This document shows, piece by piece, positions 1 through 47,834 of a stretch of DNA of 47,834 nucleotides; position 1 is the first letter of the stretch, and each line of letters starts with the position of its first letter. Made by a program: the position numbers and the translations under genes. The notes below the pieces were generated by a model that was not told the DNA's origin, ran no database searches, and worked only from the letters and a program-made list of their open reading frames with translations. The stretch is from Candidatus Acidiferrales bacterium. Lineage in GTDB: Bacteria > Acidobacteriota > Terriglobia > Acidiferrales > UBA7541. The stretch covers positions 1-47,834 of the forward strand of contig JASHRU010000427.1 of NCBI GenBank assembly GCA_030037225.1. Reading direction: 5' to 3'.

Positions 1-534
1 GCGAACCTAGGTGGTGTTGCGCCGCCCGCGGTCCCGAGTGCGCATGATGATGCCGGAGCTCGGGCCGCATTTACCGCCGCCTTTGCAGTTTTCCTTCATC
101 CCCGCTGCATGAATTGCCACCCTTCGGACGACCGGCCGCTACAGGGAGATGATAGCCATCCGCATGCGCAAAATGTCCAACGTGGGCCCCTGGGCGACGG
201 CAAGTACGGAATGAAGTGCGGCGCCTGCCATCAAAAAGAAAATACTCCGGGGCCGCACATGCCGCCTGGCGCCATTATCTGGCGGCTCCCTCCGCCCAAG
301 ATGCCGATGATCTTTCAGGGAAGATCGCCGCACCAGCTCTGCGAGCAGCTAAAAGATCCGGCGCGCAATGGCGGCAGAACGCTCCAGCAAATCATTGAGC
401 ACGTCTCGACCGACAAGCTCGTCGGCTGGGGTTGGGATCCGGGGGAAGGCCGCACGTTGCCGCCATTGAGCCGCGAGGAGTTCGCCCGCGACGTCAAACA
501 ATGGGTCGAGAAGGGTGCTGCCTGCCCGGAGTAG
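1..534 (+). CDS. Diheme cytochrome-like protein, 'isoquinoline 1-oxidoreductase subunit'-like (5' truncated by window)
   Basis: Frame +1 is open from base 1; two CxxCH motifs (CMNCHPSDDRPLQGDD, CGACHQKEN) and the EQLKDPARNGGRTLQQIIEH...LVGWGW segment typical of this family. ORF track begins at the internal ATG 109. Confidence 0.75.
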   Translation, partial: ANLGGVAPPAVPSAHDDAGARAAFTAAFAVFLHPRCMNCHPSDDRPLQGDDSHPHAQNVQRGPLGDGKYGMKCGACHQKENTPGPHMPPGAIIWRLPPPKMPMIFQGRSPHQLCEQLKDPARNGGRTLQQIIEHVSTDKLVGWGWDPGEGRTLPPLSREEFARDVKQWVEKGAACPE

Positions 535-1037
535 CTCGGACGCCTCAATATTTCCTTATTGTCGCGCTCAGCGGCGCCACATCGCCTTAGCCTGCTCGTC
601 CAGCAGGCGCGTGAGCACGGGCAAATTGTGACAGAGGGATTGTCGCACGCGCTACCTCACCGCCAATCAGCTGTAAACGTATACGAGGCTGTGCGACTAA
701 AGATGAGAGAGCAGGAAGACCCGCGGAATGGAACCTGGGCCGAATCCGCGAACCACCTGGGCGCGCCCCGAGACTCGCGCAGGGTCCGAATGCGGAGAAG
801 TCATGGGGCGGCGTGACAGGGATCACTGAGAACTGGCACGCCCTAGGCAATCTTTTGCGGAGTCCGAAGTCGGGGTGCGTCCATTGGCATTGACGCGATA
901 TTTCTGGTATGTATGCGACGCGTCTATTTCCCGGGCAGGGGGTAGTCGCCCGCACTCTGAATCCACGGAAACGTCAGGCTCGGCGGCGCAGTGTCCGGTA
1001 CCGGCCGCTGGGCGCAAGATGAGGATAAGGCCCTAGG

Positions 1038-1580
1038 ATGGCCACCCGCGACAATACCTCGCTGGTTGATCTCTTCGTGGCCCGAGCCACCGAGGCCGCC
1101 GCGAAGGTCGAGCGCATCGGCCGCGCGGCCTCGGAAGTGCGCGCGGCAGTGGCGCGCGCAACCGAGGGACTCAGTTCGCTGGTGGTTGCCGACGGCGATT
1201 ACCTCCAGTCCGACATTTTCTCCTCTCTCCGCACAATTCCCCAGGTGATCCCCAAACCGACGGACGACCAACTTGCTACGGCTGACGCCGGCATCACGGA
1301 AGCCTTTGCTGGAGTGGCTCGCAGCGGCTCCATCTGTGTGGCTATGGGCCCGCCACTTCGCTCAGCCGCGAGCCTGCTCATGCCCCTGCACGTGGCGCTG
1401 CTGCCCGTCGAGCGCATTGTCTTGCGGCCTCGCGAACTCTTCGAACAGACAGGAATTGGCGCCGAGGCTATGCAGCGCAACATCATTTTCGTCACGGGAC
1501 CGAGCGCCACCGCGGACATGGGTCCGCTGGTGCGCGGCGTCCACGGTCCGCATCGCCTCCACATATTGGTACTTGAATAG
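1038..1580 (+). CDS. lutC: LUD-domain protein, LutC/YkgG-like (lactate utilization)
   Basis: 180 aa; C-terminal VERIVLRPRELFEQ...NIIFVTGPSATADMGPLVRGVHGPHRLHILVLE is the LUD signature; immediately followed by a lutB-like gene. Confidence 0.8.
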   Translation: MATRDNTSLVDLFVARATEAAAKVERIGRAASEVRAAVARATEGLSSLVVADGDYLQSDIFSSLRTIPQVIPKPTDDQLATADAGITEAFAGVARSGSICVAMGPPLRSAASLLMPLHVALLPVERIVLRPRELFEQTGIGAEAMQRNIIFVTGPSATADMGPLVRGVHGPHRLHILVLE

Positions 1581-1582
1581 CC

Positions 1583-3859
1583 ATGGCCGCTCCTCCAGCT
1601 CCGGCAGAAGCGTACGACGCGCCCCGCGCCGTCGCCAACAAGCGCGACAAGAGCGCGTTGCTTCGCGCCATCCGCATGGCCTTGGGCATTGAAAGCGACG
1701 CCATCCGCCGAAACACGCAGACCTTCAACCGGAACCGATACCGCGAAGCTGCCGCACTGCCCGATTACGAGGCGCTCAAAGATGAAGCGCGCGCAATCAA
1801 AGAGCGCGCCATCGGCCATCTGCCCGATCTCCTGATGACGCTGGAGACCGCTATCCGGGCGCGCGGCGGAAATTTCTATCTGGCCTCCACGGCCGCCGAT
1901 GCCTGCCGCTATATCCTGGGCGTCTGCCAGTCGCACGGCGCGAAGCTGGTAGTCAAGGGAAAGAGCATAACCAGCGAAGAGATTCGCTTGAATCACACCC
2001 TGGAGGGCGCTGGCATCGAGGTGGCAGAGAGCGATTTGGCCGAGTTTATCTTGCAAGTGGCCGACGAACAGCCTTCTCATAACGTCGCCCCCGCAATGCA
2101 CTACAGTACCGAGCGCATCTCCGCGCTTTTCAAGCGCAAGTTCTCCACCAGCGAACCACTCGACACCGGCGAGGAGCTAACCAAATTCGCGCGCGGCCGC
2201 CTCCGCCAGAAGTTTCTGAAAGCCGATGTGGGATTCACTGGAGCCAACCTCGTCGCTGCAGACACCGGCACCGTCATGCTCGTCGAGAGCGAGGGCAACA
2301 TTCGCATGTCCTCTTTGCTCCCGCCGGTGCACATCTCGCTGGCCGGCGTAGAAAAGGTGATCCCGGCGCAGTCTCAAATGGGTGTTTTCTTGGAGTTGTT
2401 GCCGCTGTCCTTCAACGGAAAGCTCACCTCGTACATCAGCTTCCTTCGCCCTCCGCTCGACGATCCGCCCTTCGCCCTTACGGGGCGCCCGCGCAAGAAG
2501 CGCGAGTTTCATCTCGTTCTCATTGACAACGGCCGCATGAAGCTGCGCCAGGATCCCGTCCTCCAGGAATCCCTCTACTGCATTCGCTGCAGCGCCTGCA
2601 TGAACTGTTGCGCGAACTTTCAGACCGTCGGCGGGCATGCCTTCGGCGGCGAGACCTATTGCGGGGGCATCGGCGGCGCGTGGGAAGCGGGTACCGGTAC
2701 GTTGGAAAACGCGCGGTTCTCCGATCTTTGCACTGGATGCTCGCGATGCGTCAACAATTGCCCCGTGCGCATCGACATTCCCTGGCTCAATGAAGTACTG
2801 CGCGACCGCTTGAACCGCTCGAGCGCGGGCTCTCCGCTGGCTTCTCTGCTCGGCATCGTCTCTTTCGTCCGCGGGGACGACCGCCGCGCCTCAGCGCAGA
2901 AGGTTTTCTTTGCCAACTATCACTGGTACGCCAAATGGGGCGCGCGAACTCGCGCCTTCGCGAACGGCGTGATTCGCTACGGCCCGGCGCGACGATTGAT
3001 GGAGTCGCTTGTCGGTGTGGACGTCCGCCGCGAAATTCCGCCGTTCCCCGCGCATCCGCTCGTCCGCGCCGCGCGCAATCTCCCCCCCCTCGCGCGCGCC
3101 GGGAAGCGCGCCAAGGTCGTGCTATTCCCCGATGTATACACAAACTATGGCCTGCCCCAACGCGGCATCGCCACAATTAAGGTTCTTCGCGCGCTGGGCG
3201 TTGATGTTGTGGTGAGCGACGCGATTCCGGAAGGCCGTGCGGCGCTCTCCCAGGGCATGATTGCCACCGCAAAAAAACACGCGCGCCATACTGCCGATGC
3301 GCTTCTGCCCTACCTCGACCAGGGACGTGACATCATCGTAATTGAGCCGAGCGCGTTGGCAATGTTTCGCCGCGACTACCGCCATCTGTTGGCCGACGCT
3401 GCTCGATTCGACTTGTTGCGCACGCGCACTTTTGATCCCGTGGAATACATCGCGCGCCTCTCCGCCAAATCGGGCCGCCCGGCACGCGATCTATTCGATC
3501 TGGCTCGCTCACCGGTCGGCTCGCGCCTCTTCGTTCACTCCCACTGCCAGCAGAAGACGCTCGGCTGCGCCCAACCCACCGAAGCGTTATTGCGTGAGAT
3601 CGGGTTCGACGTCGCCACCTCCTCGGTCGAGTGCTGCGGAATGGCGGGCAGTTTTGGATACAAGAAGGAATACTATGAGATGAGCATGGCTGTGGGAGAA
3701 GACCTCTTCGGGCAAGTGCGTGCTGCTGAAGCGCCCGACGCGGGCGGCGCGCGCGCCTTGGTTGCCAGCGGCACCTCCTGCACGGAACAGTTCCACGCTG
3801 GACTCGGCCGCCCAGTCCTGCACCCCATCGAACTTCTGGCCGCCATCTTGAAGTTGTAG
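1583..3859 (+). CDS. lutB: LutB-like LUD/4Fe-4S protein fused to a C-terminal LutA/GlpC-like CCG region
   Basis: 758 aa; LUD region (TGANLVAADTGTVMLVESEGN), ferredoxin motifs CIRCSACMNCC and CTGCSRCVNNCP, then HCQQKTLG...ECCGMAGSFGYKKEYYEMS...SGTSCTEQF (CCG domain). Confidence 0.85.
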   Translation: MAAPPAPAEAYDAPRAVANKRDKSALLRAIRMALGIESDAIRRNTQTFNRNRYREAAALPDYEALKDEARAIKERAIGHLPDLLMTLETAIRARGGNFYLASTAADACRYILGVCQSHGAKLVVKGKSITSEEIRLNHTLEGAGIEVAESDLAEFILQVADEQPSHNVAPAMHYSTERISALFKRKFSTSEPLDTGEELTKFARGRLRQKFLKADVGFTGANLVAADTGTVMLVESEGNIRMSSLLPPVHISLAGVEKVIPAQSQMGVFLELLPLSFNGKLTSYISFLRPPLDDPPFALTGRPRKKREFHLVLIDNGRMKLRQDPVLQESLYCIRCSACMNCCANFQTVGGHAFGGETYCGGIGGAWEAGTGTLENARFSDLCTGCSRCVNNCPVRIDIPWLNEVLRDRLNRSSAGSPLASLLGIVSFVRGDDRRASAQKVFFANYHWYAKWGARTRAFANGVIRYGPARRLMESLVGVDVRREIPPFPAHPLVRAARNLPPLARAGKRAKVVLFPDVYTNYGLPQRGIATIKVLRALGVDVVVSDAIPEGRAALSQGMIATAKKHARHTADALLPYLDQGRDIIVIEPSALAMFRRDYRHLLADAARFDLLRTRTFDPVEYIARLSAKSGRPARDLFDLARSPVGSRLFVHSHCQQKTLGCAQPTEALLREIGFDVATSSVECCGMAGSFGYKKEYYEMSMAVGEDLFGQVRAAEAPDAGGARALVASGTSCTEQFHAGLGRPVLHPIELLAAILKL

Positions 3860-3895
3860 CGCAGGTCCCGTCGTTGGGCGACCGCCGGCCTGCGC
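3859..3895. terminator. Inverted repeat between convergent lutB and glcF (possible terminator)
   Basis: GCGCAGG (3859-3865) and CCTGCGC (3889-3895), 7-bp arms, 23-nt loop, no T-tract; placed between convergent genes. Confidence 0.3.
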
Positions 3896-3919
3896 CCTGG
3901 TCTGAAGGGGAGCGCCGCC

Positions 3920-5254
3920 CTAGTTCATTCGCGGTGACGCGCCGCGTATAGAGGCATCCAGCAGCTCAACGGTGTGAAGGACAGGGATGCGTTTGCCGGC
4001 GCGCTCGAGCGCGGTGCGTAATTGCAGAAGGCAGCCTGGATTTCCGGAAGCAACCACGTCGGGCTTTAGTCCCAGAACGTTTTGCGCTTTTCGGTCGCCC
4101 AGTTCCGTCGCGGCTTCCGGCTGCACCAAATTGTAGATCCCCGCTGAGCCGCAGCAGACCGCGGCGTCAGGAATCTCCACGATGTCGATTTGCGGGATGC
4201 GCGAGAGCAGCGCGCGCGGTTGGCTGCGCACCCCCTGCGCGTGCTGCAGATGGCACGAGTCGTGATACGCCACGCGCATTGCGATCGGGTTGCGCGGGGC
4301 ACGCGGCTCGAGAGCGGCCAGAAATTCCGATACATCGCGGCATTTCGCGGAGAACACGCGCGCCCGGGTCGCGTATTTCGGATCATCGCGCAACAGATAG
4401 CCGTACTCCTTCATCGTCGAGCCGCAGCCCGCCGCATTCACGATTATGGTCTCCACGTTGGCGCGCTCGAACGCATCGATGGTCCGCCGAGCTAGCTCCT
4501 GTGCCCGTTCCTCTTCTCCCGCGTGTACCAAGAGCGCGCCGCAGCACGACTGATCCTTGGGTGTTATCACCTCGCATCCCTCTGCGGCCAGCACCCGCGC
4601 CGTGGCCGCGTTCACCTGCGGGAAGAACACGCTCTGCACGCACCCCGTGAGCATTCCCACGCGATGCCGCTGCGTTCCCTTTGCGCCCGTGACCTCCGCT
4701 ATGGCTTCGCCCTTCTCGAGCCGCGGCAGCAACGACTCCATCGAACGCAGCTTCTTGGGCAGCAAATTCAGCACGCCAGTCCTTCGTGCCAGCGCCTGAA
4801 TGCCCGACTTTTGGTAAAACTTCAGTGGCAGAAGGAATGCCCGCAGCCGCGCCGGAACTGTAAACGTACTGAAAATCATCTGCCGGTACGCGCGTTCGGC
4901 GACCGAACGCGGATAGTTCCGCTCAATCTGCGCCCGGGTGGCCTCGATCAATTTTCCATAGTCCACGCCCGAAGGGCACGCCGTCATGCACGCCATGCAC
5001 CCCAGGCAAGCGTCCAGGTGGCCCACCCATTTGTCGTTGAGCGTGGCCGCGCCATCGAGCGCCATCCTCATCAAGTAAATGCGCCCGCGCGGCGAATCCA
5101 TCTCTTCGTGCCACAGCACGTACGTCGGGCACACTGGCAGGCAGAAGCCGCAGTGCACGCATTTGTCCATCAACTCGCGCACGGGCGGATGGTGCGCGTC
5201 GAACGCACTCTTCGCGCCCGTCGCTGGCTGTCCGCCCTCTCCCACCGCGCCCAT
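3920..5254 (-). CDS. glcF: Glycolate oxidase iron-sulfur subunit (GlcF-like)
   Basis: Two 4Fe-4S motifs (CVHCGFCLPVCPTY, CLGCMACMTACPSG) and two CCG regions (QSCCGALLVH, AVCCGSAGIYNL). ATG at 5254 overlaps the TGA of glcE; the ORF-track start at 5356 is over-extended. Confidence 0.9.
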   Translation of the reverse strand: MGAVGEGGQPATGAKSAFDAHHPPVRELMDKCVHCGFCLPVCPTYVLWHEEMDSPRGRIYLMRMALDGAATLNDKWVGHLDACLGCMACMTACPSGVDYGKLIEATRAQIERNYPRSVAERAYRQMIFSTFTVPARLRAFLLPLKFYQKSGIQALARRTGVLNLLPKKLRSMESLLPRLEKGEAIAEVTGAKGTQRHRVGMLTGCVQSVFFPQVNAATARVLAAEGCEVITPKDQSCCGALLVHAGEEERAQELARRTIDAFERANVETIIVNAAGCGSTMKEYGYLLRDDPKYATRARVFSAKCRDVSEFLAALEPRAPRNPIAMRVAYHDSCHLQHAQGVRSQPRALLSRIPQIDIVEIPDAAVCCGSAGIYNLVQPEAATELGDRKAQNVLGLKPDVVASGNPGCLLQLRTALERAGKRIPVLHTVELLDASIRGASPRMN

Positions 5255-6558
5255 CAAATACCTCCCACAAAACGCCCGGGATTCAGCGTGCCGCGGGGGT
5301 CGAACTGTTGCTTCACCCGCAGCATTACAGGATACGCGTCGCCCGGGCTTCCCCACGCCTCGATGGCACCTGAGCCAGCCGGCCGATTGGCAATAAACAG
5401 CGAACCTGCGCCGCGCTCGAATTCAGCGCGCACGGATACGAGTGCCTCGCGAATGTCCGCCGGCTGTGCAGCTTCCAGCCGAACCCACCCGAGTCCGGTC
5501 CCTTGCGCCACGATCTTCCACTTCATCCCGCCCTTTTCCGCTGCCCTTCTCACTGTCTCGCACGCTGCCGCTATGCGCGAAGGCAGCACGCTGAATTTTG
5601 CTACCGCCGCTGTATCCGCCAGCGTCCACAGTTCCTGCCGGGCATTCCATACCTGGGCTGATTCTCCCGTCTCAACTGCAAATGCCGCCAGTTTTCTCGC
5701 CGTGGTGCATTGCGCTTCGATCCCCGCCGGTGTCCCATCGAAGCGTACGTCCACTTCGGGTTGCACATCGTGCCGCGCACGCGCCTGCAGGCCCGTGTGC
5801 GCCAGTGGCGAGCCCTGCAACTCCACGATTAGCCGGTTCGCATCGGACACGCTCCCCGCGCGAAACGTCAGCGTGCGCCCTTCCGCAGGCGGGAGCGGGT
5901 GCAACCGGAATGCCGCCCGTGTAATCACGCCCAGCGTCCCCAGTGCGCCGGTAACCAGTTTCGGCAGGTCGTAGCCCGCCACGTTCTTCACCACTTTTCC
6001 GCCGCTCTTGGCCAGCGTGCCATCCGGCAGAGCCAGCGTCACTCCGATGACTAAGTCGCGCAACCCGCCAAACCGCAGTCTCAGCGCGCCGCTGTCGTTC
6101 GTGGACAGAATGCCGCCGATGGTCGCGTTTTCCGGCCACAAGGGGTCAACGGCAAGGCGCTGGCCATGCTGCGCGAGAGCGGACTGGAGTTTTCCGAAGG
6201 TCACGCCGGCCTCCGCGACGACAGTGAGATCGGCCCAGGCGTGTTCGACGATACGATTCAGCCGTTTCGTGGAAAGGATCAAACGGAGCACTCTTGGCGC
6301 GTTGCCCCAGCCGAGCTTTGTGCCGCCCCCGCGCGGTGCCACGGCGATATCCGCTTCATTTGCCCAACGCAGGGCGGCGGCGAGCTGCATTTCATCCGCC
6401 GGCTCCGCCACTGTTTGTGACGCGACTCCCATCACCGCATCGGCCGGGCCTGCCGGACGCACGTAATTCGCTCCGATGAGGGCGTGGAGTTGCTCCCACG
6501 ACACCTCCGCCGTGGCTGCTGCCGTCCCTCCGGGCGAAGATGCTCCCGCTTGGTCCAT
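5254..6558 (-). CDS. glcE: Glycolate oxidase FAD-binding subunit (GlcE-like)
   Basis: FAD_binding_4 region (AVAPRGGGTKLGWGN...TIGGILSTNDSG...GKVVKNVAGYDLPKL). Start MDQAGASS at 6558 overlaps the end of glcD. Confidence 0.88.
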   Translation of the reverse strand: MDQAGASSPGGTAAATAEVSWEQLHALIGANYVRPAGPADAVMGVASQTVAEPADEMQLAAALRWANEADIAVAPRGGGTKLGWGNAPRVLRLILSTKRLNRIVEHAWADLTVVAEAGVTFGKLQSALAQHGQRLAVDPLWPENATIGGILSTNDSGALRLRFGGLRDLVIGVTLALPDGTLAKSGGKVVKNVAGYDLPKLVTGALGTLGVITRAAFRLHPLPPAEGRTLTFRAGSVSDANRLIVELQGSPLAHTGLQARARHDVQPEVDVRFDGTPAGIEAQCTTARKLAAFAVETGESAQVWNARQELWTLADTAAVAKFSVLPSRIAAACETVRRAAEKGGMKWKIVAQGTGLGWVRLEAAQPADIREALVSVRAEFERGAGSLFIANRPAGSGAIEAWGSPGDAYPVMLRVKQQFDPRGTLNPGRFVGGI

Positions 6559-8027
6559 CAAAATCGTTCCGCGATTCCCGCCGTTTCCAGCGGATGCGGC
6601 TCGTAACGCCCCGGCTTCTCGCCGCACAGTCGCGGCCGGGGAAAAACCTTCGAAGGGTTCGAGAGTTGCAGCGGATCAAACGCGCAGCGCACCAATTGCA
6701 TCGTCTCCAGATCCGGCTCGCTGAACATTTTCCCAATCATCTGCTTTTTCTCTTCACCCACGCCGTGCTCGCCCGTAATCGAGCCGCCCGCCTCAACGCA
6801 CAATTCCAAGATTCGCATGGCGAGCTCTTCCGCAGCGTGCTCCTGGCCCGGAACACTCCGGTCATAGAGCACCAGCGGGTGCAGATTGCCGTCACCCGCG
6901 TGAAAGACATTGGCCACTTTGATCCCTGCCGCCGCGCTCAGCCGCTCGATCTCCTCGAGGATTCGGGGCAGTGCGGTGCGCGGGATCACGCCATCTTGCA
7001 CGATGTAGTTCGGCGAAATGCGGCCCACGGCCGCAAATGCGGCCTTCCGCCCCTTCCAGAAGACGGCGCGTTCCGCTTCGCTCTGCGCCACACGGATTTC
7101 CGTGGCTCCGCACGAAAGACAAATCTCGTTCACCCTCTCCATCAGCGAGGCGACTTCCGCGCTTGGCCCATCCAGTTCCACCAGTAGCAGCCCGCCACAA
7201 TCAGGATAATGCGCGTGCACTGCCGCTTCTGCCGCCTGAATCGATAAATTGTCCATCATCTCGATCGCGGCCGGAACCATTCCGGCCGCGATGATTCCAC
7301 TTACCGCTGCGCCCGCCTCTCCGGTTGTCGCAAACGCAGCCAGCAGCGTCTGGATGCACTCCGGACGCTTCACGATCCGGAGGATTACTTTCGTGGTCAC
7401 GCCCAGCGTTCCCTCAGAACCGACAAAGACTCCCGGCAGGTCGTACCCTGGGGTGTCCAGCGTTCTTCCGCCCAAGTGGACCATCGCGCCATCCGGGAGC
7501 ACCACCTCGATTCCCAGAACATGTGTGGTGGTGAAGCCATATTTCAGGCAGTGGGCTCCGCCGGAATTCTCCGCCACGTTTCCGCCGATGCTGCACACCG
7601 ACTGCGAAGAGGGATCGGGCGCGTAGAAAAATCCGTGAGGCGATACCTTTCCGGTCACATCCAGGTTGATGACTCCCGGTTCCACCACTACGCGCTGGTT
7701 CGTCAGGTCCACCTCCAGAATCCGGTTCATCCGCGCTGTGCTGATCACGATTCCATGCTCCACCGGCAGCGCCCCTCCGCTCAATCCCGTGCCTGAACCC
7801 CGCGCTACAAACGGAATGCGTTCCCGGTGGCACACCCGCACGATGGCCTGCACCTGCTCTGCGGATTCAGGCAGCAGTACCGCCTCCGGCATCACCCGGA
7901 AGTTCGTCAGGCCGTCGCACTCGTAGGTATGTAATTCTTCGGCGGAAGTGATAAGTCCGCGCTCTCCGACTACAGCGCGGAATTCCTGTAGGGTGCGGGC
8001 GTCCACGTCTGACCCACCTTCGAACAC
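6558..8027 (-). CDS. glcD: FAD-linked oxidase, glycolate oxidase subunit GlcD-like (D-lactate dehydrogenase also possible)
   Basis: PFVARGSGTGLSGGALPVEHG, SIGGNVAENSGGAHCLKYGFT, HAGDGNLHP, GGSITGEHGVGEEK. Exact 5' end uncertain (GTG at 8027 or a few codons inside). Confidence 0.88.
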   Translation of the reverse strand: MFEGGSDVDARTLQEFRAVVGERGLITSAEELHTYECDGLTNFRVMPEAVLLPESAEQVQAIVRVCHRERIPFVARGSGTGLSGGALPVEHGIVISTARMNRILEVDLTNQRVVVEPGVINLDVTGKVSPHGFFYAPDPSSQSVCSIGGNVAENSGGAHCLKYGFTTTHVLGIEVVLPDGAMVHLGGRTLDTPGYDLPGVFVGSEGTLGVTTKVILRIVKRPECIQTLLAAFATTGEAGAAVSGIIAAGMVPAAIEMMDNLSIQAAEAAVHAHYPDCGGLLLVELDGPSAEVASLMERVNEICLSCGATEIRVAQSEAERAVFWKGRKAAFAAVGRISPNYIVQDGVIPRTALPRILEEIERLSAAAGIKVANVFHAGDGNLHPLVLYDRSVPGQEHAAEELAMRILELCVEAGGSITGEHGVGEEKKQMIGKMFSEPDLETMQLVRCAFDPLQLSNPSKVFPRPRLCGEKPGRYEPHPLETAGIAERF

Positions 8028-8183
8028 CGGAGAGGTGCGGGCGCAAATTCCTTCTCGAGGTCTACGGCCTCGGAGGAAGCCTCTCCTAAATCAGCGGGCC
8101 AAGTTACCGCAGCCCATCCGAACTGGCAGCGGCCCCGATCCGCTAGCCAGCAGCTTGTCCCAACCACTGACAAACGTCAAACC

Positions 8184-9980
8184 CTACGGAATGGCGCCCT
8201 GAAATACATAGGCCTGGAGGAAGGCGATCAGTCCGATCACCGCTGCCCCGGCCACGGAATGCCACCACACGGTGCGGAAGATCGGACCCAAGGCATGGGA
8301 TCGCTCATAGGCATCTTCGTAACAGGCGGCGCAGGCCACCATGATGGATTGAGGATCGATCATCTTCCCCATCACTCCCCCAGTGGAGTTGGTGGCGGAG
8401 ATCAGGACTTCGTTTAGGTGCAACTGCTGGGCAGTGATCCTTTGCAGGCTGCCGAACAGTGCGTTGGAAGCAGTGTCGGAGCCCGTGAGGAAGACGCCCA
8501 GCCAGCCCAGGTAGGCTGCGCAGATGGGGTACAGGGCTCCAGCGTGCGTGAATGCCAGACCAATCACCGCGTCGGTACCAGAGTAACGGGTGAGAAACCC
8601 GAGCCCCAGCACCTGCGCGATGACCAGGATCGGAATCACCAGACGATTGACGGTTCGCCGGACGGATTCGACCCACTGCGCGGCAGTCAGGCGCAGCGCG
8701 AGCCCGGATAGTAAAGCCGCGACGAACACGCCTGTCCCGGCCGCCGACAGCCAGTTGATGTTAAAGACGGCGGCCTCGGGCTTGGCATTTAGTGCTGCCA
8801 CGGGGGGCATGCGCTGGACTAGGTTGTGCAGAGCCGGCATCTGCCACTGTGGCAAGGAAAGCTTGCCTGAAAACACACCGCCGAGGATGGTGGTCTTAAA
8901 CGTTATCCCCGAAAAAAGGTTATTCAATTGGGCTTTCCATGCTGGAATGCCCCATACAGCGCAGCAGATGATGAGGATCGCCCAAGGCAACCAGGCATAC
9001 GCGGTCTGGCCGACGGTGTAGGGATACACCCACTCCTTCGCGTCCGTGGTTGCCGTCGCCGTACTCTTTCCGGATTTGGCCAGGGCCTCGCGCTCCGACC
9101 GCAGGAGGAATCGCGTCTTGGGGTGCCAGACAAAACGCAGGAATAGGGCGGTGCAAATGACGGAGAATACGCCCGCGACCACGTCGGTCATTAGGTGGAA
9201 GGACGCCGTGGAGGACGCGAGCCACTGCATTACGGCGAAGGAGAGACCCGCGCACAGCGCCCCCGGCCACACCTCCCAGATCTCCTTCCAGGTGCCTCCC
9301 TCCATCAGCACAAATGCGGCGACCAGCCAGAACGGGACCAGGATGGACACCCAGGGAAGTTGGTGCCCGACCATGGTCGACAGCTTAAGCTGGTCCAGGC
9401 CCGTCACGGTTGCGAGCATGACGATAGGAGTGCCGATGGCTCCATAGGCCACAGGAGCAGTGTTCGCCAGTAGGTTTAAGACGGCCGATTGGAAGGGAGG
9501 GAATCCCAGGCCAACCATAACGGCACCGGCGATGGCAACCGGCGTCCCGAATCCCGAGGTTCCCTCGATGATGGCACCGAAGGAGAATGCGATTAGCAAT
9601 ACTTGCAGGCGCCGGTCGAAGGATATATGGATGATCGATTCCTTCACGATCTCAAACTTGCCGGAGATAAGGGTCATGTTGTAAAGGAAGATGGCCCCAA
9701 CAATAATCCAGATGATCGCCAGGAACCCGGACAAACACCCGAAGCCAAAGGCCGAGAACGCCGACCTGAGAGGCATCCCATAGCCCAGGCAGGTGACGGC
9801 GAAAGCCGCCACGACACCGTAGAAAGCCGCATAGGGGGCGGAAATTCCAAGGTGTCTGGCGCCCTTTTTGTCCCGATGAGGGTGCAGAGCAATAAAGTAA
9901 AGCAGCACCAGTATCGGCACTCCCGCCAAAAGCGTCGACAGGAACACGTTGTTGAACGGATCGTAATTCTGTTGGTACAT
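8184..9980 (-). CDS. lctP: L-lactate permease, LctP/LldP family
   Basis: About 600 aa polytopic protein; IIEGTSGFGTPVAIAGAVMVGLGF and LTGSDTASNALFGSLQ...LISATNSTGGVMGKMIDPQSI match the family. ATG at 9980 (MYQQNYDPFNN) has a GAGG Shine-Dalgarno and is preferred to the GTG at 9995. Confidence 0.9.
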   Translation of the reverse strand: MYQQNYDPFNNVFLSTLLAGVPILVLLYFIALHPHRDKKGARHLGISAPYAAFYGVVAAFAVTCLGYGMPLRSAFSAFGFGCLSGFLAIIWIIVGAIFLYNMTLISGKFEIVKESIIHISFDRRLQVLLIAFSFGAIIEGTSGFGTPVAIAGAVMVGLGFPPFQSAVLNLLANTAPVAYGAIGTPIVMLATVTGLDQLKLSTMVGHQLPWVSILVPFWLVAAFVLMEGGTWKEIWEVWPGALCAGLSFAVMQWLASSTASFHLMTDVVAGVFSVICTALFLRFVWHPKTRFLLRSEREALAKSGKSTATATTDAKEWVYPYTVGQTAYAWLPWAILIICCAVWGIPAWKAQLNNLFSGITFKTTILGGVFSGKLSLPQWQMPALHNLVQRMPPVAALNAKPEAAVFNINWLSAAGTGVFVAALLSGLALRLTAAQWVESVRRTVNRLVIPILVIAQVLGLGFLTRYSGTDAVIGLAFTHAGALYPICAAYLGWLGVFLTGSDTASNALFGSLQRITAQQLHLNEVLISATNSTGGVMGKMIDPQSIMVACAACYEDAYERSHALGPIFRTVWWHSVAGAAVIGLIAFLQAYVFQGAIP

Positions 9981-9996
9981 GGGGCCTCGCTTCACG

Positions 9997-10026
9997 CATC
10001 AGCTGCGCGTGCCCACTGAGCTGATG
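9997..10026 (-). promoter_or_regulatory. Perfect 8-bp inverted repeat in the predicted lctP leader (operator or RNA hairpin)
   Basis: CATCAGCT (9997-10004), 14-nt spacer, AGCTGATG (10019-10026); overlaps an alternative GAGCT-GATG-AGCTC hairpin at 10018-10031. Confidence 0.5.
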
Positions 10027-10056
10027 AGCTCGTTTTTGCCGCCTTTTTGGTGCCGT

Positions 10057-10085
10057 GATATATGCTTCCCTTCGATGAAAGTCAA
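10057..10085 (-). promoter_or_regulatory. Candidate sigma70-type promoter for lctP-glcDEF
   Basis: On the minus strand TTGACT (10085-10080), 17-bp spacer, TATATC (10062-10057), about 75 bp upstream of the lctP ATG. Confidence 0.6.
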
Positions 10086-10133
10086 GCACTTACGCAGCTT
10101 CTGAAGGCCCCGGCTCCGGCGCCATAGCTAAAT

Positions 10134-11549
10134 CTATTCCCGCGCTGCGGCCTGTAATTCCTCCCAGAGCGCCTCCACGTGCCGCCGCTCGGTGGTCTCT
10201 GCGCCGATTGACACACGGATGATTTGCTTCCCTTTCAAAATTGAAGGCGTCAGAAACGCCCGCCCTCTGTGATTCACGGCAGCCGCGATGCGCAGGTTAT
10301 GCGCGTCGAGCTCCGCTCCATCCGTCCAGCCCGGCGGAATGTGCCGGATGCATAATGTCTGCAGATGTACCGGCGCTGTCCGCTGCCAGTCCGGGGCACC
10401 GTCCACTACCCCTTTCAGCCACTGAGCGTTTTGCAAGTCCCGCCGCAGCCGCGCCTGCAGCTCCGCGACTCCCTGCTCCCGCAACAGGAACCACAATTTC
10501 AGCGCTCGGAACCGCCGGCCTAACGGAAGCCCCCAGTCGCGATAGTTCTTGACGTGAGCATCATGCTGAGTTCTTAGGTACGCGGGATTCGTGGACATTG
10601 TGCGGATCAATTGCTCCGTGTCGCGAACAAAATAAGCGCTCAGATCGGAGCCTGTGCCCAGCCATTTGTGCGGGTTCAGCACAATCGAATCCGCTCCCTC
10701 GACCCCATCCCACATCCAGCGGCATTCCGGAAGAATCATGGCATCGCCAGCTAAGGCCGCGTCCACGTGTAGCCAGGCCCCCCACAGCCGTGCCAGCACC
10801 GCCATGTCCGCCACCGGATCGAGTGCGGTGCTGTTCGTCGTCCCGGTCGTGGCCACCACCGCGCACGGCCGCATGCCGCGTTCATCGTCCACTTGCATAG
10901 CCGTCTCCAATTCCTTTGCGATCAGCGCATGGTTCTCATCCGTCGGAATCAGCCGCAGATTGTCGCTTCCGAATCCCGCCAGCCGCGCCGCCTTCCAGAC
11001 GGAGCTGTGGCTTTCCTCCGATGCGTACACCACCAGCCGTTTTTCTTCCGCCTGCAGTCCGCCGCGATCCTGACTGAAATTCGTGGCGCGCTCGCGCGCG
11101 CACAGCAGCGCGCAAAGCGTCGCCGTAGATGCAAAGCCCTGGATGACCCCTGTGAATTGCCGCGATAGACCTACCATCTGACGCAGCCAGTCCATCATCA
11201 CTTCTTCAAGTTCCGTCGCGGCCGGGCTGGTTTGCCAGCTCATGCACTGCGCGCCCAGCCCCGCGGCGGTCAGATCGGCCAGCACGGAAGCAAAGCTCGT
11301 GTTCGATGGGAAATAGGCAAAAAAACCGGGATGATTCCAGTGCGTGATGCCCGGCAGGATGATCCGTTCAAGGTCAACCACGATGGAGTCGAGCGGTGTG
11401 CCCCTCTCCGGCGGCTGCGCCGGAAGCTGCGCTCGGATTGCTCCGGGCGCCACTGGGCTCATCACCGGAAGCCGCTCGATACCGCTGCGGTATTCCGCGA
11501 TCCAGTCCACCAGCGCATGGCCAACGCTTCGAAATTCTTCAGGCGTCAT
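10134..11549 (-). CDS. PLP-dependent (aromatic-L-amino-acid type) decarboxylase, group II
   Basis: WNHPGFFAYFPSNTSFASVLADLTAAGLG, LHVDAALAG, SIVLNPHKWLGTGSDLSAYFVRD (PLP lysine motif). Confidence 0.9.
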   Translation of the reverse strand: MTPEEFRSVGHALVDWIAEYRSGIERLPVMSPVAPGAIRAQLPAQPPERGTPLDSIVVDLERIILPGITHWNHPGFFAYFPSNTSFASVLADLTAAGLGAQCMSWQTSPAATELEEVMMDWLRQMVGLSRQFTGVIQGFASTATLCALLCARERATNFSQDRGGLQAEEKRLVVYASEESHSSVWKAARLAGFGSDNLRLIPTDENHALIAKELETAMQVDDERGMRPCAVVATTGTTNSTALDPVADMAVLARLWGAWLHVDAALAGDAMILPECRWMWDGVEGADSIVLNPHKWLGTGSDLSAYFVRDTEQLIRTMSTNPAYLRTQHDAHVKNYRDWGLPLGRRFRALKLWFLLREQGVAELQARLRRDLQNAQWLKGVVDGAPDWQRTAPVHLQTLCIRHIPPGWTDGAELDAHNLRIAAAVNHRGRAFLTPSILKGKQIIRVSIGAETTERRHVEALWEELQAAARE

Positions 11550-11583
11550 GTCCCACTCCTTGCGAGCCTGTGGCGCTGCTACC

Positions 11584-11602
11584 CTCTCGTGCCCGACGAG
11601 AG
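11584..11602 (-). promoter_or_regulatory. Hairpin in the 5' leader of the decarboxylase gene
   Basis: CTCTCGT-gcccg-ACGAGAG, perfect 7-bp stem, 5-nt loop, 35 bp upstream of the ATG. Confidence 0.35.
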
Positions 11603-11826
11603 AACGGGCTGCGCGCGAAAATCATACGGCAAACCACGGCGCGCAACTCAGGCTTCTCTGCCGAACGAATTGTCGACACCCCTCCTGAGTAGGGGCACGG
11701 CGTGTCTTGTCCCATCGGGAAATCCTGCGTTTCGCTAATTCCTGCCGTGCTGAGGCTCGCGTCGGCCTAGGGACAGACCTCACCTGTTGGGGGAATCTAG
11801 AACGGAACGGCAAACCGGACGGCCAG

Positions 11827-13188
11827 CTAGCGGATCAGCGAACCTACCTTTTCCATCTGGTGGGAAAATGCTCCCGGCTCGTAATACGAGGGATTTTCGA
11901 GCTGCTGGAAGAGCACGTTGATGGCTGCGCGTACGTCGGCGGCATCGCCTGCCTTCGCTTCCTTGCTGTACGCAATGTAAAGCGAGTCGAGCGCCATGGC
12001 CGCCTGCTCGCCGCACCGTTCGCCGGAGTAGGAAATCTTCTCCGCGTCGCCGGTGATTGCCAGCATCACGCGCTTGGCCATCGCCGGGTCGTAGCTCATC
12101 GTCTGGAGCTTCGCCCCAAACTGCTGCGCCACCGGAGCTGCCGCGCCCGCCGCCGCGACCACAGCCGAGGGGTCCGGATTCAACTTGTTCATTTCCGCCT
12201 GGACCTTTGCCACCTTCGCCGCTAAGTCCTGTGCCGCCGCAGGATCTACAGCCTCTGCCAGATGCAGGAACACGATGTAGCGCGAGGCTTGCCACGGCGG
12301 ATCGCCCGCGCGCCGTGCCGAATAGCCGTGCTCCTGCCGCCAACTTTGCGCCGCCGGACCGAGCGCATGATGGCAGGCGAAGCAGTCGAGTTCTGAATAT
12401 TCCGGCCAAACTTTCCCTTTCGCGCGCCAGGAAACCCGCTCGAGCTCGGCACGCAGCTGTTCGGCTTGGCCAGTCCCCCATTGCCTCATTCCCAGCATCG
12501 CGGCGTCCTCGGCCGGTTTCCCAGCCTCGCTTTCCCGGGGAACCTTCCAGTGGAGCGGCATCGCGGCCTGAAAAGAATCGAGTTCGAAGTACAGGTCCGG
12601 ATGCCCGCCCGCGATCATCTCGTGGTCCACAAACTGATCGGGAGTGCCCAGATGGCAGGTGAGGCATTTATCGGTCCGGTGGGTCAGGTCGCGCAGGTCC
12701 ACCATCCCCGCTGCTACTGACTGTTCATGCGTCCAACCCCGCGTCGTGTGTCCGCCCAGCCACCCTCCCGCCGGTCCGTGGCAGTTCTCGCAGGACACGC
12801 CTTCGCTCAGTTCAAATGTGCGTGCGCGTTTTTCCGCCGGCACCGAAAGCGAATGACAAACCAGACATTTCGGGGATTCTTCGGCCTTGGTGTTCAATTT
12901 GAGGATGCGCGCCATGCGCTCGCCCACTTCACCGGTCAGCGCCAGGTAGGCGCGGCTGTGCTTGTCCTTCACAACCCAGGTGCTGTATTCCGTTTGCAGG
13001 ATCCGGCTGTCTCCCCGCGGGCGGATGCTCCCGTGGCAGCTGGTGGCGCTGCAGGAACCGGGCCCAGAATACTGACCCATAGCTTCGGCAGGCATTGCCT
13101 TGGCAGGTGGACTTCCGCCCGGCCCCGCAAAGACTGCCGGGGCAAATAGCATCAGAGCTATGATTGTCGCGGGACGCAGGGGGCGCAC
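11827..13188 (-). CDS. Secreted multiheme cytochrome c, cytochrome c554-like
   Basis: Signal peptide (TIIALMLFAPAVFA); heme motifs CLVCH, CENCH, CLTCH, CFACH plus CSATSCH (CX4CH). Confidence 0.85.
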   Translation of the reverse strand: MRPLRPATIIALMLFAPAVFAGPGGSPPAKAMPAEAMGQYSGPGSCSATSCHGSIRPRGDSRILQTEYSTWVVKDKHSRAYLALTGEVGERMARILKLNTKAEESPKCLVCHSLSVPAEKRARTFELSEGVSCENCHGPAGGWLGGHTTRGWTHEQSVAAGMVDLRDLTHRTDKCLTCHLGTPDQFVDHEMIAGGHPDLYFELDSFQAAMPLHWKVPRESEAGKPAEDAAMLGMRQWGTGQAEQLRAELERVSWRAKGKVWPEYSELDCFACHHALGPAAQSWRQEHGYSARRAGDPPWQASRYIVFLHLAEAVDPAAAQDLAAKVAKVQAEMNKLNPDPSAVVAAAGAAAPVAQQFGAKLQTMSYDPAMAKRVMLAITGDAEKISYSGERCGEQAAMALDSLYIAYSKEAKAGDAADVRAAINVLFQQLENPSYYEPGAFSHQMEKVGSLIR

Positions 13189-13269
13189 TCGTTAGTTTCC
13201 GCTTCCTGATGCCGCGGCGCCCGGACTCGGCCCCCGGGCTGCAGCCACAACCGGCCTCAGGTGGTTGTG

Positions 13270-13298
13270 CTTATACCTCCTGCCCGACCGAGTGTCAA
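13270..13298 (-). promoter_or_regulatory. Candidate sigma70-type promoter for the c554-like cytochrome
   Basis: Minus strand TTGACA (13298-13293), 17-bp spacer, TATAAG (13275-13270); -35 matches consensus 6/6. Confidence 0.65.
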
Positions 13299-13333
13299 TG
13301 GCGGAACGGGCGGGGGTTGCGTTCAGCGTCCCC

Positions 13334-13380
13334 GTGAGAACAACCATCCACGACGCCGATGCGGACGATGCCGTTCTCAC
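13334..13380. promoter_or_regulatory. Inverted repeat between divergent promoters (possible operator)
   Basis: GTGAGAAC (13334-13341) and GTTCTCAC (13373-13380), perfect 8-bp arms, 31-bp spacer, lying between the two -35 boxes. Confidence 0.4.
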
Positions 13381-13403
13381 CAGAAACTCTCGCTCCATCC
13401 CTA

Positions 13404-13432
13404 TGGACATCCGGCGGGTGAATCGCTACTAT
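13404..13432 (+). promoter_or_regulatory. Candidate sigma70-type promoter for the nuoEF-like operon
   Basis: TGGACA (13404-13409), 17-bp spacer, TACTAT (13427-13432). Confidence 0.45.
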
Positions 13433-13515
13433 CCTCGCCCAGCGGGACCGCCAGGATTGATTGCACGAACGGCGGCTCGAGCCCGGCGAGTCCACAGGGC
13501 CCAAAGAGTGCGACG

Positions 13516-15240
13516 GTGATCTGGGACGATCTTCGCGCCATCCAAAGCCGGCATGGATACCTTCCGGCCGAGGAATTGCACGCACTCTCGCAGCATACGG
13601 GAACTCCGCTTTACCAGATCCACAGCGTCGCCAGCTTTTATCCCCATTTCCGCCTCGCGCCGCCGCCCAAAGCGGACGTGCGCGTTTGCATGGACATGTC
13701 TTGCAATCTCAACGGGGCCTGCGAGCTCCGCCAGGCCCTGGAGCGCCGCTACGCGGGCATGGGCCCCTCGGAAGTCACCGTTCGCGAGGTTTCCTGCCTG
13801 GGCCGTTGCGACCACGCTCCCGCGGTGACCGTCAACGACCAGATCTTCTCCTCAATGTCCGAGCCCACTGTGGACCTGCTGATTACCCGCGCCCTCGGCG
13901 GCGAGGCCTTGGAGGAACCGCATCCGCCCCATACCGAGGCTACCTGCAAGTCGGATCCGTATCCTCCTGACAAACGCTATGGTGCCCTGCGCTGGCTGCT
14001 CAAATCGAAAGACGTGGACGGCGTGCTCGCCTCGCTCAAAGCAGCCGACCTTCGCGGCATGGGTGGCGCCGGCTTCTCCACGGAGATGAAGTGGTCGCTC
14101 GTCCGCAGAATGGACTCGCCCGAGAAATACATTGTCTGCAACGCGGACGAAAGCGAGCCGGGGACCATCAAAGACCGCTTCATCATCCAGCACCTGGCCT
14201 ATCTCGTGGCCGAAGGGATGGCAATTGCCGGCATCTGTACCGGAGCGAAAAAAGGAATTTTTTATATTCGCCACGAGTACGGCCATCAAGAACACATCAT
14301 GAAGGAGGAGGTCGAACGCGCCTACCACCAGGGCTTGCTCGGTCAGAACATTCAGGGCTCGGGCATCGACTTCGACCTCGAAGTGTTCGTCAGCCCAGGC
14401 GGCTACATCTGCGGCGAGGAAAGCGCGCTCATTGAAGCCATCGAAGGCCACCGCGCGGAGCCGCGCAACAAGCCCCCCTTCCCCGGACAGGCCGGCTTGT
14501 GGCAAAAGCCAACCGTGGTAAACAACGTCGAGACCTTTGCCAACGTCCCACAAATTCTCGTCCGTGGCGTGGATTGGTTCAAATCCGCCGGCCTCGCGGG
14601 CACCAGCGGCCTCAAATTCGTCGGCATAAGCGGACACGTGGTCAAGCCCGGCGTGTTTGAAATTCCCATGGGCACCCCGGCTTCCGAAGTCATTTTCCGT
14701 CTCGCGGGGGGCATCCGCGGCGGCAAGAAGATGAAGGGCTTCGCTCCCTCCGGGCCCTCTTCCGGCTATTTGCCCGCCTCAATGGCCGACATCCGGCTCG
14801 ATTTCAAGACGCTCGCCGCGGCAGGTTCCATGCTCGGTTCCGGCGCCATGGTCATTTGCGACCAGGACACGTGCATGCTCGACATGGCGCTCAACTCCGT
14901 GGCCTTCTTCCGTAACGAGTCCTGCGGTAAGTGCGTTCCTTGCCGTGTCGGCTCCCAAAAAATGGTCGCGCTGCTCCACCGCTGGACTCAGGGCGGTCTT
15001 TCCGAGAAGCAATTCACCGCGGATCGCGGCCTCATTGACGAGCTCTCGAACGCCATGGGACTGGCATCCATCTGCGGACTAGGCCAGATTGTCCCGGCGC
15101 CCATCAACTCCGTTTTGAAATATTTTGAAGACGAAGTGAGAGAGCACGCGCTCCAGGGCACTTGCCCATCCGGCATTTGCCATCTGCCGGGAGCGCCTGC
15201 CAAGCGGGCCGCCAGTCAGCGGGTGGGGATCAATCCATGA
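13516..15240 (+). CDS. NuoE-NuoF fusion (NADH-binding flavoprotein with thioredoxin-like 2Fe-2S N-terminus)
   Basis: NuoE part: RAIQSRHGYLPAEEL...VASFYPHFRL...CMDMSC...CLGRC; NuoF part: CNADESEPGTIKDR, GGYICGEESALIEAIEG, ESCGKCVPCRVGSQK...SICGLGQ. GTG at 13516 is the only canonical start after the predicted + promoter; the ORF-track start at 13261 is probably over-extended. Confidence 0.85.
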   Translation: MIWDDLRAIQSRHGYLPAEELHALSQHTGTPLYQIHSVASFYPHFRLAPPPKADVRVCMDMSCNLNGACELRQALERRYAGMGPSEVTVREVSCLGRCDHAPAVTVNDQIFSSMSEPTVDLLITRALGGEALEEPHPPHTEATCKSDPYPPDKRYGALRWLLKSKDVDGVLASLKAADLRGMGGAGFSTEMKWSLVRRMDSPEKYIVCNADESEPGTIKDRFIIQHLAYLVAEGMAIAGICTGAKKGIFYIRHEYGHQEHIMKEEVERAYHQGLLGQNIQGSGIDFDLEVFVSPGGYICGEESALIEAIEGHRAEPRNKPPFPGQAGLWQKPTVVNNVETFANVPQILVRGVDWFKSAGLAGTSGLKFVGISGHVVKPGVFEIPMGTPASEVIFRLAGGIRGGKKMKGFAPSGPSSGYLPASMADIRLDFKTLAAAGSMLGSGAMVICDQDTCMLDMALNSVAFFRNESCGKCVPCRVGSQKMVALLHRWTQGGLSEKQFTADRGLIDELSNAMGLASICGLGQIVPAPINSVLKYFEDEVREHALQGTCPSGICHLPGAPAKRAASQRVGINP

Positions 15241-17408
15241 GCACCCTGTTCGGAACCTTTCTCGGCCCGATGGTGCAGCTCACCATCGATGGCAAAGAGG
15301 TTGCCGCGCCGGCCAGCGCCACCATCTTTGACGCCGCGCGCGCTCACGGCATCCCCATACCCACGCTCTGTCACATGCAGAACGAAACCCCGGTCGGAGT
15401 CTGCCGCCTGTGCGTGGTCGAGGCCGGCGGCCGCGTTCTCACTGCTTCCTGTGTCCGCCAGGTAGAAAACGGAATGAAGGTGGTCACCAATTCCGACCGC
15501 GTTTTGGCCGCTCGCCGTACCCTGCTCGAAATTCTCATGTCCGACCACCCCTCGCCCTGCGCCCGCGAGCGGCAATCGGGCGATTGCGAACTGGAGATGC
15601 AGGCCCGCAATCACGGCATCACCGAAATTCGCTATCCCAAACGCTATTTCACGCGCCCGAAGGACGATTCCTCGCTGGCCATCGCTGTGGACCACGAGGC
15701 CTGCATCCTTTGCGACCGCTGCATCCGCGGCTGCAACGAAATCCGCCAGAACCTCGTGCTCGGCCGCATGGGCAAAGGCGCGGGCGCGGGCGTGGCTTTT
15801 GACCTCAATACTCCCATGGGCGAGTCCTCCTGCATCTCCTGCGGTGAATGCATGGTGAGCTGCCCCACCGGCGCGCTCACCAACAAGCGCATCGCTGGAA
15901 CCGAGCTGCCCATTCCCGCCGGCGCGGTTCCCGCTGAACCGGAAGACCTGCTCGAGCTCCCCGTCTTTAAGGGCGTATCCGGTACCTTCCTCGAGATGAA
16001 TAAGGGGGCCATCGTCAAACGCAGCTTCCATCCGGGCGACGTAATCTGCCGCGAGGGCGATTTCGGATCTACCGCTTTCTACATCGCAGAAGGCAAGGCC
16101 GCCGTCTCGATTTCCACCCCCATGGCGCACGTGAAGACACACGGCGGCGCCGGCGGATGGTTCAGCCGCCTCACTTCGAGCCTCATCGGCCGCGACTCCG
16201 ACGCGCGCGAGGAAGAGACCTCGCAAGGGTACATTCCCATCGACGCCTCGGTCGACCTCGCGTACAGCAACCCCGTCGCCGAGTTGGGGCCCGGCGATCT
16301 GTTCGGCGAAATGACCTGCATGAGCTTTTATCCGCGTTCCGCGACGGTCAAGGCCCTCACCGATTGCACCATGTACGAGATGTTGCGGAACGTGCTCGAT
16401 ATCCTGCTCAAGAACAAGTCCTTCCGCGCACGCCTTGGCAAGGAGTACAAGCGCCGCGCGCTCGAAACACATCTTCGCGGCGTGCCCATGTTCTCTGAGC
16501 TCTCCCCCGACTTCGTCGAGCGGCTGATGGACAACGTCAAGCTTATCCGCCTCTCTCCCGGGCAGGTGATTTGCAAGCAAGGCGAGCCGGCCGACAGCTT
16601 CTATCTTGTCCGCATCGGGTTCGTAAAGGTCACGGAAACGTATCCCGGCGGCGAGCTCGTCATCGCTTATCTTTCCCGCGGTGACTCTTTCGGCGAAATC
16701 GGACTTCTTGGAGCGGGCGCCCGCACGGCCACCTGCACGGCGCTCGACCACGTCGAACTGGTCAAGATCTCGGCCGATGACTTCAACGCAATGGTCGATC
16801 AGTTCCCCGGCGTGCGCCGCGGTCTCCAGGCCCTTGCGGATGAGCGCCAGCGGCAGAACGCCGAACGCATGGCCGCCCTGGGAACCATCTCACTCGATTC
16901 CTTCCTCGGCCAGGGCTTGATGGAAGCCCAGAGTTTGCTCGTCCTCGATTTGGCGCGCTGCACCCGTTGCGACGCGTGCGTCCGCGCGTGCGCCGACGCT
17001 CACGACGGCATCACCCGCCTGGTTCGCGAAGGACAGCGTTTCGACCGCTACCTCGTGGCCACATCCTGCCGCCATTGCAAGGATCCGCTCTGCATGGTCG
17101 GCTGCCCGGTCGGCTCCATACGCCGCCGCAATTCACTCGAAGTCATCATCGAGGATTGGTGCATCGGCTGCGGCCTCTGCGCCCGCAATTGCCCTTACGG
17201 CAACATCAACTTGCATCCCTTCCAGGTGATGGCAGACGACCCCGACAATCCCGGCCGCCGCATCGCCATGGTCAAGCAGAAAGCGACTTCGTGCGACCTA
17301 TGCACCGAGCATGCCGAGCCCAGTTGCGTTTATGCCTGCCCCCACGACGCCGCGCATCGCGTGGACCCGCGCAAGTTCTTCTCCGAACTCCTGGGAACAA
17401 AAGTGTGA
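15237..17408 (+). CDS. Fusion protein: NuoG/HoxU-like 2Fe-2S plus 2x4Fe-4S, two cyclic-nucleotide-binding domains, DmsB-like 4x4Fe-4S domain
   Basis: N-term PTLCHMQNETPVGVCRLCVVEAGGRVLTASC; CILCDRCIRGC and CISCGECMVSCP; two CNB phosphate-binding cassettes (FGEMTCMSFYPRSAT, FGEIGLLGAGARTAT); C-term CTRCDACVRAC, CRHCKDPLCMVGCP, CIGCGLCARNCPYG, CDLCTEHAEPSCVYACP. ATGA overlap with nuoEF. Confidence 0.88.
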   Translation: MSTLFGTFLGPMVQLTIDGKEVAAPASATIFDAARAHGIPIPTLCHMQNETPVGVCRLCVVEAGGRVLTASCVRQVENGMKVVTNSDRVLAARRTLLEILMSDHPSPCARERQSGDCELEMQARNHGITEIRYPKRYFTRPKDDSSLAIAVDHEACILCDRCIRGCNEIRQNLVLGRMGKGAGAGVAFDLNTPMGESSCISCGECMVSCPTGALTNKRIAGTELPIPAGAVPAEPEDLLELPVFKGVSGTFLEMNKGAIVKRSFHPGDVICREGDFGSTAFYIAEGKAAVSISTPMAHVKTHGGAGGWFSRLTSSLIGRDSDAREEETSQGYIPIDASVDLAYSNPVAELGPGDLFGEMTCMSFYPRSATVKALTDCTMYEMLRNVLDILLKNKSFRARLGKEYKRRALETHLRGVPMFSELSPDFVERLMDNVKLIRLSPGQVICKQGEPADSFYLVRIGFVKVTETYPGGELVIAYLSRGDSFGEIGLLGAGARTATCTALDHVELVKISADDFNAMVDQFPGVRRGLQALADERQRQNAERMAALGTISLDSFLGQGLMEAQSLLVLDLARCTRCDACVRACADAHDGITRLVREGQRFDRYLVATSCRHCKDPLCMVGCPVGSIRRRNSLEVIIEDWCIGCGLCARNCPYGNINLHPFQVMADDPDNPGRRIAMVKQKATSCDLCTEHAEPSCVYACPHDAAHRVDPRKFFSELLGTKV

Positions 17409-17414
17409 GGCCGC

Positions 17415-18344
17415 ATGCGCATTGACGAAACGCATCGCGTTTGGCTCGTCGCCTCCATAGTCATCCTGGGCGCGGCGACTGCCGTCTACGTCATCTACGC
17501 GCTCGCTGCACCCCACGGGCCCAGCGGCGGCTCTCCCATCGGTCTCGTCTTTGGTTTCACGGGATTTGGCTTCATGATTTACGCGGGGCTGCTCGGCGCC
17601 CGGAAAAAAGTACCCATCATGCGGCTCGGCCGCGCGCAGGGCTGGATGCGCGGCCACCTATGGCTCGGCCTGCTTGCACTCCCACTGATCCTGTTCCACG
17701 GCGGTTTCCATTTCGGCGGCCTGCTCACCTCAATTCTCCTGTGGCTGCTCATCATCACGGTCCTCAGTGGCGTTTTCGGCGCGATTCTCCAGCACTACCT
17801 GCCCACCGTCATCCTCGAACGGGTCCCCATGGAGACCATCTACGACGAGATTGACCGCGTTCGCGATCAGCTCCGCGTCGAAGCCGAGGGCTTCGTCGCC
17901 GATCTTTGCGGCGGTGGCGTTCCGGAGGCGGAAGCCATGGCACTCGTTCCGGAAGGTGGCATTCGCGCCGGCGGCTTTACCGCCATGCGCCCCCGCGGCG
18001 GCGGTGGTGTTCAGTACGGGCTCACGGAAGCGGAAGTCGAGCCGGTGCGCTCGTTCTTTCAGACGGAAATGCTCCCCTTCCTGCTCGAGCCAAGTGCCAA
18101 AAGCTCCCGCCTCGGCGACGACACCCGCGCAGTGGCCGCATTCACCAAGCTACGCATGCTCGCTCCTGCCGCCGCCCATCCGGTGATCGCCAACCTCGAG
18201 AATTTGTGTGAAGAAGAGCGGCAACTCACCCGCCAGGCGCGCCTGCACAAGATGCTGCATACCTGGCTGCTCGTGCATATTCCGCTCTCATTGGCTTTGT
18301 TGTTGCTCAGCGTGTTTCACGCCGTCATCGCTCTGCGGTACTGA
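17415..18344 (+). CDS. Five-TM membrane protein, predicted diheme cytochrome b-like subunit
   Basis: Hydrophobic helices; H-X13-H in GHLWLGLLALPLILFH and in HIPLSLALLLLSVFH, the spacing expected for two bis-His b hemes between two helices; 6-bp gap from upstream gene. Confidence 0.65.
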   Translation: MRIDETHRVWLVASIVILGAATAVYVIYALAAPHGPSGGSPIGLVFGFTGFGFMIYAGLLGARKKVPIMRLGRAQGWMRGHLWLGLLALPLILFHGGFHFGGLLTSILLWLLIITVLSGVFGAILQHYLPTVILERVPMETIYDEIDRVRDQLRVEAEGFVADLCGGGVPEAEAMALVPEGGIRAGGFTAMRPRGGGGVQYGLTEAEVEPVRSFFQTEMLPFLLEPSAKSSRLGDDTRAVAAFTKLRMLAPAAAHPVIANLENLCEEERQLTRQARLHKMLHTWLLVHIPLSLALLLLSVFHAVIALRY

Positions 18345-18411
18345 CGGCAGTATTCGGCAACGAAGGCGGTCGATAGGGCGAGCGTTAGTTTAGGGACGGA
18401 GGAGCATAGGC

Positions 18412-19806
18412 GTGCCGCGTGTCCGCACAACCAAGGCTCTCGCGCAGCGCATTGATCTGAACTACTTCAAGCGGCCTATCCCTCTTCGCCGCTGGCGCTT
18501 CTGGCTCTGCCTGCTCATCCCCCTCGGCTGTTTCCTATGGATCGGCTGGAAGCTGGCAGGCCGCGACTTCCAGCCCTATTCCAGCGGGCCGCTTTCCGCC
18601 GGCCACGTCCTGCTCACTCGCGACTGCACCACCTGCCATGTGCCCGAAAAAAACGCCGTGTTCACCGAGCACGCCAGCGATCAGGCCTGTAAGAACTGCC
18701 ACGACGGCCCCATTCATCAGCTCGCTCAGGCGCGCGAGCCCGAGTGCGGCTCCTGCCACGTCGAGCACCGCGGTGGCGCTCGCCTGATCGCGACAAGCAA
18801 TCAGAGCTGTGCCCAATGCCACGCCAATCTGGAGACCAAGCCCGGTTCCTCCACCAAGTACATCAAGACGATTTCCAGTTTCAACACCGACCACCCCGAA
18901 ATGGCTGTTTTCCGCGGCGCCAATCCTCGGGATCCCGTCACCATCCGCGTCAATCACTTTGTCCACATGAAGAAGAACCTGCTGGGCCCGCACGGTTCCG
19001 TCCAACTGGAATGCAAGGATTGCCACCGCCAGCCAGCCTCGCGCGAGCCCTGGCTTTTCGGCTCCGCTGAAGCCCTGCCGGTCTCCGCACCTGTGGCCAC
19101 CCCTGCAGCCGGGATGAAGGCCGACCTATATGCCCCCGATCCCGGGCTCGCGCTCATGTCCATGCCGAAATTCGCCGAATCCTGCTCCGCCTGCCACCTG
19201 CTCCAGTTCGACAAGCGCTTTTCCGAGCAGGTTCCGCACGATAAGCCGGATGTGGTCCACGCCTTTGTCGTAAAGAAGTTCGAGGCCTATATTGCCGCGC
19301 ATCCCGCCGAATTGCGTGAGCAGCCGGAGGAAGAGCGTCGCCTGCCGAACCGTCCCGCTCCACCCGCAGCGCGCGTCGTCACTCCCGCCCAATGGGTAGC
19401 CGAGCGCACGAAAGAGGCTGAGACGCTCCTTTGGGGAAAGACGTGCCGCCAGTGCCACTCCATCACCATCACGGAGGGCGCGCCGCTGCCGAAGGTTGCA
19501 GACGCGAACTACACCCTGCACTGGCTCCCGCACGCCCGCTTCGACCACGATGCGCATCGGGGATTCGCCTGCGCGAGCTGCCATCCCAACGCGCTCACCA
19601 GCCAGGACTCGGCCGAACTCCTGCTTCCCAAGCTCGCTACATGCAAGGACTGCCATGCGCCTGGCCCGTCTCACGTCGAAGCGCGCTGCTTCGAGTGCCA
19701 CGCGTATCACGATTGGTCAAAGCGCAAGGGGATCACGCCGACGTTTGTTCCACGGGCTCTGCGCGCGCAGGCTGTGGATCTCATCCCGAAGCCCGCCGGC
19801 CAGTAG
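18412..19806 (+). CDS. Membrane-anchored decaheme cytochrome c (c3/c7-like)
   Basis: N-terminal TM (FWLCLLIPLGCFLWIGWKLAG) and ten CxxCH: CTTCH, CKNCH, CGSCH, CAQCH, CKDCH, CSACH, CRQCH, CASCH, CKDCH, CFECH. GTG start preceded by GGAGGAG. Confidence 0.88.
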   Translation: MPRVRTTKALAQRIDLNYFKRPIPLRRWRFWLCLLIPLGCFLWIGWKLAGRDFQPYSSGPLSAGHVLLTRDCTTCHVPEKNAVFTEHASDQACKNCHDGPIHQLAQAREPECGSCHVEHRGGARLIATSNQSCAQCHANLETKPGSSTKYIKTISSFNTDHPEMAVFRGANPRDPVTIRVNHFVHMKKNLLGPHGSVQLECKDCHRQPASREPWLFGSAEALPVSAPVATPAAGMKADLYAPDPGLALMSMPKFAESCSACHLLQFDKRFSEQVPHDKPDVVHAFVVKKFEAYIAAHPAELREQPEEERRLPNRPAPPAARVVTPAQWVAERTKEAETLLWGKTCRQCHSITITEGAPLPKVADANYTLHWLPHARFDHDAHRGFACASCHPNALTSQDSAELLLPKLATCKDCHAPGPSHVEARCFECHAYHDWSKRKGITPTFVPRALRAQAVDLIPKPAGQ

Positions 19807-19836
19807 ATCTCTCAATTCGCCGCGGACAGTTTCTGA

Positions 19837-19860
19837 TCTGACGCCTCGGCCCGCGTCAGA
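19837..19860. terminator. Hairpin between convergent decaheme cytochrome and pilT-like gene
   Basis: TCTGACGC-ctcggccc-GCGTCAGA, perfect 8-bp stem; no clear T-tract. Confidence 0.4.
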
Positions 19861-21097
19861 ACCGCACAATTTCCGGCTCCGTCCCTGCGGGAGTCGTCTG
19901 CTCACCTTCTGGCGCGGGAGCTGTCGCAACGGGCTTCGGCTCTTCGAGCAGGTCGGATACCAGCAGGCGCAAATTGCCCGAATTGGTGGCATACGCAAGC
20001 GCGGTCTCTACTTCGATGTTTCCCTCGCGGGCCATGCGCTCGAGTTCGCCGTCGAAACACTGCATCCCGTCGGCGCTCCCGTCTCGCATTGCATCCACCA
20101 GGCTTTTCCCCTCTCCCTCGCCTTTTTCGATGTACTCGCGCGTGCGCATGCTCGCGCGCATGATTTCAAATACTGCCACGCGCCCCTGCCCGTCCTTGCG
20201 CGGCACCAGCCGCTGCGCGATGAACACACGGAACGACTTGGCCAGGCGGTTGCGCACCGCGTGCTGATCGCCCAGCGGAAACGCCCCGATGATGCGCTCC
20301 ACCGTCTTCGAAGCGTCTATCGTGTGCAGGGTGGAAAGCACGAGGTGTCCGGTCTCTGCCGCCTCGAGCGCGATTTCAATCGTTTCCCGGTCCCGCATTT
20401 CTCCCACCAGGATTACTTTCGGCGCTTGTCGCAGCGCGGCGCGCAGCGCCAGCGCGAAGCTCGGCGTGTCGCTGTGCAGTTCGCGCTGATGAATCGTGGC
20501 CTTTTTGTGCCGGTGCAGAAACTCGATGGGATCCTCAATCGTGATAATGTGGCAGGCCCGTTCGCTGTTGATGCGGTCCAGAATTGCCGCCAGCGTGGAC
20601 GATTTCCCCGACCCTGTCGGCCCGGTCACCAGCACGATCCCGTTTTTCATCTGCGCCACGTCGGCCAGCCGCTCCGGCAGCCGCAGCGATGTGAAGTCCG
20701 GAATCGTATCCGGAATTACGCGCATCACGATGGCGCAGCTCCCCCGTTGCGTGAACACGTTCACCCGGAATCGCGCCACCTTCGGCAGGCTGTACGACAG
20801 GTCCGCGGAACCCTCCTCGCGCAATTTTCTCGACGCTTGCAGGTTCGGCCCCATCAGGTCTCCCGCAATCGTGGCCGTGTGTTCCGGCAGCAGAACCGGA
20901 ATTCCCGCAATTTTCACCCCCACAAGCTGGCCGTCCACCTCCATCTGGGGCGGCCGTCCCGGCGAAAATATCAGATCGCTCACATGCTTCGCCGAGCGAA
21001 CCATCGCGCCAATTAGCGCCCCTGTGGGGATGGACGGCGCACCCGTGCCGCCCGGAGCTGTCGCGGCCGCAGCCGCTGCTTCGTTCGTGCCTTCCAT
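19856..21097 (-). CDS. pilT: PilT/PilU-type type IV pilus ATPase
   Basis: VTGPTGSGKSSTLAAILDRIN (Walker A), HIITIEDPIEFLH, ILVGEMRDRETIEIALEAAETGHLVLSTLHT. Start at METG-type internal ATG (MEGTNEAA). Confidence 0.88.
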   Translation of the reverse strand: MEGTNEAAAAAATAPGGTGAPSIPTGALIGAMVRSAKHVSDLIFSPGRPPQMEVDGQLVGVKIAGIPVLLPEHTATIAGDLMGPNLQASRKLREEGSADLSYSLPKVARFRVNVFTQRGSCAIVMRVIPDTIPDFTSLRLPERLADVAQMKNGIVLVTGPTGSGKSSTLAAILDRINSERACHIITIEDPIEFLHRHKKATIHQRELHSDTPSFALALRAALRQAPKVILVGEMRDRETIEIALEAAETGHLVLSTLHTIDASKTVERIIGAFPLGDQHAVRNRLAKSFRVFIAQRLVPRKDGQGRVAVFEIMRASMRTREYIEKGEGEGKSLVDAMRDGSADGMQCFDGELERMAREGNIEVETALAYATNSGNLRLLVSDLLEEPKPVATAPAPEGEQTTPAGTEPEIVRF

Positions 21098-21181
21098 GAG
21101 TCTCCAGAACACACTCCTGCTGCATTCGACCTTTTAGATATCGGCAAATTGGGCAGATCAGGTTAGGAGGCCAGGCGGCCG

Positions 21182-21667
21182 TCAGCGGAAGCGGACCGGG
21201 AGCGATTCGTCGCGGTTGAACTCGTAGTGCACGAAGGAAGCCGCCAGGCCGTACCACCCGCGCGGCCCCTGCGCCTCGTTCCGCACCACCTGCGCCATCG
21301 TGCACATCCGTACGGAGCCCATGCCTATCGGGCGGTCCGTCAGCGCCACTTCCATCCCAATCGTTGTTCCTGGTTCCAGACATTGCGGCGCCAGGAAGTA
21401 AATCCCGCTCGCGCTTATATTGCGCGTCTCCAGCGGTATCGGAAACTCCAGGTCTCGCCCGTTGATTGCCGTCAGTCGCAGCGGCAGGCGCAGGAACGCC
21501 CGGGCGCAACTCCGCCGGTTCCCCACTACGTTTACCGTGTGCGTCGGCACACTCAGAAAGTGTTGGTTGCTTGGGGTCCTGAACGAAATGGGGGAATCAG
21601 GCTTTGTATTCGACCGCCGCTCAGGCCACTCAGGAGACACACTCGGTTTCGCTTTGGCCGCCATCAC
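21182..21667 (-). CDS. PilZ-domain protein
   Basis: 161 aa; RLPLRLTA...TRNISASGIYFLAPQCLEPGTTIGMEV is PilZ-like. Confidence 0.65.
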   Translation of the reverse strand: MMAAKAKPSVSPEWPERRSNTKPDSPISFRTPSNQHFLSVPTHTVNVVGNRRSCARAFLRLPLRLTAINGRDLEFPIPLETRNISASGIYFLAPQCLEPGTTIGMEVALTDRPIGMGSVRMCTMAQVVRNEAQGPRGWYGLAASFVHYEFNRDESLPVRFR

Positions 21668-21753
21668 TTCACCCCAGGGAAGATCCCGCCCAAGAAAGCC
21701 GCATCTTCTTCCCAGCCGCGGAAAGGGTCAATTCAGCGGGGCGTTTCGGTGTC

Positions 21754-23769
21754 CTAACTGACAACAGGCGGCGTGCGCTGCGTGGCTCCCGGGCCGAGTT
21801 GAATCTCGCTCAGCGCCTCATGAGCGGCCGCAAGCTGCATCCGGGAGCCCATCAGCACGATCTGGTCGGCCTCTGCCATCACGGTGCCCGGTGCAGGGTT
21901 GTAAATCACGCTGGGGTCACGCACCACAGCCACCACCACCGCCCCGCTGCGTCCCCTTAAGTCCACCTCGCGTAGTTCCATGCCGACCAGACGCGACCCC
22001 GGCATCACCAGAAACAGCTCCAAATCCACCTCTGGCAGCAAGTGCCGCAGATGCCTCAACGGCTCGCCGGGCAGCGGCAGGATTCGCTGCATGTCGTAGT
22101 CCCCGGACCGCAGTGCCCCGAGCTGTTGGGCCAGGACCTCCCGCGGCACTCCGAAGATTCGCATCACGCGAACTGCGATTTCCGTCCAGGCCTCGATCTC
22201 CTCTGCCACCACATGCGTGGCACCCGCTCGCCGCAGCTCCGCCGCAAACGCGATTCGTTTTACCCGGGCGATGATATTCACTTCCGGGTTCAGCATTCGC
22301 GCATGCGAGATGGCCAGCGGGAGAATCGAGGGATCCGACACCGCGAATACCACCGCACGCGCCTGTTCCACCCCGGCCCGCCGGAGGATTTCCGAGCTGG
22401 AGAGATCCCCGAAGTAAATTGTTTCCCCCGCCGCCTTCGCGTGCCGCACGGCATGCACGTTCACGTCCACGATCACGTACGGCAGGTTATTCTCCCGCAG
22501 CAGCGCCGCCAGCCGCCGTCCGTTCTCTCCGTATCCACAGATGATCACGTGATCCGACATCGGCGCTTCGGCGTTATCCGCGGCCGCCTCACCCGGGAAA
22601 GCCCCTTGCCTCCCGAACCAGCGAGCCACATACGGGCCTGCGGCCACTAGTCCCGGCGTCGCCGCCAGTGTCAGCACCGCCGCCGAGAGAAATACCTGAT
22701 AGAACGATTCGGGCACCATCCCTCTCAGCTCGCCCTCCCGCAGCAGCACAAACGAAAACTCGCCCACCTGCGAAACCGCTAGTGCGCACACCACTGCAAG
22801 CCGTGCCGGAAACCCCATGATTCGCACCGCGGCCCCGCCCGCCAGCAGTTTTCCCAGCAGGATGGCCGCCGTCACTCCGAGCACCACGGGCGCGTGCGCC
22901 ACCGCGTATGGGACGCGGATGAGCATTCCAATGGCCACAAAAAACAGGCTCGAAAAACTGTCGCGAAACGGAATGATTGCAGCCATGGCCTGGTGCGCGT
23001 ATTCCGATTCGCTGATCACCACCCCTGCGATAAACGCGCCCAGAGCCAGGGACAACCCCATTTGCGCCGCTCCCCATGCCGTCGCCAGCGTTGCAAACAG
23101 CGTCGCAATCACGAAAACCTCGCGGCTTCGCACCCCTGCCACCGCCCGCAACAGCCGCGGGAACAGGTAGCGCGCACTCGCCACGATTACTGCCACGACC
23201 ACCAGCGACTTCCCCAGCGCCACCACTACCTCGAGCATCTGTGCCGATTGCCGCGCCGCCAGAACCGGAACCAGCGCCATCATCGGCACCACGCACAGGT
23301 CCTGAAACAGCAGAATTCCCAGGCTGATTCGCCCCGGCATGGTCTCGATTTCGTTCCGCTCCTCCAGCACTTTCATTACGATGGCTGTGCTGCTCACGGC
23401 CACCAGAAATCCCCAGAACAGCGCTTCCGTGGTCTTGAGTCCCGCCGCCAGCAGAACCGCCATGGTGAGCAGCACCGTAATGCCGAGTTGCAGGCTGCCC
23501 CCGCCCAGCGCGATTTGTTTCATCCGCGCCAGCCGCTCGAGCGAGAACTCCAGCCCCACCGTAAACAGCAGAAGCGCCACACCGATCTCTGCCAAATGGT
23601 CCACGGTCTCCACGTTGGAGATCATCCGCAGCCCATACGGCCCGGCCACGAGCCCCGTCAGCAGATACCCCACCACCGTCGACTGGCTCAGCCGCCGCAT
23701 CAAGAACGACATGAGCGTCGCCAGCCCCAGCAGCAGCAGCAAATCCCGAAAAATTCCAGCCTCTGGCAT
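21754..23769 (-). CDS. Monovalent cation:proton antiporter, CPA2/KefB family with TrkA-N and TrkA-C domains
   Basis: Membrane region LLLFTVGLEFSLERLARMK, LGAFIAGVVISESEYAHQ; TrkA-N HVIICGYGENGRRLAALLREN; C-terminal TrkA-C. Confidence 0.88.
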   Translation of the reverse strand: MPEAGIFRDLLLLLGLATLMSFLMRRLSQSTVVGYLLTGLVAGPYGLRMISNVETVDHLAEIGVALLLFTVGLEFSLERLARMKQIALGGGSLQLGITVLLTMAVLLAAGLKTTEALFWGFLVAVSSTAIVMKVLEERNEIETMPGRISLGILLFQDLCVVPMMALVPVLAARQSAQMLEVVVALGKSLVVVAVIVASARYLFPRLLRAVAGVRSREVFVIATLFATLATAWGAAQMGLSLALGAFIAGVVISESEYAHQAMAAIIPFRDSFSSLFFVAIGMLIRVPYAVAHAPVVLGVTAAILLGKLLAGGAAVRIMGFPARLAVVCALAVSQVGEFSFVLLREGELRGMVPESFYQVFLSAAVLTLAATPGLVAAGPYVARWFGRQGAFPGEAAADNAEAPMSDHVIICGYGENGRRLAALLRENNLPYVIVDVNVHAVRHAKAAGETIYFGDLSSSEILRRAGVEQARAVVFAVSDPSILPLAISHARMLNPEVNIIARVKRIAFAAELRRAGATHVVAEEIEAWTEIAVRVMRIFGVPREVLAQQLGALRSGDYDMQRILPLPGEPLRHLRHLLPEVDLELFLVMPGSRLVGMELREVDLRGRSGAVVVAVVRDPSVIYNPAPGTVMAEADQIVLMGSRMQLAAAHEALSEIQLGPGATQRTPPVVS

Positions 23770-23944
23770 AGAAGCAGCTATTCTATCTCAGCCTTTCGCA
23801 GCACAGGCTTTCTGCCTGGGACTCTTTGAAGAAGATGGATCGATGGGTGCGGCGATTTTCCAGCCAATGCCAGTTCCGTCCCCCGCCATTTTCATCGCAA
23901 GAAACGGATAGCACTTCGCCCCCGACTCGTCGTACCGTGAGCAC

Positions 23945-25081
23945 ATGAGACACACACGAACAATTCTTCCCAGGCCGGCCATGGCACAGAATCCGCCCGC
24001 GCGCCCGCAGCGCGCCTGGTGGCGCGCCATAGCCACACGTGATGCTGCCTTTGATGGCCGCTTCGTCTTCGCCGTTCGCACCACGGGAATCTTTTGCCGG
24101 CCGAGTTGCCCTGCCCGCCGCCCCTCGACCCGAAACGTCTCCTTTTTTCCCTCTCCAGTCGACGCCCTCCGGCAGGGCTATCGCCCCTGCGCTCGTTGTC
24201 TGGGACGCGACGCGTCGCTCGGCCCCATCCAGCGTACCTTGGTTCACCGGATCTGCCGCGGGATCGAACACACTATCGAATCGGGTGAAGCCGCAGCCTC
24301 CAGCCATCCGGGCCGTCCCACCCTCCAGACCCTGGCGCGTCAATCCGGCATCGGACCCTTCCGGCTTCTGCGCCTGTTTCGCCGCGTTCTTGGAGTCACG
24401 CCTCGGCAATATGCCGACGCCGTGCGATTGCGCCGCTTCAAGCGCAGTCTGCGAGAGGGAGGAAATGTGACCACAGCCATCTACGACGCCGGATATGGCT
24501 CTTCGAGCCGCCTCTACGAACGCTCCGCCGCTCAACTGGGCATGACTCCCGGAAGCTTCCTTCGTGGCGCTTCCGGCCTCGAAATCCGCTACGCCATCGT
24601 GGACTCGCCCCTGGGCCGCTTGCTGGTCGGCGCCACTCCGCGCGGCGTGTGCGCCGTCATGCTCGGAAAACCTGACGCTCAGCTACTCCGCGAACTCGCC
24701 CGCGATTTTCCACATGCGAAACTCCGCGAGGACGCGCACAGCGTCGGCGCCTGGGCCCGGGCTGTGCTCGCCCGTCTGCGTCACGATGCTCAAGGGGGCG
24801 ATATTCCACTCGACATCCGCGGAACCGCTTTCCAGCGCCGCGTCTGGGAAGAACTCCGCCGCATCCCCCGCGGCCAGACGCGCACTTACTCCGAAATCGC
24901 TCGCCGCATCGGCAATTCCCGGGCTGTCCGCGCCGTGGCCCGCGCCTGTGCTTCCAATTCTCTTTCCGTCGTCATTCCCTGCCATCGCGTTGTGGGCAAG
25001 AATGGCAGTCTCGCTGGCTATCGCTGGGGCCTCGAACGCAAACAGGCTCTCCTCGCTTCCGAGCAGGTTTCGTCTTCGTAA
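23945..25081 (+). CDS. ada: Bifunctional Ada-type methyltransferase/AraC-like regulator
   Basis: Ada Zn motif GIFCRPSCPARRPSTRNVSFF...RPCARC; AraC HTH; active-site SVVIPCHRVVGKNGSLAGYRWGLERKQALL. Confidence 0.9.
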   Translation: MRHTRTILPRPAMAQNPPARPQRAWWRAIATRDAAFDGRFVFAVRTTGIFCRPSCPARRPSTRNVSFFPSPVDALRQGYRPCARCLGRDASLGPIQRTLVHRICRGIEHTIESGEAAASSHPGRPTLQTLARQSGIGPFRLLRLFRRVLGVTPRQYADAVRLRRFKRSLREGGNVTTAIYDAGYGSSSRLYERSAAQLGMTPGSFLRGASGLEIRYAIVDSPLGRLLVGATPRGVCAVMLGKPDAQLLRELARDFPHAKLREDAHSVGAWARAVLARLRHDAQGGDIPLDIRGTAFQRRVWEELRRIPRGQTRTYSEIARRIGNSRAVRAVARACASNSLSVVIPCHRVVGKNGSLAGYRWGLERKQALLASEQVSSS

Positions 25082-25082
25082 A

Positions 25083-25101
25083 AGCACGGGACACCCGTGC
25101 T
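25083..25101. terminator. Strong hairpin between convergent ada and lolA-like gene
   Basis: AGCACGGG-aca-CCCGTGCT, perfect 8-bp stem, 3-nt loop. Confidence 0.45.
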
Positions 25102-25144
25102 CGATGCCCGCAGGATAGCTGCGCCTCCTTTTTTGTCCTGGATT

Positions 25145-25897
25145 TTATAGCCCGGGATTCGCCTGCGGCTTCACAACCGCCACATCTTTCGGCCACCGCG
25201 GCCGGAAGTCATTCTCCGGCATCTTCATGTTCGTCGTAATGTTTCGGTAATTGATCACGATGTAGTCGCCCGAACCGGTTTCGAAGAATTTCTGCTGGAT
25301 TGCCAGCCACGATTCCGTATCCACCCACAACTGAATCCGGTCGATCTGGCTGCGCAGCTTCTCGTCCTTCGGCACCAGTTCGAGCTGTACCGTCTTCCGC
25401 TCTTCTACCGTCGCCCCACCCAGCAACGTCACCAGAAAATGCTTCTTCAAAGAGCTCCCCGAGGAGCCCAGCCCGATGGTCAGCAACGAGTCCGCCAGCG
25501 CCCCGTATTTGCTGATGTCGTACTCTTCCACCCGCTTCGTCTTCGGTAAGTAGTGCCAGACTTTGTCGCCGTTGCGCAAGATCGTGCGCTGGTCGGGATT
25601 CGTCAATTCGATGCGCATCTTTCCGTCGGTGCGCATGTAGATCTTTCCCGATTCCACCGACTTGTCGTTCACCACCACGGTCACCGTGGTCCGTTCGATG
25701 TCCGCCGACAGGCTGTGCAGGTCCTTCGCCTCACGGTCCAGCTCTCGCATCACTGAATCCAGGTCCGGCCCTTTTCCGTTCTGCCCCGAAGCCATCCGCA
25801 GTCCCAGCCCGCTCGCCGCGAGCAACACCAACGACCAAGCGACGCGCGCGCACACCAAGGTTTTCCCGTTCCTCATTCTTGGGGAAGGATTCTGCAC
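25145..25897 (-). CDS. LolA-like outer-membrane lipoprotein carrier protein
   Basis: Signal peptide; LHSLSADIERTTVTVVVNDKSVESGKIYMRTDGKMRIELTNPDQRTILRNGDKVWHYLPKTKRVEEYDISKYG is a typical LolA-like segment. Confidence 0.75.
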   Translation of the reverse strand: MQNPSPRMRNGKTLVCARVAWSLVLLAASGLGLRMASGQNGKGPDLDSVMRELDREAKDLHSLSADIERTTVTVVVNDKSVESGKIYMRTDGKMRIELTNPDQRTILRNGDKVWHYLPKTKRVEEYDISKYGALADSLLTIGLGSSGSSLKKHFLVTLLGGATVEERKTVQLELVPKDEKLRSQIDRIQLWVDTESWLAIQQKFFETGSGDYIVINYRNITTNMKMPENDFRPRWPKDVAVVKPQANPGL

Positions 25898-25971
25898 CGG
25901 AGCGACATCCTACCACAGCACATCGTCAGCATCGGAAAGGTCTCTGCTACTAAGTGTGTAGGCGCGCCGGC

Positions 25972-26358
25972 TTACTGCTTCACCGAAACCTCGTAATACA
26001 GCACGCCCCCGTCTTTGCCCAGCACCGGCTCCATCTGCGTGATCTGGAACGTCCGGTCTTTCAGCGGCGCTGCGCTGCGCAGCAGGACGTCATGGGCTTT
26101 CTCCTGCAGTTGGGGCGAGACCTGTTGCGGTGTCAGTAGAGCAGCGTTCACTTTGCAACGTAGCATTTGGGGAGTAGCCGGATCCGCCTCGCACGGAATG
26201 GCTGTCGCCCCTGGCACCGGGCTCGTCTCCGCCTGGTCGTGGAACCAGTTCCGCGGGGTCATAAACACGAACGCCACGATCGCCAGCACGATTACGTCGT
26301 ACGGCCACGTTCCCCGCTCGTAATTCCAGAAGAAAATTCGCTTCAGCACTCCGCCCAC
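25972..26358 (-). CDS. Conserved-looking small protein with one TM helix, in the Lol-like operon
   Basis: 128 aa; GTWPYDVIVLAIVAFVFMTPRNWF; no recognised domain. Confidence 0.6.
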   Translation of the reverse strand: MGGVLKRIFFWNYERGTWPYDVIVLAIVAFVFMTPRNWFHDQAETSPVPGATAIPCEADPATPQMLRCKVNAALLTPQQVSPQLQEKAHDVLLRSAAPLKDRTFQITQMEPVLGKDGGVLYYEVSVKQ

Positions 26359-26359
26359 T

Positions 26360-27157
26360 TCATTCCTCCGGGACGCCGTCTACGATCACTCCATCACGCA
26401 TGTGCACGATCCGGTTGCCGTACGCCGCCGCCTCCGGATTGTGCGTGATCATCACAATCGTCTGTCCCAGGTCCCGGTTCAATTGCCGGAGCATCTCCAG
26501 CACCAGCGTCGAATTCTTCGTGTCCAGGCTGCCCGTGGGCTCATCCGCCAGCAGGATCTTCGGCTCGTTGATGATCGCTCGCGCGATCGCCACCCGTTGC
26601 TGCTCCCCGCCCGACATTTCCGAAGGTTTGTGGTGCAGCCGCTCGGTCAGCCCGAGCATACGCGTCACCACCTCAAACCGGTGCGGATCGAACCCATTTC
26701 CGTGGATGTGCTGCGCTAATGCGATGTTCCCCCGCGCGTCCAGCGCCGGAAGCAGGTTGAACCGCTGAAACACGAATCCCACTTTGTGCCGCCGAAGTTT
26801 GGTCCGTTCCGCGTCGCTCATCGCCGTCAAGTCGTTTCCGTCCACCAGCACCCGGCCCCGCGTCGCCCTCGCCAATCCTCCGATTACGTGCAACAGCGTC
26901 GATTTCCCGCACCCCGATGGCCCCATCACCGCCACAAATTCACCCGGCAACACTTCGAACGTCACACCTTGCAACGCCTGCACCTCCACCTGCCCGGTGC
27001 GATATACCTTCCACAGCATTTCCGTTTTGAGAAGCGCTTCCACCTGCGGCACTGGGTGCTGCACGCCCCGTATCGGTACTATAGTCGGCCTTCCTTCAGG
27101 CTGTGCCGGTGTCATCGTTTGCGTCCTTCGTCCTTGCTTCCCTGCATCCTCTCTCAC
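26360..27157 (-). CDS. ABC transporter ATP-binding protein, LolD/MacB-like
   Basis: Walker [17 protein letters not shown]; signature [15 protein letters not shown]; Walker [13 protein letters not shown]. Exact start uncertain. Confidence 0.9.
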
Positions 27158-27166
27158 TTCGCTCGT

Positions 27167-28264
27167 CTATTCAAATGCCAGCGCCTCCACCGGGTCCTTC
27201 CTGCAAGCCAGCCAAGTGGGATACGCTGCCCCCAGTAGGCCGCCCACCAGCGCGATCACCATTGCTCCCGCCGTCCATTCCGGCGTGATCAGTATCGGTA
27301 GATTCGGCCATTTTGCCAGCGCCAGGGCCCGTAACAGCAGGCTCAACCCGATTCCACATACGCCCCCCATTACGCACAGCGTCGCGCTTTCGCTTAGGAT
27401 CGCCTGCGCGATGTATCCGTCTGACGCCCCGAGCGATTTCAACACGCCAATCTGCCGCGTACGCTCCATAATCGTCGTGTACATGCACAGAAAAATTACC
27501 AGGAATCCCACACACACCGCGAGCGCGATCATCGAATCGATAAATCCATGCAGCCCCGGCAGGTCCGTCGCCGTCATCAACGACAGGTACTCTTTCAGCG
27601 GCCGCACCTGATACCCGCGGAACGTGCTCCGCAACTCCTCCATCACCTCTTCCGTTTGTTCCGGCCGGTTGCAGCGAATAAAGAAGAGCGACGCCTTGTC
27701 GTGCGCCGCCGAGATTTCTTGCAGCGTCTCAATGGGCACGAAGATCCGCGCTCCCTTCCCGTGCTCCACGATCCCCACCACGTGGAAATCATGCTCTAGA
27801 TACCGGTACGTCTGCCCGGCGCGAACGTGGTGCGTGGCCGCGTACACGTCGTCCACCACCATGTCGTCGGGCCCTTCCATGTCGTGTCCTTTGTGGAACA
27901 CGAATCCCCCCGACACGGCTCGAAAACTCTCCGGGTCGATGCCGTACACGATCTCCAGCCCCGAGGCGTTGAACTGGAGCAGCACGGGCGCTACCGCCGC
28001 CACGTGGCGCTCTTGTACGATTTTCTCTCCGATCTTGATCGGCATCGGCGCGCTCGTTATGCCGATGAATGCCGAAGCCGAGGGCGGCTGCAACATAATG
28101 TCCGCCCCCACCCCTTCGATTCGTTTCGCCGTGTCCGTCAGCAGCCCGGTGGTCAGCCCCACCACCAGCACCACCACGCTCACTTCCACCGCCACCGCGA
28201 GCAGGCACACCACCGTCCGCGCTGGACGGTGCCACACGTTCCGCATCACCATTTCCCGCATCAT
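27167..28264 (-). CDS. ABC transporter permease, FtsX/MacB/LolC-like
   Basis: N-terminal TM, large periplasmic domain, C-terminal FtsX-like TM block (RTRQIGVLKSLGASDGYIAQAILSES). Confidence 0.85.
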   Translation of the reverse strand: MMREMVMRNVWHRPARTVVCLLAVAVEVSVVVLVVGLTTGLLTDTAKRIEGVGADIMLQPPSASAFIGITSAPMPIKIGEKIVQERHVAAVAPVLLQFNASGLEIVYGIDPESFRAVSGGFVFHKGHDMEGPDDMVVDDVYAATHHVRAGQTYRYLEHDFHVVGIVEHGKGARIFVPIETLQEISAAHDKASLFFIRCNRPEQTEEVMEELRSTFRGYQVRPLKEYLSLMTATDLPGLHGFIDSMIALAVCVGFLVIFLCMYTTIMERTRQIGVLKSLGASDGYIAQAILSESATLCVMGGVCGIGLSLLLRALALAKWPNLPILITPEWTAGAMVIALVGGLLGAAYPTWLACRKDPVEALAFE

Positions 28265-29172
28265 GGCCGCGCCGGCCCCCCTGCTTCCTCTTCCTTCTCG
28301 CCCACTCGCACTAGTTCGCTCCCGGGCGGCTGCTCCAGTTGAAACCGGTCCGCGGGAACTTCCGCATTCAGCGTTAGCGTGCTGATGTGGAGATCCAGCC
28401 GATAATTGTCGTGCGGACGCTCGACCGTGATCAGCCGCGGGTAGCTCGGTCCTTCCCCGGACGCCTGCCAGTCGGAATACCGGGCCACCGACACCAGCCG
28501 TCCTCCGGGCTCGTACACTTCCACTCGCGACAGGTTCAGGTCCGTGCGGTCGAACCAGATTCGCCGCCGCACTTCCGGCGTCTGCCCAAGTCTCACCACC
28601 GTAAGCGCATAGTAACGCCCGGTCCCATTTTCCTCCTCGTCGAACAACACCGGGCTCGCGGCATCGATCGCAGGCCAGAAAATCGCCTCCAGAATATGTT
28701 GTGGCCTCAGATTTTCGAGCGGCTTCTTCGCTGCGTGTTCAAAGTTCGCCGGACCGACGATGAATTTCCCCTTCGGGGGGATCGAGATGCGGAACGTCTC
28801 GCCGTCGCTCACCATGTCGAAGATGCGTGTGCCGATTACCGGTGCCTGTCCAATCATCCGGATTTCGTTCGGGCTCACCGCCAGTACGAACCCACTCACC
28901 TCTTTATAGTCTTCGATCACTCCCGTATATTGCGATCCGGTATGCGGCGTTAGTTCCACCTTCGCGTTCACCGTACGCACGGATCGGCTCAGCTCTTCAT
29001 AACGCGACATCAGCCCGTCTCTCGTCGAGTCCAGAAGCGGCCGCACCTCTTCGGTCGGCACCACTGTTGTCGATTTCACCCGGCACCCGCTTCCAATCAG
29101 TGCCGCGGCCAGCACTATCAGCGATGGCACTTTCCTCTGCCGCGGCATTCTACGGGCTCGGCTCGCGCGCAT
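28261..29172 (-). CDS. Lipoprotein with LolA/LolB-like (DUF4292-like) fold
   Basis: Lipobox-like LIVLAAALIGSGC; VRTVNAKVELT...VSDGETFRISIPPKGKFIVG; ATGA overlap with downstream permease. Confidence 0.6.
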   Translation of the reverse strand: MRASRARRMPRQRKVPSLIVLAAALIGSGCRVKSTTVVPTEEVRPLLDSTRDGLMSRYEELSRSVRTVNAKVELTPHTGSQYTGVIEDYKEVSGFVLAVSPNEIRMIGQAPVIGTRIFDMVSDGETFRISIPPKGKFIVGPANFEHAAKKPLENLRPQHILEAIFWPAIDAASPVLFDEEENGTGRYYALTVVRLGQTPEVRRRIWFDRTDLNLSRVEVYEPGGRLVSVARYSDWQASGEGPSYPRLITVERPHDNYRLDLHISTLTLNAEVPADRFQLEQPPGSELVRVGEKEEEAGGPARP

Positions 29173-29307
29173 CCCGCGTTCCCCTATTTATGACCATAGC
29201 ACGCGCCCAGGCTCATTTCACTTCGCACGACTCCCGCATTGCACAATCTTTGCACCGCCAGGGGCGAATCACCGACAAAGATAGTTTTCCGCCCATTCGA
29301 TCACCTA

Positions 29308-29781
29308 TCAAACGAACAAGATCGCGTACGCCAACCCAATCGCCACAAGATCCTCCCCAATTGCGATCGCTGCCGCCGGCACGTTCAACTTTTTCACCAG
29401 CCGCGTCCGCGCCTCGAACCCCGCGTAGGCGCCGATCACGCCGCTCACCGCTCCGAGCATCCCACCCAGCATTACGAATCCACCTTCCGGCACGCACACG
29501 CAGGCTCCGGCCAATCCTCCCGTCACCACTCTGACCAGCAACGACGCCGGCTCCGTTCGGTTCGGAGTTCGCGGCAGAAGATCCACCACGTATTCCGCCG
29601 CTGCCAGGATCGAAAATATTCCCACCGCCGCCGCGGTTCCCATGAACGCAAACGTCGAGGCGCTCAGGTTGAGCCTGCCCAAATGCGTTCCCCAGCTCAC
29701 CGCCGCCGGAGCGGTCATGGAACGCAGCCCCGCCACGAATCCAATCCCTATCGCCAGCGCAAAAACTTGCTCCTGACTCAC
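29308..29781 (-). CDS. DUF4126-like membrane protein
   Basis: 157 aa; AIGIGFVAGLRSMTAPAAVSWGTHLG and GALSGVIGAYAGFEAR-type segments. Confidence 0.7.
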   Translation of the reverse strand: MSQEQVFALAIGIGFVAGLRSMTAPAAVSWGTHLGRLNLSASTFAFMGTAAAVGIFSILAAAEYVVDLLPRTPNRTEPASLLVRVVTGGLAGACVCVPEGGFVMLGGMLGAVSGVIGAYAGFEARTRLVKKLNVPAAAIAIGEDLVAIGLAYAILFV

Positions 29782-29951
29782 ACCGCCTCTCCTCTCACTT
29801 CACTCGCGCTCGACGGTCATTGTGCAATCGCTTCGCGCATTTCCACTCGTCACCACACTCACCCCGTTGCATTTCCCCCATGCCGGAGTTAGCATCCGCC
29901 CGCCGCGTCACCACACGGCGAACCACAAATTCACCCAGCGGAGATTACCCC

Positions 29952-32900
29952 ATGAACGCCGATTCCTCCCGCCTGCGCAACATTGTCTCCCTGCTCATAC
30001 TATTCGGAATAGTATCCGGAGCCCCGCTCCTGGTCGCCCAGGAACAACCCGCCAAAAAGGTCAAACCCGCCAAGCAGCCGGCCGCCGCCCCAGCATCTCC
30101 CGCGGCCCCGAAAGTGGACTACAAAGTGGCTCTCGAAAATCTCCACTGGCGCGAGCTAGGCCCCGCCATCTTTGGCGGGCGCATCGACGATTTCGGCGTC
30201 GCCGAAGGCAATCCCCAGACCGTCTATGTCGGTGTCGCTTCCGGCGGCGTCTGGAAGACCATAAACCAGGGCGTCACCTGGGAGCCCGTTTTCGACAAAG
30301 AACACGTGTCCACGATCGGAACCGTCACCGTGGCCCCCTCCGACCCATCCATCGTCTGGGTCGGCACCGGCGAGGCCAACAATCGCCAGAGTTCCTCCTG
30401 GGGCGACGGCGTTTACAAATCCACCGATGCTGGCAAAACCTGGACCAACATGGGCCTCGCCGAAACCATGCACATCGGCCGCGTCGTCATTCATCCCGCA
30501 AACCCTGACGTCGTTTACGTCGCTGCCGAAGGCCGCCTCTGGGGCCCCAGCAAAGAACGCGGCGTCTATAAGACCACCGATGGCGGCCGCACCTGGACCC
30601 AGTCGCTCGCCATCGACGAAGACACGGGCGTCTCCGATATCGCCATGGACCCGCAGAGCCCCGACACGCTTTACGCTGCGGCCTACGAGCGCCGTCGCAC
30701 CCCGTTCGGCTTCAACGGTGGCGGTCCGGGAAGCGCAATTTACAAGACCACCGATGGCGGCGCCACATGGAAAAAGCTCACCAAGGGCCTGCCCTACGCC
30801 GACGGCGGCGATACCGGCCGCATTGGTCTCGCCGTCTATCTCCGCAATCCGAACATCGTTTACGCCCTCGTCCAGCACGCCAAAGGCGGCATCTATCGCA
30901 GCGAAGACAAAGGCGAATCGTGGTCCAAGATGAGCGACACCAATCCTCGCCCGTCCTATTACAGTCAGGTGCGCATTGACCCCAACAACGATCTGCGCAT
31001 CTGGGTCCTCGGTGCTCCCGTCCAGTACTCCGAGGACGGCGGCAAGACCTTCGTCACCAGCCGCGGTGCCCGCATCCACGGCGACTACCACGGCCTCTGG
31101 ATCGACCCCGCCAATTCCAATCACATGATCGTCGGCACCGATGGCGGCATTCACTGGAGTTGGGACGCCGGCCGCAGTTGGGACTACATCAACACGATCC
31201 CGCTCGGCCAGTTTTATGAAATCGGCCTTGATATGCGATCGCCCTGGTGGGTCTGCGGCGGTCTGCAGGACAACGGCAGTTGGTGCGGCCCCAGCGCTAC
31301 GCCCTATCAGGAAGGCATCACCAACGACGATTGGTTCCGCGTCGATGGCGGCGACGGCTTCTACGCCGCGGTGGACCCCACCGACCCCTACACCGTGTAC
31401 ACCGAATCCCAGGACGGCAACATTTCCCGCCGCGATCTCCGCACCACCGAAGCTCGCTTCATCCGCCCGCTCTTCAAGGAGGGCGACCCGCCCTACCGCT
31501 TCCAGTGGAACTCACCGGTCATCATTTCTTCCCACGACCACAGCACCATCTACTACGGTGGAAACTTCCTGTTCAAATCCACCGACCGCGGCGACACCTG
31601 GACCAAACTCGGCGGCGACCTTACCACTGGCGTGGACCGCGCAAAGCTCCCCATCCTCGGCAAAATCCTCGATAAAGACACGCTTTCGCGCAACGATGGC
31701 GTCGAGGACTACCCCTGCATCACCACCATCAGCGAATCCCCGGCATCCGCTTCCGTTCTCTGGGCCGGCACCGACGATGGCAACCTGCAAGTCACCCGCG
31801 ACGGCGGCCAGACCTGGAAGAACGTAGCCGACCGCGTTCCCGGCGTTCCCAAAGGCACCTACGTCAGCCGTGTGGTCGCGTCGCGCGCCGCGGAAGGCGC
31901 CGCCTTCGTCGCCTTCGACGGCCATCGCTCGAACGACTTCAACGTGTACCTCTTCATGACCAACGACTACGGCGAGACGTGGACCTCCATCTCCAGCGGA
32001 CTGCCCGCCAACCATGGCACCCTCCACGTGATTCGCGAGCATCCTCGCAATCCCAACCTCCTCTTTGCCGGCACGGAATACGGCGTCTTCATTTCCTTCG
32101 ACCGCGGCGCCAATTGGCAATCGCTCCAGGCCAATCTTCCTACCGTCCCCGTGGACGATATTCAGATTCATCCGCGCGACAACGATCTCGTGCTCGGCAC
32201 TCATGGCCGCTCCATCTGGGTCATGGACGACATCACCCCGCTCGTCCAGCTCAGCAAAGATGTCCTCGACTCCGATCTGCGCCTCTTCGACATTCGCCCG
32301 GCCATCGAGTGGCATATCTACGGGCTCAAAGGCAACACCGGCCATCAATGGTTTCAGGCCCCCAACCCGCCCTATGGCGCCCTCATCCAGTTTTACCTAA
32401 AGTCGGCTCCCAGCGAAAAGGAGCCCGTTAAGATCACCATCCTCGATGCAGGCGGGAAAGCGATTCGCGATATCCGTTGCGCCACCCGTCCCGCGGCTGC
32501 CTCTGCTGCGGGCCCCGCCGCCCGTTTTGGCGCCACTCCGTGCGAGCCCAAGGCCGGCATCAACCGCACCAATTGGGACCTGCGCTACTCCCCCTGGGCC
32601 GAGCCCACCCCGCAACAACTCCAGGCCATGGAAGCCGGCTTCGGCTTCGGGCCTCGTGGGCCGCTCGTCGAGCCCGGTCGCTACACCGTAAGAATTCAGG
32701 CCGGGAAAGAAGAAGCTTCACAGACCGTTGAAGTGCAGTCTGACCCCCGTGTTCAGGCAACTCCGGAAGCCCGCGCCGCCCGTCACGACGCGATCATGAA
32801 GCTCTATGACTTGGGCAAGACCTCCGACGGCGATCGCGCTTCGGTCGTCGGAATGAAAACCGCTCTCACCGCCGCCCTCGAGGCCTGGAAAAAGCCCGGC

Positions 32901-33296
32901 GCGCCCAAGATTCCTGAAAACATTCAAAAGGCCGCCGAGGCGCTTTCCAAACAGGTGGACGAACTCCACGCCAAATACATGCCACCCGAGCAGTCGCAGG
33001 GCAACGCGGGCCCTCCGCTCACCTATACACCCCCGCCGTTCGGGCAGCGCATCGGCAGCCTTATGGGTTCGATAGAAGGCTACACCGCGGCTCCAACTTC
33101 TCAGCAGTTGGCCGAGCTGGCCACCATCACCCAGCTTGTCGCCGATGGCCACACTGCCGTCAAGAAACTCGTAGACGAAGACCTCGCCAGTCTGAACAAG
33201 ATGATGAACGACGCTGGCATTCCTCACATCTCCATCAGCGCGCCCGGCGGCGAGCGCCGCGGCCCGCGTCCTGAAGACGACGATCCGTTCGAGTGA
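29952..33296 (+). CDS. Secreted VPS10/sortilin-like BNR-repeat protein (glycosyl hydrolase-like beta-propeller)
   Basis: Repeated BNR/Asp-box motifs (STDAGKTWT, TTDGGRTWT, TTDGGATWK, SEDKGESWS, STDRGDTWT, TRDGGQTWK). Start at MNADSSRL, with signal peptide. Confidence 0.85.
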   Translation: MNADSSRLRNIVSLLILFGIVSGAPLLVAQEQPAKKVKPAKQPAAAPASPAAPKVDYKVALENLHWRELGPAIFGGRIDDFGVAEGNPQTVYVGVASGGVWKTINQGVTWEPVFDKEHVSTIGTVTVAPSDPSIVWVGTGEANNRQSSSWGDGVYKSTDAGKTWTNMGLAETMHIGRVVIHPANPDVVYVAAEGRLWGPSKERGVYKTTDGGRTWTQSLAIDEDTGVSDIAMDPQSPDTLYAAAYERRRTPFGFNGGGPGSAIYKTTDGGATWKKLTKGLPYADGGDTGRIGLAVYLRNPNIVYALVQHAKGGIYRSEDKGESWSKMSDTNPRPSYYSQVRIDPNNDLRIWVLGAPVQYSEDGGKTFVTSRGARIHGDYHGLWIDPANSNHMIVGTDGGIHWSWDAGRSWDYINTIPLGQFYEIGLDMRSPWWVCGGLQDNGSWCGPSATPYQEGITNDDWFRVDGGDGFYAAVDPTDPYTVYTESQDGNISRRDLRTTEARFIRPLFKEGDPPYRFQWNSPVIISSHDHSTIYYGGNFLFKSTDRGDTWTKLGGDLTTGVDRAKLPILGKILDKDTLSRNDGVEDYPCITTISESPASASVLWAGTDDGNLQVTRDGGQTWKNVADRVPGVPKGTYVSRVVASRAAEGAAFVAFDGHRSNDFNVYLFMTNDYGETWTSISSGLPANHGTLHVIREHPRNPNLLFAGTEYGVFISFDRGANWQSLQANLPTVPVDDIQIHPRDNDLVLGTHGRSIWVMDDITPLVQLSKDVLDSDLRLFDIRPAIEWHIYGLKGNTGHQWFQAPNPPYGALIQFYLKSAPSEKEPVKITILDAGGKAIRDIRCATRPAAASAAGPAARFGATPCEPKAGINRTNWDLRYSPWAEPTPQQLQAMEAGFGFGPRGPLVEPGRYTVRIQAGKEEASQTVEVQSDPRVQATPEARAARHDAIMKLYDLGKTSDGDRASVVGMKTALTAALEAWKKPGAPKIPENIQKAAEALSKQVDELHAKYMPPEQSQGNAGPPLTYTPPPFGQRIGSLMGSIEGYTAAPTSQQLAELATITQLVADGHTAVKKLVDEDLASLNKMMNDAGIPHISISAPGGERRGPRPEDDDPFE

Positions 33297-33302
33297 TTGT
33301 AG

Positions 33303-33341
33303 GGGCGGACTCGCCCGCGCCTCTTGCGCCCCGGTCCGCCC
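33303..33341. terminator. Inverted repeat between convergent VPS10-like gene and cytochrome c gene
   Basis: GGGCGGAC (33303-33310) and GTCCGCCC (33334-33341); 23-nt loop. Confidence 0.35.
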
Positions 33342-33373
33342 TCTCCTTCAACAAGAGCTGCTGGGGGTCGAAA

Positions 33374-33739
33374 CTATTTCTTCTGAAAGCAGCGGATATA
33401 TGCGGCCACGGCCTTCTGTTCGTTCTCCGGTGAGCTCTTTAGCCGCCCGCGAACCATTTTCGCCAGGTCCTCGTCGCTCAGTTTCCGTTCACTCAGTGGC
33501 AATCCGTCTCCCACCGGCTTCGTTCCGTCCTCGCCGTGGCATTTCGCGCAGCGCTCCACAAAGATCTTCTTGCCCAGCGCTAGTGCGCCCTCACCCGGAA
33601 TTACTGTGGTCTGCGCTTTCGCTGCTGGCGCGGCCGCCGTTCCTGGCCCTGCTGCAGTAGACTGGCCATGCGCCTGAAAAAGCAGGCCGCCCAATCCAAG
33701 CAATGCGCTCGCTCGGAACAAAAGCCTGTGCGTCTTCAT
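33374..33739 (-). CDS. Small secreted class I cytochrome c
   Basis: Signal peptide; single CAKCHGEDG heme motif; C-terminal YIRCFQKK. Confidence 0.8.
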   Translation of the reverse strand: MKTHRLLFRASALLGLGGLLFQAHGQSTAAGPGTAAAPAAKAQTTVIPGEGALALGKKIFVERCAKCHGEDGTKPVGDGLPLSERKLSDEDLAKMVRGRLKSSPENEQKAVAAYIRCFQKK

Positions 33740-33798
33740 TCACCACCTCCGGCACGCCGCGTAGTCATTTTACTCCGAGCGCATTTTGAAGAGGCGCG

Positions 33799-35376
33799 CT
33801 ACTTTTTTTCCTGCGGCTTTGCCGGCGTGAAATAAAGGTCTTGGTAATCGAAGCTGAAATCCGCAAGCGGAGACACCGCGACCATTGTGAAATGGTCGAT
33901 GGAGCCGTCGGGCTTCAAAGTGAAGGTGACAAAGGCGTCTTCAATCGTCCGCCTGCGCCAGTGCGCTTTGAAGGTGTCGTATTGCCAGGGCTGTAGATCC
34001 GCCAGCGCGTCGATCGTGTGCTCGAAGTTCAGAACCAGCCCGCCGCCTTCCTTGCGGATGGTCACCTTGCCGTACCACGCGTCGGAATACTCGCCCGCGT
34101 ACTTCTCGAGCGGAAGCGAAGGCCCGGCCCCCGCCGCGCGCGCCTCGGCGGCTTTGCGCATCGTTTCGTCCGCTTCGGCGCGGTGCTTGTCCTCTTCGGC
34201 CTTGAAGACGCCGATGTAATCCAGCGTGGAGCCGCCGAGATAGGCGTCGAGAATGTGCAAGAGAACCGATTCGAAAGCGTTTCCCTCTTCGGCGTTGGTG
34301 AGGATGACTACTCCCAGGTTCTCTTCCGGAACGAGCATGACTCGGCTGACGTAGCCCGCCACGCCCCCGCTATGTCCCACGAGCTTTCGGCCCTTGTAAT
34401 CTCGCAGGCCCCAGCCCATGCCGTAACCGGAAAATCGGCGCTGCAGGCTTTTCAGCTCCGGCGGCGCGTCGCCGAAAGGAACGGGCATCTGTTCCGACCA
34501 CATCTCCCGCGAAGCTTTTTCGCTGAAAATGCGTGTATCGCTCCCCGGAATTTTCCCGCGGCCCAGTTGCAGCAGAATCCAGCGCGACATGTCGGCCACG
34601 GAGGAATTGATCGAGCCCGCAGGACCCGCGTTGTCGAGATTTTCAAAGGGGATGGGCTGGAGTTTGCCCTCCACCTTCCCGTGCGGCGAAGCCCAATTTC
34701 CGTCCGCCCGGAATGCCGTGCCGCTGGTGTTCGAGTTCTTCATGCCCAAGGGCACGAAGATCTTCCCGCGAATGTTTTCCTCCCAGCTCTTCCCGCTCAC
34801 CTCGGACAACAGTTGCCCCGCCGTCACGAACATCAGATTGTTGTAGGCGTACGTCGTGCGGAAGCTCGTTGCCGGCTTTAGAAACCGCAGCCGGTAAACC
34901 ACGTCTTCTCGCGTGAACGTCGTATGCGGCCAGAACATCAGGTCTCCTTCGCCTAGGCCCAGTCCGCTGCGGTGGCACAGCAGGTCCCGTATCCGCATTT
35001 CCTTCGTCACGTACGGGTCGAACATTTGAAAGCCCTTCAATCGTTCATACACGGGGTCGTCCCAGGAGATTTTTCCCTCGTCCACCAGCGTGGCCAGGGC
35101 CGCGCTGGTGAAGGCTTTGGTGTTCGAGCCGATTCCGAACAAGGTATCTTCATCCACCCGCGCCGCTTCTCCGAGCCTGCGCACGCCATAGCCTTTCGAT
35201 ACCACCACCTTTTCGTCCTTCACGATGGCCACCGCCATGCCCGGAACGTCGAATGTTTTCATCGCCCGTGCAACATAGTCGTCCAGATCCGGTGGCGCTT
35301 GCTGGGCGCGCACGGGCAACGCCAGTAGCAGCAGGCCGAGAAACCAAGCGAGCTTGCGTATGCGGCAGGTCAGCAT
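33799..35376 (-). CDS. Secreted serine hydrolase, class C beta-lactamase-like, DUF3471-type C-terminus
   Basis: FGIGSNTKAFTSAALATLVDEGKISWDDPV (SxxK), YAYNNLMF (YxN), GHSGGVAGYVSR. ATG 35376 has AAGGAGGAG upstream and a signal peptide. Confidence 0.85.
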   Translation of the reverse strand: MLTCRIRKLAWFLGLLLLALPVRAQQAPPDLDDYVARAMKTFDVPGMAVAIVKDEKVVVSKGYGVRRLGEAARVDEDTLFGIGSNTKAFTSAALATLVDEGKISWDDPVYERLKGFQMFDPYVTKEMRIRDLLCHRSGLGLGEGDLMFWPHTTFTREDVVYRLRFLKPATSFRTTYAYNNLMFVTAGQLLSEVSGKSWEENIRGKIFVPLGMKNSNTSGTAFRADGNWASPHGKVEGKLQPIPFENLDNAGPAGSINSSVADMSRWILLQLGRGKIPGSDTRIFSEKASREMWSEQMPVPFGDAPPELKSLQRRFSGYGMGWGLRDYKGRKLVGHSGGVAGYVSRVMLVPEENLGVVILTNAEEGNAFESVLLHILDAYLGGSTLDYIGVFKAEEDKHRAEADETMRKAAEARAAGAGPSLPLEKYAGEYSDAWYGKVTIRKEGGGLVLNFEHTIDALADLQPWQYDTFKAHWRRRTIEDAFVTFTLKPDGSIDHFTMVAVSPLADFSFDYQDLYFTPAKPQEKK

Positions 35377-35551
35377 GACGATGACTCCTCCTTCGGACAA
35401 GCGGGCGACAGAATACATCAACGCCAGAGGAACCGGTCGGAAATGGCGAAACCGGCCCCCGCTCCCGCCATAAAAAGTACCGGAAGTTCTCTGTCCCGTC
35501 CGCCTGTCTCCGCCACCCCTCCGAATCCAACGCAGTGAACCGGGAATGGCC

Positions 35552-35570
35552 CCCCGCCAGACCGGCGGGG
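35552..35570 (+). promoter_or_regulatory. Hairpin in the predicted yceI-like gene leader
   Basis: CCCCGCC-agacc-GGCGGGG, perfect 7-bp stem, about 60 bp upstream of the ATG. Confidence 0.3.
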
Positions 35571-35629
35571 CGAATCACGCGGCAAACGGTGCCTCCGGCG
35601 CTCTGCCGGGAGAGAAAGGAAGAATCGAA

Positions 35630-36469
35630 ATGACGAGCAAATTCTTACGCCTGGTCTCGGTCGCTGCGGCGGCGAGTTTCCTCGCTCTCCCCGCGTTCGC
35701 TCAATCCGCGGAGTGGAGGGTGGACGGCAATCATTCTTCCGCCCACATTACTGTCGAGACGCAGCCGCGCGACACGCGCGATTCGGTCACGCTCGCCGCG
35801 GCAGCCGCGAGCGGGGTACTGCGCATCGACGCTGTCAATCCCGCAAATTCCGCGCTCGAGATCGATCTTGCTCCGGCTGGTGCCCAATCCGCGCTCTCAA
35901 CCGGCGGCCCCATCCTCGCCACGCACTTGACCTTCCGTTCCCAGAAAGCCGCGCTCACTCCTGATGGCAAACTGAAACTGACCGGCAAGCTCACCGTCAG
36001 CCACATCATTCGCGAGATTCACGGTGATGCTAATGAAGCCTATTCCGGACCGATCGAAACCAGCCGCGTCATCTTCCAAACCACTCGCGAAGAATCGCTT
36101 GTTCTCGGGCTGCCAGAGGCGTCTCGCGACGGGCGTACCAACCCGTCCACCGAAGTCTCCACTTCGCTCCGTGTCAGCGCTGAGGATTTCCCCGAGCTGC
36201 TCAACGGCAATCTCGCCGCAAATTGGCCCGCCGTGGCACAGGACGGCAATTGCGATTACTCCACCTCCGCCAGCGAAGGCTACTCCGGCGCCGTTTGCAC
36301 TGGTAGCGCGGTCGAGTCGCGCTCGATTCGCCGCGCCCCCGAATTCGCGTCGGAATCCTACTCAGGCGACGACGCCTACTCCGCCTCGCCGGCCAGCATT
36401 ATCACCGTCGCTCTGCACCTTCGGCTCCAGCAGCAGGGCGTGCAGGTTTCCGCCCGGACCGGCCAGTAA
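35630..36469 (+). CDS. Secreted YceI-family protein
   Basis: MTSKFLRLVSVAAAASFLALPAFAQS signal; EWRVDGNHSSAHITVET...LKLTGKLTVSHIIREI; start has AGGAAG upstream. Confidence 0.75.
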   Translation: MTSKFLRLVSVAAAASFLALPAFAQSAEWRVDGNHSSAHITVETQPRDTRDSVTLAAAAASGVLRIDAVNPANSALEIDLAPAGAQSALSTGGPILATHLTFRSQKAALTPDGKLKLTGKLTVSHIIREIHGDANEAYSGPIETSRVIFQTTREESLVLGLPEASRDGRTNPSTEVSTSLRVSAEDFPELLNGNLAANWPAVAQDGNCDYSTSASEGYSGAVCTGSAVESRSIRRAPEFASESYSGDDAYSASPASIITVALHLRLQQQGVQVSARTGQ

Positions 36470-36497
36470 TTCCCGCCCGGCAATCACGTCCCCTCTT

Positions 36498-36537
36498 CGC
36501 GGGCTTCGCGATACCCTCGCGGAGCCCGCGCCTTTTT
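36498..36537 (+). terminator. Intrinsic terminator after the yceI-like gene
   Basis: CGCGGGCTTCGCG-ataccct-CGCGGAGCCCGCG (13-bp stem with one T.G pair) followed by CCTTTTT. Confidence 0.85.
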
Positions 36538-36610
36538 CGGTCCCGAGGGCCGTCGCGGCGATGTTCCGCATCTGAAATTTCGCGTCACCTTGCCTCCAAG
36601 CCGTCATCTA

Positions 36611-37537
36611 ATGCCAATGGGACTCGAATCCGCGATCCAGAGCCGTCGCGATCCCGCGCACGCGTCCGCGCGTTCTCCCATCCCCATTTATTCGATGGGC
36701 GAAATGGGCTTGGTCGCGCGCGTTCCGGGGTTCGAGATTCGCTCCTACGAGGACGTATTCAAGCGTTCCTCGCAGGATGTTCGCCGCGCCCATCGCCACG
36801 ATTACTTCAAGATTGGGCTGCTCACCTCCGGCCGCGGCTATCTCACCGCCGATTTCACTGACTACGCCATTCGTCCGCCTATGCTCCTTCAATTCGCGCC
36901 TGGCGTCGTTCACGGCTGGCGCCCGTCGATTAACCCGCGCGGTTACGCCATCAATTTCGATCTGTCGTTCTTCGGTGCCGACCCCCGCGAACAGGCCGAA
37001 GTCTCCGGAGCGCCCGTTTTCTGCCTGCACTCCGGCCCCAAAGTGCTTCCTCTCAACACGCAGCAGTGCTCGCTCTTTGAAGGTCTCGCCCGCGCCATCC
37101 ACCGCGAATGCGAGCGTCGCGGTACCGACCACCCCGCCGTTCTGCGCTCCTATCTCCGCATCTGGCTCATCGAAGCCAGCCGAATCACTGAAGTCCGGGA
37201 GCCTTCGCGCTGGAACGATCGCGGCACCGCCCTCACCAATCAGTTCCTTTGCCTCGTCGGCGGGAACTTCCGTTCACTTTCGGCGGTCTCCGAGTATGCC
37301 GCGCGGCTCCGCGTCACCCCCAGCCACCTCAACGAAACGATTCGCCGCACGCTCGGCAAGACCGCCGGTCAGGTTATCCGCGGGCGCATGCTACTCGAGG
37401 CCAAGCGCCTCCTGCGCCACTCCGAACTCTCCATCTCCGAAGTTGCTTATCAATTGGGTTTCGAGGACCCTTCTTACTTCGCCCGTTTTTTCCGCAAACT
37501 CACCGGTCACTCTCCCGCCGCCTTTCGCGCCTCGTAG
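36611..37537 (+). CDS. AraC-family transcriptional regulator
   Basis: N-terminal cupin-like region; C-terminal HTH EYAARLRVTPSHLNETIRRTLGKTAGQVIRGRMLLEAKRLLRHSELSISEVAYQLGFEDPSYFARFFRKLTGHSPAAFR. Start 36590-36617 uncertain. Confidence 0.88.
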   Translation: MPMGLESAIQSRRDPAHASARSPIPIYSMGEMGLVARVPGFEIRSYEDVFKRSSQDVRRAHRHDYFKIGLLTSGRGYLTADFTDYAIRPPMLLQFAPGVVHGWRPSINPRGYAINFDLSFFGADPREQAEVSGAPVFCLHSGPKVLPLNTQQCSLFEGLARAIHRECERRGTDHPAVLRSYLRIWLIEASRITEVREPSRWNDRGTALTNQFLCLVGGNFRSLSAVSEYAARLRVTPSHLNETIRRTLGKTAGQVIRGRMLLEAKRLLRHSELSISEVAYQLGFEDPSYFARFFRKLTGHSPAAFRAS

Positions 37538-37600
37538 AGGCATCCGCAAGAAGCGGGTCGTCCCCATTCGGCATCAGGCCGTACTGCACACCTGCTTGCC

Positions 37601-38149
37601 TCACTCCGTTTGGAACACCTCTACCTCCATCCCTTCTACCGCCTCCTTTGTGCGTCCCACAATGACTCCAGCATCCAGGGTTTCGCTCAGCACCACCAGC
37701 GAGCCCTCCCCGAATTCGCACACACCGCAGAACAAATAGCGGCCGTAGGCGTGATGATACGCGTCCAGACCCCGGTGCATCAGTTCCTGCTCCAGCTCTG
37801 CGTCCCCGGCCTCCAGCCGTTCCCCCGCCCGCGCACCAAACGTCTCGCCCTCAAACCGCACGATCAGTTCCTCGAGTTGGTCTCGCGCTGGCTCCCCGAT
37901 CACCAGCGCCCGCCCCGGCTCCTCCCGCGAGGCAATCCCATGGCGCGCGCAGAATTCCCGCACCCGGTTCAAATGGCTGAAAAATTCAATCGCCCACGGG
38001 TCTTCGCCCGCCAGCCCCGGCAGCACCCGAGCCCATACCGCCGACGACTCTGCCCCGCTTGCCGCCTCGCCTTCCTCCGTGCGCAGCTCCACCCCCACCG
38101 CCCGCACGTCCTCTCCCAAGTCCAGCTTCCTCACTTCCAGCAGTAACAT
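37601..38149 (-). CDS. Hypothetical protein
   Basis: MLLLEVRKLDLGEDVRAVGVEL...LDAYHHAYGRYLFCGVCEFGEGSLVVLSETLDAGVIV; protein-like composition, no recognised family. Confidence 0.55.
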   Translation of the reverse strand: MLLLEVRKLDLGEDVRAVGVELRTEEGEAASGAESSAVWARVLPGLAGEDPWAIEFFSHLNRVREFCARHGIASREEPGRALVIGEPARDQLEELIVRFEGETFGARAGERLEAGDAELEQELMHRGLDAYHHAYGRYLFCGVCEFGEGSLVVLSETLDAGVIVGRTKEAVEGMEVEVFQTE

Positions 38150-38243
38150 CCCACCCCCGTTCTTTATCTCGCAGCTTTTCCCGACGCTTCGAAATGCATG
38201 AGCTGCTTCTTCTCTCCACCGGTCGCCGGTCGCGAATCGCCAG

Positions 38244-38621
38244 TCACTTCTGGCCAAACCTCTCTCGGAACTCGGCCGACCCTTTCCTCAGTTCCAGCCA
38301 ATCGAAAAACGCGTCCGGTGCCTCGAGCCACACCCGGAACCACTGCCGTATTTCTTCTTTTTCCGCCCGCTTCGACGCCGTAACCCGCTGGTTCCCCGCG
38401 ATCATCTGCGCCCGTCGCCGTCCCTCCCTCGCAATTTCCAGCACGCGCGTCGCGGCTTCGGAATCTTTCACTCCTCGGCTCTCACGCAGCATTCCATCCA
38501 GACGCCGTAGGGTCGCCTCCGCCTCCTCCAGCGTGCGAAACCGTAGCACATGCTCCAATTCCCCTGCCGCCGGCCGCGTGTCCGAAGCCGCGCTCCCCAT
38601 GCCTTCCTTTGGGCCGCTCAT
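38244..38621 (-). CDS. Hypothetical protein, coupled to mltG
   Basis: 125 aa; overlaps the 3' end of mltG by 4 bp; helical composition. Confidence 0.55.
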   Translation of the reverse strand: MSGPKEGMGSAASDTRPAAGELEHVLRFRTLEEAEATLRRLDGMLRESRGVKDSEAATRVLEIAREGRRRAQMIAGNQRVTASKRAEKEEIRQWFRVWLEAPDAFFDWLELRKGSAEFRERFGQK

Positions 38622-39721
38622 TGCGCTGGTCGCCCCGCCGCGTGCGCACGCGCCTCCCGCTTCGCCTGCGCTTCCTTCTTCCTATACCGCGCCACGTTTC
38701 TGTTGTGCTCCGCGAGCGTCTTGCTGAACGCGTGTCCCCCATCCCCCGTGGCCACAAAGTACAGCCAGTCTCCCGGCGCCGGTTCGAGCGCCGCACGCAG
38801 CGAAGCCTCTCCCGGATTCGCAATCGGCCCCGGCGGCAACCCCCTGTGCCGGTACGTGTTGTACGGAGAATCCACGCGCAGGTCCGCTAGCAGCAATTGC
38901 CCGTTGTACCGTCCCGCCAGCACGAGTGCATAGATCACCGTTGGATCGCAATCCAGCGCGATGCTCTTCCGAAGCCGGTTGCGGAACACGCTCGCCACCA
39001 GCGGCCGCTCCTCCGGTACTCCGGTCTCTTTTTCCACCAGCGACGCCAGCGTCACTGCCTGCAACGCCCCAGACGCTGCCGTCGGCCGCTCGTTCTCCGG
39101 CAGTCCCGCCACGGTCTCCGTCCACACCGCGCGAAACCGCCTCACCATAGCCTCCGCAATTTTTTCTCCGGGCTGGTGCCGCGGGAATTGGTACGTCGTA
39201 GGAAACAAAAATCCTTCTAGTGAGGGTGCGCCCGGCGCCAGATCCGCCACTAGCTTCGCACTCTGTGCCGCATCCAGAAACTCCGCCCCAGTCGCCACTC
39301 CCTTTGACTCCAGTTCCGCCGCGATCCCAAACATCGTCTCGCCCTCGGGAATCGTCACCGCAACCAGATATACCCGGCCATGCGCCAACGTGTCGAATAC
39401 CTCTTCCGGCGTTTCCGCTCTCTCGAACCGGTATTCTCCCGCCTCCAGCCGCTCGTGCGAGTGCCGCACTTCCAGCGCGCGAAACGAAAACGCGCTCCTC
39501 ACCACTCCGTTTGCCGCCAGCGTGCGGGCAATCTCCGCTTCGCCCATCCCTCGCGGGATTTCCACGAACACGCCTCCCGCCGCGTAGCTAGCATACGGCG
39601 TCGTCCAATCCGCCCTCAGCACGCCTGCCAAGCACGCCACGAGCGCCGCCACAATCGCCAGCGTTGTCGCGAACGCGACAAATACCGGTCTCCGGCGGCC
39701 ACTCGCCCGCGCAGCGCTCAT
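38618..39721 (-). CDS. mltG: Endolytic murein transglycosylase MltG
   Basis: VTIPEGETMFGIAAELESKGV, LEGFLFPTTYQF, ASLVEKETGVPEERPLVASVFRNRL, SPYNTYRHRGLPPGPIANPGEASLRA. Confidence 0.92.
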   Translation of the reverse strand: MSAARASGRRRPVFVAFATTLAIVAALVACLAGVLRADWTTPYASYAAGGVFVEIPRGMGEAEIARTLAANGVVRSAFSFRALEVRHSHERLEAGEYRFERAETPEEVFDTLAHGRVYLVAVTIPEGETMFGIAAELESKGVATGAEFLDAAQSAKLVADLAPGAPSLEGFLFPTTYQFPRHQPGEKIAEAMVRRFRAVWTETVAGLPENERPTAASGALQAVTLASLVEKETGVPEERPLVASVFRNRLRKSIALDCDPTVIYALVLAGRYNGQLLLADLRVDSPYNTYRHRGLPPGPIANPGEASLRAALEPAPGDWLYFVATGDGGHAFSKTLAEHNRNVARYRKKEAQAKREARAHAAGRPAQ

Positions 39722-40233
39722 TTCGTCTTCGCCTCGCTGCGAAAGTACTCCTCCAGGATCAGCGCCGCGGCCTGGCTGTCGACGCCGTCCGGCGCCCGTT
39801 GCGCCTTCGAATACGCTCGGCTGCCCCGCACGTCGCCTTTGTGTGCGGGAACTCCCGTGCCCCACGCGTCGCTACTACGTGTGGGTTTCCCCTCGCTCGC
39901 CTCCCAACTCGTCAGCCGTTCATCCACCATTGTGAGGGGCAGCCGCAGCGCCTTCGCCACGCGTTCGCCAAACGCCCGCGCTTCCTCCGCCATTTCTCCT
40001 TCCGTCCCATCCAGCCGCAGCGGCAATCCCACCACGAGCTGCGCCACCGCCTGTTCGCGCGCAACCTTCTTCAGCCGCGCCAGATCCGCTCGCCGGTTCA
40101 CACGCTCCATCGTTTCCAGGGGGCGCGCCACCATCCGTCTTTCATCAGACACCGCCAGCCCCAGCCGCCTCCGCCCGTAATCAATTGCCAGCACGCGTCC
40201 CGCTGCCTCAGGCCGTTTCGTGTACGCCTCCAT
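39718..40233 (-). CDS. yqgF: Putative pre-16S rRNA nuclease / Holliday junction resolvase-like YqgF
   Basis: VLAIDYGRRRLGLAVSDE, LVVGLPLRLDGTEGEMAEEARAF, MVDERLTSWEA; overlaps mltG start. Confidence 0.9.
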   Translation of the reverse strand: MEAYTKRPEAAGRVLAIDYGRRRLGLAVSDERRMVARPLETMERVNRRADLARLKKVAREQAVAQLVVGLPLRLDGTEGEMAEEARAFGERVAKALRLPLTMVDERLTSWEASEGKPTRSSDAWGTGVPAHKGDVRGSRAYSKAQRAPDGVDSQAAALILEEYFRSEAKTK

Positions 40234-40324
40234 GCTCCCGAGTATATCGCCTGCAGCGCCACCGCTCGCGCGCCGGAGCCATTGCTAATCCGTCCGGTTC
40301 AGCCGCGTTGCGTAGTGGCGCGTC

Positions 40325-41272
40325 TTGCCGATTCCACGCAAAATGGTTCATTCGCCGCGGCCCGCTCGCGCCCGGCGCCCGAGCCACGTGAAGCAGCTCA
40401 TCGTCAACGCCGACGACTTCGGCATGGCGCCCGGCGTCAACCGCGCCATCGTCGAGGCTCATCGAACCGGCATCGTTACCAGCACCAGCCTGCTCGCCAA
40501 TTCCGCCGCTTTCGACCAGGCCGTTGCCCTCGCGCTCGCCAATCCATCGCTCGCCGTTGGCGTGCATCTCAACCTCACCGAGGGCCGTCCGCTCTCGCAC
40601 CCCGCCAGACTCGGCCCGCTCGTCACCTCCTCCGGCGAATTCCTCGGCAATCCCGAAGCGCTCTTCTTCCGCATGGTCGTCGGCCGCATTCCACTCGACG
40701 CCGTCGAACGCGAATACCACGCGCAGATCCAGCGTGTTCTCGTCGCCGGCATCCGCCCCACTCATCTCGACGGTCACCAGCACGTGCACATGTGGCCGCC
40801 TGTCTTCGCCCTGACTGCCCGTCTCGCCGCCGAATACGGCATGGCTGGCGTCCGTGCCTCCCGCGAACGCCACGCGGATTTTCCCGGTCTTTGGCGACGA
40901 AATGCTGGTCTTCGGAGTAAAATACTTCTGCAAGCGGGAGTGGGGTTGGGCCTCGCGTTTCTGGCCGTGGCCTCGCGTGCGGCGCTCGCTGCCGCAGGCG
41001 TCGTTGCGCCGGATTACTTTTACGGCGTTTCGTCCACCGGCTGTCTGGACCGCCACACGCTCGCCGACGTATTACGGGACGTGCCGGAAGGCGCCAGCGA
41101 ATTGATGTGCCATCCGGGCTACGTGGATGCGGACCTCGAACGCGTCTCGACTCGCCTTCTGCGGCAGAGGGAAACGGAATTGGAGGCCGTGGCCGCGCCC
41201 CAGGCTCGCATCCTGGCCGCGCATCTCGGCATCCAACTGGTCACGTATCGCGCACTCCGAGCGCCCGCGTAA
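40325..41272 (+). CDS. Carbohydrate deacetylase, ChbG/YdjC (HpnK-like) family
   Basis: QLIVNADDFGMAPGVNRAIVEAHRTGIVTSTSLLAN, HLDGHQHVHMWPPV, ELMCHPGYVD. Exact start uncertain. Confidence 0.85.
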   Translation: MPIPRKMVHSPRPARARRPSHVKQLIVNADDFGMAPGVNRAIVEAHRTGIVTSTSLLANSAAFDQAVALALANPSLAVGVHLNLTEGRPLSHPARLGPLVTSSGEFLGNPEALFFRMVVGRIPLDAVEREYHAQIQRVLVAGIRPTHLDGHQHVHMWPPVFALTARLAAEYGMAGVRASRERHADFPGLWRRNAGLRSKILLQAGVGLGLAFLAVASRAALAAAGVVAPDYFYGVSSTGCLDRHTLADVLRDVPEGASELMCHPGYVDADLERVSTRLLRQRETELEAVAAPQARILAAHLGIQLVTYRALRAPA

Positions 41273-41290
41273 CGTGGCAGGGGGATCTGC

Positions 41291-41409
41291 CGTAGTTCAT
41301 AGTGAATGTCCGTCGCGGACAGAGCGAGCCCCGTTCGAGGCGGATGTGCTAAATCGTAGGGCCACGTGATGCCTGCCGCAGGCAGGGCGTGCCCCGGTTG
41401 AGACGGCTG
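41291..41409 (+). repeat. Tandem imperfect duplication of a hairpin-forming element
   Basis: Copy A 41291-41346 and copy B 41355-41409; 29/40 identical without gaps over 41307-41346 vs 41370-41409; hairpins TGTCCG-TCG-CGGACA and TGCCTGC-C-GCAGGCA. Confidence 0.6.
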
Positions 41410-41435
41410 AAACATTCTGAAGGAGAAGTAGGCTC

Positions 41436-42467
41436 TTGGATAAAAAGCCCAAGGAAGACGCGGTCCGCTACTCCATCGTTGTTCCCTTCTTCAACGAGCA
41501 GGAGAACATTCTGCCCCTCTACATGCGCATCACCGAGGTCATGGACGCACTCGGCGAGCCCTACGAGATGATCTTTGTGGACGACGGCAGCCGCGACCAG
41601 ACCTTTCGCATCCTCAACGACATCTACGAGAACGATCGCCGCGTGCATGCCGTCCGCCTCCGCCGCAACTTCGGCCAGACCGCCGCGCTCAAGGCCGGCT
41701 TCGACTACGCCCAGGGCGACGTCATCATCTCCATGGACGGCGACCAGCAGCACGAACCCGAAGACATCCTCCTCTTCCTGGAAAAAATCCGCGAAGGTTT
41801 CGACATCGCCTCCGGCTGGCGCGCCGACCGCCAGGACCCCTGGCTCACCCGCCGCTTCCCCAGCCAGGTCGCCAACTGGCTGATGGCCAAACTATCCGGC
41901 GTGCCTCTCCACGATTTCGGCACTACCTTCAAGGCCTATCGCCGCGACATCATTCAGCAGGTTCAGCTCTACGGAGAAATGCACCGCTTCATTCCCGCGC
42001 TAGCCAAAATCACAGGCGCCTCCATCGTCGAGGTTCCTATCCGAAACTACAAGCGCCCGGCCGGAAAGTCGCACTACAACCTCTCGCGCACCACTCGCGT
42101 GTTTTTCGACCTCATCAGCGTTAAGTTCATGCTCGATTACATTTCGCGGCCGCTGCACTTCTTCGGCAAGCTGGCTCTGGCCTCATTTTTCGGCGGCGCC
42201 GGTATCGGCTTGTTCCTCACCTGGCAAAAGCTCGCGCATCACACCCACATCATGGTCGAGCATGGCCCGCTCATGCTCACGGGCATGTTCCTGCTCGTCA
42301 CCGCCGTCCAGTTCCTCTCTCTCGGCCTGATCGGCGAACTCCTCTCGCGTACGTATTACGAATCTCAGAACAAACCCATCTATTCCGTCCGCGAGATTCG
42401 TAGCCGCCGCGAAGCCATCGAATCCGCCGGCCGCGATTCCGGCTCCTCCGGCCCCTGGCAGTCCTAG
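41436..42467 (+). CDS. Family 2 glycosyltransferase with two C-terminal TM helices (DPM1/ArnC/GtrB-like)
   Basis: YSIVVPFFNEQENILPLYMRI, MIFVDDGSRDQTFRIL, ISMDGDQQHEPEDI; TTG start with AGGAG 10 nt upstream. Confidence 0.9.
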   Translation: MDKKPKEDAVRYSIVVPFFNEQENILPLYMRITEVMDALGEPYEMIFVDDGSRDQTFRILNDIYENDRRVHAVRLRRNFGQTAALKAGFDYAQGDVIISMDGDQQHEPEDILLFLEKIREGFDIASGWRADRQDPWLTRRFPSQVANWLMAKLSGVPLHDFGTTFKAYRRDIIQQVQLYGEMHRFIPALAKITGASIVEVPIRNYKRPAGKSHYNLSRTTRVFFDLISVKFMLDYISRPLHFFGKLALASFFGGAGIGLFLTWQKLAHHTHIMVEHGPLMLTGMFLLVTAVQFLSLGLIGELLSRTYYESQNKPIYSVREIRSRREAIESAGRDSGSSGPWQS

Positions 42468-42476
42468 CCCTTGGTG

Positions 42477-42498
42477 GCGCAGACACTCTTGGCTGCGC
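42477..42498. terminator. Hairpin between convergent glycosyltransferase and folP
   Basis: GCGCAG-acactcttgg-CTGCGC. Confidence 0.3.
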
Positions 42499-42529
42499 TC
42501 CGTTCCTCTTGTCCTGCCTCCCTACCTCT

Positions 42530-43390
42530 CTAACCTCCTGCCTCTCGAAGACTCTCTGCCACTCTCACCACCTGCACCATCTCCGCCACATCGTGCACCC
42601 GCACGATCTGCGCCCCGCCAAGCACGGCCGCCGCCACAGTCGCCGCTGTGCCCCAGATCCTCTGCTCCTCTCCCGCGCCTCCCAGCAGTTTCCCAATAAA
42701 TGCCTTTCGCGAGCTTCCCACCAGTATCGGACGTCTCAGCACCGCCAGTTCCTCGAGTCGCGCCAGGATTTCGCAGTTTTGCTCCGCGCTCTTCCCGAAC
42801 CCGATCCCCGGATCCAAAATCACGCGCCCTCGCGGAATCCCCGCCCGCCGCGCCCTCTCGAGCGCCTCACGAAGCCCGTGCATCACGTCCTGCATCACGT
42901 CCCGCGCGAACGGACCTCTCTGCATCGTCCTCGGTCTTCCGCGCATGTGCATGAGCACGAGCGGTACACCCGTCCGCCTTACCACCTCGCCCATCGCTTT
43001 ATCCGCACGCAGCGCCGCAACGTCGTTCACGATCTCTGCCCCCGCTCGAATCGCCGCTTCCGCTACTCGAGCCTTCTGCGTGTCGATGGATATAGGGATT
43101 TTCAACCGGCCGCGCAGTCGCTCGACAACCGGCAGCACTCGCATTAGCTCCGTCTCCGTGGAAACACCTCCTGACCCCGGTCGCGTCGATTCCCCGCCGA
43201 TATCAATGATGTCCGCTCCCTCCGCCTCCATTTCCAGCGCGCGCCGCACCGCCTCTCGCGGTTCCTTCCATTTCCCCCCGTCCGAAAAGCTGTCCGGCGT
43301 CACATTGAGCACACCCATCACCAGCGTCCGCTCGCCCAATTCCAGCGTCCGCGATCTGAGCTTCATCCTGTATGTGTTTCGGTGCGCCAC
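42530..43390 (-). CDS. folP: Dihydropteroate synthase
   Basis: VMGVLNVTPDSFSDGGKW, DIGGESTRPGSG, ISIDTQKARVAEAAI, LMHMRGRPRTM, ILDPGIGFGKS. Confidence 0.93.
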   Translation of the reverse strand: MAHRNTYRMKLRSRTLELGERTLVMGVLNVTPDSFSDGGKWKEPREAVRRALEMEAEGADIIDIGGESTRPGSGGVSTETELMRVLPVVERLRGRLKIPISIDTQKARVAEAAIRAGAEIVNDVAALRADKAMGEVVRRTGVPLVLMHMRGRPRTMQRGPFARDVMQDVMHGLREALERARRAGIPRGRVILDPGIGFGKSAEQNCEILARLEELAVLRRPILVGSSRKAFIGKLLGGAGEEQRIWGTAATVAAAVLGGAQIVRVHDVAEMVQVVRVAESLREAGG

Positions 43391-43503
43391 TGCGCAATTA
43401 AATCACAGTGAGGCGCGCTGAGGATTAGTAACCCGTAGCTGGGGGATTTGGCTGATGAGTCAGACCGTATTTCGTTCTTCAGTTTTCGTTTTTCGCTTTC
43501 GCC

Positions 43504-43812
43504 CTATTCCAGATCGAAATCTCTCACAGGCTTTTCTGCCGGTCCCTCTTTCGCCTTCTTCAACGCCTCTTCAAACTTCCTAGACAGCACGTCCTCTTTT
43601 TTCTTCTCCGCTTCCCACGATTGCCGGAATTTATCCTCCCGAGCCGCCGCCTGCCGCTCGAGGATGTTGTCCGCATCGTTCAAATTCACATCGGGCAGCA
43701 CCCGCGGCGGTGCCTCGTGTGCAATCACTTCCGCCAGTTCCGCGTCTACCTTCAGCTTCGCGTGGCAGCACGGACACTCCACATTCACAATCGGATTCGC
43801 CTTCTTCCCCAT
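43504..43812 (-). CDS. Small protein with N-terminal CxxC zinc-ribbon-like half site
   Basis: 102 aa; VECPCCHAKLKVDAEL then charged helix. Confidence 0.55.
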   Translation of the reverse strand: MGKKANPIVNVECPCCHAKLKVDAELAEVIAHEAPPRVLPDVNLNDADNILERQAAAREDKFRQSWEAEKKKEDVLSRKFEEALKKAKEGPAEKPVRDFDLE

Positions 43813-43920
43813 GACCGTATTCTACCTCCGCCATGTGCCGGCTGGTACAGAGGTCCGCCTGGGTAGCCACGGTCAGTGCTCCGGTGACCCCGGGCTCTTG
43901 CAGACAGGTTGAATCGCTGG

Positions 43921-44280
43921 CTAGTACAGCAGCAGGCGGGTCGGACGAATCTGCTTCTTCACCGGGTCCACTTCCAATCCCATCGATTCGAGCGCTACCA
44001 CTCCCAGCACCGCGGCGTCGCCCTCCTCCCCAAAAATCACCGGAGAGACCGCCTTGCGCCCGTCGTAGAAAAATCGCGCCTCTCCAACGTCGCGCCGGAT
44101 TGGCTCGCCATTAGCCATCTCGAATTCGAGTCGGCTCACCGGCTGAATTCCCTGCTCCCGAAGCAGTGCGCCCGGCACCATCGAATAAAGCGCATCCGTA
44201 TCCACCATCAGTTCGAGTTCCTTGCGCCTCCCGCCCTGACGGACCTCTTCGAGGCTCACTTTTGCATTAACGAATCCCAT
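43921..44280 (-). CDS. Clan AA retropepsin-like aspartic protease family protein (DTG replaced by DTD)
   Basis: 119 aa; LMVDTDALYSMVP and GDAAVLGVVALESMGLEVDPVKKQIRP. Confidence 0.65.
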   Translation of the reverse strand: MGFVNAKVSLEEVRQGGRRKELELMVDTDALYSMVPGALLREQGIQPVSRLEFEMANGEPIRRDVGEARFFYDGRKAVSPVIFGEEGDAAVLGVVALESMGLEVDPVKKQIRPTRLLLY

Positions 44281-44289
44281 GGAAGCGAT

Positions 44290-46227
44290 TTATGCGGTCG
44301 CCGGATGCTCGCCCTTCGCAAATCCGGGCAGCGGCTTCGTCTCCGGACGTGCCGGCGCTTCCTTCCCCGGCGTCGCTGGAGGAGGCGCTGGCGGTGCCGG
44401 CTTCACGCGCTCGGGAAGCGGCTTGCCCTCGATCAGCAGCTTCAATTCATTCGCGTCCAGCACTTCGCGGTCCAGCAGCGCGGCCGCGATGCTTTCCAGA
44501 GTTTCTTTGTGCCCTTCCAGCACGCCCCGCGCGTACGTATACGCGCTCGTCACGATCCGCTTCACTTCCGCGTCGATCTTGATCGCCGTATCCTCGGAAT
44601 AATCCCGGTGCTGCGCGATCTCGCGCCCCAGGAAGATCGCTTCCTCCTTCTTTCCGAACGCCAGCGGCCCCAGCGTGCTCATTCCCCACTCGCACACCAT
44701 CTGCCGCGCGATTTCCGTGGCCCGCTCGATGTCGTTCCCCGCTCCCGTCGTCAGGTGATTGAGGAAAATCTCTTCTGCCGCGCGCCCGCCCATCAGCACG
44801 CCCAGTTGCGCTTCCAGAAACTCCCGCGTGTACGTGTGCTTGTCGTCGATCGGCAACTGCATCGTCACGCCCAGCGCCATTCCGCGCGGGATGATCGTCA
44901 CTTTGTGCAGCGGGTCCGCTTGCGGCGTCATTGCCGCCACCAGCGCGTGTCCCGCCTCGTGATACGCCGTGTTCTTCTTCTCTTCCTCCGACAGGATCAT
45001 GGACTTGCGTTCCACGCCCATCAGCACCTTGTCCTTCGACATCTCTACGTCCGACATCACCACTTGTTTCCGGTTTTGCCGCGCCGCCCAGAGCGCCGCT
45101 TCGTTCACCAGGTTTGCCAGGTCCGCGCCCGAAAACCCCGGCGTGCCCCGCGCGATCACCGACAAATCCACGTCCTCGCTCAGCGGCACCTTCCTTGTGT
45201 GCACCCGCAGGATTTCTTCCCGCCCCTTCACGTCCGGACGCGGCACCACCACGCGCCGGTCGAACCGTCCCGGCCGCAGCAGCGCCGGATCCAGCACGTC
45301 CGGCCGGTTCGTCGCCGCGATCAGGATCACGCCCTCGTTCGACTCGAATCCGTCCATCTCCACCAGCAGCGCGTTCAGTGTCTGCTCCCGCTCGTCGTGT
45401 CCGCCGCCCAGCCCCGCCCCGCGGTGCCGGCCCACCGCGTCGATTTCATCGATAAAGATGATGCACGGCGCGTTCTTCTTCCCCTGCTCGAACAAATCCC
45501 GCACCCGGCTCGCGCCCACGCCCACGAACATTTCCACGAAGTCCGAGCCCGAAATTGAAAAGAACGGCACGTTCGCTTCCCCCGCGATCGCCCGCGCCAG
45601 CAGCGTCTTCCCCGTTCCGGGCGGGCCTACCAGCAGCACGCCCTTCGGGATCCGTCCGCCCAGCTTTTGGAATTTTTGCGGGTCGCGCAGGAAATCAATA
45701 ATCTCCTGCAGCTCTTCCTTCGCCTCGTCCGTCCCCGCCACGTCCTTGAAAGTCGCCTTCTTCTGGTTTGCCGTCAGCAGCCGCGCCCGCGACTTCCCGA
45801 AGCTCAGCGCCTTGTTCCCGCCCGCCTGCACCTGCCGGAACATGAACAGCCAGAGCCCGATGATCACCAGGATCGGCAGCAGGTTCACTGCCAGGTTGAA
45901 CCAGTCCCCGCGCGTCACTTCCTTCACGTGGATCTGCACGCCCTTGTCCCGCAGCATTTTGCTGATGTCGGGAATCGATTCCTTCGGCAGCGTCACGTGG
46001 AACTTCTGGCTCGGCTGGTGCAGCTCGCCCTGCGCTTCTGCGCTCACCTGCGTCAGGTAAAACGTCACCTCGCTGATGTTCCCGCTCTCCGCGTACTGGT
46101 AGAACTGCGTCAGGCTCAGGTCCGCGTCGCGCGTCGTGTTGGCCGAGCGCTGCGTGATTTGCCACAGCACTACGGCCAGCACCAGCATCACCAGCCAGAA
46201 CAGCACGATTCGAATAGTTGAGTTCAC
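44290..46227 (-). CDS. ftsH: ATP-dependent zinc metalloprotease FtsH
   Basis: [52 protein letters not shown] (HEXXH), GTG start. Confidence 0.96.
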
Positions 46228-46230
46228 GAC

Positions 46231-46848
46231 TTACCTCGCACGCCTTCGCGCCACGCCGCCTCGCCCGCTCTTCTTCCCCGCTCCTGCTCGCCCTGCGGCC
46301 GGCTTTCCCTTCCTGCTCGCCCCGCTCCCGTTGAGCGCGGCGATGTGAGCCAGGTTCCGGTACAAACCCTCTTCATCCGGCAGGCCATACCCCACCAAAT
46401 AGTTAGATGCGGCCGAGAACCCCAGGTAATCCGGCTGCAACGGCACGCGCCGTTCTTCCGGCTTGTCCAGCAGCACCGCCACGCGCACCGTCCGCGGTTC
46501 CCGCTCCATCAGCCGCCGCACAAAGAACTCCAGCGTTACGCCCGAGTGCAGCACCGCGTCCACCACCAGCACGTCCCGGCCCTTCAACTCCGGATTGTAA
46601 CTGAAAAAAACCTCCCGGCGGTGAAGTCCGTTCAGATGCACATCCCGCATCTCCGCCTGCACAAAATGGCACACCACCGGCGACGTAATGTGCCGCACCA
46701 GGTCCGCCGCAAACACAAACGCGTTATCCAGGATTGCCACTACGTCCACGCGCTGCGTCCCGTAGGTCCGCGAGATGTCGCGCCCCATCTCCGCCACGCG
46801 CGTCGCGATCTGCCGCGCCGGGTACAGGATTTCTTGCCCCCCGCTCAA
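46231..46848 (-). CDS. hpt: Hypoxanthine phosphoribosyltransferase
   Basis: VVAILDNAFVFAADLVRHI, KGRDVLVVDAVLHSGVTLEFF (PRPP motif), PDYLGFSAASNYLVGYGLPDEE. Probable TTG start at 46848 overlapping the tilS TGA; ORF-track start 46932 is over-extended. Confidence 0.85.
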   Translation of the reverse strand: MSGGQEILYPARQIATRVAEMGRDISRTYGTQRVDVVAILDNAFVFAADLVRHITSPVVCHFVQAEMRDVHLNGLHRREVFFSYNPELKGRDVLVVDAVLHSGVTLEFFVRRLMEREPRTVRVAVLLDKPEERRVPLQPDYLGFSAASNYLVGYGLPDEEGLYRNLAHIAALNGSGASRKGKPAAGRAGAGKKSGRGGVARRRAR

Positions 46849-47834
46849 AGTTTTTCCTCGCTGATCACCACGGCGCTCCGCGTCTCCGCGCCCGCTGCGC
46901 ATCCCGCCTCCGGAGGCAGTCCGCGCACCCACACCAGCCTCCCGCCGCTCTCCAGCACGGGCCAGCCCGCGCGTTCCTCCGCGGGCACGCGCGCCTCCCG
47001 TAAGAGTTCCTTCAGCTTCCGGGCCTGGCGTTTCCCTCTCGGGCGAAACATGTCCCCTGGTTGCCAGTTCCGGAGGTAAAAGGGCGGGCTCAACCGGCCC
47101 GCATCGAGGGCTTCGCCGGTCCTTTTAGTCTCCTCTGCCCCCGAACCCCAGTCAACGACTTTCAGCCTCACGCGCCTCCCGATTGCCGGAACAATCAACT
47201 CGACCGAGCCCGACTCCGGCAGCGTCACCGAAAGCGAATACCTCTCCGTCCCGCGCTCGTTTAGATGCCCTTCGCGCGCCCCCGGACTCGCCCGCCGTAG
47301 CCCGCTTCTGAGCGAAGGCGGGTTCCCGCTCGCAAAGATCACATCCTCGAAACTCCTCGTCGCCACCACTCCATGCGGCAGTTCCACCCGGTGCCCGCTC
47401 ATCGGCCCCCTCGACAATCGCAGCACGCTTTCCACATGTTCCGCCGTAAGGCCGCGCCGGTGTCCCAACACCTCCTCCACCGCCCTCCGCACCATTCTTC
47501 GCGCCAGCGCTGTCTGCCCCTCCACTCCCCGGCCGATCTCACCCATCGGCGCCACCAAGTCCTCCGCCCGCACCACCACGCGGTGCGGCTCCGTCCGCGT
47601 GAGCGCGCGGAATCGCACCTCCACGAGCGCCGCCGCAAATTGCTCCTCTTCTCGCGCCAGTTCCGCCACTCGGTAGAGTTGCCCCACAATTTGCGGCTGA
47701 AAATCGCGTTCCAGCACCGGCAAGAGTTCGCTCCTCACCCGCGCCCGCAGTCGCGCCGTATCCGTGTTCGTCGAATCCTCCCGCCACGCCTGTCCCTGCT
47801 CCGTCAGCCATTCCCTCAGCTCCGCGCGCCTCAC
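46845..47834 (-). CDS. tilS: tRNA(Ile)-lysidine synthase, C-terminal portion (5' end beyond window)
   Basis: WREDSTNTDTARLRARVRSELLPVLERDFQP; C-terminal FRPRGKRQARKLKELLREARVPAEERAGWPVLESGGRLVWVRGL. Confidence 0.88.
   Translation of the reverse strand: MRRAELREWLTEQGQAWREDSTNTDTARLRARVRSELLPVLERDFQPQIVGQLYRVAELAREEEQFAAALVEVRFRALTRTEPHRVVVRAEDLVAPMGEIGRGVEGQTALARRMVRRAVEEVLGHRRGLTAEHVESVLRLSRGPMSGHRVELPHGVVATRSFEDVIFASGNPPSLRSGLRRASPGAREGHLNERGTERYSLSVTLPESGSVELIVPAIGRRVRLKVVDWGSGAEETKRTGEALDAGRLSPPFYLRNWQPGDMFRPRGKRQARKLKELLREARVPAEERAGWPVLESGGRLVWVRGLPPEAGCAAGAETRSAVVISEEKL

Follow-up and report, generated by a model that had tools for sequence, protein, structure and literature searches.

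What is encoded by five genes that join an NADH-oxidising module, an iron-sulfur protein with cyclic-nucleotide-binding (CNB) domains, a membrane protein with four conserved histidines and two multiheme cytochromes c? They lie at positions 11827-19806 of a 47,834-nucleotide stretch of DNA from a Candidatus Acidiferrales bacterium, here called the window. A sequence-only reading had described four packed genes on the + strand and a divergent cytochrome gene, and this five-gene arrangement (A to E) is confirmed. The ATG of C (15237) overlaps the stop codon of B as ATGA, and the gaps between C and D and between D and E are 6 bp and 67 bp. A CRP-type operator (TGTGA-N6-TCACA) was looked for near the divergent promoter and none was present, the count in the window being below chance. 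On sequence evidence, we consider it fairly probable that B to E form an inner-membrane complex that connects NADH in the cytoplasm with c hemes in the periplasm in a cyclic-nucleotide-linked manner, most likely by NADH oxidation and perhaps without quinone.

Protein B (13516..15240, + strand) is a NuoE-NuoF fusion comprising a 2Fe-2S thioredoxin-like domain, an FMN/NADH domain and a 4Fe-4S domain (PF01257, E 1.6e-26; PF01512, E 9e-41; PF10589, E 9e-24). Its start is likely the GTG at 13516 and not the opening of the reading frame at 13261, since homologues begin about there. It contains GMGGAGF and NADESEPGT motifs, and Cys143/148/179/183 and Cys555/558/561 are invariant in 61 sequences. Protein C (15237..17408, + strand) is a fusion of a HoxU/NuoG-like N-terminal domain, two CNB domains and a ferredoxin with four [4Fe-4S] clusters, with matches to PF13510 (Fer2), NuoG-type clusters, PF00027 (cNMP_binding, E 6e-40) and four Fer4 motifs. 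The fusion had been correctly read from the sequence, with one amendment: its first domain (15270..15896, + strand; 2Fe-2S, His-ligated 4Fe-4S and two 4Fe-4S clusters), described as NuoG-like, is closer to the N-termini of HoxU and HydA than to full NuoG (NF005745 HoxU, E 1.9e-53, residues 38-245; N-terminal match to HydA1/HoxU/NuoG, E 1e-44). The C-terminal DmsB/HydN-like ferredoxin domain (16938..17366, + strand) contains 16 Cys, and all cluster cysteines of C are at least 97% conserved in 71 sequences.

HoxEFU, NuoEFG and HydBC with the HydA N-terminus have the set of FMN, 2Fe-2S and 4Fe-4S cofactors that is also seen in B and the N-terminal ~210 residues of C. What follows here, however, is neither a hydrogenase or formate dehydrogenase nor the core of complex I, and C runs on into the CNB-CNB-ferredoxin part. 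The lack of a Nuo pumping module and of hydrogenase or formate dehydrogenase catalytic subunits, already remarked on for this DNA, extends to the relatives. Among recurrent neighbours we found neither a hydrogenase nor a formate dehydrogenase catalytic subunit (the latter judged from neighbour clusters), nor the NuoB/C/D core or the NuoAHJKLMN membrane arm. Hydrogenase motifs (NiFe L1/L2 and FeFe) gave two out-of-context matches in 78 loci, none in a credible frame. The complex I subunits NuoC-D-EF of this genome are encoded elsewhere, on contig C52. The Rnf complex, including its multiheme c forms, also ties a NuoF-like protein, RnfC, to membrane electron transfer, but the recurrent neighbours include no recognisable membrane subunit of Rnf.

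Protein D (17415..18344, + strand) has five hydrophobic helices and a ~150-aa cytosolic helical domain. The bis-His spacing for two b hemes that the sequence-only reading had pointed out is present in both pairs, H81-X13-H95 and H288-X13-H302. H81, H95 and H288 are 100% and H302 99% conserved in 73 sequences, the four histidines are invariant in alignment A1, and they persist in homologues of ~30% identity. The AlphaFold model (pLDDT 84) places helices at 74-95 and 252-308, so that the four presumed axial histidines lie on two helices predicted, from charges, to run in the same direction, as in a bis-heme b protein. No Pfam or NCBIfam family scored above cut-off, no PDB relative was significant by sequence or profile, and no fold matched at E<=0.001; the two hemes b of D are thus predicted from the conserved histidines.

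On the periplasmic side, E (18412..19806, + strand) is a decaheme cytochrome c anchored in the inner membrane by an N-terminal transmembrane helix. Its 10 CXXCH motifs are each at least 97% conserved in 67 sequences and are accompanied by 10 further conserved His, making bis-His ligation of its hemes plausible; it weakly matches QrcA. Protein A (11827..13188, - strand; 453 aa), divergent from the operon, agrees with its earlier description as a secreted c554-like cytochrome. It has a signal peptide, a CX4CH motif at residue 46 and four CXXCH motifs, hence five hemes, with all motifs at least 98% conserved in 65 sequences, and resembles PF13435 (E 2.4e-9) and the c554 structure 1bvb (E 4e-4).

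These parts suggest a continuous electron path. Hydride from NADH would be split at the FMN of B into single electrons, passing via an N3-like cluster to the HoxU-like domain of C and then to its C-terminal four-cluster ferredoxin. From there, electrons would reach the cytoplasmic-side heme b of D (H81/H288), traverse the membrane by way of its second heme b on the periplasmic side (H95/H302) and enter the ten hemes of E. We propose that E in turn feeds A, with its five hemes, and a further, large multiheme cytochrome (MHC), encoded in relatives next to an 18-strand outer-membrane barrel. The likeliest direction would be outwards, with NADH being oxidised and its electrons discarded in the periplasm or beyond the cell, quinone not being used.

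The sequence-only reading had proposed a search for conserved co-occurrence of these genes across genomes. The module is conserved across Terriglobia: the order B-C-D-E recurs in most of 78 loci (C identity 42-98%), with D-E after C in 65/70 testable loci, B before C in 61/65 and divergent A in 58/65. As the order recurs so widely and the His and Cys ligands are invariant or nearly so, the layout exceeds chance. Hmc, Tmc, Qrc and DsrMKJOP of sulfate reducers likewise combine, in one operon, a cytosolic iron-sulfur protein with a membrane subunit and a multiheme c of the periplasm. The module shares that layout with them, but a subunit like NrfD or DsrM was not recognised here, and it has CNB domains and an NADH-reactive part in addition. 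In the literature on CNB with NuoF and multihemes, on LVIVD with multihemes and on acidobacterial variants, we found no description of such a layout.

The associated gene set reaches beyond the window, to the multiheme/barrel pair and to cyclases. MHC, a multiheme/LVIVD cytochrome of ~1250 aa with nine to ten hemes, is present in 9/9 C-positive genomes vs 37/387 others (Fisher 2e-9, shared ancestry ignored). Its gene often lies beside a porin-like barrel gene in relatives; in this genome both are on other contigs, MHC on C154 and the barrel on C265. No PDB relative of MHC was found. Mtr/Pcc porins are large barrels of 20-26 strands that sheathe a periplasmic multiheme. The MtrCAB/Pcc loci resemble the relatives of this module in the adjoining barrel and large multiheme genes; they differ in that here the barrel was modelled with 18 strands (pLDDT 62, best fold match AlgE), the multiheme carries LVIVD, and no Mtr/Pcc family match was found. 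A second reading departs from ours in the last step only, and we regard it as possible though doubtful: A or MHC could reduce a soluble periplasmic substrate, such as an oxyanion of N or Se, at the expense of NADH. The c554-like character of A fits this, as does the resemblance of MHC to ExtM, encoded in a selenite/tellurite operon, although the score (E 3e-23) stays under the curated cut-off. However, no catalytic heme was identified, and the frequent position of MHC beside the outer-membrane barrel argues for transfer outwards. Our preferred reading is that of a cyclic-nucleotide-linked conduit between NADH and the periplasm with an outer-membrane cytochrome probably as recipient.

It could also be argued that B, C and D are a variant NADH:quinone oxidoreductase reducing menaquinone at D, while E and A belong to another chain in the periplasm and share no more than the transcript. 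Electron exchange with quinone is common among membrane b proteins that have two hemes. In bacterial extracellular electron transfer, entry at the inner membrane is known for three protein families so far, those of CymA, CbcL and ImcH, and all are quinone-linked (PMC6295460). Like these proteins and MtrH/MtoC, the module has a multiheme c at the inner membrane that would feed periplasmic cytochromes, and CbcL has two putative hemes b; but they are described as quinol oxidases or quinone reductases (PMC6295460), whereas here the cytosolic side is an NADH/iron-sulfur enzyme. Moreover, in CbcL/MtrH/MtoC a HydC/FdnI-like b domain is fused to the multiheme c, whereas D is separate from E and matches no named family. 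Against the quinone variant, which we judge unlikely, stand the adjacency of D and E in 65/70 testable loci and the loci L153 and L155 of distant classes, in which E-like decahemes follow D-like genes. So do L183 and L184, where distant D homologues fused to CNB-FeS keep both H-X13-H pairs and adjoin FHA-TM-7 heme c-TM-Fer4-Pyr_redox proteins, that is, a multiheme and an NAD(P)H flavoprotein in one polypeptide. A sister family of D, with a sub-threshold DUF4405 match (E 2e-5), has both pairs in 15/15 loci, mostly followed by Fer4 and a pyridine-nucleotide flavoprotein. D may bypass quinone. In distant versions, a fusion of NAD(P)H-flavoprotein, FeS and multiheme parts that is not homologous to NuoEF takes its place. 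An NDH2-CNB fusion (L160) is not a general replacement, because besides G179 only G046 and G125 match into its CNB part and the remaining matches end before it.

The conduit proposed from the sequence is well supported by comparison with relatives, because the conserved operon, the conserved ligands along the whole chain, the four-histidine pattern for hemes b, the NuoEF replacement and the absence of hydrogenase all agree with it. NADH need not be the sole entry: the NuoEF/NuoG-N part is absent from some otherwise intact clusters (L091, L093, L094, L106, L124, L126, L127), so the family does not depend on NADH throughout. These forms are not one ancestral group, as in the core tree they fall into more than one group close to the base. 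They would be compatible with other cytosolic partners, and NuoEF-type modules and multihemes are reversible. Electrons might flow from the periplasm or outside via A/E and D to NADH, or to another partner in the NuoEF-less form. We find this reverse flow quite unlikely: it would be uphill from most donors, the cluster has no ion-coupled subunit, and the recurrent neighbours include no recognisable enzyme of carbon fixation or lithotrophy.

How could cyclic nucleotides enter this scheme? The earlier call of CNB domains in C is borne out by the PF00027 match and by near-invariant phosphate cassettes in the tandem domains (16029..16841, + strand): the pairs Glu383/Arg392 and Glu512/Arg521 are 99% conserved in 71 sequences. 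The profile matches cGMP-dependent kinases (E 1e-32), and the domains most likely bind cAMP or cGMP; a distant CNB homologue in L183 has no recognisable cassette. Independent support comes from class III cyclases, which lie near the module in 19/78 loci in several placements. Seven module-bearing genomes have just one class III cyclase, and in five of them it lies no more than 15 kb from the module or MHC. There is none in the window, the four cyclases of this genome sitting on other contigs. L184 carries a class II cAMP phosphodiesterase and an FHA-GAF-cyclase, and the Planctomycete L102 a CNB-kinase and a cyclase. That such signalling genes cluster around the module could mean that the chain reads redox state and signals through its CNB/FHA/cyclase parts with little catalytic flux, but this is very unlikely, as fifteen c hemes in A and E, nine to ten more in MHC and a full FMN/FeS chain exceed the needs of a sensor and CNB is normally an input domain. 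We hypothesize instead that the tandem CNB domains, placed between the two iron-sulfur domains of C, tune the coupling of its halves in response to cAMP or cGMP from a class III cyclase. In its boldest form, which we put forward tentatively, the module would be a quinone-independent wire that starts at the NADH pool and spans both membranes, its conductance switched directly by cAMP/cGMP on an iron-sulfur subunit. If true, a link from NADH to periplasmic multihemes with no obvious quinone step would give Acidobacteriota, abundant soil bacteria, a different redox balancing when oxygen or other acceptors are short, and the presence of CNB domains in an electron-transfer subunit, together with neighbouring cyclases in relatives, would mean direct, non-transcriptional second-messenger control of respiration.

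Some loci need a comment. The short rows L087, L097 and L099 are contig ends only, and the apparent 3-CNB protein in L107 is no protein of its own but the first half of a C whose reading frame is split. L095 and L085, labelled Beta-/Gammaproteobacteria, nest within Acidobacteriota in the core tree; they are therefore probably mislabelled bins and were left out as cases of transfer. At least one named strain, Granulicella aggregans M8UP14 (L089), carries the module.

We found the module to comprise five genes on contig C420 of a draft genome (4.04 Mb, 432 contigs), which bears out the anatomy proposed by the sequence-only reading. Gene A lies on the - strand (11827-13188), and B, C, D and E follow on the + strand, E ending at 19806. 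Since B and C overlap by ATGA and the C-D and D-E gaps are 6 and 67 bp, the B-C-D-E spacing appears as expected of one transcript. A conduit between NADH and the periplasm, putatively responsive to cyclic nucleotide, is the best available reading of their function; conservation, the exchange of the NAD(P)H end and linkage to cyclases all strengthen the proposal. By the features tested, the module differs from complex I, Hox-type hydrogenases, CbcL and Hmc-type complexes, and no Rnf membrane subunit was recognised near it. No published description was found in the open-access literature searched. Adjoining the module (1583-10000) are genes for lactate/glycolate utilisation, which encode a LUD-domain protein, a CCG/Fer4 protein, a pair of FAD-linked oxidases and a lactate permease; they are absent from the recurrent neighbours at other module loci.

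Searched with C, the GTDB species genomes yielded 78 loci, almost all in Acidobacteriota (mostly Terriglobia), with a few in Planctomycetota. The closest relative among them, a 'Candidatus Acidiferrales' MAG, shares 98% identity in C. Where contig extent made the layout testable, D-E follow C in 65/70 loci, B precedes it in 61/65, and a divergent A is present in 58/65. The planctomycete locus L102 carries the same five genes in the order D-E-A-B-C, a rearrangement that argues for A-E being a functional unit. The core is patchy in the phylum (9/396 sampled genomes at a strict threshold). Copies on contigs named Betaproteobacteria (L095) and Rhodanobacteraceae (L085) nest among acidobacterial ones; these contigs are probably misbinned.

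The cofactor ligands are well kept. B, a NuoE-NuoF fusion, has the NuoE 2Fe-2S and the NuoF FMN, NADH and 4Fe-4S motifs, with invariant Cys in 61 sequences. The N-terminal part of C is HoxU-like, with one 2Fe-2S, one His-ligated 4Fe-4S and two other 4Fe-4S clusters; two cyclic-nucleotide-binding (CNB) domains come next, and then 16 Cys that would ligate a further four 4Fe-4S clusters. Across 71 sequences, conservation is 97% or higher both for the cluster ligands and for the CNB Glu/Arg pairs. In the membrane protein D, H81, H95, H288 and H302 are kept across 73 sequences, and the model (pLDDT 84) places them on helix 74-95 and the long helix 252-308. As both H-X13-H helices would run from cytoplasm to periplasm by the positive-inside rule, H81/H288 would ligate an inner heme and H95/H302 an outer one. 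The decaheme cytochrome E has ten CXXCH and ten further conserved His, and the secreted cytochrome A five heme motifs.

The system is modular. Loci L091, L093, L094 and L106 and genomes G179, G310 and G415 have a short C starting at the first CNB, with D-E, mostly A, and no NuoEF beside it; in the shared-core tree these lie near the base, compatible with gain or loss. Distant versions in other acidobacterial lineages have CNB-FeS, D-like and decaheme proteins (L153, L155) or CNB-CNB-FeS fused to D (L150/L184, L158/L183). Adjoining the latter fusion is a 1056-1091-aa polypeptide (L184:5774-8941, L183:5713-8985) comprising FHA, TM, seven c hemes, TM, Fer4 and a pyridine-nucleotide flavoprotein; the whole may be a transmembrane conduit in a single chain. 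The NAD(P)H end is thus retained by a non-homologous enzyme, the strongest argument that pyridine nucleotide and periplasmic heme are the system's two ends. In all 15 loci of a sister D family (L016-L024, L027-L032), the D protein has both H-X13-H pairs, and it is mostly followed by an N-anchored Fer4 and pyridine-nucleotide (Pyr_redox) flavoprotein; the membrane proteins themselves are unclassified, and the pair is a candidate second acidobacterial b-heme system.

An outer-membrane step is likely, given a co-occurring multiheme cytochrome (MHC), whose nearest named family is ExtM (a match below the cut-off), and the barrel often adjoining it. MHC (~1250 aa, secreted, nine to ten CXXCH plus LVIVD repeats) is present in 36/78 loci, often beside a ~730-aa barrel protein with C-terminal Phe (18 strands modelled, best fold match AlgE, pLDDT 62) and an HbpS-like protein. 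It occurs in 9/9 C-positive genomes versus 37/387 others, and accompanies D in 12/13 close relatives, the exception being 79% complete. In the source genome MHC ends contig C154 and a broken barrel gene starts C265, in orientations that would allow adjacency. Extracellular electron transfer is therefore a plausible candidate function. L149 (G145, a two-contig 3.7-Mb genome) has the MHC-barrel pair and no C-D-E nearby. HbpS-like proteins (a heme-degrading family) with two such domains lie beside the module in 23 loci, including L073:5603-7174.

Class III cyclases, of CHASE2 and FHA-GAF architectures, occur in 19/78 loci, where their position relative to the module takes six or more distinct forms. 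Seven of the module-bearing genomes searched have exactly one, and in five (G046, G058, G179, G386, G450) it is no more than 15 kb from C or MHC; random placement would give this with a chance of ~4e-10, a value that takes no account of shared ancestry. In the same family (f11), many genomes devoid of the module lack class III cyclases. In L184 a class II cAMP phosphodiesterase adjoins the FHA-GAF-cyclase, and in L102 (2353-3618) a fusion of a CNB and a Ser/Thr protein kinase domain lies directly upstream of D. The window has no cyclase and the four found in the source genome are all on other contigs, so the link there would rest on relatives and CNB motifs. An NDH-2 fused to a CNB domain (L160:2360-3991) neighbours A-like, MHC and barrel genes, and similar full-length matches occur in G046 and G125.

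Follow-up and report, generated by a model that had tools for sequence, protein, structure and literature searches.

The window, that is, the whole 47.8-kb contig under analysis, contains a group of genes (Table 1) in which one coding for a NuoE–NuoF fusion is followed by the gene of interest (hereafter, the fusion gene), by that of a putative b-type membrane cytochrome and by that of a decahaem cytochrome c, with a c554-like cytochrome gene oriented divergently at the other side. The same cassette was found at nearly all full-length Acidobacteriota loci having sufficient flank. The fusion gene is a single uninterrupted ORF encoding 723 aa, and its ATG overlaps the stop codon of the upstream gene (ATGA, 15237–15240); as most homologs align with the protein from residue 12–13, an alternative start at 15270 is possible. 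Translation and Pfam analysis agreed on the N- to C-terminal series 2Fe-2S, 2x[4Fe-4S], CNB, CNB, and 4x[4Fe-4S] within a single polypeptide, just as the initial annotation had read it, and every module named there is present, although an altered His/Cys site of the N5/FS4C type had been overlooked. The AlphaFold2 model of the whole fusion protein was of moderate confidence (pLDDT 74), and thus it does not fix the geometry between its domains.

Table 1. Genes of the cassette and features of the fusion protein, with their positions in the window.
Feature	Coordinates	Strand	Evidence
c554-like tetrahaem cytochrome, 4 CXXCH, divergent	11827..13188	-	Cytochrome_C554 (Pfam)
NuoE–NuoF fusion (NADH/FMN-binding input subunit)	13261..15240	+	2Fe-2S_thioredx, Complex1_51K, NADH_4Fe-4S
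Fusion protein: HydA/NuoG-type Fe-S module + CNB + CNB + four-cluster ferredoxin	15237..17408	+	ORF, Pfam, 68 full-length homologs
N-terminal Fe-S module, residues 12–220	15270..15896	+	Fer2_4, NADH-G_4Fe-4S_3, Fer4; PDB matches HydA1, formate dehydrogenase alpha
[2Fe-2S] ligands Cys45, 56, 59, 72	15369..15452	+	Kept in 68/68 full-length relatives
Altered N5/FS4C site: His104, Cys108, Glu111 replacing Cys, Cys117	15546..15587	+	Alignment of 68
2x[4Fe-4S], Cys156–209	15702..15863	+	All eight Cys in 68/68
CNB1, ~50-aa insertion at 16125–16280, cassette 16302–16346	15957..16481	+	PF00027; Glu358/Arg367 68/68; AlphaFold2 model
CNB2, cassette 16689–16733	16482..16871	+	PF00027; Glu487/Arg496 67/68
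Four-cluster [4Fe-4S] ferredoxin module, 16 Cys	16938..17381	+	Cys conservation, long + short forms
Membrane protein, inferred di-haem cytochrome b, ~140-aa soluble domain	17415..18344	+	Alignment, model pLDDT 88.8
Decahaem cytochrome c, membrane-anchored, 10 CXXCH	18412..19806	+	Cytochrome_C7 (Pfam)

A frameshift or an assembly error joining separate genes, a risk raised in the initial annotation, would make this architecture artificial. However, 68 distinct full-length homologs were found in other, independent genomes of the phyla Acidobacteriota and Planctomycetota, one of them that of an isolate, Granulicella aggregans M8UP14, so the artefact was rejected; nothing was found in its favour, and its probability is negligible. 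The host bacteria are soil bacteria. In addition, 11 short forms were detected in which the N-terminal module is absent and the CNB pair is kept, and relatives without this module also lacked the adjacent NuoEF gene, both being either present or absent at a given locus. An FHA domain was recognised by eye at the N-terminus of one of these short forms (L128), although Pfam gave no confirmation of it. Searches in plasmid and phage collections yielded matches to the N-terminal module of the fusion protein only.

In this N-terminal module, Pfam located Fer2_4 (residues 12–86), NADH-G_4Fe-4S_3 (residues 93–132, with 26.3 bits, slightly below the 27-bit cut-off), and Fer4 families (around residues 150–217). 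The 12 Cys that make up the HoxU/HydA-type ligand set (2Fe-2S plus 2x[4Fe-4S]) are complete in 68/68 relatives. In contrast, the N5-type His/Cys site placed between both groups lacks one of the four expected ligands, as position 111 is occupied in the 68 relatives by Q (59), E (6), H (2), or S (1), and by C in none, whereas the genuine NuoG of the same genome retains the HxxxCxxCxxxxxC motif. The best NCBIfam profiles along residues 13–220 were those of group A6 [FeFe] hydrogenase HydA (201 bits) and of the bidirectional hydrogenase subunit HoxU (181 bits), far under their cut-offs of 765 and 333, and the fusion protein has no H-cluster domain and carries an altered FS4C-type site, unlike these enzymes. 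The NuoG equivalog model TIGR01973 gave 120 bits against a cut-off of 470, and Pfam found no match in the fusion protein to the Molybdopterin domain, the C-terminal fold of NuoG. Hence, the earlier term “NuoG-like” calls for qualification, since HydA and HoxU models score higher, the N5-type ligand is lost, and the remainder of NuoG is missing. A role of the fusion gene as part of complex I was ruled out because the genome encodes a separate canonical NuoG, which was also present in 41 of the 45 cassette genomes tested. The module is also similar to the alpha subunit of NAD-dependent formate dehydrogenases (FdsA, MeFDH1; 7vw6_A/6tg9_A, E about 1e-38), sharing their 2Fe-2S + 2x[4Fe-4S] set, but where these enzymes have a Mo/W catalytic domain, the fusion protein carries CNB-CNB-ferredoxin instead. 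Formate dehydrogenase-like proteins of the same phylum share 55–59% with the module, and one of them (L052) lacks the same Cys of the N5-type site.

At the opposite end of the protein, four Fer4 sites were detected by Pfam (residues 568–715), whose 16 Cys are kept in 67–68 of the 68 long forms and in all 11 short ones. The 16-Cys pattern and the four [4Fe-4S] sites are common to DmsB/HydN-type subunits, in agreement with the “DmsB-like” label given initially; however, the scores are far under the cut-offs for both DmsB (TIGR02951, 48.4 vs. 214.1 bits) and HydN (51 vs. 260), and here, the module is part of a larger cytoplasmic fusion.

Between both Fe-S modules, the cNMP_binding family (PF00027) was assigned with 135.7 bits (E 5.5e-40; gathering threshold, 27.5), and the match falls into three stretches because an insertion splits CNB1 at about residues 297–348, corresponding to the insertion of about 50 residues noticed at first. 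The initial annotation had also claimed that both phosphate-binding cassettes keep the Glu and Arg residues, and this was corroborated by the alignment: the CNB1 cassette FGEMTCMSFYPRSAT (16302–16346) includes Glu358 (16308–16310) and Arg367 (16335–16337), both found in 68/68 full-length relatives, and the CNB2 cassette FGEIGLLGAGARTAT (16689–16733) includes Glu487 (16695–16697) and Arg496 (16722–16724), found in 67/68. The FGEMTC...PRSAT sequence is the densest invariant block of the CNB region across 36 full-length rows of the alignment, whose mean identity is 63%. The Glu-to-Arg spacing of 9 in both cassettes is that of the PKA cassette, and Foldseek searches with the model returned tandem CNBs as the top PDB matches, specifically those of cGMP-bound PKG I beta and of PKA regulatory subunits. 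The fusion protein thus shares the tandem fold and the cassette residues with PKG and PKA regulatory tandem CNBs, but it has no kinase, its CNB pair is set between Fe-S modules, and CNB1 bears the insertion. A CNB–thioredoxin reductase fusion encoded in the same genome (L140) likewise combines CNB and a redox enzyme in a single chain, but this is a flavin enzyme with a single CNB and no Fe-S chain, its redox part having been assigned by eye. In distant short forms (L048–L051), the CNB1 Arg was lost, and the CNB2 Arg was absent in 4 of the 11 short forms; therefore, the CNB pair can survive without an intact pocket.

Regarding the partner genes, the NuoE–NuoF fusion showed Pfam matches (Complex1_51K, 139.7 bits; 2Fe-2S_thioredx, 93.3 bits) and aligned end to end with the beta subunit of MeFDH1 (7e5z_B), which is also a fused NuoE–NuoF type; its homologs align from about residue 86 onward only, and its real start is probably near 13500. 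In the membrane protein, His81, 95, 288, and 302 are invariant (n = 42 aligned), with spacings of 14 and 14 as in di-haem b proteins, from which we infer two b haems. Its soluble domain would be cytoplasmic, as the TM2–TM3 loop is positive. A fold search with this protein gave no PDB match below E 0.001, with b561 weakly matched, and some members of the family showed weak b561-type, Ni_hydr_CYTB, and DUF4405 matches. The 10 CXXCH motifs of the decahaem cytochrome were found in 71/72 homologs, and the 4 CXXCH motifs of the c554-like one were found in 66/68.

The neighbourhood of the fusion gene revealed a further association. A predicted adenylate cyclase was encoded within 12.5 kb of it in 25 of 60 genomes, against 0.85 expected, this distance having been picked after the first cyclases had been seen; the raw P of about 2e-31 overstates the linkage since these genomes share phylogeny. 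The linked enzymes are class III cyclases, most with the adenylate-cyclase-type Lys and Thr/Ser residues, and belong to about five types differing in position relative to the fusion gene. Among genomes with a single detected cyclase, it was linked within the same distance in 12/23, and in Planctomycetota, linkage was found in 2/16 (about 0.3 expected). With NuoG as the control gene, linkage was 0/41 (set beside the fusion-gene result by eye), which makes chance proximity unlikely, with the kinship of the genomes and the post hoc distance as caveats. In the window's own clade, no cyclase was found within 12.5 kb of the fusion gene, although in several genomes, one lies 64–80 kb away; no class III cyclase was found in the window itself, and the short-form genomes examined showed no such linkage. 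Considering the conservation of the pockets, the PKG/PKA-like tandem fold, and the recurrent cyclase linkage, the CNB pair likely binds a cyclic nucleotide.

On balance, we lean towards the fusion protein being the central relay in a transmembrane electron conduit that is driven by NADH and in which a cyclic nucleotide, most likely cAMP, would set the throughput. NADH would feed electrons in through the FMN/Fe-S NuoEF subunit; these would pass to the N-terminal Fe-S module and jump from there to the C-terminal four-cluster module, which would deliver them to the membrane subunit with its two b haems and, through these, to the decahaem and c554-like cytochromes in the periplasm. As the CNB domains have no redox cofactor, the N- and C-terminal modules must touch for electrons to pass, and nucleotide binding could act as a clutch by moving them together or apart. 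The domain order, the ligands, the intact nucleotide pockets, the operon, and the cyclase linkage support this reading at the sequence level; cAMP as the ligand, the direction of electron flow, the haem positions, and the gating we infer. Direct allosteric control of electron flow by the CNB domains, our preferred reading, is plausible, and we tentatively propose that cAMP binding opens or closes the contact between Fe-S modules and thereby switches, independently of transcription, the NADH-driven export of electrons to multihaem cytochromes of the periplasm.

The CNB pair could instead be a structural or dimerisation element or bind another ligand, in which case cyclic nucleotides would not regulate electron transfer. 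Many CNB folds bind no nucleotide, as in FNR-type proteins and EAG channels, and the pocket Arg is missing in the distant short forms; against this stand the near-invariant Glu and Arg of both pockets in full-length forms and their PKA-like spacing. A CRP/FNR-type CNB domain is also present in family 2b encapsulin shell proteins (PMC8049743), further favouring this possibility, but the recurrent linkage of adenylate cyclases of several types makes it, in our opinion, rather unlikely. It is slightly less probable that the pair binds cAMP yet controls assembly, membrane docking, or stability, or that the fusion reports the redox state to cAMP signalling. CNB domains often regulate protein–protein contacts, as in the PKA R subunit, the pair adjoins the module that probably docks onto the membrane protein, and the persistence of the pair in forms without the N-terminal module means that it may first have served a purpose other than gating between two Fe-S modules. 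However, in all full-length forms, it lies exactly between the Fe-S modules, and the fusion protein has no separate output domain.

A chain running in reverse, from periplasmic cytochromes or quinol to NAD+, or a b-type subunit that reduces menaquinone, appears similarly improbable. Quinone sites are frequent in di-haem b subunits, and the complex I NuoG of most cassette genomes implies that a second NADH oxidase must serve another purpose; nevertheless, the decahaem cytochrome gene conserved downstream of that of the b subunit favours a through-membrane route, and electron transfer from NADH to haem c is thermodynamically favoured.

In full-text searches of an open-access library, no description of such a protein was found, which does not by itself prove its absence. 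Bacterial cAMP is known chiefly as a transcriptional signal acting via CRP-type proteins. If the gating is true, the fusion protein would couple a second messenger directly, at the post-translational level, to the flow of respiratory electrons in soil bacteria that are abundant and poorly understood, with cyclase proximity recurring in two phyla, and would offer a natural blueprint for an electron wire switched by a ligand. In conclusion, the conservation of this CNB-bearing cassette, together with its frequent proximity to adenylate cyclase genes, suggests that cAMP may directly turn an electron-export chain on or off.

The fusion protein was read as a single stop-free ORF, in which the coordinates given by the initial annotation for the nucleotide cassettes matched the sequence exactly. 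The domain order is collected in the table below. The same annotation had called the N-terminal module NuoG-like, which held at the superfamily level only, as the NCBIfam models for FeFe-hydrogenase A6 (201 bits) and HoxU (181 bits) scored above that for NuoG (120 bits), all three under their cut-offs.

Features of the fusion protein, by residue and window position
Feature	Residues	Window position	Source
Stop-free ORF (723 residues)		15237-17408 (+)	Translation
Fer2_4	12-86		Pfam
NADH-G 4Fe-4S region	93-132		Pfam, just below cut-off
N5/FS4C-type motif, between 2Fe-2S and 2x[4Fe-4S] sites	His104, Cys108, Cys117	15546-15587	
Fer4 sites, N-module	up to ~217		Pfam
Two CNB domains, between Fer4 sets			Pfam
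Insertion dividing CNB1	~297-348		
Cysteine in or beside cassette	Cys361	16317-16319	
Cysteine in or beside cassette	Cys500	16734-16736	
Four Fer4 sites, C-module	568-715		Pfam

A homolog search covering related genomes and a collection with one genome per species recovered 68 distinct full-length homologs, mostly from Acidobacteriota, plus Planctomycetota, the isolate Granulicella aggregans M8UP14 being among them; the cluster cysteines were near-invariant throughout. Two loci, L106 and L116, with records under the Pseudomonadota titles Rhodanobacteraceae and Betaproteobacteria, fell inside Acidobacteriota clades in the tree and are probably mislabelled metagenome bins.

Where the flanks reached far enough, almost every full-length locus from Acidobacteriota had the same cassette: a divergent c554-like cytochrome came first, then the NuoE-NuoF fusion, followed by the fusion protein itself, the membrane protein and, last, a decahaem cytochrome. 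In Planctomycetota loci L107 and L109, NuoEF and the fusion gene were present and the membrane gene was not adjacent. Because the short forms, which start with the CNB pair and lack an adjoining NuoEF gene, still keep the membrane protein (and, in most cases, both cytochromes), the core is CNB-CNB-ferredoxin plus the membrane subunit, with NuoEF and the N-module as an input gained or lost as one unit. The tree of the shared region required two changes between long and short forms. Loci L124 (8974-10785) and L131 (9062-10510), from related Acidiferrum-type genomes, had in common an in-frame deletion joining fusion residue ~304 to the decahaem protein, and their cassettes look decayed, that of L131 further. 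In a Planctomycetota short form (L128, 8416-9888), whose ORF is broken by a frameshift, the N-terminal stretch appeared FHA-like by eye, with no Pfam confirmation.

At position 111, where the second Cys of the N5/FS4C-type site is expected, 59 of the 68 relatives carry Gln and six carry Glu, unlike the true NuoG of the window's genome, which keeps all four N5 ligands; across the family, this site may be empty or accommodate an atypical cluster. As the nearest N-modules outside the family belong to formate dehydrogenase-like proteins of the same phylum (55-59% identity), and one of these, L052, with a Molybdopterin domain, lacks the same Cys, the N-module and the fused NuoEF probably descend from a formate dehydrogenase-type NADH module whose catalytic domain was replaced. 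Phage-collection records MT837150.1, OR846614.1 and MT835590.1 matched the N-terminal Fe-S module only, and may be bacterial contamination.

The pocket residues of CNB1 (Glu358, Arg367) were found in all 68 full-length homologs and those of CNB2 (Glu487, Arg496) in 67. Over 36 full-length alignment rows, no other part of the CNB region was as densely invariant as the FGEMTC...PRSAT block. The CNB1 Arg was lost in the four distant short forms (L048-L051), and the CNB2 Arg was absent in 4 of 11 short forms. Foldseek top matches of the predicted model (pLDDT 74) were the tandem CNBs of PKG and PKA. The CNB pair quite probably binds nucleotide. Cys361 (68/68) and Cys500 (66/68) are not cluster ligands and are possibly redox-sensitive. 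Elsewhere in the window's genome, CNB domains were seen with a thioredoxin-reductase-like part (L140, contig C214) and in a SulP/STAS-like transporter (L139, contig C74), both partners assigned by eye.

The window's genome contains four class III cyclase matches, none of them on the window contig. After cyclases recurred in the flanks of related loci, linkage was measured from whole-genome positions of PF00211 and the fusion gene, with distances entered by hand from tables. Within 12.5 kb, a distance picked post hoc, a cyclase was found in 25 of 60 genomes, themselves related, versus 0.85 expected; where a single cyclase was detected, it was linked in 12 of 23 genomes. The same test on NuoG, comparing positions by eye, gave 0 of 41 linked. 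Among further Planctomycetota genomes, 2 of 16 were linked, one at 0.8 kb, with about 0.3 expected. The linked cyclases comprise about five types (two CHASE2, one FHA-GAF, one in L040, L091 and L093, and one from Planctomycetota). In the majority, the Lys and Thr/Ser residues that point to adenylate rather than guanylate specificity are retained. No cyclase lay within 12.5 kb in the window's own clade; six genomes of the nearest clade (G355-G357, G359, G360 and G363) had a class III cyclase on the contig of the cassette, 64-80 kb away from it, a conserved but looser linkage.

The membrane protein of the window matched no Pfam family, and its predicted model (pLDDT 88.8) gave no match to solved folds below E 0.001; some relatives showed weak matches to cytochrome b561 and DUF4405. 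Four His, with spacings of 14 and 14, were invariant in 42 sequences. Since the TM2-TM3 loop carries five positive charges and no negative one, the positive-inside rule would place the soluble stretch of ~140 aa in the cytoplasm, with a His pair close to either side of the membrane.

At the sequence level, the modules and their ligands, the operon, the residues of the pockets and the linkage to cyclases are all evident. Electrons would pass from NADH to FMN, the N-module, the C-module, two b haems and the periplasmic c haems. As the CNB domains carry no cofactor, the two Fe-S modules would have to be in direct contact for this transfer, and nucleotide, by rearranging the CNB pair, would set that contact. 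Searching an open-access library at full-text level returned no paper on the fusion protein. On balance, we lean slightly towards the complete proposal, in which the fusion protein would serve a nucleotide-set, NADH-driven electron conduit. Taken one by one, the parts are familiar; the novelty lies in how they are put together, with two CNB domains in tandem between the electron-transfer modules of such a conduit.
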